In this document: in pieces, positions 1 to 64,000 of the stretch
How positions within the stretch are numbered: the first letter of the stretch is position 1
How the letters are laid out: each line of letters opens with the position of its first letter
Assembly (NCBI GenBank): GCA_012728975.1
Contig: JAAYDZ010000016.1
Span: forward strand, 1-64,000
Reading direction: 5' to 3'
Source of the DNA: Bacteroidales bacterium
Lineage (GTDB): Bacteria > Bacteroidota > Bacteroidia > Bacteroidales > UBA932
Length of the DNA stretch: 64,000 bases
Program-made: the position numbers and the translations under genes
Notes under the pieces: generated by a model
Seen by the model: the letters and a program-made list of their open reading frames with translations, nothing else
Database searches by the model: none
What the model was told of the DNA's origin: nothing

Positions 1-111
1 CCATTGTCCCTTTTGAGGAGCAAACATACACTCGCAACCCTCCTCGGGTTGTGCCATTGCTGGCACAACCATAAGGATAGTCAATAGTAATATGCTTAAT
101 TTCTTTAACAT
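1..111 (-). CDS. 5' part of a secreted protein (truncated by window edge)
   Basis: Reverse-strand translation from ATG at 111: MLKKLSILLLTILMVVPAMAQPEEGCECMFAPQKGQW; clear signal peptide, continues off the left edge. Confidence 0.6.
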   Translation of the reverse strand, partial: MLKKLSILLLTILMVVPAMAQPEEGCECMFAPQKGQW

Positions 112-159
112 TGTTTCTGTTTTAAAATTAATCACTTAAGATTCAATCAGAGTGTTTAA

Positions 160-3100
160 TTATTTCAATAATTGGTCAATAATTGCCTGGTACTCAGCTT
201 CAGCTAATTCGAGTGCCTTCTGGAAGATAGCAAGTTTTTCCTCGGCTTTCGCTACTTTATCTCTCTGTAGCTTAACAGCCATCTCGATAGGATTGTAACC
301 TGCCTCGAACTGAGCGAGAAGCTTCTTCCAATAACCGAGTTCACCTGTACAATCTTCGAGATATTTCTCCCAAGCTTCCTTGTATTGCTTCTGATAAGCA
401 TTGTAGTTGGCAACTATTGCAGCGAAGTCAGCAGCAGCATTTGCGCCAAGGTCTTGAGTCATCTCTTCGATCTTGATCTTATACTCGTGAGCAACGTTAT
501 TAGGTTCAGTGTAAGTATATTTCTCCCAGTCGTAGGTATAGATCTTGGCAGCTGCGGTATATGCATTGTCAAGAACACCCTTGATGGTATTGAGGTGGTA
601 AATGGTGTGAGTGATGAAGTAAGCACGATCATCGAAGCCCTGGAGGGTTTCAGGATAATCTCCATGCCACTTCTGTGCAAGCTCAAGCTGTTTGCCACCG
701 AAATACTTGGTATTGTACTTCCAGTCTTTGATTATGTCAGCAACTTCGTAAGTACCAGGTCCGGGTGTGGGGATCTTAGGAACATCTGTTGTGAAGAAAA
801 CAGGATTACCGGCTGCGTCATATTTCTCAATGCCATAGAAGGCTTCCTTAAGAGCATTTACGCTAGCAACGTATGTTTTGTATTTTTCCAGCTTGGCAGG
901 ATATGCGTCATATGCCGCCTTATCTGCAGTCCACTGAGTTTTTGCTGCCTTATATGCAGCTTCATCTGCCGCTGTTCTGGCATCAGCAATATCATCCATC
1001 CAGCTGTCAATTTGAGCCTTAATTTTTGCAAGAGCCTCTATATTGTTATTACCACCCAATATGAAGGCAAGCTCAAATTCAGCTTTAAGTTTCTTGTAGT
1101 ACTCAGTGTTGTACGCAGGATTGCTGCCGAAGATGTTAGAATTGGTAAGAACGTCGCCGGCACCTCTGAAGTAAGTAGCGGGCTGAGCACCATCAGTCTC
1201 AAGGAATGAAAGAACTGCACCGAGTCTCTCGTTCCACCTGATTGCATGACCGGGAACGATAAAGATAATCAGTTCATCAGGAACAGTAAAGGTCTCATCT
1301 GCCCAGTTGATAGGTAACTCTGGAGTAGCATAAGCTTGATTCCAGAATGAAGCATAAATGGCCTCATATTCAGCTTCCTTTGCTACAACCTCAGCCTTAG
1401 CAGCAGTATGTGCATCCTCAGCATCTTTTACTGACTGGGGAATGAAGGGATCTCCCACACCATTCTCAAATGAGTAGGGCTGGGCGTCATTATAGACATA
1501 ACCATAGTAATTGAACTCTGTAAAGTTTACGCCATGGGCAGGGTCGTTAAATTCAGTATCCACAATGTCCCAGGTAGCGCAAAAGCCGGGAGTCCAGAGA
1601 GAGTTCAAAGTTCTAAGCAGAGCATCGAAAACTGCCGGAGCCCAACCAGCATTTTCTGCTGCTTCGAGAGGACGACGATTAATTTTTTCTACGCCAAGTC
1701 CTCCTTCTTCAGTTTGGTATCTGTCATATGAATAATCCGAGAATATTTTATGGTCAACCCAACCACCTGATCTTTGTGCATAACCATCCTTTGTAATATC
1801 TCTAAGATCAACATCGAACGGGCTAGAATCCGTTTTGGTTCTGGCGGTAAAATAGTTCGTAGGCTTATTAGCAGGAAGTTTTGCAACAGTATCCTCGAAG
1901 AAGTTCCATCTTGCGGTAGCAAAAGTCTTGATACCATTTATGAGGTTTATCGAGTCGTTCACGTTAACCGGATTGTCGGGAGTAGTTCCCAGACCATAGG
2001 TGAACGCGTAGTTTGCAATAAATCCTTCGGTAGGTGTGCCGTTTGCAAGAGCCTTTCCGGCATTAACGAGAGCCTGCGCTCTGGCCTTTGCATCAGCTTT
2101 TGCCTGCTGCAGAGCATTATAAGACAACACGCTGTCGGCAATTGCATCAACTAGGGGCTGATAGCCTTCCTTGCCTGCCACGAGAATGTTGCGGTGTGCC
2201 CAATAGATGGAGTCAGCGTCGTGAGCGGCTTTTTGAGCAGCTTTAAGAGCAAGCTCATCACCCTCAGTAAGAACGAGATATCTGTCGAGTACTGAATGGG
2301 CGCCATAAAGACCGATGTAACGGGAATTCTTAAGAGTTATGTCAGCAGTACCCTTCTTGTATGTGAATGTTCTGGGAGTCTCTACTCCTTCTTCACCGAA
2401 GAGGAAATTAACCATTTCCGGAGTAGCATTGGTCTCAATACCTGCTGTAAAGCCATCTGCCGGAGTACCGGTTCCCCAGAAGAAAGCGGTTGAAGAATCT
2501 ACTCCAACGGGAGCTGCAGTATGAGCATAAAGACCAATAAGGTCAGCAAACTTCTGGTAAACCTGAGATGAACCCCACTGTGCCGGAGTTACCTCAAACA
2601 CCTCAAGTGCCAATGAGTCAGTGTAGTCGCCCTCGCCGTCATAATCAGCTCTTACGGGCTCTGCACCAGGATCAGCGGGCTTAGGACCGGGATTAGCTAC
2701 CGGTGTAATAGCAGCAAGGTCATCCAAGTACTTCTGTTTAGCTGCCTTCCACTCTTCCTCATAACCGATGTTAGCCTCACACCAGGTGTTGATCATGTAG
2801 TTAACGGAGTCACGACGGAGTGCAGCCCTTGAATAGTTAATAGCATCGATAGAATCCTGAAGATTGTCTACCTCAGCCTTCCAATCCTCGAGGTCGAGCT
2901 TCTCGGGAACGGCCTCAAGAGCTGCCTGTGCTCTGTCAACCTCACCTGCAAAGAAGTCTACTTGTCCCTGGAAGTTAACTACCCAGTCGGTAGAGTCGTT
3001 GAGACGATACTCAAGCTCCCAAAGAGTTGCCTTAGCCTGCTCAACAACGTTAAGTTGTTCGTTATAGGCGTTGAAAGCTGCTTCGTAGCGGCCAAGAACG

Positions 3101-3561
3101 TCAGCAAAAACTGTACGCTCTCCTGCTGTAAATAGGTTCTGAACTGCAGCAATATCGCGGAGGGTTACTCTTAGGTTCTCCTGAGCCCATGCGAGTGCAG
3201 CTCTGGCATTAGCCATTCCGGTATCATGCTGAACCTGGAGAAGTTCTTTGAGCTTAGTAAGAGAGTCAACCTCATACTCTGTACGTGCGGCCTTGATCTG
3301 AACGTCATACTCGTGAATTCTGTTCTCGATCAGCTGCCACTCGGTTTGTGCGTCAACATAGGCAGCTCTAGCATTCACATAGGCAGCATTGGCTTTCTGT
3401 AACTCAGCGTCTGCCAAGCGTAGTTGTCCGAGTGCATCGAGATAGTCGGCTTTCGCAGAGCGAAGCTGCTGGATACCAACCGGCTCAACATACTCAAGAC
3501 ACGAAGTGAACAGAGTGCTTGCAGCAATCATGATCACTAATGAATAAATAATCTTTTTCAT
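160..3561 (-). CDS. Large coiled-coil, Ala-rich lipoprotein of unknown function (1133 aa)
   Basis: Lipobox-like MKKIIYSLVIMIAASTLFTSC; long Ala/Glu/Lys/Gln-rich helical N- and C-terminal regions; no recognised enzymatic motif. Confidence 0.8.
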   Translation of the reverse strand: MKKIIYSLVIMIAASTLFTSCLEYVEPVGIQQLRSAKADYLDALGQLRLADAELQKANAAYVNARAAYVDAQTEWQLIENRIHEYDVQIKAARTEYEVDSLTKLKELLQVQHDTGMANARAALAWAQENLRVTLRDIAAVQNLFTAGERTVFADVLGRYEAAFNAYNEQLNVVEQAKATLWELEYRLNDSTDWVVNFQGQVDFFAGEVDRAQAALEAVPEKLDLEDWKAEVDNLQDSIDAINYSRAALRRDSVNYMINTWCEANIGYEEEWKAAKQKYLDDLAAITPVANPGPKPADPGAEPVRADYDGEGDYTDSLALEVFEVTPAQWGSSQVYQKFADLIGLYAHTAAPVGVDSSTAFFWGTGTPADGFTAGIETNATPEMVNFLFGEEGVETPRTFTYKKGTADITLKNSRYIGLYGAHSVLDRYLVLTEGDELALKAAQKAAHDADSIYWAHRNILVAGKEGYQPLVDAIADSVLSYNALQQAKADAKARAQALVNAGKALANGTPTEGFIANYAFTYGLGTTPDNPVNVNDSINLINGIKTFATARWNFFEDTVAKLPANKPTNYFTARTKTDSSPFDVDLRDITKDGYAQRSGGWVDHKIFSDYSYDRYQTEEGGLGVEKINRRPLEAAENAGWAPAVFDALLRTLNSLWTPGFCATWDIVDTEFNDPAHGVNFTEFNYYGYVYNDAQPYSFENGVGDPFIPQSVKDAEDAHTAAKAEVVAKEAEYEAIYASFWNQAYATPELPINWADETFTVPDELIIFIVPGHAIRWNERLGAVLSFLETDGAQPATYFRGAGDVLTNSNIFGSNPAYNTEYYKKLKAEFELAFILGGNNNIEALAKIKAQIDSWMDDIADARTAADEAAYKAAKTQWTADKAAYDAYPAKLEKYKTYVASVNALKEAFYGIEKYDAAGNPVFFTTDVPKIPTPGPGTYEVADIIKDWKYNTKYFGGKQLELAQKWHGDYPETLQGFDDRAYFITHTIYHLNTIKGVLDNAYTAAAKIYTYDWEKYTYTEPNNVAHEYKIKIEEMTQDLGANAAADFAAIVANYNAYQKQYKEAWEKYLEDCTGELGYWKKLLAQFEAGYNPIEMAVKLQRDKVAKAEEKLAIFQKALELAEAEYQAIIDQLLK

Positions 3562-3718
3562 AAAAAAAAATTGTTAAGTGTTTGATATTTATTGGTTAAA
3601 CATAAATGAATTGCCGAAAAAACACAGTTTTTCCATAGTATTTAATGGCCAAATTTAGTTATATTTTTTTACTTTTCAAAAAAAATTGTTAATAATTATC
3701 AAAAAATGTTGAAAAAAT

Positions 3719-5782
3719 CTAGAAGAATCGGGCTCTGTTGTCCTTAATCTCGACAGTTTCGGACATTACCTGCTGCAACAACTGGGTCTGATAAGCCGAT
3801 TTGCGCGAGAGCGCTCTCTGCACATCACCCTCTGTATAGAAGGTACCTGTCTGACGGTCGACAACCTGGAATACATATACTCCGATGTCTCCTGCAACCG
3901 GTCCTGAGATGACACCCGGCTGAGCGGAAGCCACTGCGCCGATAAACTTGGGATCCAGTTGCTGGAGTGTAGTACCGAAGGTAATGCCACCCTGATGGCT
4001 CACGGTAGTGCCGAGAACCTCGGCCACCTGCTCCATAGTAGTGCAACCTTCAATCTGCTCACCGATGGTAGAAGCCATCTTTTCGATCTGCTTCTCTGCG
4101 GTGATGGTATAGATAATATCTTGCTGTATATCGCTCAGAGGAATTGTACCCTCTTTATAAACGGCGGTCACAGCAGCCACAAAATAGTATTTGTTATCAA
4201 CGGAAATCACATCCGATACCTCGCCTGACTTAGTCTTGCGATCAAATGCCCAGTGCACCACGCTGCGTGCGTTGTCCACAACGCCGATACGCTCTGTGGT
4301 CTGGAGCAGACCATTTACGGGGATGACGGGAAGTTGCTCCTCGCGCACAATCTGTGCAAACTTGTCATAGTCGCCATCAGATCTGTCTGCAAGGTCGGCA
4401 GCCTTGATCTGGAAATCACGGTAAGTCTCTTCGGATGGAATGATATTCTTGACAAAAGTGGCAAGCTGAGCCTTTTTCTGAGCCTTTGTGCGCTCTGCCA
4501 CATAGATTATAAAACATGCGTTGGCGGTATTATTCTTTATCTTAAATACCTTGCCGGTTGTGGGCTCGAAAGCTCTCTCAAACCCTTCCATACCGGTGTA
4601 TGAAAGGATATCCTGTGTGATCCAGCCCATCTCCGTGAACTCTTCGGAGGGCTCTCTCATCTTCAAGGCTCTTGCGAGCAACTCATCAGCCTCTGTTTCA
4701 CTCTCAAGAGGAAAGGCAGCATACAATACCCTTGCGGAATCGGCCATCATCTTAATATCGGCCAGGCGGGCTGCAGCAAGCTGGTTCTCTCCTGAACTGA
4801 TCTCGCTCACCGCGGGAGCATTCTTTCCAAAAGCAATTGCCTTGAAATAGGGCTCGGACTCGAGCTGCTCCTCAGTGTAATAGTAGGGATCCCACTTGCG
4901 GTCCGAGTTGAGAGCAATGAAGTTTTTGGGATTGTCCGCTACTGCAAACTCGGCATATAGCTCATTGAAAGCCTCTGTCTGTCTCTCGATATCCTCTTCC
5001 GAAGGCACAACCTCGTAGAGTACGTATTCTATATTGCGGGTAGCCGGACGGGTGAAAAGCTCCTTGCGTGCCTTATAGTACTCTTTTACCTCCTTGGTGG
5101 AAACGGTAATGGCAGTATCTCGTTCAATGCCCAGCGGGGAAAGGACGAAGTCAACCGAAGAGAGGACGTTGTTGTCAATCATCATACGCTGTTGCTCAAC
5201 CTTGTTGAGTACATTTGACGCATCAATCAATGAGGTATATTTATTATAGAGCCTTTCGGTATAAACTGAATTTTCTACAGAATGCCAATACATCTCATAC
5301 TGGCCGGAAGGATCAGTAGGTATCGCCTGTACAAAACTTGCAAGAGCTTCGCGGTTGAAGAGGCCGTTCGCATCCTGGAACATCTGCTGATTTGCCACCA
5401 CGGGGGAAATATTTGTGCCTTGCGTGAGGTCAAACATCTCTTCATCGCCAACGACTATGCCGGCATCTGCAATCATGGGCTGGAACAGGTGCTTGTCGAG
5501 AAGAGACTGCCACGCTGCATCGCGGATGGCTTTCTGTGCCTCCTCGCTGTTGGAGCTCTGTCCCATCATTTCAGTCAGTCGGGTGAAATAATCAACCTCC
5601 TGATAAAAGTCAATATATGAAATGGACTTACCGTCCAGTACGCCTACTTTATTGTCGGATGAAAATCTTTGTGCAGTCGAAGTCAGTGTTTGAGGATCGA
5701 TAATAAATGATAACAGCGCGACTGCGATGAGAACTGTTATAAGAATACCTAATTTGACGCGAATTTTTTCAAGAACCGCCAT
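3719..5782 (-). CDS. PpiD/SurA-like membrane-anchored peptidylprolyl isomerase
   Basis: N-terminal MAVLEKIRVKLGILITVLIAVALLSFIID anchor, SurA_N-like region (VGVLDGKSISYIDFYQEVDYF), C-terminal rotamase-like segments. Confidence 0.8.
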   Translation of the reverse strand: MAVLEKIRVKLGILITVLIAVALLSFIIDPQTLTSTAQRFSSDNKVGVLDGKSISYIDFYQEVDYFTRLTEMMGQSSNSEEAQKAIRDAAWQSLLDKHLFQPMIADAGIVVGDEEMFDLTQGTNISPVVANQQMFQDANGLFNREALASFVQAIPTDPSGQYEMYWHSVENSVYTERLYNKYTSLIDASNVLNKVEQQRMMIDNNVLSSVDFVLSPLGIERDTAITVSTKEVKEYYKARKELFTRPATRNIEYVLYEVVPSEEDIERQTEAFNELYAEFAVADNPKNFIALNSDRKWDPYYYTEEQLESEPYFKAIAFGKNAPAVSEISSGENQLAAARLADIKMMADSARVLYAAFPLESETEADELLARALKMREPSEEFTEMGWITQDILSYTGMEGFERAFEPTTGKVFKIKNNTANACFIIYVAERTKAQKKAQLATFVKNIIPSEETYRDFQIKAADLADRSDGDYDKFAQIVREEQLPVIPVNGLLQTTERIGVVDNARSVVHWAFDRKTKSGEVSDVISVDNKYYFVAAVTAVYKEGTIPLSDIQQDIIYTITAEKQIEKMASTIGEQIEGCTTMEQVAEVLGTTVSHQGGITFGTTLQQLDPKFIGAVASAQPGVISGPVAGDIGVYVFQVVDRQTGTFYTEGDVQRALSRKSAYQTQLLQQVMSETVEIKDNRARFF

Positions 5783-5886
5783 TTTGTTTGTTAAGTTTTA
5801 GTTTATTTTTAATCTACTTTTAGTACCATTTAGCAAAAACGGAGCACAAAAGTAAACAAAAATATATAATATAGATGCATAAAAGG

Positions 5887-6534
5887 TCAAAAACGTTGCA
5901 TGGGTGGCCCAACAAAATTTAGAGAATCGAGTAAAATTGTTGTGCTGTCTTCGGCAACTGCGTAAGAATCGAAGGGTTTTAGCAGGATTGCATTCCTGGC
6001 CATCTCATCGGATTCCATACCATAACCCTGCATCATTCCCTGTGGCGAGGAGAGCCGGACATAGCAGTTGGTATAGATCTTCTGTTCCCGGCGATCCCAG
6101 TAAACAGTGTCGCTCTCCATGCTCTCCTGCTTTATATAATTTGTAATTATTACATCTCCGTAAGCGAGCCATTGTTCCTTTCCTTCGGTGGTAATGTGCT
6201 TTGCCTCTTTAGAAGTAATGCGTGTCTCGAGCTCCCCGTCAGGCGTGAATGCGTTGACTGAGAATCCACCGGTATATAGATCGTAATTCACCTCAACCGA
6301 ATCTACAATATATGAGTATTTGCGCATCTCGGGCGCATGCATTCTCATCTCCACACCTCCATTGACAGTCTGTACCACTTCCATATTTTTTACCACCTGT
6401 ATAGGAGTTGCAGTCGGATCAATCGGATCTCCCGTCGGCTCTTTCTTACAAGATGAAAGCACAAAAAGCACTATAGCCATCAAGTATAAACCGATGGCTA
6501 TAGGTTTGTGTCTGTTGTGTGATGTAAGAATCAA
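5887..6534 (-). CDS. lptC: LptC-like LPS export lipoprotein
   Basis: Lipoprotein signal (LSSCKKE) and LptC-type pattern (ITSKEAKHITTEGKEQWLAYGDVIITNY...SDTVYWDRREQKIYTNCYVRL). Confidence 0.75.
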   Translation of the reverse strand: MILTSHNRHKPIAIGLYLMAIVLFVLSSCKKEPTGDPIDPTATPIQVVKNMEVVQTVNGGVEMRMHAPEMRKYSYIVDSVEVNYDLYTGGFSVNAFTPDGELETRITSKEAKHITTEGKEQWLAYGDVIITNYIKQESMESDTVYWDRREQKIYTNCYVRLSSPQGMMQGYGMESDEMARNAILLKPFDSYAVAEDSTTILLDSLNFVGPPMQRF

Positions 6535-6538
6535 GAGA

Positions 6539-7870
6539 CTATTTCTGTGTTCTTACAGTTGTGATTTCCGTCATACCTCCGCAGGATACGGTATATCTCT
6601 GGCCATCAGTAACGTCATACATAAAGGCATCGACCTGCATGGGGAAGTATCTGCGATATTGTGCAGCGAGCTCGTCTGCGTGCTCGGCAACTTCGGGATC
6701 TGCATTTTTCGCTTTTACCATGTAATCAACTGCAACCCAATATTTGGATCTTACGTCAACTTCACTGCCGGGGCAATCCTGTGATGCCCAGATGGTACCA
6801 ATGAGAAGGTAGGCCTTACCTGCAATGCTCTGGTCATATTCTATGGCCTTCTTTGCGGTAGCTACTGCAGTAGCGCCACGATTGAGCTTCTTGAAGTAGA
6901 AAGTAGCTAACTCCAGGTTGTATTCTGCTGCTGTCTTCTCATCATTGGGATCAAGGAGTGAAACAGCGGTCTCGAAAAACTGTGCCGCAAGTCTATCCTC
7001 GTCACGAGAGGCATAGAGTCTGTAAAGACCATACGCCGAGCTGGAAGAAGGATTGATCTCGTGAAGAGCAACTGCGCTCTTTAGGAAGAGGTCTGTGTTG
7101 ACGCAGTCTGCCCTTGTGAGCATTTTTACCATCGTAGTAAGAAGGTTGGCATCTGTAGGATTAGCCTCGAATCTGGGAGTATAGAGTTCAATAAGATTGT
7201 CGCAAGACGCAACTCCGCTCTCGGCAAAGATAGTTTCGATATCCTGTTTCACAGTACGAAACTCTTCTTTTTCAGGGTCCATGGTAATCATCTCCTCGAT
7301 ATGACAGATGTTATTCTCAAAACATGCCATCAGATCCTCAGCAGGCAGATTGCCGGCCTGGTAGAGAGCAACTCCTCCTTTCATCTGATTGATGAAGACT
7401 ATGGGGCTGCAGTCTGTGTGGATAGTATTGATGATCTCGGTCAGTAACTGGTACTGTTTAGCGGGATCATCGCCACAATAATTATAGTTGATAATATCTA
7501 TTGCCTTGTTGTCCATGCTCTTCACGCGGTAACTGGGATAGTATTCCGAGCGAAGGTCATGGAGCATTATCAAAGAATCGATGAGTTCTTGTCTGCGTGC
7601 CGGATTGTTGGCATTTTTGCGAATGTCAATACGGAGAAGATTCTGACCGTGCAAGAGCATGTTTTGACTGGCTGTCGGAGGACAGAGGGATATGGCCTTC
7701 CTCCAGTGTGGGGCAGCTTCGTCATAATTTCTCTGTTTGTAAAGTTCCGAATAGAATGAAAGATATTTTTTACATTCCACACTGTCTTTTCCATACTTTC
7801 CCTGGGAAAATGCAGGAAGAGAAAGAACCATTGCAAATAGGATAATTGCGATTTTCTTCATTGTTTCCAT
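6539..7870 (-). CDS. Secreted TPR-repeat protein
   Basis: Signal peptide plus helical repeat sequence (YKQRNYDEAAPHWRKAISLCPP); directly adjacent to lptC. Confidence 0.7.
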   Translation of the reverse strand: METMKKIAIILFAMVLSLPAFSQGKYGKDSVECKKYLSFYSELYKQRNYDEAAPHWRKAISLCPPTASQNMLLHGQNLLRIDIRKNANNPARRQELIDSLIMLHDLRSEYYPSYRVKSMDNKAIDIINYNYCGDDPAKQYQLLTEIINTIHTDCSPIVFINQMKGGVALYQAGNLPAEDLMACFENNICHIEEMITMDPEKEEFRTVKQDIETIFAESGVASCDNLIELYTPRFEANPTDANLLTTMVKMLTRADCVNTDLFLKSAVALHEINPSSSSAYGLYRLYASRDEDRLAAQFFETAVSLLDPNDEKTAAEYNLELATFYFKKLNRGATAVATAKKAIEYDQSIAGKAYLLIGTIWASQDCPGSEVDVRSKYWVAVDYMVKAKNADPEVAEHADELAAQYRRYFPMQVDAFMYDVTDGQRYTVSCGGMTEITTVRTQK

Positions 7871-7910
7871 TTTTTAAAATATCGGGTAAAGTTAATAAAA
7901 ATAATCTGAT

Positions 7911-9263
7911 CTATTGATATAAGGTTTTTACAAACCAGATATCGTGCAGGTCGAACGAAAGGGTAAAGAGAAAATATCTCTCCCTTATCAAATTGTCTGT
8001 AACCGAACCTCTCTGGCCTATATCTATGCCCAAAGTCACTGCATTGTAGTAGCGAAATACCGGAAACGAGACTCCGAGAGTAATGCCTCTCCTTGCAATG
8101 GAAGAGCCATTGAGAGTAAAATAATTTTGTTCGTAGTAGGCTCCTGCCCTGTAGGTGAGCGTCCTGAGATAGTATCTGATATCGTAACGGTTGGGAGTTA
8201 CCTCAAATCCCACCCTGAATGCCTGTGCTGTAGTCGGTTTAACATCCACTCCGGGGGTCTCCTCTAGGAAATGTTTTGTCCAGTTGGACCACGTGTAATC
8301 AAATCCCACCATCCATTTCTCGGTATTGCGTATTGTGAATCCCACTCCAAGTTCGGATGGTGTTGACATTGTCTCAAGGGGATTGTTGCGATGAAAAACA
8401 GTATCCTTACCACTTGTCGATACTCCATAAGCATAGCGTATATTCTCTCCTCTAAATGCTGTAGCCAGATCGTATGTTACTCCAATAGTGGCCGAAGTAT
8501 TGCCGGTCAAGGGCTGTTTGTACTGAAGTCCGAACTTTCCCGATATCGCACGTGTAACGAAAGTCCAGCCCGAATTGATCGATCTGAATGAGGTATTGGT
8601 GGTAAATGTAGCGCTGCTGTATCGGTCTATCGTACCAAAATAAAACTGCAGGTCCGCACCCACACTAAGCCTATCCCAAAAAGTAGCTCCCGCTCCTATG
8701 AATGTCTGATATATGCTGCCTTGACCTATCTTGGAGTACTTTATATCTCCTGCTTCGGCAATTATATCGTCATTGCTTTCGGTTGTAACAAACTTATATC
8801 CCACATTACTATAAGGCACTATGCCGACCTTGAATGCCGAACTCTTCCAAATTGGAAACGATGCAATGATGTGGTGCATATTGAAGGTGTTGTTTACACT
8901 CTTGAGCAGGTCGGAACCTGTTCCTCCAATTGCTGTGGCCGGATTGGCAGCATAATAGATATTGCCCTGCTCTATACCGAAATCGAGCATAAAGGATTGT
9001 GCCTGGCGCTCTGTCACTGCCGCCGGATTGAGGTAATTGATATAGCGATAATTGCGGTCGCCGATGCCAATACCTCCCATTGATAGGTTGTATGAAATGC
9101 CCGGTCTTGCCAGAGACCCCACGCCGAACATCGAATAGGGAGTGAAACTTCCATCAGCCGCCACTTTCTGTGCAGAAGAGGGAAGAGCTATAAACAGTAC
9201 CAGTATCGCAGGCAGTGCGGCTGCGATTCTTCTAAATTTAAGTATGGTACTATTGTTCGGCAT
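7911..9263 (-). CDS. Putative outer-membrane beta-barrel protein
   Basis: Signal peptide; alternating amphipathic strands; FTPYSMFGVGSLARPGISYNLSMGGIGIG start and aromatic C-terminal end typical of Bacteroidota OM proteins. Confidence 0.65.
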   Translation of the reverse strand: MPNNSTILKFRRIAAALPAILVLFIALPSSAQKVAADGSFTPYSMFGVGSLARPGISYNLSMGGIGIGDRNYRYINYLNPAAVTERQAQSFMLDFGIEQGNIYYAANPATAIGGTGSDLLKSVNNTFNMHHIIASFPIWKSSAFKVGIVPYSNVGYKFVTTESNDDIIAEAGDIKYSKIGQGSIYQTFIGAGATFWDRLSVGADLQFYFGTIDRYSSATFTTNTSFRSINSGWTFVTRAISGKFGLQYKQPLTGNTSATIGVTYDLATAFRGENIRYAYGVSTSGKDTVFHRNNPLETMSTPSELGVGFTIRNTEKWMVGFDYTWSNWTKHFLEETPGVDVKPTTAQAFRVGFEVTPNRYDIRYYLRTLTYRAGAYYEQNYFTLNGSSIARRGITLGVSFPVFRYYNAVTLGIDIGQRGSVTDNLIRERYFLFTLSFDLHDIWFVKTLYQ

Positions 9264-10065
9264 AAAATTGTGCTATCTGTGAGAGCCCCATCAAAACAAG
9301 ATTGTAAACGACAAATATGGAACTTTTAAGCTTTTCGGCAAAATAAATCGCATCCCCGCCGGTAAAAATCACTGTTCGTTCAGGATACTCTCTCTGATAT
9401 CCTTCTATTTCAAACATTGTGCCGAGAATGTTTCCTGCAGCCATCGCAGTGTCCAAATCAAAGCCGATTGGGCTGATTTTCTCATCCTTATGGGACTCCA
9501 TGAACTCTCTGGGATTAAGTAACGGAATACGTTCCGTAAAATGACTCAAAGCCCGATATCTGGTATTCAGTCCCAGGGAAATTGCACCTCCTGCATAGCA
9601 CGCAGGGGTCTCCTCTTTGTGGCAATTAATAAATTCTACCGTAATGGCTGTACCAAAATCAAACACCATAAGGTCATTTTCCGGAAAGAGATTATTGGCG
9701 GCCAAAATAGCCGCTATGCGATCTGCACCCATACCTTCAGGCATATTGGCAAGCACTTCAAACTGAGCAAGTCCTGTCTCTATCAGACGTTCGCACTCAG
9801 CCACATCGAGCACCACCAAACGGTCGCAGTACTCATTGCGCAACATCGCCTCCAGATCGGGATCATCAGCGCGAACATTGCTTAAAACAGCTACTTGTAC
9901 CTTTTGGCCCGGATATTCGGATTCGAAGGTATCGCGGATAAACTGCCGGATATCTTCTCCCGCGTAGCGGAAGATTTTTCCTATCCTCTCGTTATCGGCA
10001 AAAGCTGCCTTGCATGCCGTATTGCCTATATCAATAAGTAAATACATTCTATCTATATATGACAT
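9250..10065 (-). CDS. coaX: Type III pantothenate kinase
   Basis: LLIDIGNTACKAAF N-terminus, GMGADRIAAILAA and MVFDFGTAITVEFI motifs of the CoaX family. Confidence 0.9.
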   Translation of the reverse strand: MSYIDRMYLLIDIGNTACKAAFADNERIGKIFRYAGEDIRQFIRDTFESEYPGQKVQVAVLSNVRADDPDLEAMLRNEYCDRLVVLDVAECERLIETGLAQFEVLANMPEGMGADRIAAILAANNLFPENDLMVFDFGTAITVEFINCHKEETPACYAGGAISLGLNTRYRALSHFTERIPLLNPREFMESHKDEKISPIGFDLDTAMAAGNILGTMFEIEGYQREYPERTVIFTGGDAIYFAEKLKSSIFVVYNLVLMGLSQIAQFYAEQ

Positions 10066-10097
10066 TTAGGGTTGCAAAGGTAAGAAGTTTTTATGAT

Positions 10098-13000
10098 CTA
10101 AATCAGTTTTGAGAGAAAGAGAATGGCTTGACGCACATCAGGAATACTTTTTACCCTGATATAAAGTTTCCCCTTTACCTCATTGACCCTGCAGCGATCA
10201 CCGAGTGATTGTATGGTGGTAAGTATTTCGGGAAATAGATTTCCCCGATAATAGGAATGCATGTTATTGGAGATGAAATAGGCCAGCATTACCCCGTTTT
10301 TGAGGATTATTTTTTCAAAACCGAGATTCTGAGCTACCTTCTTGAGCTGCACTATACGGATCAATTCATCCACTTGCTCCGGGATCGGGCCGAAGCGATC
10401 CTCCATCTCCCTACGAAGGGCCTCAATCTGCCTCTCATCACTGATGTTTGTCAAATCTTTGTAAAGACGGATTTTTTCCGAAGTAACCTGTACATATTCA
10501 TCCGGAATATAGGCCTCCAGATCGGTCTCTATCTGAGTATCCACCATTGGAGCTGATCTCATTGCATCGGGCAAAGCAGTATCCTCTCCCTTGCTCACCT
10601 TCTCTTCACGCAGCTCAGACATCGCCTCGTTGAGGATACGCATATAGGTCTCGAACCCCATCTCGGCAATAAATCCACTCTGCTCCGCTCCCAGCAGGTT
10701 GCCCGCTCCACGGATATCCAGATCCTGCATTGCTATGTTGAATCCGCTGCCCAGCTCCGAAAAGGCCTCAATGGCTCTGATGCGTCTGCGCGCATCGTCA
10801 GTAATGGATGCAATCGGAGGAATCAGGAGATAACAAAAAGCCTTGACATTGGAGCGGCCCACTCTTCCTCTAAGCTGATGGAGATCACTCAGTCCAAAGC
10901 GCTGCGCCTGATTGATGATCATCGTATTGGCGTTGGGGATATCGATGCCGTTTTCAATTATGGTGGTGGCCAGCAAAATATCGTGCTCTCCTGCTATAAA
11001 CTCCACTATCCTCTTCTCCAGTATCTCCGGCTCCATCTGACCATGTGCCACGCATATCTGTGCCTGAGGCACCAACCTTTGCAATATATCGCGCACCGAC
11101 AGTATATCTTCTATCCTGTTGTGTACAAAAAATACCTGTCCCCCTCTTTCGAGCTCGGAGTTGATAATATCGGTTATAACCTCATCATTAAAATTTATCA
11201 CCTCGGTGTAAACTGGTTTGCGGTTGGGCGGAGGAGTGTTGATAATGGAGAGGTCTCTCGCTCCGAGAAGTGAAAATTGCAAAGTTCTGGGAATGGGAGT
11301 AGCGGTGAGGGTAAGAGTATCTATATTGCTCCTCATCTGGCGGATTTTTTCCTTGGAGGAAACTCCGAATTTCTGCTCCTCATCAATGATGAGTAATCCC
11401 AGATCCTTGAAGAGTACTTTTTTGTTGAGAATGCGATGGGTACCGATGAGAATGTCCACTCTGCCGGCATGGAGCTCCTCTAATATGCGCGATATCTCTT
11501 TGGTGTTGCGTAGGCGGCTGATATACTCCACTCTACAGGGGAAATCCTTCAGACGAGAGGAAAAGGTATGGTAATGCTGAAGTGCAAGAATGGTAGTAGG
11601 TACCAAAACAGCTACCTGTTTACTGTCGCAAACAGCTTTGAAAGCGGCCCTGATGGCCACTTCCGTCTTACCGAATCCCACATCTCCACACACCAGGCGG
11701 TCCATCGGAAGGTCACTCTCCATATCTTCCTTTACTTTTTTTGAAGCAAGAGCCTGGTCAGGTGTATCCTCGTACATAAATGAAGATTCCAGTTCGTGCA
11801 TAAGAAAGTTATCCGCTGAAAATGCAAATCCTTTAGAGTGATGTCTAGCGGAATAGAGTTTTATCAAATCTTCTACAATATCCTTTACCTTGGATTTGGT
11901 TCTGGATTTGAGATTATCCCATGCCTTGGTGCCGAGTTTGTAAATTTTCGGCGGTTCTCCATCTCTCGATTTGTATTTAGAAATGCGGTGTATACCGTGA
12001 ATTGAGACAAAAACCACATCATTATCTTTGTAGACTAGTTTAATCGCCTCTTGTATCTTACCATTTACATTTGTCTTGACAAGACCCCCAAACTTACCTA
12101 CTCCATAATCTATATGCACCACATAATCCCCTATCCGGAAAGCCATTATCTCATTGATAGTAAGGCGTTCGGATCTCTCAACCTGTCTTTTAACCTTTAC
12201 CTTGTGATAGCGTTCGAATATCTGATGGTCGGTATAGTAGCAGTTTTTAGAAATCTTATCCACATAACCTTCATGCAGTGACAACGGTAGAAAATCGGGT
12301 CGCACCTTTTCACCTGTATCTACCAGAATCTGCCTGAGACGGTCGGTTTGAGCCTCATTTGGGCTGAGAATGGTCACGGTATATCCATGATCCATCTTGC
12401 TGCGAATATCCTGTGAAAGTATTTCAAAATTTTTATTGAATGTAGGTTGAGGTATTACATAATTTTCTCCGGTGGGATTTTCTCCTCTCAAATCCCATAG
12501 AACACTATTTTCGGGAAGAATTTCCCAAAAAGGAACGAGCGAGGAATTATCTGAAATTATATGGATATCGGGAAAAATATCGACACTTTCCAGATTCTCT
12601 TTTGAAAGCTGGGTATTGATATCAAATCTTCGTATCGATTCAACCTGATCTCCAAAAAAATCTATCCTTACCGGCAGGTTGTCAGCAAACGAAAATATAT
12701 CTATTATACCGCCCCTCAATGCAAATTGTCCCGGCTCTGCCGTAAAATCCACTTTCTCAAATCCGCTGTCGTAGAGTACTTCCTTTATAAATTCGTGAGA
12801 AAGCCTCTCCCCTTTTTTTATCGAAAGTATAGAGCTTTTGATTTCACTCTTATTGAGCACCGGCAAATCCAATGCATCGGGATAGGTGATTATCAGCACG
12901 GGCTTGTGCCTGGAATTGTACTCCATATTCATCAGCCGGTCAGTAATCACAAATGATCCTGCTCCTGTTTTTTCACGCCAGAAAGCGTAAGAAGCTCCTT

Positions 13001-13286
13001 CAAATGAATTCAAGGCTGACAATGTAGCTGTGCGTTGCACTTTGGCTGTGGCCTCTTTCAGTTCATTTTTATCTGTCGGCGAGGGATAATAGTAGACACA
13101 CTCGTCAAAAAAGAAACTATAAAAGTCGTTGGTAAGAAAATAGGCATTCTTCTTGGTATCCGCCAGTACAACATGTACAGACGGGGCATCCATCAAGGAA
13201 ATTACCGATGTTATGTAAACTGCTTTTGCCGACGAGGTAAAACAGTTGTCTACATAATTCCTGGGTATATTTTCGGGAATATGCAC
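10098..13286 (-). CDS. mfd: Transcription-repair coupling factor Mfd
   Basis: RNAP-interaction region (GDYVVHIDYGVGKF), SF2 helicase motifs (GDVGFGKTEVAIRAAF, LLIIDEEQKFG, LTLTATPIPRTL), TRCF C-terminal domain. Confidence 0.95.
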   Translation of the reverse strand: MHIPENIPRNYVDNCFTSSAKAVYITSVISLMDAPSVHVVLADTKKNAYFLTNDFYSFFFDECVYYYPSPTDKNELKEATAKVQRTATLSALNSFEGASYAFWREKTGAGSFVITDRLMNMEYNSRHKPVLIITYPDALDLPVLNKSEIKSSILSIKKGERLSHEFIKEVLYDSGFEKVDFTAEPGQFALRGGIIDIFSFADNLPVRIDFFGDQVESIRRFDINTQLSKENLESVDIFPDIHIISDNSSLVPFWEILPENSVLWDLRGENPTGENYVIPQPTFNKNFEILSQDIRSKMDHGYTVTILSPNEAQTDRLRQILVDTGEKVRPDFLPLSLHEGYVDKISKNCYYTDHQIFERYHKVKVKRQVERSERLTINEIMAFRIGDYVVHIDYGVGKFGGLVKTNVNGKIQEAIKLVYKDNDVVFVSIHGIHRISKYKSRDGEPPKIYKLGTKAWDNLKSRTKSKVKDIVEDLIKLYSARHHSKGFAFSADNFLMHELESSFMYEDTPDQALASKKVKEDMESDLPMDRLVCGDVGFGKTEVAIRAAFKAVCDSKQVAVLVPTTILALQHYHTFSSRLKDFPCRVEYISRLRNTKEISRILEELHAGRVDILIGTHRILNKKVLFKDLGLLIIDEEQKFGVSSKEKIRQMRSNIDTLTLTATPIPRTLQFSLLGARDLSIINTPPPNRKPVYTEVINFNDEVITDIINSELERGGQVFFVHNRIEDILSVRDILQRLVPQAQICVAHGQMEPEILEKRIVEFIAGEHDILLATTIIENGIDIPNANTMIINQAQRFGLSDLHQLRGRVGRSNVKAFCYLLIPPIASITDDARRRIRAIEAFSELGSGFNIAMQDLDIRGAGNLLGAEQSGFIAEMGFETYMRILNEAMSELREEKVSKGEDTALPDAMRSAPMVDTQIETDLEAYIPDEYVQVTSEKIRLYKDLTNISDERQIEALRREMEDRFGPIPEQVDELIRIVQLKKVAQNLGFEKIILKNGVMLAYFISNNMHSYYRGNLFPEILTTIQSLGDRCRVNEVKGKLYIRVKSIPDVRQAILFLSKLI

Positions 13287-13287
13287 C

Positions 13288-14517
13288 TTATTTTACTGCA
13301 GCACCTATATCCATTTTTAAATAGAGCTCAGAGAGTTCTGAAAGATCTACCGAACCCTTTTTGTACCACTTATCGATTACAGGATTAAATGTTTCGAAAA
13401 TAGCTTCTTCATAAGGAGCAAGACGCTGTATATATCCTGTTCCCTCTCTATTCCAGAGGAGATCAAAACGGAAATATTTACCCCCGTTTCCTCTAGAAAC
13501 AGGGAACACGCTTGCCTTTCTATCCATTGCTAGGTCACAAATCTCACAGTTCTTTGGATTTAGACCTTCACTATTTTCACCCCTTGCCACCACCTGTACC
13601 GGAAGGTTATTTGTACTCTTGACAAATAAGGGAACTGCAACGCTTACGGGAGGATACCCCACTACACTCCACATAACAGTAAGCTCAGGATTTTCACCCG
13701 GAAGTACACCCTTCACCACAGTTGAGGCAGAAGTGGATTTGCGTGGAATAAAATCCTGGTCAACAAACCAACCATTGGGGGCTACCTCAGGATTCTCGGC
13801 AAGATTTATATCGAGAAGAGAGTGATAAAAATTGCGTGAAAGTGAATTAAAAATCCACTGTGGTGTCATAGGTTGATTCTTTACAAAACGATCATTGAAG
13901 ATATCGCTTGCACTAACATAACGTATATAACCCATACCGTCGTTAATTTTTCCTGTAAAGGAGTGATTGGTATAGATAAGATAACCCTCAGGTGCAATAG
14001 ATGGATCATTAGCATCCACTTTTACCCAATCTCTGCAACTCACTTCATAATAAGCCGCTCCGCCCTCAGCGTCAATCACACCGAAATTTGCCTCTACTCC
14101 TGTAGGAAACTTCATTTTTGAAAGCATTTTTTCAAAATCTTTAAGCGTTCTACAGGTAGCAAGTGCATTATACATCACCACTCCTTCCTGATCCTGAATG
14201 GATACTTCTTCATATGTAAGATTGTAAGAAGCGGTATTCATAATTGAAAATCCAACTTCATTGGTACCTATCCAGGCTTCTTTGGTATCCTTAGGACTAT
14301 CCACAAGGGCTATAAAGGCATATTTAATACTTTTATCTTTAGATTTATCAAAATATTCGATACGGTTATCCAAAGTACCGGTATCACGATGTTTCCAAAG
14401 CAAAGGACGTCCATCAGGTGTTGCTTTTCCAGTTATAATTGCTGAAGTACAAGCTTTACTCTCCTGTAAAGGGATAAAAAATAAAGCAGCTATTACTATA
14501 ATAAGTATTCTTTTCAT
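13288..14517 (-). CDS. Secreted linear-amide C-N hydrolase / C45-like Ntn hydrolase (paralog 1)
   Basis: Signal peptide followed by ACTSAIITGKATPDGRPLLWKHRDTG: Cys at the predicted mature N-terminus and an AAT/choloylglycine-like pattern; strongly similar to 36732..38009. Confidence 0.75.
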   Translation of the reverse strand: MKRILIIVIAALFFIPLQESKACTSAIITGKATPDGRPLLWKHRDTGTLDNRIEYFDKSKDKSIKYAFIALVDSPKDTKEAWIGTNEVGFSIMNTASYNLTYEEVSIQDQEGVVMYNALATCRTLKDFEKMLSKMKFPTGVEANFGVIDAEGGAAYYEVSCRDWVKVDANDPSIAPEGYLIYTNHSFTGKINDGMGYIRYVSASDIFNDRFVKNQPMTPQWIFNSLSRNFYHSLLDINLAENPEVAPNGWFVDQDFIPRKSTSASTVVKGVLPGENPELTVMWSVVGYPPVSVAVPLFVKSTNNLPVQVVARGENSEGLNPKNCEICDLAMDRKASVFPVSRGNGGKYFRFDLLWNREGTGYIQRLAPYEEAIFETFNPVIDKWYKKGSVDLSELSELYLKMDIGAAVK

Positions 14518-14556
14518 TTTATGTTGTGTTGTTATTTTAATTGTAATCTTAAAAAA

Positions 14557-15579
14557 TCAAAATAGTAAATTTTCCCTGCCGGGAGGTTTTATTCCAAGAT
14601 GATTATAGGCAAGTTCCGTTACCACCCTACCACGCGGAGTACGAGAAATAAATCCCTCCTTAATTAAAAAGGGTTCATATACCTCCTCTAAAGTACCTAC
14701 ATCCTCACTTATTGCTGTCGCTATCGTACTAGCTCCCACCGGACCTCCTTTAAATTTTTCTATAATAGTTGTTAAAATCTTATTATCGATGGCATCCAAA
14801 CCCCGCTTATCTATATTTAAGGCATTCAGGGCTATACGCGCAATCTCCAGATCTATAATACCGGTACCTTTAACCTGCGCAAAATCTCTCACTCTCCGGA
14901 GTAATGAATTTGCAATTCGGGGAGTACCGCGGCTACGTAAAGCTATTTCCCATGCAGCATCTTCATTAATTTCTATATCAAGAATAGAGGCACTGCGGAT
15001 GATAATCCTTTTTAAAACTTTTGCATCATAATACTCCAGATGTGATTTTATACCAAACCTTGCCCTCAAAGGAGAGGTAAGAAGTCCGCTGCGTGTAGTA
15101 GCTCCTATAAGCGTAAATGGATTGAGTACTATCTGTATAGAGCGTGCTCCGGGACCCTTATCTATCATTAAATCTATGGTATAGTCCTCCATTGCGGAAT
15201 AGAGATACTCTTCCACTATTGGTGAGAGACGGTGAATCTCATCTATAAAGAGTACATCCCCTTCTTCGAGGGAAGTGAGAAGTCCCGCAAGATCCCCTGG
15301 TTTATCCAGAACAGGACCGGAGGAAATTTTCATATTAACACCGAGTTCATTGGCTACAATATGGGCCAGAGTAGTCTTACCTAAACCGGGAGGACCATGC
15401 AAAAGTATATGGTCAAGAGCCTCTCCTCTGAGAAGTGCTGCCTTTACAAAAATTTTAAGATTTTCTATAACTTTGTCCTGTCCGGCAAACTCCTCAAACT
15501 CCCTTGGACGTATTTGCCCCTCAATATCGCGTTCTTTGGCAAAGGATTCCTCCCTCGGATCAAATCTTTCTTTACTCAT
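14557..15579 (-). CDS. ruvB: Holliday junction branch migration helicase RuvB
   Basis: [57 protein letters not shown] motifs. Confidence 0.97.
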
Positions 15580-15660
15580 ATCTGACGGTGTTGCCTTGTC
15601 GGCATTTTAAACAACACAAAAATAAATAATATTATTTAATAAAGTATTATTGTAATTATT

Positions 15661-15830
15661 AGTGTGTTGATAATGTGGATAAAATTTATAGGTTAATTAT
15701 AAAAAATATATTGACATTTTATAAACATATACATACCTTTAATATTGCAGTTTTAAATTGATTTGTTGATAGTGTTAATATCCTAAAATATTTTTTTCAA
15801 CAATAGTCTTGTGTTGATAGTGTTTGTAAA
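15661..15830. promoter_or_regulatory. AT-rich region with three tandem pairs of DnaA-box-like 9-mers (candidate oriC)
   Basis: TGTTGATAA|TGTGGATAA (15665-15682), TGTTGATAG|TGTTAATAT (15764-15781), TGTTGATAG|TGTTTGTAA (15812-15829), all in the same orientation; TGTGGATAA is the complement of the perfect DnaA box TTATCCACA. Confidence 0.45.
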
Positions 15831-15929
15831 AGAATTGAAAAAGGAGTTTGCGGAATTTATAACTATTTTTAAGGAGTTGTTTTTTAAATAAAGTTATCAA
15901 ATAGTATAAACATATAATCAACTGTTATT

Positions 15930-15957
15930 AAAAAAAAATGGGGCCGAAACCCCATTA
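15930..15957 (-). terminator. Rho-independent terminator of frdB
   Basis: AATGGGG-CCGAAA-CCCCATT stem-loop; on the minus strand followed by a long T tract. Confidence 0.8.
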
Positions 15958-15987
15958 TTTTTAATATTAGTCGTTGGCCATTCGTAA

Positions 15988-16773
15988 CTAGTCTTTTAAC
16001 TTAGCTGAAAGAAATTCACGGTTAAGTCTGGCGATATGTGCTATAGTGATACCCTTAGGACATTCCAGTTCACAGGCACGGGTATTTGTGCAACTACCAA
16101 AACCAAGTTCATCCATTTTGGCTACCATTAATTTTGCACGACGCGCCCCTTCAATTTTACCCTGAGGCAGAAGAGCAAGTGAACTTACACGAGATGCTAC
16201 AAATAGCATTGCAGAGCCATTTTTACAAGTAGCAACACAGGCACCACAACCCACACATGCCGCTGCATCCATACTTTCGTTGGCTTTTTCTTTCTGTACT
16301 AGGATTGCATTTGCATCAGGAGCGTTGCCGGCATTTACCGATATAAATCCACCTGCCTGGAGTATCTTATCAAATGCTCCTCTGTCTACAACAAGATCTT
16401 TTACAACGGGAAAACCACGGGTTCTCCAAGGCTCTACGGTAATAGTCTCACCATCTTTGAATTTGCGCATATAGAGTTGGCAAGTGGTTATTTCATCGTC
16501 TGGACCATGTGCACGGCCGTTGATGTAGAGCGAGCATATACCGCATATTCCTTCACGACAGTCGTGGTCAAATGCCACGGGATCTGCTTTTTTCCCTTTA
16601 CATCCTTTGTTGACTGCCACAGGATCTATGCCTTCATTAATAAGTTGTTCGTTGAGAATATCCAACATCTCGAGGAAAGATGTACCTGGAGAGATGTTTT
16701 TCACTTTATAGGTTTCAAAATGACCTTTACTCTTGGCGTTTTTCTGGCGCCATATTTTTAATGTAAAATTCAT
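15988..16773 (-). CDS. frdB: Succinate dehydrogenase/fumarate reductase iron-sulfur subunit
   Basis: [22 protein letters not shown] (2Fe-2S) and [15 protein letters not shown] / [15 protein letters not shown] (Fe-S ligands). Confidence 0.92.
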
Positions 16774-16790
16774 AAATTACTCCTTACTCT

Positions 16791-18737
16791 TTATATTTTC
16801 GCGTAACTGCGCGATGCAACTTTTACAAATTCAAATTTTAATTCTTCTTTGTGAAGAACTGGTTCCTGGTTATCACCTTTATATTCCCAAGCGCTGACAT
16901 ACATAAAGTTTTCATCGTCACGTTTGGTTTCACCATCTTCGGTCTGCATCTCCTCACGGAAATGACCTCCGCAGGATTCACGACGATTGAGGGCATCCAG
17001 CGCCATGAGTTCACCCATTTCCATAAAATCGGCAACCCTCAGGGCCTTTTCGAGCTCCATATTGAATTCATCATTTTCACCGGGCACACATACATTTTCC
17101 CAATACTCTTTGCGGAGTTTTCTAATCTCTGCAATGGCTTTCTTTAAACCTTCTTCATTACGGGCCATTCCCACATACTCCCACATTACATGGCCGAGTT
17201 CTTTATGGAATGAATCAACACTGCGTTTTCCTTTCACATTGAAGAGTTTATTTATTCTGTCTGTGATAGCCTTTTCAGCCTCTGCAAATGCAGGATGATT
17301 TATGTCAGTCTTGGGATCCAGAATCTTACCTGCGAGATAATCACCGATAGTGTAGGGAAGGATAAAATATCCGTCTGCAAGGCCCTGCATAAGAGCGGAA
17401 GCACCCAGACGGTTTCCACCATGATCGGAGAAGTTTGCCTCGCCGATAGCATAGAGGCCCGGAATAGTAGTCTGTAGATTGTAGTCAACCCAGATACCGC
17501 CCATTGTATAGTGAATGGTTGGGTAAATCATCATAGGTTCTTCATAAGCATCTACATCAGTAATTTTTTCATACATCTGAAAGAGATTGCCGTATCTTGC
17601 CTCGATTACCTCCTTTCCGAGTCTTTCAATAGCTGTGCTAAAATCAAGGAATACCGCTTTGCCGGTGTTGTTTACGCCAAAACCTGCGTCACAACGCTCT
17701 TTTGCTGCGCGGGAAGCTACGTCACGGGGTACGAGATTACCGAATGCAGGATATCTGCGTTCCAAATAGTAATCCCTGTCCTCTTCGGGAATCTGTGAAC
17801 CCTTAATCTCTCCTGACTGGAGTCTTTTTGCATCTTCTATCTTTTTAGGAACCCAGATACGTCCGTCGTTACGGAGAGATTCTGACATGAGGGTAAGCTT
17901 GGATTGCTGGTCGCCTTCGACCGGAATACAAGTGGGATGAATCTGTGCAAAACAAGGGTTTGCGAAGAATGCCCCCTTCTTGTAGCACTGCCAAATTGCA
18001 GAACCATTACAGGTCATTGCGTAGGTGGAGAGAAAGTAACAATTGCCATATCCCCCGGTGGCGATAACCACTGCGTGTGCACCGAATCTTTCAATTTTAC
18101 CTGTTACAAGGTTACGGGTTATTATACCTCTCGCTTCACCGTCAATCACCACAAGGTCAAGCATTTCATGTCTGGGATATGATTTGACGCGTCCTTTGAA
18201 AATCTGACGATTTAGTGCAGCATAAGCACCGAGAAGGAGTTGTTGTCCGGTTTGACCGCGTGCATAGAAGGTACGGGAAACTTGTCCGCCTCCAAATGAG
18301 CGGTTATCAAGAAGTCCGCTATAGTCGCGCCCAAAAGGAACACCTTGAGCAACGCAATGGTCGATGATATTATTGGATACTTCGGCGAGGCGGTAGACAT
18401 TAGCTTCACGGCTACGATAGTCACCACTCTTGATGGTGTCGTGAAATAGACGATAGACAGAGTCATTGTCGTTTCGATAATTTTTGGCAGCATTTATGCC
18501 CCCCTGAGCGGCAATTGAATGTGCGCGACGGGGAGAGTCGCTGATGCAGAATACCTTAACATTGTAGCCGAGTTCTCCCAAAGAGGCAGCAGCAGAAGCG
18601 CCGCCAAGACCTGTACCGACAACGATTATATCGAGTTTACGTTTGTTGGCGGGGCTCACAATACGGATGTTGTTTTTGTGAGATGTCCATTTTTGTGCGA
18701 GGGGTCCCTCAGGAACGTGAGAAACTAATTTTGTCAT
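16791..18737 (-). CDS. frdA: Succinate dehydrogenase/fumarate reductase flavoprotein subunit
   Basis: FAD-binding [54 protein letters not shown]. Confidence 0.95.
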
Positions 18738-18792
18738 TGTATATCTAGGTGTATTTATATTATATAAGTGTTTTGTGAAAGAAATTAAGGCG

Positions 18793-18800
18793 CAAAGATA
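18793..18800 (-). promoter_or_regulatory. Bacteroidota -7 element (TATCTTTG, minus strand) for frdA
   Basis: CAAAGATA on the plus strand = TATCTTTG on minus, upstream of frdA; matches the TAnnTTTG consensus. Confidence 0.5.
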
Positions 18801-18812
18801 CCATTTTATTTA

Positions 18813-18820
18813 TAACTTTG
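18813..18820 (+). promoter_or_regulatory. Bacteroidota -7 element (TAACTTTG) for the alpha/beta hydrolase gene
   Basis: TAACTTTG about 27 bp before the ATG at 18847. Confidence 0.5.
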
Positions 18821-18846
18821 TCCCAAAATTAATTATTCGGTTAAAT

Positions 18847-19656
18847 ATGGAAAGGTTTATTACAGCGGGCGGTATTGCGGTCCATATTCTCGATTCAGAA
18901 AAAGGCGAAAAATGCATCATTCTGCTACATGGTTATCTTGAAACGATGTATATATGGAGCGAATTCGCAGACCTTCTTTCCCGGCAATATAGAGTGATTG
19001 TGATGGATATCCCCGGTCATGGTCTCACAGATTATGCTCCGGCTGACACAATGGGAAACAGGATTAACACAATGGATTTTTGCGCATCAGTTGTAAAGGA
19101 AGTTCTCGATAAATGTTCTGTTTCTAAAGCAGTTATTGGAGGTCATTCTCTTGGTGGATATATAGCGCTTGCCTGCTGTCGTCTCTATCCTGAGATTTTC
19201 GAAAAGTTAATTCTTTTCAACTCTCATCCATATGAGGACCCTGAAGAAAAGGCTCTCGACCGCAAACGCGAAATCGATATTATAGAGAGCGGTAAACTTT
19301 CCATGTTGGCCTCGGTATCTATACCAAAAATGTACTCCAGACCCAATTTGCGAAAGATGGACGAGAAAATCCGTGAAACAGTGGAACTTTGCGAGACACA
19401 CGATCCTATGGGTATTGTAGCCTCGATCAAAGGTATGCAACTTCGTCCCAATAGTAGTTCATTGTTATCGAATTCCCCAATTCCGGCGATGGTGATTGTA
19501 GGAGATGAGGACACTTTTATGCCAGTTTCAATGATTAAGGAAATGCGTAAAAGCTTTCCAAAGGTGCTTTTAGAGGAACTAACCGGATGTGGACACAACT
19601 CTTTCCTCGAGCGGCCGGATGAGGTACTCAACAGAGTTGTTTCTTTTATAGGATAA
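18847..19656 (+). CDS. Alpha/beta hydrolase
   Basis: IILLHGYLETMYIW, GGHSLGGYIAL nucleophile elbow, GDEDTF and CGHNSFLERP; start moved to the internal Met (MERFITAGG) because the -7 box lies inside the longer ORF. Confidence 0.85.
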   Translation: MERFITAGGIAVHILDSEKGEKCIILLHGYLETMYIWSEFADLLSRQYRVIVMDIPGHGLTDYAPADTMGNRINTMDFCASVVKEVLDKCSVSKAVIGGHSLGGYIALACCRLYPEIFEKLILFNSHPYEDPEEKALDRKREIDIIESGKLSMLASVSIPKMYSRPNLRKMDEKIRETVELCETHDPMGIVASIKGMQLRPNSSSLLSNSPIPAMVIVGDEDTFMPVSMIKEMRKSFPKVLLEELTGCGHNSFLERPDEVLNRVVSFIG

Positions 19657-19661
19657 GGGAT

Positions 19662-20855
19662 TTATCTTTTCTTTCCCATCAGTTCAACTACCTTTTCTAC
19701 CGGTAGTGCCTTTACGGTTCTGCCTTCCTTACCTGTCATGTCAGTGGCTTTGAAAAGAGAATTCCATAAAGCTTCTGCCGTAGCTTCGATGGTAGCTTCG
19801 AAGAGAGCTGACATATCGTCGTTGTGCAGTAGCACGGGATTGTACATTTGAGTAGATTCGTTGATAAGATTCTCTTTACAGACAGAGAGCGCTATTACAT
19901 AATCTCCGCTACCGTTGGATGCTATACCCCCGGTCTTTGCAAGTCCCATCATTGCTCTTTTTGCAATTCTTTTAAGGTTGCGGGCATCCACCGGCGCATC
20001 GGTTATAACTACCATCATACATGAGCCGTCAGGGTTAAGTTTTGGGTCTTGAGTAGATTCACAGGAGCCGGATTCATACGAGGTAGACTCGTAAGCGGAA
20101 CTCAATGCGCATTTTTCCTCTTCAACTGCCTTCTTGAAACTATACTGCCCCAACAATTGACCCACAGGTACACCGTCTACCTCCAAAATACCGCCATAAT
20201 TAGACTGCACCAGCACTCCTACTGTATATCCCCCCAGGGATTTGGGAAGTACGCGTGAAGAAGTTCCTATTCCTCCTTTAAAACCGAAACAGATGGTACC
20301 TGTACCTGCTCCTACACACCCTTCTTCAACTTTTCCTCCCGATGCAATTTCTATTGCTTTCAGTACATGCCCGGCGGTAACATGCCTACCCCGAATATCG
20401 TTTAGCCCACCATCATTTGTTTCGCCAACCACTGCGTTGACAGAACCCACGGACTCGTTGCCCTTTTGTGCGAGTGTGTAGGTTATCACCCCTTCGATAC
20501 CTTGTGCCACAGAGAGCGTATTTGTCAAAATTATCGGTGATTCGGTATTTCCCAGTTCCTCTATTTGTGTAACCCCGGCAAGTTTACCAAAACCGTTTCC
20601 AACATATACTGCAGCAGGACATTTTAGACGAAATAGATTGCCTTCGTGTGGGATAATGGCTGTTACCCCTGTGCGAATATCCTTTCCCTCAATGATAGTT
20701 ACCTGTCCAACTTTGACTCCGGGCACATCGGTTATAGCATTATATTCTCCTGTGCGAAAAATTCCCGGTTTTATACCATAATCCCTGATTCTTCCTTGTG
20801 AAAACAGAGATAGGGAGATTAAAAGCAATGTAGTGATGAGTAGCGATCGTTTCAT
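19662..20855 (-). CDS. P1-family peptidase (DmpA/BapA-like aminopeptidase / D-esterase), secreted
   Basis: Signal peptide; GRIRDYGIKPGIFRTGEYNAITDVPGVKVGQVTI; ASNGSGDYVIALS with the G-S autoprocessing site typical of P1 peptidases. Confidence 0.88.
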   Translation of the reverse strand: MKRSLLITTLLLISLSLFSQGRIRDYGIKPGIFRTGEYNAITDVPGVKVGQVTIIEGKDIRTGVTAIIPHEGNLFRLKCPAAVYVGNGFGKLAGVTQIEELGNTESPIILTNTLSVAQGIEGVITYTLAQKGNESVGSVNAVVGETNDGGLNDIRGRHVTAGHVLKAIEIASGGKVEEGCVGAGTGTICFGFKGGIGTSSRVLPKSLGGYTVGVLVQSNYGGILEVDGVPVGQLLGQYSFKKAVEEEKCALSSAYESTSYESGSCESTQDPKLNPDGSCMMVVITDAPVDARNLKRIAKRAMMGLAKTGGIASNGSGDYVIALSVCKENLINESTQMYNPVLLHNDDMSALFEATIEATAEALWNSLFKATDMTGKEGRTVKALPVEKVVELMGKKR

Positions 20856-20898
20856 ATTGAATATAGATTTTAATCTTATATTAATACAAATATAGTTT

Positions 20899-20906
20899 TA
20901 CTTTTG
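20899..20906 (+). promoter_or_regulatory. -7 element TACTTTTG for hflX
   Basis: Match to TAnnTTTG 13 bp before the hflX ATG. Confidence 0.4.
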
Positions 20907-20919
20907 TAAAAAATTTGAA

Positions 20920-22122
20920 TTGATGATAAAAAAGGAACAAATCATAAAGGGTCATAAAGAAGAAACAGCAGTCTTTGTAGCCCTAATTCCTCAGGGGGTA
21001 GATGAAAGAGAAGTAAATGAATACTTGGATGAATTGAAGTTTCTTGCAGAAACAGCCGGAATTAAAGGCGGAAAGCGTTTCACACAAAAATTAGAAAAAC
21101 CTAACTCCAGGACCTATGTAGGAAGGGGTAAACTTGAAGAAATTGCAGCCCATATTGAAGAGAATGAGGTCGATTATCTCATTTTTGACGATGAACTTTC
21201 TCCTTCTCAACTTAGAAATATAGAACAAACTGTCGGCATAAGGGTTATTGATCGTACAGGACTCATATTGGATATTTTTGCTCAACGCGCTAAGACTGCT
21301 TATGCTAAAACACAGGTAGAGCTTGCCCAATACCAATACCTCTTGCCTAGGTTAACCGGTATGTGGACTCACCTAGAAAGACAGCGTGGAGGTATTAGTA
21401 TGAGAGGTCCGGGTGAGACTCAGCTCGAGACTGACCGGCGTATTGTTTTAGATAAGATTTCCAAACTCAAGGAACAGCTAAAAAAAATTGACCGTCAGAT
21501 GGCCTCTCAACGGGGTAATCGAGGATCATTGGTTCGTATCTCACTTGTTGGCTATACAAATGTTGGCAAAAGTACCATTATGAATCTTTTGGCTAAAAGT
21601 GATGTTTTTGCAGAGAATAAACTTTTTGCAACACTAGACACCACTGTTCGTAAAGTGGTTATAGAAAATGTCCCCTTTTTACTAAGCGATACAGTCGGAT
21701 TTATAAGAAAACTTCCTACGCAACTTGTCGAATCATTTAAGAGCACGCTTGATGAGGTTCGTGAAGCCGATATTTTGATGCACGTTGTAGATATTTCACA
21801 TCTAAATTTTGAAGAGCATATAAGGGTTGTTAACCAAACCCTTCTCGAGATCGGGGCCCAGGAAAAACCGTTATTTATGGTTTTTAACAAGATAGATGCT
21901 TATCATCACGAAGAATATGATGTGTTTTCAATGCAGGAAAAAAAGTTGATCAACTACACTATTGATGAACTTAAGGAGTCATGGATGTCAAAGGAACACA
22001 CACCTTGCATTTTTATCTCAGCTAAAGAAAGAACGAACATAGATAAACTTCGTTCAGACCTTTATAAAATGGTTGCAGAGATACACGCCGGACGATATCC
22101 CTTTGATAATTTTCTTTGGTAG
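20920..22122 (+). CDS. hflX: GTPase HflX
   Basis: HflX N-domain (SRTYVGRGKLEEI), GGISMRGPGETQLETDRR, GTPase G1 GYTNVGKST, DTVGFIRKLPTQLVESFKSTL. Confidence 0.95.
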   Translation: MMIKKEQIIKGHKEETAVFVALIPQGVDEREVNEYLDELKFLAETAGIKGGKRFTQKLEKPNSRTYVGRGKLEEIAAHIEENEVDYLIFDDELSPSQLRNIEQTVGIRVIDRTGLILDIFAQRAKTAYAKTQVELAQYQYLLPRLTGMWTHLERQRGGISMRGPGETQLETDRRIVLDKISKLKEQLKKIDRQMASQRGNRGSLVRISLVGYTNVGKSTIMNLLAKSDVFAENKLFATLDTTVRKVVIENVPFLLSDTVGFIRKLPTQLVESFKSTLDEVREADILMHVVDISHLNFEEHIRVVNQTLLEIGAQEKPLFMVFNKIDAYHHEEYDVFSMQEKKLINYTIDELKESWMSKEHTPCIFISAKERTNIDKLRSDLYKMVAEIHAGRYPFDNFLW

Positions 22123-22207
22123 GATATTTGTCTTTTAGCTACATTGGCTATTTTTTCTAGGTCGTTCGATTTTGCCGCTTTATTGATAAATACCACATAT
22201 TATGTAA

Positions 22208-22242
22208 TAAAAAATCCCTTTCATGGTGAAAGGGATTTTTTC
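22208..22242. terminator. Bidirectional Rho-independent terminator between hflX and tonB
   Basis: AAAAATCCCTTTCA-TGG-TGAAAGGGATTTTTT with T tracts on both strands. Confidence 0.85.
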
Positions 22243-22260
22243 TGATCTTTATCTGACTAA

Positions 22261-22953
22261 TTAGCGGAGCTGGAACAACACAGGGAAGGTGTAGGTAACC
22301 TTTACAGGCCTTTCTCTCTGTTTGCCAGGAGTCCACTTAGGTGAGCTGGAAACTATCCTGACAGCCTCTCTGTCGAGAGATGCGTCAACACCTCTGAGTA
22401 CCTTAACGTCTCTTACAGATCCATCAGTGTAAACTGTAAACTGAAGTGTAACACGACCTTGTACACCATTCTCCTTTGCGATTTCAGGATAAACAAGTTT
22501 GCTGTTTACCCATTTTGAGAAATCATTGGCATCACCGCCTTGGAATTTGGGCTTTTCCTCTACAAGCGCAAAAGGAATGGCTTCCTCTTCAACCTCTTCT
22601 TCCTCAACAACAGCAACATAGTCCATAATTTCAACACCGATGCTTGCGTCATCCTCCATATCTATAAACAGATTGTCAGTTACAACTATGTCGTCATCAA
22701 CGATGTCGATAATATCAGACAACACAGGAATCTTGGGTGCTTCAGGTGGGGGAAGTTGTTCTTGCTGTGTTACAGGAATGAACTCCTCTTCTACAATTTG
22801 TGCGTCAACTGAAAGGTTAACTGTCTCAGATTTTTCTGCGGTTGTCCACTCAAATGCAAGCAATACAACTGCGAGGGCGATTATCAGTCCAATCTCTCTA
22901 AACAATAATTTTTTGTTTTCAAGATCTGCTTTGGGTGTTTTTTTAACTTCCAT
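22261..22953 (-). CDS. TonB-family energy transducer
   Basis: Single N-terminal TM, acidic linker, C-terminal TonB domain (PEIAKENGVQGRVTLQFTVYTDGSVRDVKVLRGVDASLDREAVRIVSSSPKWTPGKQ). Confidence 0.92.
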   Translation of the reverse strand: MEVKKTPKADLENKKLLFREIGLIIALAVVLLAFEWTTAEKSETVNLSVDAQIVEEEFIPVTQQEQLPPPEAPKIPVLSDIIDIVDDDIVVTDNLFIDMEDDASIGVEIMDYVAVVEEEEVEEEAIPFALVEEKPKFQGGDANDFSKWVNSKLVYPEIAKENGVQGRVTLQFTVYTDGSVRDVKVLRGVDASLDREAVRIVSSSPKWTPGKQRERPVKVTYTFPVLFQLR

Positions 22954-23299
22954 ATCAGTAATTTATTTTGATTGTCCAATTTGTAAGGTCTATGACCTTC
23001 GAACCGTAAAAATAATAAGAAAAAATCATTTATAACAAATTTTTGTTGATAATTTTATATTTATCTTTTTATGGTCTTTATAATCAGGACGTTACACAAT
23101 CAACCTCTTTTATAAAATTGTTAGTAATTCATATGTGGTATCATTTTAGTGCTCATCTCAAGAGCTTTACAATCCTAATTTTCGAACTTGTTTCAAATTA
23201 TAACATTTTTATTAAAATTTTACCATATAACACTCTATTTCACTATTTTTGCTGCAAAAAATAAGCCATATTTCTCTCAAAACTCAATTCAGTAAAGCA

Positions 23300-23752
23300 A
23301 TGATAAATTATTTTAATGAGGATATAATTTTCAATTTAAATGATAAGATAATTATCTCTAAATGGCTGAGGAACATAGTTTCTAAAAGGGAACTTACAAT
23401 TGGGCAGCTTAATTATATATTTTGCAGTGATTCTTATTTACTCGAAATAAATAATAGATTTCTTGGACACGATTATTATACTGATGTAATTGCTTTTGAT
23501 TATTCTTCCGACTTTGAGATCCAGTATGGAACAAACTCTGTTAGTGGCGACATATTCATTAGTATAGATACAGTTCGACGTAATGCAGAGATTTACAAAG
23601 AAACTTTTGATAAAGAACTTCATCGGGTTATGGTACATGGTCTTCTTCATTTATTAGGTTTTGATGATCTGACACCGGAACTTCAAAAAGAAATGAGAGC
23701 TGAGGAAGATAAAACACTTAGTTGCTTATCTCCTTTATTATCAGAAAGATAA
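23300..23752 (+). CDS. ybeY: Endoribonuclease YbeY
   Basis: HRVMVHGLLHLLGFDD metal-binding motif; YYTDVIAFDY; start at internal ATG 23300. Confidence 0.92.
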   Translation: MINYFNEDIIFNLNDKIIISKWLRNIVSKRELTIGQLNYIFCSDSYLLEINNRFLGHDYYTDVIAFDYSSDFEIQYGTNSVSGDIFISIDTVRRNAEIYKETFDKELHRVMVHGLLHLLGFDDLTPELQKEMRAEEDKTLSCLSPLLSER

Positions 23753-25741
23753 ATGAAAACACCGCTATATGACATAATAGTAATAGGTGCGGGTCACGCA
23801 GGTTGCGAAGCTGCTGTGGCAGCAGCACGAATGGGTTCTAAAGTTTTGCTCATAACAATGGATATGAACAAAATAGCCCAAATGTCTTGCAATCCCGCAA
23901 TAGGAGGAATTGCTAAAGGTCAGATTGTATGTGAGATCGACGCTCTAGGTGGGTACTCTGCAATTGTTACTGATGCTTCAACAATACAATTCAGAATGCT
24001 TAACCTTTCTAAAGGTCCGGCAATGTGGAGTCCACGTGCTCAATGTGATAAACTCCATTTTTCCATGAACTGGCGTTACATTCTTGAAAACACCTCTAAT
24101 CTAGACCTTTGGCATGATATGGTGACCTCTTTAACCTTCCGAGAATCCAATATTTATGGTGTTCTCGTCTCTATGGGTGCAGAATTTCATTGTAAAAGCG
24201 TTATTTTAACTGCGGGCACATTCCTTAACGGCAGACTTTATATCGGTAATGAGATGGTTGATGGTGGAAGGATGGGTGAGTCGCCATCCCTTGGGCTTAC
24301 CGAACAACTCTCCGAAATGGGGTGTACTACGGCAAGAATGAAGACAGGTACTCCACCAAGAATTGATGCAAGGTCTTTGGATCTCTCTAAACTAATTATG
24401 CAAGAATTAGATCCCAACCCTTCCAAGTTTTCATATCTACCTTTTAAAACAGGTATCCAGAGGGGTAAACCCCAAAAGCCCTGTTACATTGTCCATACAA
24501 ATAAGTGTGTTCACAACATTCTCAGGACTGGTTTCGATGAATCTCCACTTTTTCAGGGAAAGATTACCGGCATCGGACCTCGTTATTGTCCATCCATTGA
24601 AGACAAACTGCGTACTTTTGCCGGTAAGGACTCACACCAACTGTTTCTTGAACCTGAAGGATGGAATACCCATGAATATTATCTGCAAGGATTTGCTTCA
24701 TCCCTTCCCTTAAGGGTGCAGATGGATGCTTTACAAGAAATAGAGGGACTTCGTGGAGTCAAGATATTCACACCTGCATATGCTGTAGAGTATGATTTTT
24801 TCGATCCTACCGAACTATGGCCGACACTTGAGTCTAGAATCATACCTAATTTTTATTTTGCTGGGCAAGTAAATGGTACGACCGGTTACGAGGAGGCAGC
24901 AGCTCAAGGACTAATGGCGGGTATTAATGCTCATCTAAAACTTAATGACAAGGAGCCTTTTATTCTTAAAAGAGATGAGGCATACATAGGTGTTTTGATT
25001 GACGACCTTATAACCAAAGGCGTTGATGAACCTTATAGGATGTTCACTTCTCGTGCTGAATATCGTATTCTTTTAAGACAAGATAACGCTGATATTCGTC
25101 TTACAGAGATGGGATATAAACTCGGCCTTGTAGATCAATTCAGGTATGAATATACCAAGCTAAAGTATGATACCATCTCTACATACGTAGATTTTTCTAA
25201 TGCTACTTCGCTTAGCCCAGAAGACATCAATGATTACCTTAGAGCCATAAACAGCGCAGAAATCGCTACAAAGAAGAAAATTTCAAACCTTTTAACTCGT
25301 CCTTCAACTTCAATCAAGTCTCTCCTTAAAAATGTTCCACGTGGAACATTTATCGATTCAAATCTTTCTGAAAAATTAGCAGTTTTATCATCAATTAAAA
25401 CAGAGCAAATCCAAAACCTTTTAGAAATGCCCTGGGGCAAAACAGCCGGCAAAGAGGAAATAGATCCTGAATATGTGTATGAAGAGGTGCTCCAGTCAGC
25501 AGAAATTAGCATAAAATACCAAGGCTATATCGAACGCGAAAAGGCTATAGCTGACAAATTAAGACGTTTGGAAAATCTCAGAATTCCTGAAGATTTTGAT
25601 TTCTCAAAAGTAGCTTCTCTTTCTATGGAGTGCCGAATAAAACTCAATAGGTATCGCCCACGAACAATTGCCCAAGCCGCACGAATTTCAGGCGTTTCTC
25701 CAGCGGATATACAGGTTCTTTTGATTTATTTTGGAAGATAA
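23753..25741 (+). CDS. mnmG: tRNA U34 carboxymethylaminomethyl modification enzyme MnmG (GidA)
   Basis: DIIVIGAGHAGCEAAVAAARMG, MSCNPAIGGIAKGQIVCEIDALGG, RPRTIAQAARISGVSPADI. Confidence 0.97.
   Translation: MKTPLYDIIVIGAGHAGCEAAVAAARMGSKVLLITMDMNKIAQMSCNPAIGGIAKGQIVCEIDALGGYSAIVTDASTIQFRMLNLSKGPAMWSPRAQCDKLHFSMNWRYILENTSNLDLWHDMVTSLTFRESNIYGVLVSMGAEFHCKSVILTAGTFLNGRLYIGNEMVDGGRMGESPSLGLTEQLSEMGCTTARMKTGTPPRIDARSLDLSKLIMQELDPNPSKFSYLPFKTGIQRGKPQKPCYIVHTNKCVHNILRTGFDESPLFQGKITGIGPRYCPSIEDKLRTFAGKDSHQLFLEPEGWNTHEYYLQGFASSLPLRVQMDALQEIEGLRGVKIFTPAYAVEYDFFDPTELWPTLESRIIPNFYFAGQVNGTTGYEEAAAQGLMAGINAHLKLNDKEPFILKRDEAYIGVLIDDLITKGVDEPYRMFTSRAEYRILLRQDNADIRLTEMGYKLGLVDQFRYEYTKLKYDTISTYVDFSNATSLSPEDINDYLRAINSAEIATKKKISNLLTRPSTSIKSLLKNVPRGTFIDSNLSEKLAVLSSIKTEQIQNLLEMPWGKTAGKEEIDPEYVYEEVLQSAEISIKYQGYIEREKAIADKLRRLENLRIPEDFDFSKVASLSMECRIKLNRYRPRTIAQAARISGVSPADIQVLLIYFGR
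25333..25348. promoter_or_regulatory. parS: parS centromere-like site (ParB-binding palindrome) inside mnmG
   Basis: TGTTCCACGTGGAACA, a perfect 16-bp palindrome matching the parS consensus TGTTNCACGTGNAACA; encodes VPRGT within NVPRGTF. Confidence 0.85.
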
Positions 25742-25820
25742 ACCTCTAATTTGATATTAACTTTTGGGCACGCTTGTCAGGTCTGTACCATGGAGTGGTC
25801 ACACTAGTCAAATAAAATAC

Positions 25821-25848
25821 CTCAAATGTTCCACGAGGAACATTTGAG
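25821..25848. promoter_or_regulatory. Near-parS hairpin (TGTTCCACGAGGAACA) between convergent genes
   Basis: CTCAAATGTTCC-ACGA-GGAACATTTGAG: 12-bp perfect arms; the core differs from parS at one central base. Could be parS, a terminator, or both. Confidence 0.6.
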
Positions 25849-25869
25849 ATATTTGTTTACTATCTTATT

Positions 25870-26544
25870 TTAAAGAGGAAACGAAAATGTAGAATGTGTG
25901 GATTCTGTTGAGAAGCTATCATTGAGTGATGCTAGCAACAAGTAGGGATAGCGGGTGTCGTACTGAAATGGGGAACGAGGATTAAAAGTAGCTTCCTCAA
26001 TAATGTAGTTAAGTAAATAATGATTCCACTGAAAATAGTCCGACATCAATCTCTCATCTCTTGTCAAAAATAAATTGGCCCCATCAAAATGTGAAATAAA
26101 TGCTCTGTTTTCAAATAATGGTAATGAGTCGGCGTTCCGGTAAATAGGAGTATTAAATCCGATTTTTTCGTAAAATGAGACAATACTAACATTCGAAGGA
26201 TGCACTATCATAAACTTCCAGCCTTGTCTTTTAGCATTATTTCTAATGTATGCTATAAGAGATTTGGCATAACCGCGGCCGCTGTATGCGGGCAATGTTG
26301 CAAGGCCGCAAATGTATACTCCGGCATGAGAATCCCTGTGTCCTCTAGTGCGTGAACTTGAGATATACGATATGCTCATAGTTTGCACCACCGAGACAAC
26401 TTTACCGTCCCTTTCGTAAACGAGAGTGTGTCGTGGTGTGCATTTTTTTAGGAAGAAATCGATATATTCTTCGCTCGTATCAAAGCATTTCCTGTAGATC
26501 TTGCGTATATCCGATATGTCCTGTTTTGTGGCTGAGCGAATCAT
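25870..26544 (-). CDS. GNAT-family N-acetyltransferase
   Basis: VYICGLATLPAYSGRGYAKSLIAYIRNNAKRQGWKFMIVHPSN: acetyl-CoA-binding GNAT motif. Confidence 0.85.
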   Translation of the reverse strand: MIRSATKQDISDIRKIYRKCFDTSEEYIDFFLKKCTPRHTLVYERDGKVVSVVQTMSISYISSSRTRGHRDSHAGVYICGLATLPAYSGRGYAKSLIAYIRNNAKRQGWKFMIVHPSNVSIVSFYEKIGFNTPIYRNADSLPLFENRAFISHFDGANLFLTRDERLMSDYFQWNHYLLNYIIEEATFNPRSPFQYDTRYPYLLLASLNDSFSTESTHSTFSFPL

Positions 26545-26569
26545 AGCTAATTTAAGTTTCTTCTTAAGT

Positions 26570-28360
26570 CTAATTGTCTTCTGATTTTTCGGTTTTGAAT
26601 ATATCGTTGATGAGATTTGCGTATTTTTTATGGATATTACGGCGTTTTAGCTTGAGAGTTTGAGAGAGCATATCATTGTCGGTAGTCCAATCATCAAGTA
26701 CAATCTTTCCGCGCTTAACTGCTTCGTGGACTGCCAGGGTTTTGTTAACCTTTTCCACTTCATCATGGATAAGCTTGATAATCTCCTCAGATGCAATGAG
26801 TTCCTGATCGGTCTCATATTGGATTTTACGCCTTTGAGCAAACTCCTTAAGTTTTGGTAATGAGGGGATTATGATTGCAGAGGCGAATTTCTGATTTTCC
26901 CCGAACACTATACAGTTTTCAATGTAAGGTGACTCTTTTAGGCGTGTTTCTATTACCTGCGGAGCCACATATTTTCCAGAAGATAGTTTAAACATTTCTT
27001 TTTTTCGGTCGGTGATCTTAAGATACTGTCCATCAACAAGATAGCCTATATCTCCGGTGTGTAGCCACCCATCTGAATCTATTATCTCGGCAGTGGCTTC
27101 CGGATCCTTATAGTAGCCCAGCATCACATGAGGCCCTCTGGTTAGAATTTCGCCGTCTTCAGCAAATGAGAGTTCCGTACCTCCCATCGCTTTACCTACT
27201 GTGCCAATTACATTTATGCCGTCAGCAGGGCTGTTTACAGCAATTACCGGGGAGGTTTCAGTCATGCCATAACCTTCATAGATATGAAGCTTAGCTGCAT
27301 TAAAAGTACGCACAATCTTAGCCTGAATCGAGGATCCGCCGGATACGATAATCATCTCCTTGCCTCCCAAAGTGGCTCTCCACTTACTGTATACCAACTT
27401 GTCGTAAAAATTACGCTTAGCCAGATAGAATTTCTTTTTGTTATAATTATCAAAATTGTTAGCAAAATTCCATGCGAGCTTATAGATTGTCCTCTTGATA
27501 CCCTTAAGTCTCTTACCGGCAGCCTCAAGCTTACCGTACATTATCTCCAGTACGCGTGGTACTGAACAAAATCCATCTGCACGGCAATCTGCAAGGTCTG
27601 TGGCTATGGTGCTGAGTGACTCTGCGTAATAGATACTGATGGCCAGCTCCTGGAACTCATAGTTCATTGTGCGCTCATATACGTGGCATAGCGGTAGAAA
27701 ACTAAGCATTTTATGGTTCCAATTCCATATTTGACGTACCGCGTGGCCATGTGAATTGAAGGTGAGATTACGATGGGATAGCATAACTCCTTTAGGCAAG
27801 CCGGTAGTGCCGGAGGTATAGACAATGCTGCAGCAATCATCAGGTGATATTACTTCTTTGTTGCGCTCAACAATGGGCGCAAATTGCTCTTTATGTTCGC
27901 GTCCAAGCGCCTCCAGTTTGGATATGCAGAAAATTTCATCAGAGTCATCCATCATTATCACCTTGAATTCGCGATCGATTTCAGCGATGACCGGAGTAAT
28001 TTTCTTGTAGAGTGTTTTATTGCCCACGACAATAATTTCTGCGTCAGAATGGTCGAAAATGTGTTTAAAATCTCTTTTGCTTAGCGTGCTGTAAACAGGT
28101 ACATGAATCATATGTGCGAGGTTGGCACCCATATCCACAAAATTCCACTCAGGACGATTGCTGCATAGGGTTATTATCTTGGTACCGGCTTTATAACCAA
28201 GTGCCAAAAGGCCGTATGCAACATTGTGCGAGTGTTCTATATAATCATCAATACTGTATTTAATCCACTGGCCTTGTACTTTGCGTGCCAGGATATCATC
28301 TTTTGGGGGGAAAGAGGCTTTCAGATTTGAAAGCAAGTCAAATGTGCGGGTTATTGTCAT
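26570..28360 (-). CDS. AMP-dependent (long-chain) acyl-CoA synthetase
   Basis: SIVYTSGTTGLPKGVMLSHRN, YEGYGMTETSPVIA, GWLHTGDIGYL motifs. Confidence 0.93.
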   Translation of the reverse strand: MTITRTFDLLSNLKASFPPKDDILARKVQGQWIKYSIDDYIEHSHNVAYGLLALGYKAGTKIITLCSNRPEWNFVDMGANLAHMIHVPVYSTLSKRDFKHIFDHSDAEIIVVGNKTLYKKITPVIAEIDREFKVIMMDDSDEIFCISKLEALGREHKEQFAPIVERNKEVISPDDCCSIVYTSGTTGLPKGVMLSHRNLTFNSHGHAVRQIWNWNHKMLSFLPLCHVYERTMNYEFQELAISIYYAESLSTIATDLADCRADGFCSVPRVLEIMYGKLEAAGKRLKGIKRTIYKLAWNFANNFDNYNKKKFYLAKRNFYDKLVYSKWRATLGGKEMIIVSGGSSIQAKIVRTFNAAKLHIYEGYGMTETSPVIAVNSPADGINVIGTVGKAMGGTELSFAEDGEILTRGPHVMLGYYKDPEATAEIIDSDGWLHTGDIGYLVDGQYLKITDRKKEMFKLSSGKYVAPQVIETRLKESPYIENCIVFGENQKFASAIIIPSLPKLKEFAQRRKIQYETDQELIASEEIIKLIHDEVEKVNKTLAVHEAVKRGKIVLDDWTTDNDMLSQTLKLKRRNIHKKYANLINDIFKTEKSEDN

Positions 28361-28409
28361 TTTTTTTAAAAAGTTAGAACTCCAAAGTTAATAAAAAACA
28401 GTGATTAAT

Positions 28410-28450
28410 AAAAATAAAAAACAAGGGAGGCCCTCGCCCGGGCCTCCCTC
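28410..28450 (-). terminator. Terminator of gcvH
   Basis: AGGGAGGCC...GGCCTCCCT stem with a T-rich tract on the minus strand. Confidence 0.8.
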
Positions 28451-28474
28451 AACACATCACATTTGATTTACAAA

Positions 28475-28849
28475 TCAGATTATTTCTTCATACTGCTTAG
28501 CAGAAAGAAGAGTATCAATTTCCGAAGCGACGGAATACTTGATCTTAATCATCCATCCCGCACCATAAGGGTCGCTGTTGACAAGCTCAGGAGCATCTTC
28601 AAGTTCAGGATTGAACTCTACGATCTCTCCTGAAAGAGGCATAAGCAAGTCTGCAACTGTTTTTACAGCTTCAACTGCGCCGAATATTTCATCTTTCTCC
28701 ACAAATTCTCCTTCTGTTTGAATATCGACAAAAACAATATCACCAAGCTCGCTCTGTGCGAAATCGGTGATACCTACAATAGCGATGTCACTCTCGATCC
28801 TTACCCATTCGTGATCTTTAGTGTACTTAAGTTCTGCAGGAATGTTCAT
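28475..28849 (-). CDS. gcvH: Glycine cleavage system H protein
   Basis: [35 protein letters not shown]...[25 protein letters not shown] (lipoyl-Lys region). Confidence 0.96.
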
Positions 28850-28941
28850 TACAAAAAACCGATTAAATAATTAATACTGATTTCAAAAATGATTGTACAA
28901 ATATAGCATTAATATTTGAAACTAGCAAAAATAACTGAAAA

Positions 28942-29538
28942 TTACAGCAGCTTGAGAGCCTTTTTTATCAATTCCTCAAGAGTAACCGAAGGGTTCTCTT
29001 TTAAAAGCTTATCAAGAGCTTTTTCGACATTGGGTTTAGTGAAGCCCAAGAGGACCAAAGCGGTAGCCGCTTCCTGACGAAGAGATGAAGATGTGGCCCC
29101 GCCGTCAAAGGGAAATCCGGCAGCGGAAGCACCTTTGCTAATCTTGTCCTGTAGTTCAAGAATCACCCTTTGTGCTGTTTTTACGCCGATACCTTTGACG
29201 CTCTTGATGCGGTTGACGTCCTGTGTAACAATAGCGTTAAAAACCTCGTCAGGCGTCATGCTGGAGAGCATCATACGTGCTGTTCCGGGACCGATTCCAC
29301 TCACTGAGATCAGATGGCGAAACATAACGCGTTCTTCCTTATCAAAAAAGCCGAAAAGGAGCTCTTCATCTTCGCGGAGATGCTGGTGTAGATATAGTTT
29401 CACGCTCTCCTTGCCACCTTTCTGAAGGCTAGAGTAGGTGGTAAGCGAAATTAGTATGTGGTAGCCGATGCCACCGGCCTCAATTGTCACATCTGCAGGG
29501 TTAAGCTCAACGAGAGATCCCCTGATATAATCGTACAT
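28942..29538 (-). CDS. ruvA: Holliday junction DNA helicase RuvA
   Basis: MYDYIRGSLVEL, HxH motifs SVSGIGPGTARMML and IKSVKGIGVKTAQRVILELQDKI. Confidence 0.95.
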   Translation of the reverse strand: MYDYIRGSLVELNPADVTIEAGGIGYHILISLTTYSSLQKGGKESVKLYLHQHLREDEELLFGFFDKEERVMFRHLISVSGIGPGTARMMLSSMTPDEVFNAIVTQDVNRIKSVKGIGVKTAQRVILELQDKISKGASAAGFPFDGGATSSSLRQEAATALVLLGFTKPNVEKALDKLLKENPSVTLEELIKKALKLL

Positions 29539-29602
29539 TCTGTTTTTGTTTAATTTTCTCGTAAAATTATGCTTTTTAGACCAAAAACCAAAGTTTGTTT
29601 AG

Positions 29603-29610
29603 TACTTTTG
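29603..29610 (+). promoter_or_regulatory. -7 element TACTTTTG immediately before sufS
   Basis: TAnnTTTG match ending 6 bp before the sufS ATG (29617). Confidence 0.4.
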
Positions 29611-29616
29611 CAAGTT

Positions 29617-30852
29617 ATGGAGATTATCGAACAGATACGTGAAGAATTTCCAGCGTTGCACCAGCAGGTCTGGGGTAAGCCGCTGATATATTTGGACAAT
29701 GCTGCTACTACACAGAAGCACTGCAAAGTACTAGAGCTGCAAGAGCGCATGAGTTCTTTTACAAATGCTAATATTCATCGTGCCTTACATAAGCTCAGCG
29801 CGGACGCCACCGATCTGTACGAAGCTGGTCGTGAGGTAGTGCGTCTTTTTTTGGGAGCAGAGAGCAGAGAGGAGATAATCTTCACTTCCGGGGCTACTGC
29901 CGCCCTCAATCTGATAGCAACTTCGCTCGTTCGAAGCTATATGACGGCGGGAGACAAGGTGCTTATATGCGAGGCAGAGCATCACTCCAATATTGTTCCC
30001 TGGCAGCTTGCCTGTGAGGCCTTTGGTAGATCAGTGGAGGTATTGCAGGTAGAGGAGAATGGCGAGATATCGTTAGAGCGTTTGAGTGAGTTGCTGGAGG
30101 CGGATCATCGCATCCGAATCCTTGCTGTCAGTCATATCTCAAATGTGTTGGGAATTATCAATCCGGTAGCTGAAATCGTGCGTATAGCTCACTCCAAAGG
30201 GGTTTTGGTGGTGATAGATGGGGCTCAGGGGGTGGTGCACGACAAAGTTTCGGTTAAAGAGATGAATTGTGATTTCTATGTTTTTTCCGGACATAAAATA
30301 TATGCTCCCACCGGTATAGGAGTGCTCTATGGAAAGCGTTCGCTTCTTGAGAGTATGCCGCCTTATATGGGTGGAGGCGATATGGTGGATAGTGTGAGTT
30401 TCAGCGGCACTACTTACGCGCCTCTGCCACTCAAATTTGAGGCAGGAACTCCCAATTTTGTGGCTGCAGCCTGCTTTAAACCTGCCCTGGAGTTCGCTGC
30501 TGCAGTCAGAGATGATGTGCAGGTGCAGGAGCACGAAAAGAGAATTGTGGCCACTATGGTAGAGGAACTGCAGCGGATCAAGGGGCTAAAGATATGTGGT
30601 TTACCAAAGGATCTTTCTCTAAAAATACCAATTTTCTCCCTGAGTATTGAGGGGGTTCATCCGTCGGATATCGCACAGATGCTTGATAAGATGGGTATTG
30701 CGGTAAGATCCGGATTAATGTGTGCAGAGCCGATTGTGAGCCGCTTTTCGGAACGAGGATTGCTAAGGGTTTCTTTCGCCCCGTATAATACTATTTTTGA
30801 ATGTGAAACGTTTATAAGTAAGTTAAAACTTGTAATAAATATGTTATTATAA
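29617..30852 (+). CDS. sufS: Cysteine desulfurase SufS
   Basis: PLIYLDNAATTQKH, VFSGHKIYAPTGIGVLYGK (PLP-Lys), RSGLMCAEP (catalytic Cys). Confidence 0.94.
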   Translation: MEIIEQIREEFPALHQQVWGKPLIYLDNAATTQKHCKVLELQERMSSFTNANIHRALHKLSADATDLYEAGREVVRLFLGAESREEIIFTSGATAALNLIATSLVRSYMTAGDKVLICEAEHHSNIVPWQLACEAFGRSVEVLQVEENGEISLERLSELLEADHRIRILAVSHISNVLGIINPVAEIVRIAHSKGVLVVIDGAQGVVHDKVSVKEMNCDFYVFSGHKIYAPTGIGVLYGKRSLLESMPPYMGGGDMVDSVSFSGTTYAPLPLKFEAGTPNFVAAACFKPALEFAAAVRDDVQVQEHEKRIVATMVEELQRIKGLKICGLPKDLSLKIPIFSLSIEGVHPSDIAQMLDKMGIAVRSGLMCAEPIVSRFSERGLLRVSFAPYNTIFECETFISKLKLVINMLL

Positions 30853-30865
30853 CAGAGATGTTAAA

Positions 30866-31315
30866 ATGATTGAAATTGACCAAATTAGGAGTATTGGCGA
30901 GATAGAGGGGGAGATTGTCTCAGAATTCTCACTGTTTGATGAATGGCTCGACAAATATGAGTATCTGATTGGGCTCGGTAAGGAGCTGGAAAGCATCAAT
31001 GAGAGTGATAAAACGGATGACAACCTGATAAGGGGCTGTCAGTCTCGTGTTTGGCTTGTTTGCCGGAACGATGGAGGACGTCTGTGGTTCGGAGCAGACA
31101 GTGACGCTGTTATCACCAAAGGTATCATTTCACTCCTGTTAAAGGTCTATAATGGCCAAAAATATGATGATATAATAGCTTCAGATTTTTCGTTTATCGA
31201 AAAAATCGGACTTAGAGAAAATCTCTCCCCGACACGGGCCAATGGTCTTTTGTCGATGATAAAACAGATTAAAGCGTATGCCCTGGCATACAAAGAGAAG
31301 GAAGCACAGCAATGA
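30866..31315 (+). CDS. sufE: SufE-like Fe-S cluster assembly protein
   Basis: LIRGCQSRVWLV active-site Cys motif, downstream of sufS. Confidence 0.92.
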   Translation: MIEIDQIRSIGEIEGEIVSEFSLFDEWLDKYEYLIGLGKELESINESDKTDDNLIRGCQSRVWLVCRNDGGRLWFGADSDAVITKGIISLLLKVYNGQKYDDIIASDFSFIEKIGLRENLSPTRANGLLSMIKQIKAYALAYKEKEAQQ

Positions 31316-31629
31316 TAGAACCCAAAAGCGATATAGAGAAGGATATACTCCTTGCGTTGCAGCAGGTATTCGACCCCGAAATTCCGGTTAATATTTACGA
31401 ACTTGGTTTGATCTACGGGCTTGAGGTGGATAAAGCCAATAATGTTCTTGTGACAATGACCCTTACCGCACCTAATTGTCCCGCGGCCGACCAGCTTGTG
31501 GAGGATGTCAAAAGGGCTGTAGAGGATGTGCCTAAGATAGCGGATGTGGATGTAAAGATTGTTTTTGAACCTGAATGGAGCATGAAAATGATGAGTGAGG
31601 CGGCTCTGCTTGAGCTGGGGATGTTGTGA
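31312..31629 (+). CDS. DUF59/MIP18-family (SufT-like) Fe-S assembly protein
   Basis: VFDPEIPVNIYELGLIYGLEV...VTMTLTAPNCPAADQLVEDVKRAV; ATGA overlap with sufE. Confidence 0.9.
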   Translation: MIEPKSDIEKDILLALQQVFDPEIPVNIYELGLIYGLEVDKANNVLVTMTLTAPNCPAADQLVEDVKRAVEDVPKIADVDVKIVFEPEWSMKMMSEAALLELGML

Positions 31630-32108
31630 TTTTCCTGCTCCTGGGTAGCAATATGGGCGATAGGGCTGCAAATCTTGCGGGTGCGCGGGAACGATTGCGT
31701 GAGAGACTTGGATTTGAAAGCTTTGGGAACTGTAAGTTGCCACAAGTCCGTTTCTCGCCGGAAGTAAGGACTGAAGCGATCGGATTTGAGGGTCCATTTT
31801 TCCTCAATCAGATCGTAGCTTTTGAGAAGCCGGAGATCACTCCGCGAAAGCTGCTTAATATATGCAAGAAGATTGAGATTGAAATGGGGCGGGAGGCACA
31901 TCAAGCAGAGTATAATACCGAGGGACGAAGGATTTATAGCGACAGGATCATCGATATTGATATTCTCGCTTTCGATGAAGTACGTTGTGATACAAAGAGG
32001 CTGACACTGCCCCATCCGCAGGTTTGGAGCAGACCTTTTGTGATGGAGATAGCGGAATTGCTGCCGGAAGAAATTTTTAATCATTTTCAAACGATTGTAA
32101 ACAATTAG
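31626..32108 (+). CDS. folK: 2-amino-4-hydroxy-6-hydroxymethyldihydropteridine diphosphokinase
   Basis: FLLLGSNMGDRAANL, GPFFLNQIVAFE, RIYSDRIIDIDILAFDE, LPHPQVWSRPFVM; GTG start overlapping the upstream stop. Confidence 0.92.
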   Translation: MIFLLLGSNMGDRAANLAGARERLRERLGFESFGNCKLPQVRFSPEVRTEAIGFEGPFFLNQIVAFEKPEITPRKLLNICKKIEIEMGREAHQAEYNTEGRRIYSDRIIDIDILAFDEVRCDTKRLTLPHPQVWSRPFVMEIAELLPEEIFNHFQTIVNN

Positions 32109-32118
32109 AAACGATTAT

Positions 32119-33657
32119 ATGACACAAGAAGAACTTTTCAAAACCCTTACGGCTCATGCCAAAGAGTATGGATTTATTTTCCAGTCAAGTGAAATTTATG
32201 ATGGTCTGGGTGCCGTATATGATTATGGGCAGATGGGAGTTGAATTGAAAAACAACATCAAGAAATATTGGTGGGAGGCCATGGTCCACCTCAATGAGAA
32301 TATTGTAGGTATTGACTCGGCAATTTTTATGCATCCTAAAATTTGGGAGGCTTCAGGCCATCTGAGCGCATTTAATGATCCTTTGATTGACAATAGGGAC
32401 TCAAAAAAGCGCTATCGTGCCGATGTTTTGATTGAAGATTATCTGTCGAAACTCGAGGAAAGGATGAACAAAGAGGTCGAAAAGGGACGCCGCAGATTTG
32501 GCGAAGCCTTTGATGAAGAACAGTTTAGGGCAACCAATCCCAATGTGCTCCGCAATAAGGCCAAATGGGATGAGGTTAACACCCGGATGGTTGAGGCACT
32601 TAAAGCTGATAATCTTGCTGAATTAAAGCAGATTATCATAGATTGTGAGATTGCCTGTCCCATTTCGGGAACCAGAAACTGGACGGATGTACGTCAATTC
32701 AATCTTATGTTCAGTACCCGGTTGGGAACCATCTCGGAAGAAGCCAGCACCATTTACCTGCGTCCGGAAACAGCACAGGGCATTTTTGTTAACTTTCTAA
32801 ATGTTCAGAAGACCGCCAGGATGAAGATTCCCTTCGGAATAGCTCAGATAGGAAAAGCCTTCCGCAACGAGATTGTCGCCAGGCAGTTTATCTTCCGAAT
32901 GAGGGAGTTTGAACAGATGGAGATGCAGTTTTTTGTGCGCCCTGGCAGCGAACTTGAGTGGTTTGAGAAATGGAAAGAGGCCCGTTTGGCTTGGCACAAA
33001 GTTCTTGGGTTGGGCGATGAGAAATATCGCTACCACGATCACGAGAAGCTTGCGCACTACGCAAACGCAGCTACAGATATCGAGTTTGAATTTCCATTTG
33101 GTTTCAAAGAGCTCGAGGGCATACACTCCCGTACCGATTTCGACCTTGCACAACACCAGCAATTCTCCGGTCGCAAAATGCAATACTTTGATCCCGAGAC
33201 CGGCGAAAGTTATATTCCTTATGTGGTTGAGACCTCTATCGGACTTGACAGAACCTTCCTTGCCATCCTTTCCGCAGCATACTGCGAAGAGAAGCTGGAA
33301 AACGGAGAGGAAAGAGTAGTATTGCGCATTCCGTCTGCTATCGCTCCAGTCAAATTAGCCGTACTTCCCCTTATCAGGAAAGACAATCTTCCCGAGAAGG
33401 CCCGCGAGATCATTAAGGAGCTCAAATATGATTTCAATTGTCAGTACGATGAAAAGGATAGCATAGGCAGACGTTATCGTCGTCAGGATGCCATTGGCAC
33501 TCCTTTCTGCATCACAATTGACCACGATACTTTGGAGGACGATTGCGTTACTATCCGCTACCGCGACACAATGGAGCAGGAAAGGGTTCCCATCGCTTCG
33601 CTTCGCAGCATAATGGAAGAGAAAGTGAGTTTGCGCAGTTTATTGGAAAAACTTTAA
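32119..33657 (+). CDS. glyS: Glycyl-tRNA synthetase (single-chain class II)
   Basis: FKTLTAHAKEYGFIFQSSEIYDGLGAVYDYGQMGVELKNNIKKYWW; LRPETAQGIFVNF; IGKAFRNEIVARQFIFRMREFEQMEMQFF. Confidence 0.96.
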   Translation: MTQEELFKTLTAHAKEYGFIFQSSEIYDGLGAVYDYGQMGVELKNNIKKYWWEAMVHLNENIVGIDSAIFMHPKIWEASGHLSAFNDPLIDNRDSKKRYRADVLIEDYLSKLEERMNKEVEKGRRRFGEAFDEEQFRATNPNVLRNKAKWDEVNTRMVEALKADNLAELKQIIIDCEIACPISGTRNWTDVRQFNLMFSTRLGTISEEASTIYLRPETAQGIFVNFLNVQKTARMKIPFGIAQIGKAFRNEIVARQFIFRMREFEQMEMQFFVRPGSELEWFEKWKEARLAWHKVLGLGDEKYRYHDHEKLAHYANAATDIEFEFPFGFKELEGIHSRTDFDLAQHQQFSGRKMQYFDPETGESYIPYVVETSIGLDRTFLAILSAAYCEEKLENGEERVVLRIPSAIAPVKLAVLPLIRKDNLPEKAREIIKELKYDFNCQYDEKDSIGRRYRRQDAIGTPFCITIDHDTLEDDCVTIRYRDTMEQERVPIASLRSIMEEKVSLRSLLEKL

Positions 33658-33758
33658 TAAATCAGTTGTTAAGAAATACTTAATAACTGATGTTGATAGG
33701 AAATAAGAATTAGATAAAATTACGACTTGTCGGAATTGCCGATAGGCTCAAACCGAAA

Positions 33759-33793
33759 ACAGCGCCGGGAGTATGCCTGACGCTGTCTTTTTT
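33759..33793 (+). terminator. Probable terminator downstream of glyS
   Basis: ACAGCG...CGCTGT stem followed by CTTTTTT. Confidence 0.55.
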
Positions 33794-33799
33794 ATCTTG

Positions 33800-33886
33800 C
33801 GGTGAGAGGGGGATTCGAACCCCCGATACGGTTGCCCGTACGTCAGTTTAGCAAACTGATGGTTTCAGCCACTCACCCACCTCACC
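33800..33886 (-). tRNA. tRNA-Ser (anticodon GCT)
   Basis: Minus strand GGTGAGGTGGGTGAGTGGCTGAAACCATCAGTTTGCTAAACTGACGTACGGGCAACCGTATCGGGGGTTCGAATCCCCCTCTCACC: acceptor, anticodon (CAGTT TGCTAAA-type loop), long variable arm and T arm (GGGGG TTCGAAT CCCCC). Confidence 0.95.
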
Positions 33887-33954
33887 GTTGGGAGTGCAAA
33901 GTTATGCAATTTTGCTGTTTTCGCAAAATATTTCAGCAAGTACAAAAAAAAGGT

Positions 33955-33962
33955 TATCTTTG
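33955..33962 (+). promoter_or_regulatory. -7 element TATCTTTG for tRNA-Pro
   Basis: Consensus match 23 bp upstream of the tRNA 5' end. Confidence 0.55.
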
Positions 33963-33984
33963 TCGCCCCGTTAAGGGATGATTT

Positions 33985-34057
<73 letters not shown>

Positions 34058-34061
34058 CAAA

Positions 34062-34086
34062 AGGAGCGAGCCATCGCTCCTTTTTC
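34062..34086 (+). terminator. Terminator of tRNA-Pro
   Basis: AGGAGCGA-GCCA-TCGCTCCTTTTT. Confidence 0.85.
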
Positions 34087-34282
34087 GTTTTAAAAACTTA
34101 TCTTTGTAAGGGAACTGCCAGATAGTGCAAGTAATTGGGATTAAGAAGATTAATCTCTTCGCATGCAACGTTTTGTATAATTTTTGCATCTATACAATAT
34201 AAGGTGTCTTGTCGTACAATTTTTAATTAGTGATGGAAGTGTTTCGGGAGTCAATGCGTATATATAATTAGACAGAAGTTAT

Positions 34283-34290
34283 TATATTTG
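34283..34290 (+). promoter_or_regulatory. -7 element TATATTTG for the lipoprotein array
   Basis: TAnnTTTG 23 bp upstream of the first lipoprotein ATG (34314). Confidence 0.5.
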
Positions 34291-34313
34291 AAAATCTCAG
34301 TATTCTGTAAATC

Positions 34314-34763
34314 ATGAAAACGAAGTCAATTTTATTTGCGTTGATTGCCCTCCTGCTCTTTGGAGCGGGGTGTGAGAAAAACAATCTGCCGTATGGCAAA
34401 TGCAATTGTCTTACAATGGAAAAAGCCGATCTGAATCTGACAAAGGAAAAAGCCGTTTTTCGCATTGTCGCCACGGATGAGGAAGAGATGAAACTGCAAC
34501 CCCTATCACATGATGATCCTATCGATATAATTTACAATAGGCAATCAGATATGGCTCATATAATTTATCGTGCAGGCTGTTCGGTTAATATTTGCCGGAT
34601 TTGTAACTTCCCTGATTTTGCAAAAAAATGGAATGTATCCGATAAAGGTCAGGATGTCTATTTTGAGGGCCAAACCTATGTATCTTGTCAAGAGTTTACC
34701 GGACACACTGACGGTTTACATTTTTATTATGATTACGTATTAACCACTTTAATGAAAAAATAA
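34314..34763 (+). CDS. Small Cys-rich lipoprotein A, unknown function
   Basis: MKTKSILFALIALLLFGAGC lipobox; Cys-containing mature part (GKCNC, AGCSVNICRICN). Confidence 0.75.
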   Translation: MKTKSILFALIALLLFGAGCEKNNLPYGKCNCLTMEKADLNLTKEKAVFRIVATDEEEMKLQPLSHDDPIDIIYNRQSDMAHIIYRAGCSVNICRICNFPDFAKKWNVSDKGQDVYFEGQTYVSCQEFTGHTDGLHFYYDYVLTTLMKK

Positions 34764-34765
34764 TC

Positions 34766-35245
34766 ATGAAAACGAAAACGGTTCTAATTACACTGCTTGC
34801 TCTGTGTTTCCTGATTGGCGGAGCGGGGTGTAATAGAGATAATCTTTATGAAGAGATTAAAATTGAAGACTTTTCCTATCAAGGATGTAAAGAGATTGTG
34901 ACCAATCTCACAAAATCAGCTGAAAGTGAAGAATCTATCGAATATCACGCTCTGGCCGGTGGTTATCTTCATATCAAGCACGTTAATGCCGTATTCAACT
35001 GCTGTCCGGGCACTATCAAATCAGATGTTTCTGTGGAAGGAAACAACATTACCATTGTGGAAAGTGAAACAGATCCACAATGCAAATGTATTTGTGATTA
35101 TGATTTAGTCTCTAAACTGGGCCCATTATCTTCTAATGAAGAGTATACATTGATTTTTTATAGGGACAATCGTGAGTTTGTGAGGTTTACCATTAAGTAC
35201 AATTCCTCTTTGGAGGGTAAAGTTGTCATTAAAAGATTCAAATAA
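34766..35245 (+). CDS. Small Cys-rich lipoprotein B, unknown function
   Basis: Lipobox GGAGC; HVNAVFNCCPGTIKSDV...PQCKCICDYDL; paralog of the next ORF, separated by 2 nt. Confidence 0.75.
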   Translation: MKTKTVLITLLALCFLIGGAGCNRDNLYEEIKIEDFSYQGCKEIVTNLTKSAESEESIEYHALAGGYLHIKHVNAVFNCCPGTIKSDVSVEGNNITIVESETDPQCKCICDYDLVSKLGPLSSNEEYTLIFYRDNREFVRFTIKYNSSLEGKVVIKRFK

Positions 35246-35247
35246 TT

Positions 35248-35715
35248 ATGAAAACCAGGATATTCATATTCGCGATAATCGCTATTTTCCTTATAGGAGT
35301 AACAAGTTGCAATAAAGAAACATCGAATGAAAGTCTTCGGATTAAAGAATTTTCTTATTTAGGATGCAAAGAAACAAAAAGTCCCAGAGCATCATTACAC
35401 GGTGAAGAGTATATCGAATATATAGCGATAGCTGACGGCTATCTTTATATTAAGCATGTTAACGCCGTATTCAACTGTTGTCCCGACACTATTAAAGCAG
35501 ATGTTTCTATGGAGGGCAATATCATTACCGTGGATGAGAGTGAAACAAATCCTATCTGTGATTGTATTTGTGATTATGATTTGGAATATAGGTTAGGCCC
35601 CCTGGCACCCAATAAAGAGTATATATTGATTTTCAGCAGGGGTGCCTATGTTTTCGCAAAGTTAATTATCAACTACACTCCATCCCTGGAGGGTAAAATC
35701 ACAGTCCGGTACTAA
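35248..35715 (+). CDS. Small Cys-rich lipoprotein C, paralog of B
   Basis: Lipobox GVTSC; HVNAVFNCCPDTIKADV...PICDCICDYDL. Confidence 0.75.
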   Translation: MKTRIFIFAIIAIFLIGVTSCNKETSNESLRIKEFSYLGCKETKSPRASLHGEEYIEYIAIADGYLYIKHVNAVFNCCPDTIKADVSMEGNIITVDESETNPICDCICDYDLEYRLGPLAPNKEYILIFSRGAYVFAKLIINYTPSLEGKITVRY

Positions 35716-35721
35716 GAGGTT

Positions 35722-36177
35722 ATGAGAACGAAGTCGGTTTTATTAAGTGTTATTTTCCTGTTTTTCCTGATGGGAGTAACGGGGTGTGAAGAAAAGTACC
35801 TTGATACTACCGATGCAATCATCATTAAGGAATTGCCTAAAATGTATCTGCTGTATGGAAAAATGAAGCAGGGAGAAGGAAAGGTGGTCCAATCGAATAA
35901 GGAGTTATTGGCTCTGTTTAGTCAAACAGAGATAGATAAATATCCTGATTTAAAGGACGTTGATTTTACTACACAAACTTTGCTGATAGGATGCGACGAT
36001 TATCCTTGTCTGGCGTATCTTAATTATGATTTTTATAAAAATAAGGATAACGAATTTATTTTTTTCATAGAGATTGGGGGAGATGCAACACAACCCGATC
36101 CCCATTTTTATTACGGGATTGTTGTTGAAAAATTGGCCAAAACAGCAAAAGTTATATTCAATGTTGTCAGACTTTAA
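35722..36177 (+). CDS. Small lipoprotein D, unknown function
   Basis: MRTKSVLLSVIFLFFLMGVTGC lipobox; VVQSNKELLALFSQ...DVDFTTQTLLIG shared in part with lipoprotein E. Confidence 0.7.
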   Translation: MRTKSVLLSVIFLFFLMGVTGCEEKYLDTTDAIIIKELPKMYLLYGKMKQGEGKVVQSNKELLALFSQTEIDKYPDLKDVDFTTQTLLIGCDDYPCLAYLNYDFYKNKDNEFIFFIEIGGDATQPDPHFYYGIVVEKLAKTAKVIFNVVRL

Positions 36178-36649
36178 ATCAATTCTACTCCTAAGTCTCC
36201 TCTTTACGCTATTTTTTGTGTCAGGGTGTGAGAAAAAAGGCGAAACAATTTATCCTACAGATAACCTTCCGGAACAGGTAACTCTCTTTTTTGAAAATAG
36301 TTTACCAATAGTAACTGAATCTCCTTGTTTTTTCAAATCCACCAACGAAGATATCGTTTACGTAGTAAATAGCAATAAAGAGTTACAAGCGCTTTATTCA
36401 TGCAAAGAGGTTTTGCCCGAGATAGATTTTTCACAATACTCAATCATTATCGGACAAAAAAGAATGCCTAATTCTTTCTACTTTGTAGCAGATCAGAAAA
36501 TTGTTGTATCATCAAGGGCTTTGGAGTTAAATGTTGTTGCAAAAACCCTATCTGAAGGAGTATGGCCGGCATTTAGTACAATGTATTACTGGGGCGTGTA
36601 TCCTAAATTACCAAACAAAGTAGTGAATGTCAATGTCATAATCAAATAG
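36161..36649 (+). CDS. Small lipoprotein E, related to D
   Basis: Internal start gives MLSDFKSILLLSLLFTLFFVSGC lipobox; VVNSNKELQALYS...IDFSQYSIIIG resembles D; overlaps the 3' end of D. Confidence 0.7.
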   Translation: MLSDFKSILLLSLLFTLFFVSGCEKKGETIYPTDNLPEQVTLFFENSLPIVTESPCFFKSTNEDIVYVVNSNKELQALYSCKEVLPEIDFSQYSIIIGQKRMPNSFYFVADQKIVVSSRALELNVVAKTLSEGVWPAFSTMYYWGVYPKLPNKVVNVNVIIK

Positions 36650-36696
36650 TATCCGGCAAAGAACATTTTGTTGTTGTTTGTTTGTGTAAAATAACT

Positions 36697-36704
36697 TATA
36701 TTTG
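36697..36704 (+). promoter_or_regulatory. -7 element TATATTTG for the Ntn-hydrolase gene
   Basis: Consensus match with TTTG-rich sequence upstream; overlaps the tool-called start at 36702, implying a downstream start. Confidence 0.5.
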
Positions 36705-36731
36705 CAGAAGAGCCCCAAACTATCGTTAATC

Positions 36732-38009
36732 ATGTTTTTCTGCAGAGAACATTTCAATCCTTTCAGGATGCGCTATGTAGCCGTTTTGTTCTTCGGTTTT
36801 GTTCTGCTTTCTGTATTTCCAATCCATTCACTCTGCTGTACATCTGTGATAATAACGGGCAAAATCACTCCCGATGGCCGTCCCATGATGTGGAAAAACA
36901 CTGATGCACTTGTCTTTGATCAGCGTCTTTCATTTGTTAAAGGTGAAAAATATGACTGGATAGGTCTGGCACTTGAAGATAATCCCGTCAATGCCTGGTT
37001 CGGCACCAATTCGGCCGGATTCTGCATAATGAACACCAAGTCCTATAACTTCGTGGATAACGACTCCTGGGACATCAACAATGGATTCATAATGAAATTG
37101 GCACTGGATAAATGTGCTTCCTTGGAGGAATTTCTTCATCTGCTTGACACCATTGCCAAGCCGATACCTGTCTCTTCCAACTATGGAGTGATAGATACCC
37201 TTGGCAATGCCGTTTATGTGGAGACTTATCCGACCGGTTATCATGTAGTGGATGTAAATGACCCCGCCATCGCTCCTGAAGGTTTTCTCGTCTATACCAA
37301 CTATTCCAGATACGGGAAGATGGATGAAGGTATGGGTTATATCCGCTATTATGCAGCGGAACAGATATTAAGAGATGCCATTGCCGTTGGAGAGCGATTG
37401 ACTCCACATTTTATTTTTGAGAAGATGGCGCGTAGTTTCTTTCATCCATTATTAGGTTTGGATCTTAGGAAGATGGCTGATGAGGGAAATGATCCGCGGA
37501 GCGGATTTTTTCCCGACTGTGACTTTATTCCGCGTAGAATTAGTGTTGTTTCTTCAGTTATTCAGGCTGTGCGCCCTGGTGAAAATCCACAGCTGACCAC
37601 TCTTTGGACGGCTTTGGGTTATCCTCCCTGTTCCATCGCTGTCCCGGCCTGGGTAAGTTGCGGTAAAGAGGGATTACCTGTTGTTATAAGGCAGCTCGAG
37701 GGGGATGAGAAACATGATTCTCCTATGTGTATCAAAGCCAGTGCTTTGAAGTTGGAGGTATTTCCTATCACTCGAGGTAATGGGAAGAATTATTTTCGTT
37801 TCAGCACTCTCTACAATAGCAGAGGTACGGGTATTATTCAACGCCTTGCTCCGATAGAGGCTCATATAAGGGATATAACTCTCCCATTACTTGAAAAGTG
37901 GAGAAGCGAAGGACGTATATCGGATATAGAGCGGAACTCCCTATGTCGGGAAATTGACGTTTTCCTTATGGAAAACTTTATAAATAAGGAGTTTGTCGTG
38001 AATAAATAG
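36732..38009 (+). CDS. Secreted linear-amide C-N hydrolase / C45-like Ntn hydrolase (paralog 2)
   Basis: Signal peptide then CCTSVIITGKITPDGRPMMWKNTDA; shares GTN..GF.IMNT.SYN and RGNG..YFRF..L.N..GTG.IQRLAP with 13288..14517. The start may be 36732 or 36768. Confidence 0.75.
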   Translation: MFFCREHFNPFRMRYVAVLFFGFVLLSVFPIHSLCCTSVIITGKITPDGRPMMWKNTDALVFDQRLSFVKGEKYDWIGLALEDNPVNAWFGTNSAGFCIMNTKSYNFVDNDSWDINNGFIMKLALDKCASLEEFLHLLDTIAKPIPVSSNYGVIDTLGNAVYVETYPTGYHVVDVNDPAIAPEGFLVYTNYSRYGKMDEGMGYIRYYAAEQILRDAIAVGERLTPHFIFEKMARSFFHPLLGLDLRKMADEGNDPRSGFFPDCDFIPRRISVVSSVIQAVRPGENPQLTTLWTALGYPPCSIAVPAWVSCGKEGLPVVIRQLEGDEKHDSPMCIKASALKLEVFPITRGNGKNYFRFSTLYNSRGTGIIQRLAPIEAHIRDITLPLLEKWRSEGRISDIERNSLCREIDVFLMENFINKEFVVNK

Positions 38010-38112
38010 CTTTTTTTGAAGCTATGTTTTGTTTTGGTACATTTCAGAATTGATGGTTCAAAGTGCGGTAGACAGTGTTTTAGTTCTTTGAAATCTCCTA
38101 AAACTTCTATAT

Positions 38113-41100
38113 ATGTGTTACAAACATCGCATAATAACAGTAATGGTATTGCTGTTATTGTTGTCTTTACAAATGCTTGCTCAAAGCGGAAACATTTCCG
38201 TCAAAGGTACCGTATTCGATGAAAATCACGATCCGGTACCTTTTGCAAGCGTTGTTCTCAAAGGCACAACATCCGGAGTCGCGGCTGATGCTGACGGCAA
38301 ATATTCTATCTCGGTACCGCGTAATAGCGTACTGATCTTCTCTTCTATAGGGTACTTGAACCAGGAAATCCCGGTAAATGGACGTGCTACGATAGACGTA
38401 GTTCTTGTACCTGATTCTGAAGCTCTGGAAGAGGTGATGGTAGTGGCCTATGGTACTGCTACCAAATCTTCATTTACGGGATCCGCAGGCAAAATAAGCG
38501 GTGAAAAAATTGAACTTATTCCCAACACAAATCCTCTCAACACTATTAATGGTTCTGTCCCCGGCGTTCGTCTTACATCTGCGCTTGGCCAGCCAGGAGC
38601 AAGTGCAACTATCACTATTCGCGGTATCGGATCTATTAATGGTAATACCGATCCACTTATAGTACTGGACGGTATGATTTACTCTGGAATACTCTCAAAT
38701 ATACCTGCCGGTGATATCGAGAGTATTACTGTGCTAAAGGATGCTGCTTCCACTGCACTCTACGGTGCACGAGCTGCAAATGGTGTGATAATGGTCACTA
38801 CCAAACAGGGCAAAAGCGAAAAAGCCAATATTAATGTAAAGGTTTCCACAGGCTGGGTGACTCGTGAGCGCGAAGACTACCTGACGATGGGCATCAAGGA
38901 CTATATGGAGACCTACTGGCGCCTCTATTACAACAACTACACCCTTAATGGTGTTGATCCTGGTGATGCGGCCCAACAGGCTTCCCTTGCTGTTACTACC
39001 GGTCTTAATTTTACTGACGAGTATAATCCCTGGTCCTGTAATATTTCTGAGGTTGTAGATGCGAACGGCAATTATAACACAGGTGCCACTTTTAAATGGC
39101 TGGATGACACAGACTGGAGAAAGGAAATCGAGCAGGTTGGGTTTGTCCAGGATTATTCGATAAGTGCGAATGGTCGTCACGGCAAAAACAGTTACTATGC
39201 TTCCGTAGGTTATTCTGATAGTGAAGGGTATGTTGTCGGCTCAGGATTTGAACGTTACACCGCAAGAGCTAATGTTTCTACACATGCTATGGATTGGCTC
39301 AATATCGGAGTCAATCTAGCCTCTACATTGAGTACAAGATATGGTATTCAATCTACCTCTCAGGGAGATTTGAGCAATGTCTTCCTCATCGCAAGACGCA
39401 TGCCTCCCGTCTATGGTGTTCGTCTTCACGATAACACAGGAGCTTTTATTTTGGATGACCATGGAAATCCGATTTATGATTTTGGAGAAGGTTATACTAC
39501 AGCTTCAGGACTAACTATCCCGGGTCGTGCGATCTATGCGGGAGTAAATGCTCCCAGGCAGCTTAAGAACCGTTACAATCAGCAGGAAAGAGCAATGATA
39601 GATGTAAAACCCTATATTGAGATTTCATTCCTCAAGGATTTCAAGTTCACAGCAAATGCCGCTCTCTACAACAGTAACTATGTATCGCATTCAGCCACAA
39701 TTTTCTACCCTGAAAAGTCATCAAATACACCTTCCACTTCCAAAACAATCTCCAATACACGTACCTGGTCTTTCAACCAGCTACTTACCTGGGGCCGCAA
39801 TTTCGGAAAACATCACGTAGATGCATTGCTCGGTCATGAAAGTAATAGTTACATATATTTGCTCGATGCTTCGGCTTCCATGCGTTATCAGATAGTAATT
39901 GGCGATAATTATGAATTTGACAACTATATTGAAGTGAGTGCACAACCGAGTTCATACAAAAATGTTTATAACACTGAAGGTTATTTTGCCCGCGTCAATT
40001 ATGACTATGACGGCAAATACTTCTTTTCCGGTTCATTCCGTAGGGATGGCAGTTCCAGATTTGCGAGAAATTCACGCTGGGGCAACTTCTGGTCAGTCGG
40101 AGGATCCTGGGTTCTTGATAGAGAACCGTTTATTCAGAGTATTGACTGGATTAACGGACTCAAGTTACGAGCATCCGTGGGAACTGTCGGCAGTGATGAC
40201 CTTGGCAGCTATTTCCCCTGGATGGCACTCTATGTGATCAACCAGAATGTAGATGAGCCGGGTTATACCCAGAGTACAACTTCTACGGGAAATCCCAATC
40301 TACAATGGGAGGTTAGTACCAATTGGGATGTGGCACTTGAATTCTCCCTCTTCAACAGGCGTTTGAGGGGATCGTTAGAATATTTTGACCGCAGGACCAC
40401 CAACCTTTTGATGGAGGTAACTCTTCCTCCTTCAACCGGTCTCACCTCTCACAACGAAAATGCCGGCGGCCTCTATAACCGAGGATTTGAATTTCAGCTT
40501 GGCTATGACATTATCAAGACCGGCAATATGAGGTGGAATGTGGGAATTAACGGCACATACCTTAAAAACCGCATTACCTCACTGCCTATTGACGCCTTCC
40601 TGAGAAACGCTTCATACAATAAAGTGGAGGAGGGACACTCTGTATATGAATGGTGGCTTTATCAATGGGCAGGCGTGGACCCTCAGACAGGTTTGAGCAT
40701 TTATGAGATTGCAGAAGACTACATTGGTGATACGTCTGATGATATTGTGAATGTCAACGGTATTGATTACACCACTAATGTTGCTAAAGCACGTGAAGAT
40801 TACAGTGGGTCCTCAATACCCAACCTTTTCGGAGGTATCACTACCTCATTCAACTGGAAAAACTTTACATTTTCGCTAGACCTCTATTACCAGCTGGGTG
40901 GATGGACCTATGATCGGGCTTATGAAAATGTGATGATAGGTGGATTGGTAAACACCAATCTGGTAAATCTATCGCCTGATTTAGCTGCCAATATGTGGCG
41001 TCAGCCGGGCGATGTAACTAACGTGCCTCTATTGACTACCAACTCAACTTACGCCTCCAATGTTCAGGCAACGCGTTCAACTAGATGGCTTACTACTACC

Positions 41101-41328
41101 AATATGCTTGAAATAAACAGTCTCAACATAGCTTATTCACTTCCGCAGAAGTGGTGTGAAAGGTTAAGACTTAGTAAAATACAGGTATATGTAGCGGGAG
41201 ACCATCTTTATGTGTTTAATGCCCGCAGGGGCCTCAACTCAAATTATTCGTTGAGCAATTACGACTCAGGCGGAGACCGTTACAGTCCTTCGAGGACCAT
41301 TTCTCTTGGTGTTAATATTACTCTCTAA
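38113..41328 (+). CDS. SusC/RagA-family TonB-linked outer membrane protein
   Basis: Carboxypeptidase-like N-domain (ISVKGTVFDENHDPVPFASVVLKGTTSGVAADADGKYSI), plug (VVAYGTATKSSFTGS, ITVLKDAASTALYGARAANGVIMVTTKQGK), C-terminal barrel. Confidence 0.96.
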   Translation: MCYKHRIITVMVLLLLLSLQMLAQSGNISVKGTVFDENHDPVPFASVVLKGTTSGVAADADGKYSISVPRNSVLIFSSIGYLNQEIPVNGRATIDVVLVPDSEALEEVMVVAYGTATKSSFTGSAGKISGEKIELIPNTNPLNTINGSVPGVRLTSALGQPGASATITIRGIGSINGNTDPLIVLDGMIYSGILSNIPAGDIESITVLKDAASTALYGARAANGVIMVTTKQGKSEKANINVKVSTGWVTREREDYLTMGIKDYMETYWRLYYNNYTLNGVDPGDAAQQASLAVTTGLNFTDEYNPWSCNISEVVDANGNYNTGATFKWLDDTDWRKEIEQVGFVQDYSISANGRHGKNSYYASVGYSDSEGYVVGSGFERYTARANVSTHAMDWLNIGVNLASTLSTRYGIQSTSQGDLSNVFLIARRMPPVYGVRLHDNTGAFILDDHGNPIYDFGEGYTTASGLTIPGRAIYAGVNAPRQLKNRYNQQERAMIDVKPYIEISFLKDFKFTANAALYNSNYVSHSATIFYPEKSSNTPSTSKTISNTRTWSFNQLLTWGRNFGKHHVDALLGHESNSYIYLLDASASMRYQIVIGDNYEFDNYIEVSAQPSSYKNVYNTEGYFARVNYDYDGKYFFSGSFRRDGSSRFARNSRWGNFWSVGGSWVLDREPFIQSIDWINGLKLRASVGTVGSDDLGSYFPWMALYVINQNVDEPGYTQSTTSTGNPNLQWEVSTNWDVALEFSLFNRRLRGSLEYFDRRTTNLLMEVTLPPSTGLTSHNENAGGLYNRGFEFQLGYDIIKTGNMRWNVGINGTYLKNRITSLPIDAFLRNASYNKVEEGHSVYEWWLYQWAGVDPQTGLSIYEIAEDYIGDTSDDIVNVNGIDYTTNVAKAREDYSGSSIPNLFGGITTSFNWKNFTFSLDLYYQLGGWTYDRAYENVMIGGLVNTNLVNLSPDLAANMWRQPGDVTNVPLLTTNSTYASNVQATRSTRWLTTTNMLEINSLNIAYSLPQKWCERLRLSKIQVYVAGDHLYVFNARRGLNSNYSLSNYDSGGDRYSPSRTISLGVNITL

Positions 41329-41339
41329 AGCTTACTGAT

Positions 41340-43004
41340 ATGAAACGAATATATCCTATCATAATTATGACAGCCGCGTTGCTAACCACCTGGTCTTGTA
41401 GCAAAGAGTTTTTGGACACAGCACCTACATCTTCTGTTGATGAGGCCAGTATTTTCAGTAGCACCGAAAATGCTATGATGGCCATTAACGGTATTCACCG
41501 TATGATGTACGAAGGTAACTCCAGCGGCACTACAACCTCCTATTATGGACAGGGAGGTTATCCAACTTTCTGTCTCCACCTTGCCTTTATGGCTGATGAT
41601 GTGGTATGGACTTACGATAATGTAATGTTCAAATTCTGCACACAGTTGACGCATCACCGCGATCTCTCTCATAGATACAATGACCTCAATTACTACTGGA
41701 AATTTTTCTACAGAGTAATTAATAATGCCAATAAAGTTATTGAGGCCTATGATGCAGGAATGCCCGGTTCGGAACAATACGGCTATATGGCGGCTGGGGA
41801 GGCATATGCTTATCGTGGATTTGCATTGTTTGAGCTTGTGCAGGCCTGGGCCAAAAGGTACGATCCTGCAGGTAATAACACCCAACCGGGTGTGATCCTG
41901 CGTTTGACTCCTTCACCTGATCCGATGCCCAGAAGTACAGTTGAAGAGACCTACGCACAGATTCTTGCGGACCTTGGTACTGCGTTTGAATATCTCGACA
42001 AATGCACTATTAAAAAGGCAAATAAGTCACACTTTGATAAATATGTCGTAAGAGGACTACGTGCCAGAGTCTATCTAACAATGGGAAAATGGAGTGAAGC
42101 AGCAACCGATGCCGAATATGTTATCAAAAACTCCGGAGCAAAGCTACAGGCTGATACTTATACTACTGTAGTCAACCGTGCAAGCGACGCAAACAACACT
42201 GAGTGGTTATGGGGACTTATCGCAAAAGAAGATAATACACAGGGAGGAGCACTGCGCTCCTGGCATAATTTCATCTCCAATAACTACGCATCCTACAATA
42301 GAAACAGCCCAAGGGCAATTCTTAATCTACTTTACAACACCATTCCTGAGTCAGACGTGAGAAAACGCCTCTGGGTAGAGGATCCTTACACCGCCAAGGA
42401 ACTCTATCTCCCCGGTAGTTCAGCAGCTCGTAAGGCCTGTTGGATGTCACAGAAATGGATTGTAGATGACAACCAGACACAAAATGACTACCATGATGTT
42501 GCCTATATGCGTCTTCCTGAAATGTATCTGATAGCAGCAGAGGGCTATGCTCGCGCAGGGCAAAATGAAAAGGCGCAGAATATGCTCTACACCATAGCCC
42601 ATCATCGTGATCCTGAATATGCTATGCCGACAAGTACAGGAGAGGCTCTTGCAGAGGCAGTAATTTGGCAAAGAAGGGTTGAACTATGGGCAGAACATGG
42701 CACCCGCTGGCACGACCTTAAACGTCTTGACCAGGCCATAGACCGTGGCCCTAAGCCACGCGAAGGCTACAATCAGGGTGGTACAGCTAATGGATGGGGT
42801 ACAAATGTCAAAATGGCTCCCTGGAACAACTCTAAGTGTCCACCTCTCGATCCTTTGGCCTCAAACTACAATATGTACGGTGAGCAGATGCCGGGTGAAA
42901 AGGCCAGAACTACCGGCAAACCTTCGGCTGACGAGTTTTGGCAGTGGCTGATCCCTTATAATGAAATTAGCGGAAATCCGCTCTGTGAGCAGAATCCGCT
43001 GTAG
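41340..43004 (+). CDS. SusD/RagB-family nutrient-binding lipoprotein
   Basis: Lipoprotein signal TTWSCSKEFLDTAPTSSVDE; TPR-like YYWKFFYRVINNANKVIE; VELWAEHGTRWHDLKRL; immediately downstream of SusC. Confidence 0.95.
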   Translation: MKRIYPIIIMTAALLTTWSCSKEFLDTAPTSSVDEASIFSSTENAMMAINGIHRMMYEGNSSGTTTSYYGQGGYPTFCLHLAFMADDVVWTYDNVMFKFCTQLTHHRDLSHRYNDLNYYWKFFYRVINNANKVIEAYDAGMPGSEQYGYMAAGEAYAYRGFALFELVQAWAKRYDPAGNNTQPGVILRLTPSPDPMPRSTVEETYAQILADLGTAFEYLDKCTIKKANKSHFDKYVVRGLRARVYLTMGKWSEAATDAEYVIKNSGAKLQADTYTTVVNRASDANNTEWLWGLIAKEDNTQGGALRSWHNFISNNYASYNRNSPRAILNLLYNTIPESDVRKRLWVEDPYTAKELYLPGSSAARKACWMSQKWIVDDNQTQNDYHDVAYMRLPEMYLIAAEGYARAGQNEKAQNMLYTIAHHRDPEYAMPTSTGEALAEAVIWQRRVELWAEHGTRWHDLKRLDQAIDRGPKPREGYNQGGTANGWGTNVKMAPWNNSKCPPLDPLASNYNMYGEQMPGEKARTTGKPSADEFWQWLIPYNEISGNPLCEQNPL

Positions 43005-43007
43005 TTT

Positions 43008-45650
43008 CTATCTGAAAAAGAATGCAAAGAGCAGTCTATCGAAACTTTCGGTAGGCCGCTCTTTGCTTTTGTGTCCGTTGCAGAGCGTTACAACTCCGTT
43101 TTTACGAATTGGATCGAATGTCATACTGCTTTTCATACCGTATACCGATCCGGTATGACCATGAGCTATAATGCCCGGAATCCAAACATCCTGCATTGTC
43201 CTCATCGCATAGCCGTAATAGATGCCCCGGGCATCGGTCGGAGTTTGTATTGACTGCATTAAGCGTGCACTGCTCTCATCGACAATCCTGACTCCGTCAA
43301 GTGTGCCGTAATTGATGTGCAACATCATATATCGGGCAAGATCGAGAGCACTCATTTTCATTCCGCCTGTGGTAGAGAAAAGAGCGGGATCATAGCCGAG
43401 TATATAATCCTGGTCACTCTTTGCCAAAGGATAGTAGGCTTCCGGCCTATGGATAAAACCTCCTTTACTTTCATTGTATTCATAAAGAGGAACACAGATT
43501 GTGGTATCCGGTATGTCGGCCATATTTAGACTGCCGGTAAGACCGAGAGGATCTAGGATGTTTTGTTTGATATAGCTGTCATATCTCACTCCGGAAACTT
43601 TTTCCACTACAGCACCGAGCATATTAAAATTGAGGTTACAGTATCTGTATCCCATTCCCGGGGCATAATTGCTGTAACATTTGGTGTAGTTGGGATTTTT
43701 CGAAGGATTGATCCTGTCAAGAGTCTTGTAGCCCTGAGAGTCATTTAGCGATGATGTATGGCTCAAAAGCATCGAAACAGTTATTTTGTCATCAGGAAAT
43801 TTGGGGTTTCTTACCTGGAAGCCCAAAATGTCCCCAACATCGGCATTCAGGTCTATTTTTTTCTGCTCCAACAACTGCATTATTGAAAGGGCACAGAATG
43901 ATTTGGAAATGGAAGCGATACGTACAATATCACGCTCATCCCCTCTGAAGGGATTGCCTTCAAGGTCTTTGCTACCAAAGGAGTGGTGATATACGATCTC
44001 ATTATCTCTGACAACTGCAGTGATAAGTCCGATTGCTCCATATTTTTTCATTCTCTGATTCATCAATGACTCAAAGATGGCCGGATCTTTTGCGCCGTTT
44101 TTCATTTTAAGAGGTTTGCCGGCCAGCGTACCGTTGTACTTGCTGTTTTCGATGGTTATTTCTCCGTTTACCAGCTGGAGTCTAAGTCCGGAAGCATATG
44201 CAGAGGCATTGGCATAGGTAGAATTGGCCCTAAATTCTTTTGGCTTGAATACGAGAATGTCAGCATAATAGCCCTCTTTTATGAATCCGCGCCCTTCAAT
44301 TCCATATGTCTGTGCTACTTTACCGGTGCTCTTGTGGATCATCTGCTCCATCGTAAGTATTTTCTTGTTAAGCACGTAGTGTTGTATTTTATGGGGGTAT
44401 GAACCGGTAGCACGTGGATGCCCTCCGAAGCTGCCGTCAGTACAAGTCATTACCCAGGGTTGTTTCATATAGTTGCAGATATCTTTTTCGCTTAGATTGA
44501 AGTTTGCGATGGAAGGAGCCCCTTGTCGGAGGATTTCCACTACTGCATCTTCGATGGGGAGTTTCATCTCTTTTGCGATGGAGTTGAGGTACCTCCCAAT
44601 ATGTTCTTTGATAGGGCCTTTTATGATCATTATAGAGCCTGCGCCGCCACGACTGGAGATATTCTCTCTTATACCCTCTCTAATCATATTCAGAGTGTCA
44701 GGATGATCAAATCTTTGTAGATAAGCCTTTCTTCCGCCGTTTTGCGCCCATTTTGGGAGCAATGCCGAGGAGAGTGAGGTACTTGAGGCCAGATAAGGAT
44801 ATTGATCTGCGGTGATGTATAATCCTTCGTTCTGAGCAGCTTCTATAGTTGCTATAATCCTGCCCGAACTACCGTTTGTGCCTCCGCTGGATTTGATGTG
44901 TGAAATATTTAACTGCACTTGAGCCTCGCGTGCTATGCGTATAGCTTCATTAACTGCGCTATCAAGTCCCACACCTGACGTACCTTCGCTGCGCATATGG
45001 GTGGTGTAGATGCCACCGTAGTCAGATATAGCGGATATTACTTCAATAAGTTCTTCAGTACTAGTGAATGTACCCGGCAGATAATAGAGTCCGGTGGAAA
45101 TCCCGAAGGCGCCCAGATTCATCGCTTCGATTGCAAGCTGTTTCATCTTTTCGATTTCCTCCTTGGTAGCATCTCTCATCTGATCCTCTCCCAGCACCGC
45201 CCTTCGCAGAGGAGAATGACCCAGGAAGAGTCCGCAGTTGGTACCCATACCTTGGCTACGCATCTTTTCAAAAGTTTCGGTCATTGGCCAGGATCCCGAT
45301 CCGCATTGTCCGCAGAGGACAGTGGTTACGCCCATCTGTAAGTAATTTTCGTTCGATTTTCTCTCTTTTAGGAAATCCCCATCGGAATGGGAGTGAGGAT
45401 CAATGAAACCCGGAGTGACAATATATCCTGAAGCATCAATAACTCTGTCAGCTGTTTTGCCGGTATAGTTTCCGACAAACGCAATTCGGTCTCCAACGAC
45501 CAGCACATCACATTTGACAGGTTTTTCAAGGGAGCCGTTATACACAAGGCCGCCTTTAATGAGTATGGAATTGGCAGGAGAGCGCCCGGCCGTTTGGATA
45601 CAACATAGGGCGAAGGCCGTCAGAATCGTTAAAAACAGTCTCCTTTTCAT
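43008..45650 (-). CDS. Fusion: N-acyl-D-amino-acid deacylase (amidohydrolase) + beta-lactamase-family serine hydrolase
   Basis: N-half: ILIKGGLVYNGSLEKPVKCDVLVVGDRIAFVGNY, VTPGFIDPHSHSDGD. C-half: ASISKSFCALSIMQLLEQ (SxxK), YRYCNLNF (YxN), HGHTGSVYG (HTG). Junction near 44.05-44.1 kb. Confidence 0.88.
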   Translation of the reverse strand: MKRRLFLTILTAFALCCIQTAGRSPANSILIKGGLVYNGSLEKPVKCDVLVVGDRIAFVGNYTGKTADRVIDASGYIVTPGFIDPHSHSDGDFLKERKSNENYLQMGVTTVLCGQCGSGSWPMTETFEKMRSQGMGTNCGLFLGHSPLRRAVLGEDQMRDATKEEIEKMKQLAIEAMNLGAFGISTGLYYLPGTFTSTEELIEVISAISDYGGIYTTHMRSEGTSGVGLDSAVNEAIRIAREAQVQLNISHIKSSGGTNGSSGRIIATIEAAQNEGLYITADQYPYLASSTSLSSALLPKWAQNGGRKAYLQRFDHPDTLNMIREGIRENISSRGGAGSIMIIKGPIKEHIGRYLNSIAKEMKLPIEDAVVEILRQGAPSIANFNLSEKDICNYMKQPWVMTCTDGSFGGHPRATGSYPHKIQHYVLNKKILTMEQMIHKSTGKVAQTYGIEGRGFIKEGYYADILVFKPKEFRANSTYANASAYASGLRLQLVNGEITIENSKYNGTLAGKPLKMKNGAKDPAIFESLMNQRMKKYGAIGLITAVVRDNEIVYHHSFGSKDLEGNPFRGDERDIVRIASISKSFCALSIMQLLEQKKIDLNADVGDILGFQVRNPKFPDDKITVSMLLSHTSSLNDSQGYKTLDRINPSKNPNYTKCYSNYAPGMGYRYCNLNFNMLGAVVEKVSGVRYDSYIKQNILDPLGLTGSLNMADIPDTTICVPLYEYNESKGGFIHRPEAYYPLAKSDQDYILGYDPALFSTTGGMKMSALDLARYMMLHINYGTLDGVRIVDESSARLMQSIQTPTDARGIYYGYAMRTMQDVWIPGIIAHGHTGSVYGMKSSMTFDPIRKNGVVTLCNGHKSKERPTESFDRLLFAFFFR

Positions 45651-45674
45651 GATGAATGTGTTATTATAGTTGTT

Positions 45675-48167
45675 CTAGATCAATCCGCCAAACAAGATGG
45701 CGTTTGCAAATATTTTGGATGTGTTGTACCAGTAGGAACGGAAATTCATATCTTCTGCAAAGAAAATAACCCGTCCGCGTCCGGCCTTACAGGTTATGAT
45801 AGCTTGTCCGTTACGGAATTTGTTAAGATGGTCATTGGTGATATAACCTGAAACATAAGGATCCTGTGAGTATTTCATCGGTGTGGAACCCTTTTCACAT
45901 GAATAAACTGTAGCTTTGTGTTTAAACACTTGCACAGTGCTCTCTTTGAAGCCCCAGAAAAGCGGGGATTCCAAATCCAGATTACACTCTAAAATTACCC
46001 CATAAATACCTTTATCGGGAGTTGTGACGATCTCGGCAAGTCCTGCTCTCTGGGCTATAGGCGCAGCATCTCCTCCAAGTATAAGTGTGCCACCGCTCCT
46101 CACCCAACTACCGATAGTCTCATAAAAATCATTTTGCTGTAGAGGGGAAGGTGCTCCGCCTAGTATCACCATCACATTGTAAGAAGAAAGGTTGCGAGAA
46201 GAGGTAATGCGCGAATGGTCGATAACCGTATGATCAAACCCAAATCTGCGATCAATGGAGAACCAGGCCTCTCCCGTGTGGGAAGTACCCAGTCCACGTC
46301 CTGTGACTATTGCCACATCGGGTCTGTTTAAACTGGAGAAAATAGGGCTACCCAGATCGTGATCCTTCATCATGCCACTTTTGAAGGAATGTACCTGTAC
46401 TCCAGTTTGTTCCGCAAGAGCCGAAATCCTTATGTAGAGTTCATCCTTGTTGGTAGGTTGTCCGGTAACGGGCACCAGGATAGTACCGGTAGGAAAAGTG
46501 AATTCCCTGTTGTCTTCCACACAAGTCAAACTTTTGCCGGCGACTCTCAGGAGAAAGCCCTCTTTAAGTAGTTCTGAAGCCATCTTAGGAGCGTAGTACT
46601 CGTTGTTGCTAAAGGCATATCCTATATTACTGATGCCACCAATTACTTCTCCTTTGGGAAATAGTGCTTCCGTAACTCTGTCTGCAAGGCGTCCCTGGAC
46701 AGATTTGAGATTCTCGCTTTCAACCCCGAATGCTGAAGGAAAACTCCAGGTGGAGATATCGTAGAAAATACTGTCTTTAAATGAGGTTATATGGTCCCAC
46801 ATTGCCCTGAAGGTATAGTAGCGGTTTTGTACCATCGGAACTATGTATCCCTGCTCTTTAGTGTCGCGATAAACTTCGATATCATGAGTAAGGAGCACCT
46901 CCAGTAGATGGTATTCGCGTGCTATATCTTCTTTGATGGAAAATCTTACACCTGCCACAGGGTCTTTCTGAGCTGTCTTTAGTTGGTCTATGTAGTAATT
47001 TTTCTGATAATCGAGCAGTTCTTCTCTCATCCGAAACCCCGATGTAACCACTGAGATGGCAGCAAGGGTCTGTGTGCGTATAGTTTCGGGAAATGTCAGG
47101 AGTCCCCAGGGGGTATTGCGGAGATATCCGTAAGAGGCTCCCTGCTCGTGGAGTAGACAGATTGAGCCCTGAAGGTCGCCATAAGCAGCTCCTTTACCGA
47201 TAAAAAAGTCATCATAATTTTCTTTAGAGAAATATAGAATGCCTTTTTTGTCAAGTTCAACTGCAGTATTCTCTGCTATTTTAAGAGTCAGGTCCTGATT
47301 GGTCTGTGAAATGCCCCTGTAGGTTCTGTAGGGGTCTCCAGGACTGAAATAGAAGCCCGAGGTAGTACCCTGTTCATGCATATCAAGAACGAGATTGGGC
47401 ATCCACCATTTATACATAGAAACACTGTTTTTTCCTTCGGGATGTTGGACATTGAGCCAGTCACGGTTGCAGTCGGCATAGTAGTGGTTGGTGCGACTGC
47501 TGGGCCAAGGTTCCATCTGTCCGGGGCCATTAATGTCGGCTCTTTTATTTTTACTTGCTGTGGAGTTGGTCCAGTGAGCAAATCTGCTGATGCCGTCCGG
47601 ATTGAGTCCGGGAGTGATGACCACAATCGTGTTTTCAAGCATCTCTTTGATTTGTGGAGAGTCTGATGCTGCAAAATAATATGCAGCAAGTACGGCGGTA
47701 TTGACTCCGGAAGCTTCATTTCCATGAATTGATGCCATCAGATTTACCACAACCGGCATTTTATCTGTCTCAAGCAATGGGGAGCGTGATGGATCGCAAA
47801 GCTGAAGGTGCTCTTCTCTTATTTTTTCAAGATTGGAGATATTTTGTTCGGAAGAGATGCATATCTGAATAAACTCTCTATGGTTGTATGTCCGACCGAA
47901 TTTTTTTATGGAAACTCTATCAGAGGCAGCCTCAAGGCGTTCCATATATTTGCAAATAGCGTCCCAATTGAGAAAATATGTCCCGATCTGATAGCCAAGA
48001 ACCTGTTCAGGAGTTGGTATCGAAGTGTTAAATTGGTGATTTCCGTCCGGAAGATACCATTCAAGAGAGCCTGGATAAGGATTTTGGGCTGATGAAAGTG
48101 CAGAAACAAGCAGGAAAAGGGCAAGTACTAAGACTCGCGAAAATAGTTTCTTAATAAATGAGTCCAT
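45675..48167 (-). CDS. Secreted M14-family zinc carboxypeptidase-like protein
   Basis: VNLMASIHGNEASGVNTAVLAAYYFA, ITPGLNPDGISRFAHWTN, YYADCNRDWLN, VLDMHEQGTTSGFYFSPG. Confidence 0.88.
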   Translation of the reverse strand: MDSFIKKLFSRVLVLALFLLVSALSSAQNPYPGSLEWYLPDGNHQFNTSIPTPEQVLGYQIGTYFLNWDAICKYMERLEAASDRVSIKKFGRTYNHREFIQICISSEQNISNLEKIREEHLQLCDPSRSPLLETDKMPVVVNLMASIHGNEASGVNTAVLAAYYFAASDSPQIKEMLENTIVVITPGLNPDGISRFAHWTNSTASKNKRADINGPGQMEPWPSSRTNHYYADCNRDWLNVQHPEGKNSVSMYKWWMPNLVLDMHEQGTTSGFYFSPGDPYRTYRGISQTNQDLTLKIAENTAVELDKKGILYFSKENYDDFFIGKGAAYGDLQGSICLLHEQGASYGYLRNTPWGLLTFPETIRTQTLAAISVVTSGFRMREELLDYQKNYYIDQLKTAQKDPVAGVRFSIKEDIAREYHLLEVLLTHDIEVYRDTKEQGYIVPMVQNRYYTFRAMWDHITSFKDSIFYDISTWSFPSAFGVESENLKSVQGRLADRVTEALFPKGEVIGGISNIGYAFSNNEYYAPKMASELLKEGFLLRVAGKSLTCVEDNREFTFPTGTILVPVTGQPTNKDELYIRISALAEQTGVQVHSFKSGMMKDHDLGSPIFSSLNRPDVAIVTGRGLGTSHTGEAWFSIDRRFGFDHTVIDHSRITSSRNLSSYNVMVILGGAPSPLQQNDFYETIGSWVRSGGTLILGGDAAPIAQRAGLAEIVTTPDKGIYGVILECNLDLESPLFWGFKESTVQVFKHKATVYSCEKGSTPMKYSQDPYVSGYITNDHLNKFRNGQAIITCKAGRGRVIFFAEDMNFRSYWYNTSKIFANAILFGGLI

Positions 48168-48251
48168 CGTAATCGTATTTTTTCAAAGGTAAGAAAAAAA
48201 ACGCACCCGCAAGTCTGCAGATGCGTTTTTCGTTAAATAATCTATAAAGAT

Positions 48252-49217
48252 CTATTTGCTTCCTTTTGAGATACTTTCCCGCATTTCGGTGTCGGCTTTG
48301 ATATTCTGGAATTTGTAGTAATCCATAATTCCTAGATTGCCGCTTCTGAAGGCTTCAGCCATTGCGAGAGGTACCTGTGCCTCTGCTTCGATAACTTTTG
48401 CACGAGCTTCCTGTGCTTTTGCTTTCATTTCTTGCTCTACGGCCACAGCCATTGCGCGTTTTTCTTCAGCGCGGGCTTGGGCAATATTCTTGTCGGCATT
48501 TGCCTGGTCAATCTTCAATACAGCTCCGATATTCTTTCCGATATCGATATCGGCGATGTCGATAGAGAGGATTTCAAATGCAGTACCGGCATCCAGACCC
48601 TTGTTGAGTACCACTTTGGAGATTGAATCAGGATTCTCGAGCACTTCTTTGTGAGATTCGGAAGAACCGATACTGGATACGATACCCTCGCCCACACGTG
48701 CAAGTACGGTCTCTTCACCGGCACCTCCAACAAGTTGTTTGATGTTGGCGCGTACTGTCACACGAGCCTTTACAATGAGTTGGATACCATCTTTGGCTAC
48801 CGCAGTAACGGGAGGCGTGTTGATTACTTTGGGATTTACCGACATTTGTACAGCTTCAAAAACGTCACGACCCGCCAGATCAATGGCGGCTGCCATTTTG
48901 AAGTTGAGGGCGATATTGGCTTTGTCAGCGGAAACCAGAGCATTGACCACTTTGGGCACGTTTCCTTTGGCCAGATAGTGGGCTTCAAGTTCGTTGGCAT
49001 TGAGCGTAAGTCCCGCTTTTGTGCCGGTAATCATCGCCATAACGATGGTTCCGGGAGGGACTTTTCTCCAACGCATAAGAATAAGTTGAAGGAGGGAGAT
49101 CCTGACACCTGAAATAAGTGCCTGAAACCACATTGTGATCGGGAAAAACCACAAGAGGACAATGAGGCCTACAATGGCGACTCCTATCCAAATAAAAATT
49201 GATGCAATTCCATCCAT
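48252..49217 (-). CDS. floA: Flotillin-like protein FloA
   Basis: [33 protein letters not shown], Ala/Glu-rich coiled-coil [56 protein letters not shown]. Confidence 0.93.
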
Positions 49218-49237
49218 AGGGGTTTAATTTTAGATTG

Positions 49238-49705
49238 TTATTTCTTTTTTACAAATATTTTTTCGTCTTCAATAGAGTCTATGACAATTTCCGTACGTTC
49301 GTCAACAAGTCCGTCAATTGAACGCACTTCAAGGTCAAATCCTCTGATTTTTGCCCTTCCCATAGGGTTAAGGCGGGTAGTAGTGATTCCTTCCATCCCC
49401 GCTACGAGTCCTTTGGTCTCGGGATGGTCATCGACTTTGGCGTCGATATTGGTGTGGAGGGAGAGCTTTTTCCACGTTTTGGCACGGAGTGCGTAATAGA
49501 GCAGCACCGAAAGGAGTATAACTTCGCCCACAATGATGATTACACCCGCTCGGGGTCCCAGATGCGTAAATCCGAAGTAACAGGCAAGCACCAGGGACCC
49601 GACACCGAGTATGCCTGTAACGGCAAATCCCGGTATGAGAAGGATTTCTACAAGTATCAGGATTATACCCAATACAATTAGCATTATAATAAGTCCGGTT
49701 CCCAT
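49238..49705 (-). CDS. NfeD-like membrane protein
   Basis: TM helices then OB-like GMEGITTTRLNPMGRAKIRGFDLEVRS; adjacent to floA. Confidence 0.88.
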   Translation of the reverse strand: MGTGLIIMLIVLGIILILVEILLIPGFAVTGILGVGSLVLACYFGFTHLGPRAGVIIIVGEVILLSVLLYYALRAKTWKKLSLHTNIDAKVDDHPETKGLVAGMEGITTTRLNPMGRAKIRGFDLEVRSIDGLVDERTEIVIDSIEDEKIFVKKK

Positions 49706-49715
49706 AATATTTTGG

Positions 49716-51605
49716 TTATTTAATTGGTTCTGTGATTATTCCTTCCACACCATTGCCTTTGAGGATTCCGGCAAGTGCCTCTGCCTCCTCTCTTTCATCG
49801 AAAGGAGCTATTATGTAAAGTACTTTTCCATCTGAAATGCTCCTTACTATCTCTTTTGATGTGTTGTTTCTTATGATGGCCATTACAGCATCAGGAATAC
49901 CATCTGAAAAATTCTCCAGAATGATACGGTATTTTGTTCCGGCTGCAGGCAATTTCTCCGCTTTGCGGGCTTCATTGACTGAGATGCTTTTACCGTCACG
50001 ATAGGCCACCAGAAATGCTGAAGGGAAGCCTCTTTTCTTTACTACGTTGATTTGGGAGAGGGCTTCTTTGTATGAATAGAAAATACCTGCGGTGTAAAGA
50101 TATTTACCGGAGGTCTGTCTTCTCTCAAAGACAGGGCTCAATCCCTTGAGTTGGCGCAACTGAGCTTTATGTGAAACAACATAGAGTTGAATGGAGTAGG
50201 AGATACCCGGCGTATTGACAGGTTCTGCGATGACTGCGGTATCGAGGATGCGGAATGAGTAATCAAAAGTTTCTTTTGGTATCTCAATAGGAATGTCAAA
50301 GGGTTTTGAAACCCTCTGTTTGGTAAAAGTATATTGCTCGCTTGCGAATGAGGGAGTTTCCTGGGGTTTTTCCGAAATATCCTCGAGGTTTATGATGATG
50401 CCCTCCATCAGAAAATTCATCTCCATTTGTTGCAGTGCCCCCGTAGTGTTGTTTATCTCAGATTGAAGTACGATTGCGCGGTGTTCAGTTTCGAGCAGTA
50501 ACCTTGAGAGCGTTTGGATTTCTTGTTCATTCTCGGTGGAGGTGTAAAGCTCTCTCATCATCTCTAGGTCTTTACCTAGAGTAACCAAAGAGTCCTGCAG
50601 TCCACGCAAGGTGCTCAACAGAGTAGTGTAGTTCGAAAAGAGAGAGTCCGCTGCAGATGCGACGGGAGGTTCTTCACTTTGTTTCGGTACGGATGGGAGA
50701 TCCATTTCTACGGGTATCAGCGCAGCTATTCTTCGTGCTTGCTCCAGGGAAGCGATGGGTTTTTTGATCGGTTTATTTTCAAATTCCAGCACATATATGG
50801 TCATACTGTCCTTATGACAGCTTCTATTGGAGGCGAAGAGGGAAAAATTGCCGTCAGGAGTATTGCAAAATAGAAAATCGTCGAATGGTGAGGAGTAGGG
50901 AAATCCGAGATTCTCCGGTATTCCCCAGTCGTTGATTTCGTCATCCCATCTGCTTACAAAGAGGTCATATCCACCCATTCCGAAAAGTCCTTGAGAAGAA
51001 AAGTAGAGCTCCCTGCCGTTGCGGCTCAGGATGGGGAAGATGTCATCTTCGGGCGATGTGAGGTTTTCGTTGATTAGCGTAGGGTAACTCCAAAGAGTGT
51101 CTCCTAAGCAAGTGGAAGTATAGAGATTCCACGAGCCACTCTCATCCTGTGATGAAAATACTATATTCCTTATTCCCTCAGGAAAATAAATGGATGTATA
51201 ATAGTCATTAGGAAATGTGACGTCCGGAACGAAAGCATTTGGAATAGGGAGCCAGGACTCCTCTTCCATGTGTGAGTACCACAGAAAAAAGTCAGAGAGC
51301 GGTACAGTGATCGAGGAAAGGACTTTAGGTTCGGTGGCATAACTGAGCATATTGCGTCCATTCTCGCTACGCAAAATTCTCTCGAGCAGGTCTATCCTTT
51401 GAAGTGAATCACTATTTCTTTCGAGAAGAGAGTGCCATATTTCAAGTGCTTTGTCAAAATCATAGGTATCGTGCAATGCCTGGGCGCGGCGTATTTCCAC
51501 ACTATAGTCCTGACCCATAATGCATGTTGCCGCAAAAAGTGTCAGAATTAGAAAAAAAGCCTTGTCTATGCACCTGCATCTCATAATTACTGCCGAAAAA
51601 ACCAA
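49716..51605 (-). CDS. PD40-like propeller protein with C-terminal SPOR-like domain
   Basis: IFPILSRNGRELYFSSQGLFGMGGYDLFVSRWD (PD40-like), internal coiled coil, C-terminal repeats resembling SPOR (YKEALSQINVVKKRGFPSAFLVAYRDGKSIS). Confidence 0.65.
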   Translation of the reverse strand: MVFSAVIMRCRCIDKAFFLILTLFAATCIMGQDYSVEIRRAQALHDTYDFDKALEIWHSLLERNSDSLQRIDLLERILRSENGRNMLSYATEPKVLSSITVPLSDFFLWYSHMEEESWLPIPNAFVPDVTFPNDYYTSIYFPEGIRNIVFSSQDESGSWNLYTSTCLGDTLWSYPTLINENLTSPEDDIFPILSRNGRELYFSSQGLFGMGGYDLFVSRWDDEINDWGIPENLGFPYSSPFDDFLFCNTPDGNFSLFASNRSCHKDSMTIYVLEFENKPIKKPIASLEQARRIAALIPVEMDLPSVPKQSEEPPVASAADSLFSNYTTLLSTLRGLQDSLVTLGKDLEMMRELYTSTENEQEIQTLSRLLLETEHRAIVLQSEINNTTGALQQMEMNFLMEGIIINLEDISEKPQETPSFASEQYTFTKQRVSKPFDIPIEIPKETFDYSFRILDTAVIAEPVNTPGISYSIQLYVVSHKAQLRQLKGLSPVFERRQTSGKYLYTAGIFYSYKEALSQINVVKKRGFPSAFLVAYRDGKSISVNEARKAEKLPAAGTKYRIILENFSDGIPDAVMAIIRNNTSKEIVRSISDGKVLYIIAPFDEREEAEALAGILKGNGVEGIITEPIK

Positions 51606-51644
51606 ACAAAAATAGGAAATACTTTATATATTAAAAAATAATCG

Positions 51645-51652
51645 TAATTTTG
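51645..51652 (+). promoter_or_regulatory. -7 element TAATTTTG for secDF
   Basis: TAnnTTTG match about 50 bp before the secDF ATG. Confidence 0.45.
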
Positions 51653-51702
51653 CCCTTCTTTTCGGAATATAAGGACAATAAATAATTTTAAAATATAAAA
51701 GT

Positions 51703-54700
51703 ATGCAAAGTAAAGGCGCCATCACATTTGTGGCAATTTTGATCGGACTGGCCTGTGTTTTCCAGCTGTCATTTACAGCGGTTACATACATTCACGAAAA
51801 CAAAGCTTCCAAGTATGCTGAGGAAGTCGTTGTTGCAGAGCAGTCCAAGCCTTCGTTCAGCGAAATCTCGGAGCTGGACCAAGCATTTTATCTTGACGGA
51901 ATAAGAACAGAGGCCAAGAGCAAATATCTCGATTCTATAGCCAACAAGAAAATTTATTTGGGTTATACCTACAAAGAAGTTAAAGAGAAAGAGCTCAACC
52001 TCGGTCTTGATCTTAAGGGCGGTATGAACGTGATGCTACAGCTTGATATGGCTGAGTTAGTGCGTTCCTGTGCACGTGAAAAGACCACTCCTGAGTTTGA
52101 CCAGGCAATGGCGCTTGCAAGGAGTAGAGCAGCAGAGACTCATACGGACTTCATCACTCTCTTTGCGGAGGCATGGAACGAAGTGGCTCCTAATCAGAGA
52201 ATGTCATTCGACATTGACCTTGACAAGCTTAGCGGTGATATAAGGAACAAATCCAGGGTTACCAATGAGGAGATTATTTCTCTCCTTCAGGGAGAGGCGG
52301 ATGCCGTTATCAATAATTCCTACACCGTTGTGGAGAGGCGTATCAACCAGTTTGGTGTAGCACAGCCCAATATTCAGAAGATTGCTCGTACAGGTCGAAT
52401 CCTTGTGGAGCTTCCCGGCGTAAAAGAGCCTGAACGTGTCAGAAAACTTCTTCAGGGTACCGCATCTCTCGAATTCTGGCAGACATATACATATCAGGAA
52501 ATTCAACCCTTCCTCAATGAACTCAACAATGAAATCCGCGAACGCAATGAAGCACTTGAGGCGGAGGCAGCAACTGCAGATACAGTTGAGTTGGAAGATC
52601 CTGAAGACAGTGAACTTAAGAGTATTGAAGAGGAACTTGCAGCAGCTACCGGTGACGTGAGTACCAGTGCTTCCGCGGTGGAGAAAGCCAATCCTCTTTT
52701 CGCAAAGCTTCAGCCATTCGGTGGCAATACAGCTTGTCTTGGTCTTGCACATTATCGCGATACAGCCGCAATCAACGCATGGTTCCGCGATACCCATATC
52801 GAGTTTCCCAACGACTTTGTGCCCGCGTGGAGTTTCAAGGCATTCAGTGGTCCGGGCGTGGAGCTTGACACATACTACGAACTCATAGCCCTCAAGAATA
52901 TAGCCGGAAAAGGTGCAGTTCTTGATGGATCAGTTATCACATCAGCAAGAGTCAACTACAACCAGATGACTGCCGCTGCTGAGGTAAGTATGACAATGAA
53001 TAGCGCAGGTGCCGCCAGATGGGAGGTGATCACTGAGCAAAACATTGGTAAGCAGATTGCCATAGTAATGGATGGTTCCGTATATTCATATCCTAACGTA
53101 CAGAATAAGATTTCCGGAGGTAATTCTCAGATTACAGGTAGGTTTACTCAAGCTGAGGCTGATGACCTTGCTACTGTACTTAAGTCAGGAAAACTTTCAA
53201 CTCCTGCCCGCATTGTTCAAGAGCAGGTAGTAGGTCCCTCACTTGGTGGTGCTTCCATTAGATCGGGTATGATCTCATTCGCAATCGCATTCTTGCTTGT
53301 GTTGCTCTATATGGCGCTGTTCTATAGGAGAGCCGGTATCTATGCAGACATTGCGTTGCTCTGCAACGTGCTTTTCCTCTTCGGCGCCTTAGTCTCATTC
53401 GGTGCAGTTCTTACATTGCCCGGTATTGCCGGTCTTGTACTGACGATGGGTATGGCGGTCGATGCCAACGTTATCATATATGAGCGTGTTAAAGAGGAGC
53501 TCAGAGCGGGCAAGGCACTCCGTTTGGCTATTGCTGACGGTTATAAGAACGCTTATTCGGCTATTATAGACGGTCAGTTGACCACTATAATCACGGGTAT
53601 TATACTCTATTTCTTCGGTTCCGGTGCAGTGAAAGGTTTTGCCGCCGTATTGATCATCGGTATCATAACCTCCGTATTGACTTCCATTTTCATCACCCGT
53701 CTCCTTATGGAAGCAAGACTCAAGAGAAATAAGGATATTTCTTTTGATTCTCCTGCAACCAAGAACTTCCTCAAGGATACGAAGGTCAACTTCCTCGGTA
53801 TGAGAAAGTGGGCATATATAGCCTCCGGTGTCGTAATTTTGATTTGTTTCGTATCTTTCTTTACCAAGGGCTTTACATTCGGTGTTGATTTCAGCGGAGG
53901 ACGTACTTATGTGGTAAGATTTGATGCTCCGGTAACTCCCGAGGAGGTACGTGCAGCCACAATGGAGGAATTTGGCGAAGCCGCAGAGGTAAAACAATTC
54001 GGAGGCGCCAGCCAAATGAGGATTACCACCAAATATAAAGTGAGTGATCAGTCTCAGGAGGTTGACAAAGAGGTTGAGGCCAAGCTCTATGAGGCTCTGA
54101 AAGACTTCTATGCTACGCCACTCACTCTCGACGGTTTTACGTCAACTCTTGACAACCCTAACGGTATCATAAGTTCGGACCGTGTGGATGCATCAGTCGC
54201 AAGCGAAATGCAGAGAGATGCCATTATCGCAGTTATCTTTTCCCTGATTGCTATTTTCGGCTACATAGCGATCAGATTCCGCAACTGGACCTGGGGTGTT
54301 GGCGGTGTCTCTTCACTTATTCACAACACCATCATTGTAGTAGGATTCTTCTCAATCTTTACGGGAGTTCTTCCATTTACTCTTGACGTTGACCAGCAAT
54401 TTATTGCAGCGGTATTGACTATCATCGGTTACTCTATCAATGACAACGTGGTGATATTTGACCGTATCCGTGAATACAGGACTCTCTATCCCAACCGTCC
54501 TCTCTATCAGAACGTAAATGAGGCTCTTAATAGTACGCTTTCCAGGACAATAAATACTGCCCTTACTACTTTGATTGTGCTTATTGCAATCGCTATTTTC
54601 GGTGGTGAGAGCATTCGAGGCTTCTCGGTTGCACTTGCACTTGGTGTTGCAGTAGGTACTTACGCTTCTATCTTTGTAGGAACTCCGATTATGTATGATC

Positions 54701-54753
54701 TCAATGTTCGCAAGGAGAAGAAACTTGAAGTAAAAACCGCTAAGAAGAAATAA
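51703..54753 (+). CDS. secDF: Fused protein translocase subunit SecDF
   Basis: SecD LGLDLKGGMNVMLQLD, SecF FGVDFSGGRTYVVRFD, conserved TM motifs (GMAVDANVIIYERVKEELRAG; GYSINDNVVIFDRIRE). Confidence 0.95.
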   Translation: MQSKGAITFVAILIGLACVFQLSFTAVTYIHENKASKYAEEVVVAEQSKPSFSEISELDQAFYLDGIRTEAKSKYLDSIANKKIYLGYTYKEVKEKELNLGLDLKGGMNVMLQLDMAELVRSCAREKTTPEFDQAMALARSRAAETHTDFITLFAEAWNEVAPNQRMSFDIDLDKLSGDIRNKSRVTNEEIISLLQGEADAVINNSYTVVERRINQFGVAQPNIQKIARTGRILVELPGVKEPERVRKLLQGTASLEFWQTYTYQEIQPFLNELNNEIRERNEALEAEAATADTVELEDPEDSELKSIEEELAAATGDVSTSASAVEKANPLFAKLQPFGGNTACLGLAHYRDTAAINAWFRDTHIEFPNDFVPAWSFKAFSGPGVELDTYYELIALKNIAGKGAVLDGSVITSARVNYNQMTAAAEVSMTMNSAGAARWEVITEQNIGKQIAIVMDGSVYSYPNVQNKISGGNSQITGRFTQAEADDLATVLKSGKLSTPARIVQEQVVGPSLGGASIRSGMISFAIAFLLVLLYMALFYRRAGIYADIALLCNVLFLFGALVSFGAVLTLPGIAGLVLTMGMAVDANVIIYERVKEELRAGKALRLAIADGYKNAYSAIIDGQLTTIITGIILYFFGSGAVKGFAAVLIIGIITSVLTSIFITRLLMEARLKRNKDISFDSPATKNFLKDTKVNFLGMRKWAYIASGVVILICFVSFFTKGFTFGVDFSGGRTYVVRFDAPVTPEEVRAATMEEFGEAAEVKQFGGASQMRITTKYKVSDQSQEVDKEVEAKLYEALKDFYATPLTLDGFTSTLDNPNGIISSDRVDASVASEMQRDAIIAVIFSLIAIFGYIAIRFRNWTWGVGGVSSLIHNTIIVVGFFSIFTGVLPFTLDVDQQFIAAVLTIIGYSINDNVVIFDRIREYRTLYPNRPLYQNVNEALNSTLSRTINTALTTLIVLIAIAIFGGESIRGFSVALALGVAVGTYASIFVGTPIMYDLNVRKEKKLEVKTAKKK

Positions 54754-54780
54754 TTCCCTAAAAGAATAATTTTAATTTCA

Positions 54781-54816
54781 AATAAGAGCAAATCTTCGGT
54801 TTGCTCTTATTTTTTG
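54781..54816 (+). terminator. Terminator downstream of secDF
   Basis: AATAAGAGCAAA-TCTTCGG-TTTGCTCTTATTTTTTG. Confidence 0.85.
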
Positions 54817-54824
54817 TAACTTTG
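54817..54824 (+). promoter_or_regulatory. -7 element TAACTTTG for tnaA
   Basis: Consensus match 29 bp before the tnaA ATG, directly abutting the secDF terminator. Confidence 0.45.
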
Positions 54825-54852
54825 TAGCCGTTTAATATTAAAAATTATAATT

Positions 54853-56232
54853 ATGGACTTACCTTTTGCAGAATCTTATAAGATAAAGACAGTTGAAAGT
54901 CTTAAGCGTAGTATACGCGCTGAGAGAGAGAAGTGGATTGCCGAGGCTAAATACAATCTCTTCAACCTCAAGAGCGATTATGTATTCATAGATCTTCTTA
55001 CCGATTCCGGTACCGGAGCAATGAGTGACAAACAGTGGGCAGCCATTATGGAAGGCGACGAAAGTTATGCCGGTGCAAGGTCCTATTATGCCCTTAAAGA
55101 GTCGATCGAGGAGGTGACGGGGTTCCGCTACTTCATCCCCACACATCAAGGCAGGGCGGCTGAAAACGTGCTTTTCTCGGCAATTATCAAAGAGGGAGAC
55201 ATACTCCCCGGAAATTCGCATTTTGATACCACTAAAGGTCACATCGAATTTCGCAAGGCATATGCAATTGACTGCACAATCGATGAAGCTAAGGATACCG
55301 AACTTGAAATTCCCTTCAAGGGAAATATAGATCTTGATAAACTTGAGAATGTCTTGAAGAGCAATCCTGTGGAAAAAATTCCTGCAATAGTACTTACAGT
55401 GACAAACAATACAGCCGGAGGTCAGCCCGTATCGATGGCAAATGTCAAAGGCGTGGCCGGTCTGGCAAAAAAATATGGCGTAAAACTGCTGATTGACTCA
55501 GCCCGTTTTGCTGAAAATGCATATTTTATCAAAACCCGTGAAGAGGGTTATCAGGATAAGGAGATAAGAGAAATTACCCGCGAATTGTTTTCATACGCGG
55601 ATATGATGACGATGTCCTCAAAAAAGGATGCTATCGTCAATATAGGTGGTTTCGTGGCTTTCAGGGCTGAAGAGGATATGCAGAAATGCCATATGTATTG
55701 CATTATGAATGAAGGTTATTTGACCTATGGCGGACAGGCAGGCAGGGATATGAATGCACTTGCTCAAGGCTTGCGCGAAGGCACCGAGTTTGATTATCTC
55801 GAGACACGTATCAGGCAGGTAGAGTATCTGGGCAAAAAACTGGATGAATATGGTATCCCTTACCAAAGACCTGCGGGCGGACATGCCATTTTTGTGGATG
55901 CTAAAAAAATTCTCACAAAGGTTCCAAAAGAGGAGTTTATAGCTCAGACGCTCGGTATAGAACTCTACTTGGAAGCCGGTATCCGCAGTGTTGAGATAGG
56001 AGCGCTTCTCGCAGACCGCGATCCCGTGACCAAAGAAAATCGCTATCCCGCACTCGAATTACTTCGTCTTGCAATTCCGCGTCGTGTCTATACCAACAAT
56101 CATATGGATTATATCGCTGCTGCTCTCAAAAATGTATATGATCGCCGGGAGAGCATTACACGGGGCTACGTTATAACAAAGGAGCTCCCGATTATGAGAC
56201 ACTTTACTGTAGAGCTGGAAAAAGCAGAGTAG
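54853..56232 (+). CDS. tnaA: Tryptophanase
   Basis: DLLTDSGTGAMSDKQW, FDTTKGHIEF, SARFAENAYFIK, MSSKKDAIVNIGGF. AGIRSVEIG (not the SMERG of tyrosine phenol-lyase) and MRHFTVELE favour tryptophanase. Confidence 0.88.
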   Translation: MDLPFAESYKIKTVESLKRSIRAEREKWIAEAKYNLFNLKSDYVFIDLLTDSGTGAMSDKQWAAIMEGDESYAGARSYYALKESIEEVTGFRYFIPTHQGRAAENVLFSAIIKEGDILPGNSHFDTTKGHIEFRKAYAIDCTIDEAKDTELEIPFKGNIDLDKLENVLKSNPVEKIPAIVLTVTNNTAGGQPVSMANVKGVAGLAKKYGVKLLIDSARFAENAYFIKTREEGYQDKEIREITRELFSYADMMTMSSKKDAIVNIGGFVAFRAEEDMQKCHMYCIMNEGYLTYGGQAGRDMNALAQGLREGTEFDYLETRIRQVEYLGKKLDEYGIPYQRPAGGHAIFVDAKKILTKVPKEEFIAQTLGIELYLEAGIRSVEIGALLADRDPVTKENRYPALELLRLAIPRRVYTNNHMDYIAAALKNVYDRRESITRGYVITKELPIMRHFTVELEKAE

Positions 56233-56312
56233 TGGTGCGAGTTACGCGTTGCGGGTTACGGATTGTAGAGTTGTTTCGAATAGGGAGTATTAAGTAAATC
56301 ACTATATCTCCT

Positions 56313-56359
56313 AACAACAAAGCCCCGAAGTTTTTTCACTTTCGGGGCTTTGTTGTTGC
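56313..56359. terminator. Long perfect-palindrome terminator between tnaA and the DUF2723 gene
   Basis: AACAACAAAGCCCCGAAG-TTTTTTCA-CTTTCGGGGCTTTGTTGTT. Confidence 0.75.
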
Positions 56360-56432
56360 TGTTGGCCACTCAGAACTCATGATCTCAACACGTACCCTGC
56401 AATTCACACCACTCACCACTACACACTACATA

Positions 56433-59400
56433 CTATAATTCTACTAACCGGCGTTTGATTGAGTTGGCAAACTCTTTCTGATCGTATCGCTCAAAAATGT
56501 TTACAACATAGTAGAGCAGAGTTACATTTGTGTCCAGTTCCCTGGTTGAGAGAACGTCGTTACCATGAGGTGTTGCAAAGAATCTTGCCATCTGTAAAGT
56601 CTCTTCTACAAATTGGTCAGCAAGCGCTATTGCCTTTTGGCTCTTACCTATAATCAGGTATTGTTCTATCATATCCATGATCGAATACTCATTGATAGAG
56701 TGCAAAAATGTGATATTATAGGGGAAGTTCTTTCTGGGCATGATATCTAAAGCCATATCCAGTAATGTTTCGGCCTTTTGAGTCTTTCCGCTCTGTATGA
56801 GTTTTCTTGAAACCTTGGCAAACATCTCCCTTACCGGTTGAACGGCCATAAACGAGTAGATATTTTGGTAATCCACATGGATTGTAGTGTCTTTGAGCGA
56901 ATCAAATCTGTATGTTTCTGTGATTATTTTATACATTTTATCTTCGTCAATCTGAGGATTATCACGCGTGTCAGGAGTGTATATGGGTACAAATTTGTTA
57001 GCCATACCATCGGACTGGAACCATTTTTCAAGCCCTAAATCCAGGTCGGACCCGGTTGTAACACAGTAAACCGGCCTGTCCCATTGGTAAGTGGAGAGGA
57101 AGTCCAGTATTATGAGAGAGGTCTTGCCTATCCTGTCGGCATCTATGTTGAGCACAACAGTATCCACAATTTTGTCATAATCCTTTTCAGCCACAATTCC
57201 ATACTTTTTGACATTCTCCTTATTGACGGGAATTAACAACTGCTTGGCGGGGAGGAAGTCAGTCTTTCCATCAGAGAGTCTATACTGCGGATTGCGGAAA
57301 ATATCGATTGCCTGTGAGGCCAGGATCGGTCTGTCGATAGCATTTATCACATAAGGATAATCGTTTGTGCCGTATAGATACTGAACTCTCGGTATGGTAA
57401 TTTTCAGAGGTTCTGAATCGTATTGCTTGCATTGCATCTGGTCAATGTACCAGTCTGTGCCGAGAAGCGATGTGTTGACTATACGCACATCAGTACGGAC
57501 TTCCTCCACCTCCTGCTGATACCAGAGAGGGAAGGTATCATTGTCTCCATAAGTAATCAAGATTGCATTGGGGTCCGTTCCGGCAAGATAATTATATCCC
57601 CAATCGTTTGCCGTATAGCGTCCGCTGCGGTCGTGATCATCCCAGTTTTCGCATCCCATCAGAATTGCGACACCAAGACACAGGGCGGTCGCTACTCCTG
57701 CGCCTGCTATGGCAGCACCGCCTTCTTTCTTTTTGTGGATTTTTTCGATCCAGCTCTGGATTGCCATTACCGCCAGGCCTATCCAGATGGTAAAGACATA
57801 GAATGAACCCGCATAAGCGTAGTCACGTTCGCGCACCTGGAAGGGTTGCTGGTTTAAGTAAACCACAATGGCGATCCCGGTGAGGATAAAAAGCAGCGAG
57901 GTTACCCAGCAGTTGCGTTCATCTTTGCGTAGTTGGAAGAAGAATCCTATCAGACCAAGTATCAGAGGGAGGAAATAATAATGATTTTTAGCCCTATTGT
58001 TTTTAAGGATGTCCGGTGCCTCGGATTGGTCTCCCAGACGCATTCGGTCAATAAATCCGATACCGCTCTCCCAGTTGCCTGAAATCAGGTCGGAGGGCTC
58101 TTGTCCGTGGAAATCATTCTGCCTTCCGGCAAAATTCCACATAAAGTAGCGGAAATACATATAATTGAGCTGATAATCGAAGAAAAATCTCAGATTATCC
58201 TTGAATTTAGGCATCTGAATTACCTGTCTTTCACCCCTGATTGTTATCGTACGGTTGTTCTTAACCTTTGCGTAGCTATCATATAATTTGATATATTTTT
58301 GATCAAATGCATTCCACATCCTCGGAAAGAACATTTTTGCCTTCGAAGGAAAAATCACTTCTATGTTTTCCGCTTTGTAGTAACGATCGTCGAGAGGGGT
58401 ATAATAATGCACCTTTTTAGTATCATATGGTGAGGTGTAGGCCTGTCCATAAATGATCGGATTGCTGCCGTACTGCTCACGGCTTAGGTATCTTACCAGT
58501 GTATAGGGATTATCGGGTTGATACTCATTGGTCGGAGTATTTGCGCTCGCACGGATAACCACAACGGCAAAGGTCGAAAAACCGATAAGGATAGTGGTAA
58601 AAGAGAGCACAATAGTATGTAAAATAGCTTTATCCCTTTTTCTAAGCCGGTACATTCCTACGAAACAGACTACAAGGAGCAGCACGAGGAATATCGTTGC
58701 ACCCAGATTGAAAGGAGCACCGAAACCGTTTACAAATATTCTGTCAACGAAACCGGCAATTCTCGGTAAATACTGTACAACCCCGATCATTATAGCCAAA
58801 ATGATTGCACCAGAGAGGAGAAGCATCCCGATACCGCTTTTCCAGTTGACTTTTTGTGCCTTTTTGTAATAAATAATGAAAGTTATGGCGGGAATCGCCA
58901 GAAGGTTGAGCAGATGCACACCTATGGAGAGACCCATCAGAAAGGATATCAGTATAATCCATCGGTTGGCATATTTGCTATCAGCCTCCTCTTCCCACTT
59001 TAGGATTGCCCAAAAGACGACTGCCGTAAAGAGGGAAGACATAGCATATACTTCAGCCTCGACTGCAGAAAACCAGAATGTATCGGAAAAGCAGTATGCG
59101 AGCGCTCCAACTACACCGGCCCCATAAATCGCTATTGCATTGGCTATGGAAAGATCTTTGCCACTCTTCTCGTTGAGTCGCATGCCCAGATGGACAATTG
59201 TCAGATAGAGGAAAAAGATGGTGAAAGCCGAGCAGAGAGCACTCATAACATTGACTGCCGCCGCAGCTTGCATCTTGCCCGTAAACATTGTGAAAAATCG
59301 GGCAAAAAGCTGGAAAACCGGGTTCCCTGGCGGGTGTCCTACTTCAAGTTTGTAGGAAGATGCGATAAATTCACCGCAATCCCAAAAACTGGTAGTAGGC

Positions 59401-59489
59401 TCGATGGTCATAAGATAGACAACTGCCGCAACCAGTAGGATTACCGATGCAATGATTCTGTTGTAAAGGGTGAATTTCCTTGAATTCAT
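56433..59489 (-). CDS. DUF2723-family membrane protein (protein O-mannosyltransferase-like)
   Basis: YLMTIEPTTSFWDCGEFIASSYKLEVGHPPGNPVFQLFARFF, multiple TM helices, large C-terminal domain. Confidence 0.9.
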   Translation of the reverse strand: MNSRKFTLYNRIIASVILLVAAVVYLMTIEPTTSFWDCGEFIASSYKLEVGHPPGNPVFQLFARFFTMFTGKMQAAAAVNVMSALCSAFTIFFLYLTIVHLGMRLNEKSGKDLSIANAIAIYGAGVVGALAYCFSDTFWFSAVEAEVYAMSSLFTAVVFWAILKWEEEADSKYANRWIILISFLMGLSIGVHLLNLLAIPAITFIIYYKKAQKVNWKSGIGMLLLSGAIILAIMIGVVQYLPRIAGFVDRIFVNGFGAPFNLGATIFLVLLLVVCFVGMYRLRKRDKAILHTIVLSFTTILIGFSTFAVVVIRASANTPTNEYQPDNPYTLVRYLSREQYGSNPIIYGQAYTSPYDTKKVHYYTPLDDRYYKAENIEVIFPSKAKMFFPRMWNAFDQKYIKLYDSYAKVKNNRTITIRGERQVIQMPKFKDNLRFFFDYQLNYMYFRYFMWNFAGRQNDFHGQEPSDLISGNWESGIGFIDRMRLGDQSEAPDILKNNRAKNHYYFLPLILGLIGFFFQLRKDERNCWVTSLLFILTGIAIVVYLNQQPFQVRERDYAYAGSFYVFTIWIGLAVMAIQSWIEKIHKKKEGGAAIAGAGVATALCLGVAILMGCENWDDHDRSGRYTANDWGYNYLAGTDPNAILITYGDNDTFPLWYQQEVEEVRTDVRIVNTSLLGTDWYIDQMQCKQYDSEPLKITIPRVQYLYGTNDYPYVINAIDRPILASQAIDIFRNPQYRLSDGKTDFLPAKQLLIPVNKENVKKYGIVAEKDYDKIVDTVVLNIDADRIGKTSLIILDFLSTYQWDRPVYCVTTGSDLDLGLEKWFQSDGMANKFVPIYTPDTRDNPQIDEDKMYKIITETYRFDSLKDTTIHVDYQNIYSFMAVQPVREMFAKVSRKLIQSGKTQKAETLLDMALDIMPRKNFPYNITFLHSINEYSIMDMIEQYLIIGKSQKAIALADQFVEETLQMARFFATPHGNDVLSTRELDTNVTLLYYVVNIFERYDQKEFANSIKRRLVEL

Positions 59490-59548
59490 AATATCTGTTA
59501 TAATCTATATACTTTTATACAAGCAACAAAGTTAAAAATATTTATGAC

Positions 59549-59556
59549 TACCTTTG
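59549..59556 (+). promoter_or_regulatory. -7 element TACCTTTG for the SUI1 gene
   Basis: TAnnTTTG 16 bp before the ATG at 59573. Confidence 0.45.
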
Positions 59557-59572
59557 CAAAAAAAGAACCACT

Positions 59573-59920
59573 ATGTCAGACAACGACTGGAAAAGCAGAT
59601 TGGGCGTAGTTTTTTCAACCAATCCCGACTTTAGATATGAAACCTTCGAAGATGAGTCTCCGATGGAGACTATTCCTGCGGAAAAGCAGCGGTTGATTGT
59701 CTCCATCGACCGTCGCAATCGAGGTGGCAAACAGGTTACCCTTGTCAAAGGTTTTGTTGGAAGTGAAGAGGATCTTTTGGCATTAGGTAAAACTCTCAAG
59801 AGTAAATGTGGTGTGGGCGGTTCTGTCAAAGAGGGCGAAATCATTATTCAAGGAGATTTCCGCGAGAGGATTGTCTCATTGCTACAGTCAATGGGCTACA
59901 ACGCTAGAAGAAGCAACTGA
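59573..59920 (+). CDS. SUI1/YciH-family translation initiation factor-like protein
   Basis: VSIDRRNRGGKQVTLVKGFVGSEEDLLALGKTLKSKCGVGGSVKEGEIIIQGDFRERIVSLL. Confidence 0.93.
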   Translation: MSDNDWKSRLGVVFSTNPDFRYETFEDESPMETIPAEKQRLIVSIDRRNRGGKQVTLVKGFVGSEEDLLALGKTLKSKCGVGGSVKEGEIIIQGDFRERIVSLLQSMGYNARRSN

Positions 59921-60624
59921 TGAATGTTCAAGATACCATACGGAACATAAGCGATTGCTGGCAAGAGAGCCGTCTCTCACTTGTTGCTGAGCCTTATTCA
60001 ATGCCAATACAGCCCGTTGAGAGTGATATGATCCTCTCCATAGTTGTTGCCTCTCTGCTTGTCCTTTTCATTATCTTCAACCGCAGGGTCATCAACGCGA
60101 CTTTCTGTTCTTTTTCGGTATTAACTGATAAGCGGAAAATCCGAGAAGTATTCAACGAAAATTATAACAATGTCTCAATACGGGTGACATTTCTGATTTG
60201 TTTGCCCCTACTAAGCTTCATCCTCTGCAGATCCGGAGTAGCAGCACATGGCTTTTTGCTCACTTTGGCGGCTTTTGCCGGTTTTTTCCTCTTCAAGCAA
60301 CTTTCATTTTTGGTAATGTCGTGGTTGTGGGGCAAAAAGGAGGCTGTACAAAGTGTTTATCGTCTCAATTTTTCGACTGCAATAATAGTGACGTTGACTT
60401 CATTACCGGTACCGGTAATTCTGCGCATTGTTCCTGATATGGGACATATTGTGGTCCTGATATGCCTGGGAGTGATATTTCTAGTGTGGTATCTGCTCTA
60501 CTTAATCAAAAGTATGCGAATATTTATTTCTTCAGGATTTTCGCATTTTTTAGGCTTTTTGTATCTTTGTGGCTTGGAATTGCTGCCTGTCATCCTTTTG
60601 GCAGACATAGCAGTAAGGTTTTGA
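59920..60624 (+). CDS. DUF4271-type integral membrane protein
   Basis: Multiple TM helices, C-terminal LYLCGLELLPVILL; position directly upstream of hemD. Confidence 0.75.
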   Translation: MNVQDTIRNISDCWQESRLSLVAEPYSMPIQPVESDMILSIVVASLLVLFIIFNRRVINATFCSFSVLTDKRKIREVFNENYNNVSIRVTFLICLPLLSFILCRSGVAAHGFLLTLAAFAGFFLFKQLSFLVMSWLWGKKEAVQSVYRLNFSTAIIVTLTSLPVPVILRIVPDMGHIVVLICLGVIFLVWYLLYLIKSMRIFISSGFSHFLGFLYLCGLELLPVILLADIAVRF

Positions 60625-60627
60625 AAT

Positions 60628-61368
60628 ATGACAATTTACAACATCTTAATCTCTCAACCCGCTCCCACAAACGCTTCACCCTATACGGAGCTTATTTCAA
60701 AATATGGCGTAAATGTGGATTTTCATCCATTTTTTACAGTCGAGGGTGTCACAGCTCGGGATTTCAGAGCTCATAAGGTCAACATTCTTGACTATACGGC
60801 TGTAGTCTTTACCTCAAAGATAGCTATTGACGCTTTTTTCAGAATATGTGAAGAGACCAGGGTAACCGTTCCCGAGACGATGAAATATTTCTGCCAATCC
60901 GAATTGATTGCACAATACCTTCAGACCTATATTGTTTATCGAAAGAGGAAAATCTTTTTTGGTAACGGAACAATCTCCTCGATGGTAGACAACATTGGGG
61001 CAAAACACAAAGGGGAAAATTTCCTGATTGCCTGTACGGATGGGCTTCGTCCCGATGTGAAGAAGCTCTTTACCAAAGCAAAGCTCAAACACGGCAGTGC
61101 GGTCTTTGTGAAGACGGTAAGTGCTGACCTGAGTTCACTTGATCTGAGTAAATATCAGATGGTGGTATTTTATAGTCCTTCAGATGTGAAATCTCTTCTT
61201 GAAAGTTATCCCGATTTCCAACAGGGTTCACTACTCTTCGCCACCTACGGACCTACCACCGCCAAAGCTATGAAAGATGCAAAACTCAAGACAGAAATAG
61301 AGGCTCCTACTCCTGAGGCTCCTTCAATAGCAAAGGCTTTGCTCAACTATTTCGAAAAGTCGCATTAG
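60628..61368 (+). CDS. hemD: Uroporphyrinogen-III synthase
   Basis: LISQPAPTNASPYTELISKYGVNVDFHPFFTVEGV, VVFTSKIAIDAFF, VVFYSPSDVKSLLE, FATYGPTTAKAMKDA. Confidence 0.88.
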   Translation: MTIYNILISQPAPTNASPYTELISKYGVNVDFHPFFTVEGVTARDFRAHKVNILDYTAVVFTSKIAIDAFFRICEETRVTVPETMKYFCQSELIAQYLQTYIVYRKRKIFFGNGTISSMVDNIGAKHKGENFLIACTDGLRPDVKKLFTKAKLKHGSAVFVKTVSADLSSLDLSKYQMVVFYSPSDVKSLLESYPDFQQGSLLFATYGPTTAKAMKDAKLKTEIEAPTPEAPSIAKALLNYFEKSH

Positions 61369-61770
61369 ATGGATTTCGGGTTTCCAAAACATGAGAGGGT
61401 CTGCTTCAAAAAAGACATTGATGCTCTTTTGGAAAGCGGGGATGTCGTGTTCAGATACCCTTTAAGAGTTCTATACAGAAATAACACCGGCTCAGAGTGT
61501 CATCGCGCACTCTTTACCGTGCCTAAAAAATTATTCAAACGTGCTGTGGTGCGCAATCTTCTGAAAAGGAGGATGCGTGAGGCTTACAGACACCTGAAAC
61601 ACCTTTTGGGAGGAGAGCCTTTCTGCGACTTGATGTTTATTTATGTGGCAAAAGAAATAAAGGATTATGGCTCCATTTTCTCAAAAATGGGAGAGATTCT
61701 GGTCAAAATCGCTGGCAGTGGTACGGAAGGTAATGATCTTCCCGCTGCTGATGCTGCTGAAGTTCTATAA
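61369..61770 (+). CDS. rnpA: Ribonuclease P protein component
   Basis: [27 protein letters not shown] RNase P signature. Confidence 0.93.
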
Positions 61771-61942
61771 GTTTTTCATCTCTCCATATGTAGGCAATGC
61801 CTGCAGGTTCACTCCAACCTGCTCGGTATATGCTATGTATGCCCTACGCAAACATGGAGTATTCAAAGGGATATACCTCGCAGTAAAGCGCATCCTGCGT
61901 TGTCACCCATGGGGCGGCTCCGGGTATGACCCCGTGCCCTGA
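61733..61942 (+). CDS. yidD: Membrane protein insertion efficiency factor YidD
   Basis: [35 protein letters not shown]...[14 protein letters not shown]; start chosen at the internal ATG overlapping rnpA. Confidence 0.93.
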
Positions 61943-61959
61943 AAAAGCTTCTTGATCTT

Positions 61960-63789
61960 TTAATCTTTGAGTGAATAGCCGAAATGATTGAATATCTTTT
62001 CGCGCTCGAAAGGATTCTCGATATCCCTTGTCATCATCAGAAGTTCCTGTTTGGGGAAGTCTGCGATTTTGAGCAGCACAAGCCCATCCAGACAGTAGTT
62101 GAATAGCGGATCAACATTGAAACAGATGATCTTTGAATTGATTTTGATATATTTCTTGACAAGGGTAGGCATACGATATTTGTTGTCAGAAAGGCGCATC
62201 AGATACTTGTCAAACTTTTCTAAAGTGTTCATCTTGCCCATCAGCAGATATTCAGGATCGGTCTTGAGATAATCAGGTGTGAAAGGTTTACGTGGTGATA
62301 TCAGATCGCGTCCAAAGTCAGTGCTGCATTGTTCCATGATATAATAGAACATCAGACTCTGGAAAAATCTTGGGTAAGAGTTGGATATACTCACGGGACC
62401 CAGTAAATACTCTACATCGGGATAGAGCATCACGGAGTGCATAAGTCCCTTGATGAGCAGCATTAAGGGCAGTGCCTCTTTTTGATATTCGACGCTTACA
62501 AAGCTTCTGCCCAATTCTATAGTCTTGCGCAGGATGGGTTCGAACTCTTCTTTATAGACGAAAAGGCTGGATGAATAGAATCCGCTGATGCCACCGTGCT
62601 TAGCAAATATCTCCTCTCCAATGCCGAGACGATAGGCACCTGCAAGTTTTTTTTGGGAGGAGTCCCATAGGATCAGATGTTTAAAGTATTGGTCAAAGTT
62701 GTCAATATCCAGAGCTGTATTGGTGCCTTCTCCGCTGGCTCTAAAGGCCTCTTCGCGTCTGCGACCTACCTCGTGAATCAGATTGGGGATATCTTCGTAG
62801 TTCGCCAGGAAGCAATGGTACTGGGCCGTTTGGTAGAGTTTCTTATCCTTGATCCGGGATAACTCCTTTAGTATCGCCTTGCGATCTTTAGGAAGGGCTA
62901 TCGGGGAGACATGCTCCACTTTATTCTCTTTGTTGGGATCCGCAAATTCTGCCTGAAGGGCATAGACTCTGCTTCGGAGGTGGCGTCCCAGGTCGTCAAG
63001 ATTGTCAAAGTCGGCGATTTCCGAAGTGAAAACAGGCCAGCCTATGCGCATGGGGATAATCTTGCCATGCTTTTTAAAGAGTTGGTTGGCAAGAGATAAG
63101 GTTCTGAGCATCGGGTGGATTCTGCCTAAAAAGTGAAACCAACGACTATTTTCACCTTCGAAGTAAATTGGCACAACCGGCACATTAGCGTTCTTTATGA
63201 GCTTAATCATATTGGAAGGCCAGGGGATATCTTCTACTACTCTGCCACTTTTGAGTGAGGTTCGGTTATCTCCTTTTTGGATAGTGGCAACCTCTCCTGC
63301 CGGAAAGAGAGCTAGGCAGCCTCCTTTTTCGATATGTTCCATTGCCGTCCTGATACCCGCAATACTTTTACGTTTGCTGGTGGAGTCGGAAAAGGGGTTT
63401 ACCGGTATAAAACTCTCCTCCAGTGTGGGAATCATTGAGAGGAGGAAGTTGGTGAGGAGTTTAAGGTCGGGACGGATTGCGCCCACTATCGCGCTTAACA
63501 TCAGTCCGTCTGCTCCGCCAAAATGATGATTTGATATGGTTATGAATGGCCCTTCAAGGGGCAGGTAATCTAGTTGTGCAGAATTGACATCTATGGAAAT
63601 GCCTATATCTTTGAGTATGGCTTCGGAAAAATCAGGGCCGGAGAGGTGCCTGCAACGGTAAAAACTGCGATTAACTTTATTAAACCCCAGAATGGACATA
63701 GCCAGCGTTGACACAATCCAACCAATCGGACCTTTCATTTTAATGACTTTCATTATGTCCGATTTATTGATTACTTTTGTTTTATCCAT
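61960..63789 (-). CDS. Bifunctional acyltransferase: PlsC-like N-domain + hemolysin/OlsB-like GNAT C-domain (putative aminolipid synthase)
   Basis: N-half [17 protein letters not shown]...LFPAGEVA (LPLAT HX4D-like block). C-half [24 protein letters not shown]...[11 protein letters not shown]...[10 protein letters not shown] (acyl-homoserine-lactone-synthase-like GNAT). Confidence 0.82.
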
Positions 63790-63850
63790 TAGCCGGCACG
63801 GTTTAAGTTTGCCACAAATATACATATTTTGCTCATATCTTGCTCAAAAA

Positions 63851-64000
63851 ATGGAAGTAAGGGATAAAATAGAATTTCTTCCGCAAAATCCCGGAGTTTA
63901 CAGATATCTTGACTCGGAAGGGACGATAATATATGTAGGCAAGGCAAAGAACCTGAAGAAAAGAGTTTCTCAATATTTCGGACCGCCTGAATCCCTCGAT
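63851..64000 (+). CDS. uvrC: UvrABC system protein C, 5' part (truncated by window edge)
   Basis: Translation [56 protein letters not shown]-type N-terminus. Confidence 0.93.

Follow-up and report, generated by a model that had tools for sequence, protein, structure and literature searches.

A putative chromosomal replication origin between ruvB and frdB, unlinked to dnaA, in a Bacteroidales genome

The window considered here is the whole 64,000-nucleotide stretch of DNA that was analyzed (G000:C4:1-64000), and it belongs to a 1.83-Mb assembly of an uncultured Bacteroidales bacterium in 76 contigs. The RuvB encoded in the window is 95% identical to the RuvB of the Bacteroidales MAG JAAZMM010000052. 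Between ruvB and frdB lies an intergenic gap that a first-pass annotation, made from the letters alone, had described as about 400 bp long and very rich in AT. The gap indeed measures 408 bp with an AT content of 76.7%, which rises to 80.7% within the annotated positions 15600-15935 and compares with 56.7% across the whole window. The features of the gap and its surroundings are as follows.

14557..15579, minus strand: ruvB, origin-flanking gene (Pfam RuvB_N, 1.2e-76)
15580..15987, no strand: putative oriC, the AT-rich intergenic ruvB-frdB region
About 15613-15925: functional core of the putative oriC
15613..15664, no strand: candidate DNA unwinding element (DUE) flanking box pair 1 towards ruvB, one of the window's least stable 50-bp segments
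15617..15624, minus strand: probable -7 element of the ruvB promoter, TATTTTTG, proposed from sequence
15665..15682, plus strand: box pair 1, TGTTGATAA and TGTGGATAA, two perfect DnaA boxes, abutting
15683..15762, no strand: second candidate DUE, separating box pair 1 from box pair 2
15719..15727, minus strand: single weak box TTATAAACA, one mismatch, orientation opposite to the pairs
15764..15781, plus strand: box pair 2, TGTTGATAG and TGTTAATAT, abutting, second half weak (two mismatches)
15794..15802, minus strand: single box TTTTCAACA, one mismatch, orientation opposite to the pairs
15812..15829, plus strand: box pair 3, TGTTGATAG and TGTTTGTAA, abutting, second half weak (two mismatches)
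15890..15901, minus strand: invariant segment AAAGTTATCAAA on the frdB side, a probable further box, identical in all four aligned congeners
15937..15956, minus strand: intrinsic terminator of the frd operon, facing the gap (8-bp stem and T run)
15988..16773, minus strand: frdB, fumarate reductase iron-sulfur subunit, origin-flanking gene (Fer2_3, 5.8e-22)
22954-23248: AT-rich gap separating a tonB-like gene from ybeY-mnmG, which diverge from it; a single TTATCAACA box lies at 23044
23753..25741, plus strand: mnmG (gidA), named from sequence, on the far side of the conserved block and containing the parS site
25333..25348, no strand: parS-like perfect palindrome TGTTCCACGTGGAACA, 9.7 kb from the ruvB-frdB gap

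According to nearest-neighbor energies, the lowest duplex stability in the window falls in the ruvB-frdB gap at 50, 100, 200 and 300 bp, and the least stable 50-bp segment starts at 15679. The gap thus provides a predicted AT-rich unwinding element next to the boxes, one of the expected components of an oriC. The gap also carries signals of transcription. The -7 consensus of Bacteroidota promoters is TAnnTTTG, and CAAATATA is enriched in the gaps upstream of ruvB in the family (26 of 41). On the other side, two terminator-like sites were found where shuffled sequences yield 0.2, and the frd terminator probably keeps frd transcripts out of the origin.

Three abutting pairs of DnaA-box-like 9-mers in one orientation, with one 9-mer being the perfect complement of a DnaA box, had been reported by the first-pass annotation. 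Both statements can be verified by direct reading: the pairs start at 15665, 15764 and 15812 and run head-to-tail on the plus strand, and the 9-mer spanning 15674-15682 complements TTATCCACA exactly. The gap contains six boxes that depart from TTATCMACA at no more than one position, compared with an expectation of 0.61 +/- 0.76 from 1000 dinucleotide shuffles (maximum 4), and this intergenic cluster is thus above chance. Three tandem pairs were counted against 0.0005 expected in shuffles, a figure that demonstrates clustering rather than discovery because the pair pattern was derived from its own instances. Apart from the three pairs of the gap, TGTKGATARTGTKNRTAW has no exact match anywhere in the 1.83-Mb genome, and two exact copies of TTATCMACA within 500 bp are found at only two genomic sites, the ruvB-frdB gap and C4:84587. 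Moreover, the gap is the highest-scoring DnaA-box window of the 115.7-kb contig, and it holds a conserved single box, GTTATCAAA, near 15893.

Conservation was examined first by alignment with the closest relatives. Pair 1 is recognizable and largely kept in three relatives (TGTTGATAATGTGGATAA, TGTTGATAATGTTAATAA and TGTTGATATTGTGGATAA), the TGTTGAT-TGT-TATA pattern of pair 2 is kept, and pair 3 is degenerate with its outline preserved. The exact 18-mer pattern is too strict for tracing across the family, as it occurs in 11 of 150 genomes with several matches in coding DNA; a pair lies beside ruvB in five other genomes, and the remaining matches fall within coding sequence or at other sites. 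The origin was instead traced through the clustering of boxes. Among the 41 gaps upstream of ruvB in the family, TATCAACA is present in 37 (1.7 expected) and TTTCAACA, which corresponds to the box at 15794..15802 and is among the most enriched 8-mers, in 32 (3.1 expected), and 34 of the 35 ruvB gaps outside this set lack boxes of the TTATNMACA type. The named loci were assigned to the family by ruvB and frdB similarity rather than by a tree. In every one of the 40 family loci, the strongest box window lay in the 700-bp region upstream of ruvB, in contrast to 4 of 32 outside. The position of the cluster is thus conserved among relatives, and the comparison of sister species, which could have overturned the first-pass reading, has upheld it. 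In eight of nine long family stretches, the box window ranked first is the ruvB gap; in the ninth, that of the congener G016, the first-ranked cluster is displaced by one gene and separates hflX from a hydrolase gene, and the gap upstream of ruvB itself is without boxes. TTATCAACA is the dominant box type in the family. Among 113 TGTTGATA anchors, the only preferred spacing between neighbors is 8-9 bp in the same orientation; therefore, the abutting pairs are real but not universal.

Raw GC skew is misleading in these genomes owing to a strong gene-strand bias, and we therefore used the skew of third codon positions, split by gene strand and corrected for it. On its own, GC skew cannot locate an origin more closely than about 10-20 kb. 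We sampled two single-contig chromosomes of different genera, G078 and G004, in blocks of 20 kb, and each switches from negative to positive within about 20 kb of ruvB. In G078, where ruvB is at 1494 kb, the strand-averaged skew is mostly negative from about 420 to 1440 kb; it is mostly positive over the part of the chromosome that starts at 1500 kb and extends round to about 380 kb. Blocks near 840-900 kb and near 1740 kb depart from this trend. In G004, the switch occurs at 660-680 kb and ruvB is at 672 kb. The best break in the contig of the window is at 15.5 kb, within an approximate set of 14.0-17.5 kb. The family loci agree when pooled, with a significant side effect of 0.054 at ruvB (95% CI 0.036-0.070) compared with 0.011 outside the family (-0.015 to 0.038). 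Thus, the skew also could have spoken against an origin at this position, and it has not. The signal is weaker in some members: the best break is 8 kb from the gap in G093, it is 16 kb away in G016 with a small effect and a wide bootstrap, and gene-strand bias swamps the replication signal in G015 and G145.

The surroundings of the gap are also those anticipated earlier, with a parS site about 10 kb away (9.7 kb, within mnmG) and the left-hand genes on the minus strand (gene calling gave no plus-strand gene over 15 kb on that side). Palindromes resembling parS occur 5-16 kb from ruvB in nine of nine family genomes, with one further match at G093:C35, and they lie in or just after mnmG wherever coordinates are comparable. 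In family loci where both were found, ruvB and ybeY-mnmG are about 5-13 kb apart.

This arrangement raises the question of whether replication in fact starts from a different gap of this 10-kb block, the best candidate being that upstream of ybeY-mnmG (22954-23248), with the ruvB cluster serving as an accessory DnaA-binding site. The mnmG/gidA gene is a classic origin neighbor. The ybeY-mnmG gap adjoins the parS-bearing mnmG, is about 76% AT and ranks with the window's least stable 300-bp segments, and the skew break of G093, at 97 kb, has ruvB on one side (88.7 kb) and ybeY on the other (99.4 kb). However, the break set of the contig of the window excludes 23 kb, and in the genomes compared this gap has at most one strong box. 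Across the family loci compared, box scores are 0-3 upstream of ybeY and 4-12 upstream of ruvB, with the exception of G016, in which the cluster is one gene away. With fewer boxes, the mnmG gap is the weaker candidate, and we consider an origin there improbable.

A second alternative is that the boxes form a DnaA-responsive regulatory element of ruvB, or of frd, and not an origin. The cluster is directly upstream of ruvB in nearly all family members and probably overlaps the ruvB promoter, and a comparable repeat is found upstream of a ribonucleotide reductase gene. Nevertheless, gene regulation would not account for the skew switch or for the linkage to parS. In addition, the box cluster of G016 is one gene away while the gap of ruvB itself is empty, and a purely ruvB-regulatory role is therefore unlikely; we give this explanation very little weight. 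Least credible of all, to the point of being negligible, is a titration or reactivation site of the datA/DARS kind that happens to adjoin the origin: such sites are also clusters of DnaA boxes, but the ruvB gap combines the strongest cluster of the contig with the lowest duplex stability in the window and a position at the skew switch, and its surroundings contain no origin candidate that looks better.

The proteins that would act at such an origin are encoded in the genome. The match between the DnaA and the solved DnaA chain 8btg is almost full-length, and domain IV of the encoded DnaA, with the signature GGKDHATV, resembles the solved DNA-binding domain 1j1v by sequence similarity and is thus predicted to recognize DnaA boxes. 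The helicase operator DciA is also encoded. The dnaA gene is distant from ruvB, by about 596 kb in G004, 777 kb in G078 and 1.04 Mb in the single-contig G011 (the shorter way round if circular), and in fragmented genomes it is on a contig other than that of ruvB, namely C76 in the genome of the window.

Because of the clustered boxes, the least stable DNA, the conservation within the family, the skew switch, the nearby parS sites and the presence of DnaA and DciA, we consider it highly probable, judging from sequence, that this Bacteroidales MAG has its chromosomal oriC in the ruvB-frdB gap, unlinked to dnaA. The earlier suggestion of a plausible oriC not adjacent to dnaA is accordingly strengthened by the relatives, the skew and parS, with dnaA 0.6-1.0 Mb away. 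We envisage that DnaA would load first on the strong pair TGTTGATAA/TGTGGATAA, spread onto the weak boxes of pairs 2 and 3, and melt the flanking AT-only stretches, after which loading of the DnaB helicase would be assisted by DciA. The core is probably insulated from transcription, by the frd terminator and by a ruvB promoter that points outward, and the new origins may be segregated by ParB bound to the parS site of mnmG.

As far as its sequence indicates, the oriC at ruvB is an ordinary DnaA-dependent origin, newly located and with the same arrangement across the family; the abutting box pairs at 8-9 bp and the preference for TTATCAACA are mild variants on a known kind of oriC. The oriC of E. 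coli contains TTATCCACA-type DnaA boxes beside AT-rich unwinding DNA with mnmG/gidA nearby, and the ruvB gap shares all three properties. In E. coli arrays, about 2 bp separate the 9-mers and many sites are of low affinity, whereas the pairs of the ruvB gap abut, TTATCAACA dominates the family and the flanking gene is ruvB. The oriC of Bacillus subtilis has DnaA boxes next to AT-rich DNA and a basal unwinding system. The boxes of the ruvB gap likewise adjoin AT-rich DNA, and the DnaA of this genome matches 8btg; in contrast, a simple test beside the boxes detected no DnaA-trio run of the basal unwinding system (the longest run was two triplets), and the origin is unlinked to dnaA. In Bacteroidetes, oriC is commonly far from dnaA (PMC4755523). 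The oriC predicted for chromosome I of Prevotella intermedia OMA14 is likewise a DnaA-box cluster at a skew transition away from dnaA (PMC4755523). That species belongs to another family, and the comparison covers boxes, skew and dnaA distance; the boxes of the ruvB gap differ in being mostly TTATCAACA-like and partly in abutting pairs.

Among open-licence papers, we found none that assigns an origin to this family and none that places ruvB beside oriC in Bacteroides. A putative origin is now assigned to a family represented here almost exclusively by metagenome assemblies, which allows correct orientation of the chromosomes and growth-rate estimates from read coverage (peak-to-trough), and the gap offers a sequence for autonomous-replication testing. 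It also represents a comparative case in which the origin stayed with mnmG and parS, with dnaA elsewhere.

A broader proposal can be offered only tentatively, and we regard it as possible rather than likely. The DnaA of this family may assemble on abutting pairs of TTATCAACA-type boxes phased at 8-9 bp, more tightly than on the E. coli array. The origin would be anchored to one end of a block, ruvB ... ybeY-mnmG(parS), whose members have remained together while dnaA is located elsewhere; the block may be an old origin neighborhood of a wider part of Bacteroidales. Outside the family, ybeY-mnmG is also less than 10 kb from ruvB in L090, L105 and L098, and L090 has a cluster of TTATCAACA/TGTTTATAA 0.5-0.9 kb upstream of ruvB. 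Therefore, the origin neighborhood may predate the family.

Several minor observations concern DnaA itself and boxes elsewhere in the genome. In the DnaA of this genome (L024:967-2403, minus strand), GGKDHATV of domain IV corresponds to GGRDHTTV in 8btg, and we speculate from this sequence difference that the T-to-A change might accompany the preference for TTATCAACA. A TTATCAACA box is located about 250 bp upstream of the dnaA start (G000:C76:23115-23123; L024:2654-2662) with a partial GTTGATAAT closer in, an arrangement that possibly reflects DnaA autoregulation. Finally, three copies of TGTTGATA with an exact 12-bp period occur at G000:C4:84587-84618 (L117:587-618), about 130-160 bp upstream of the gene for the ribonucleotide reductase large subunit (PF02867). 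Control of nrdAB by DnaA is known in E. coli, and by analogy the repeat possibly serves DnaA control of nucleotide supply. The repeat recurs in the same place with two or three copies in five other genomes of the same genus and with two copies in one genome of another genus.
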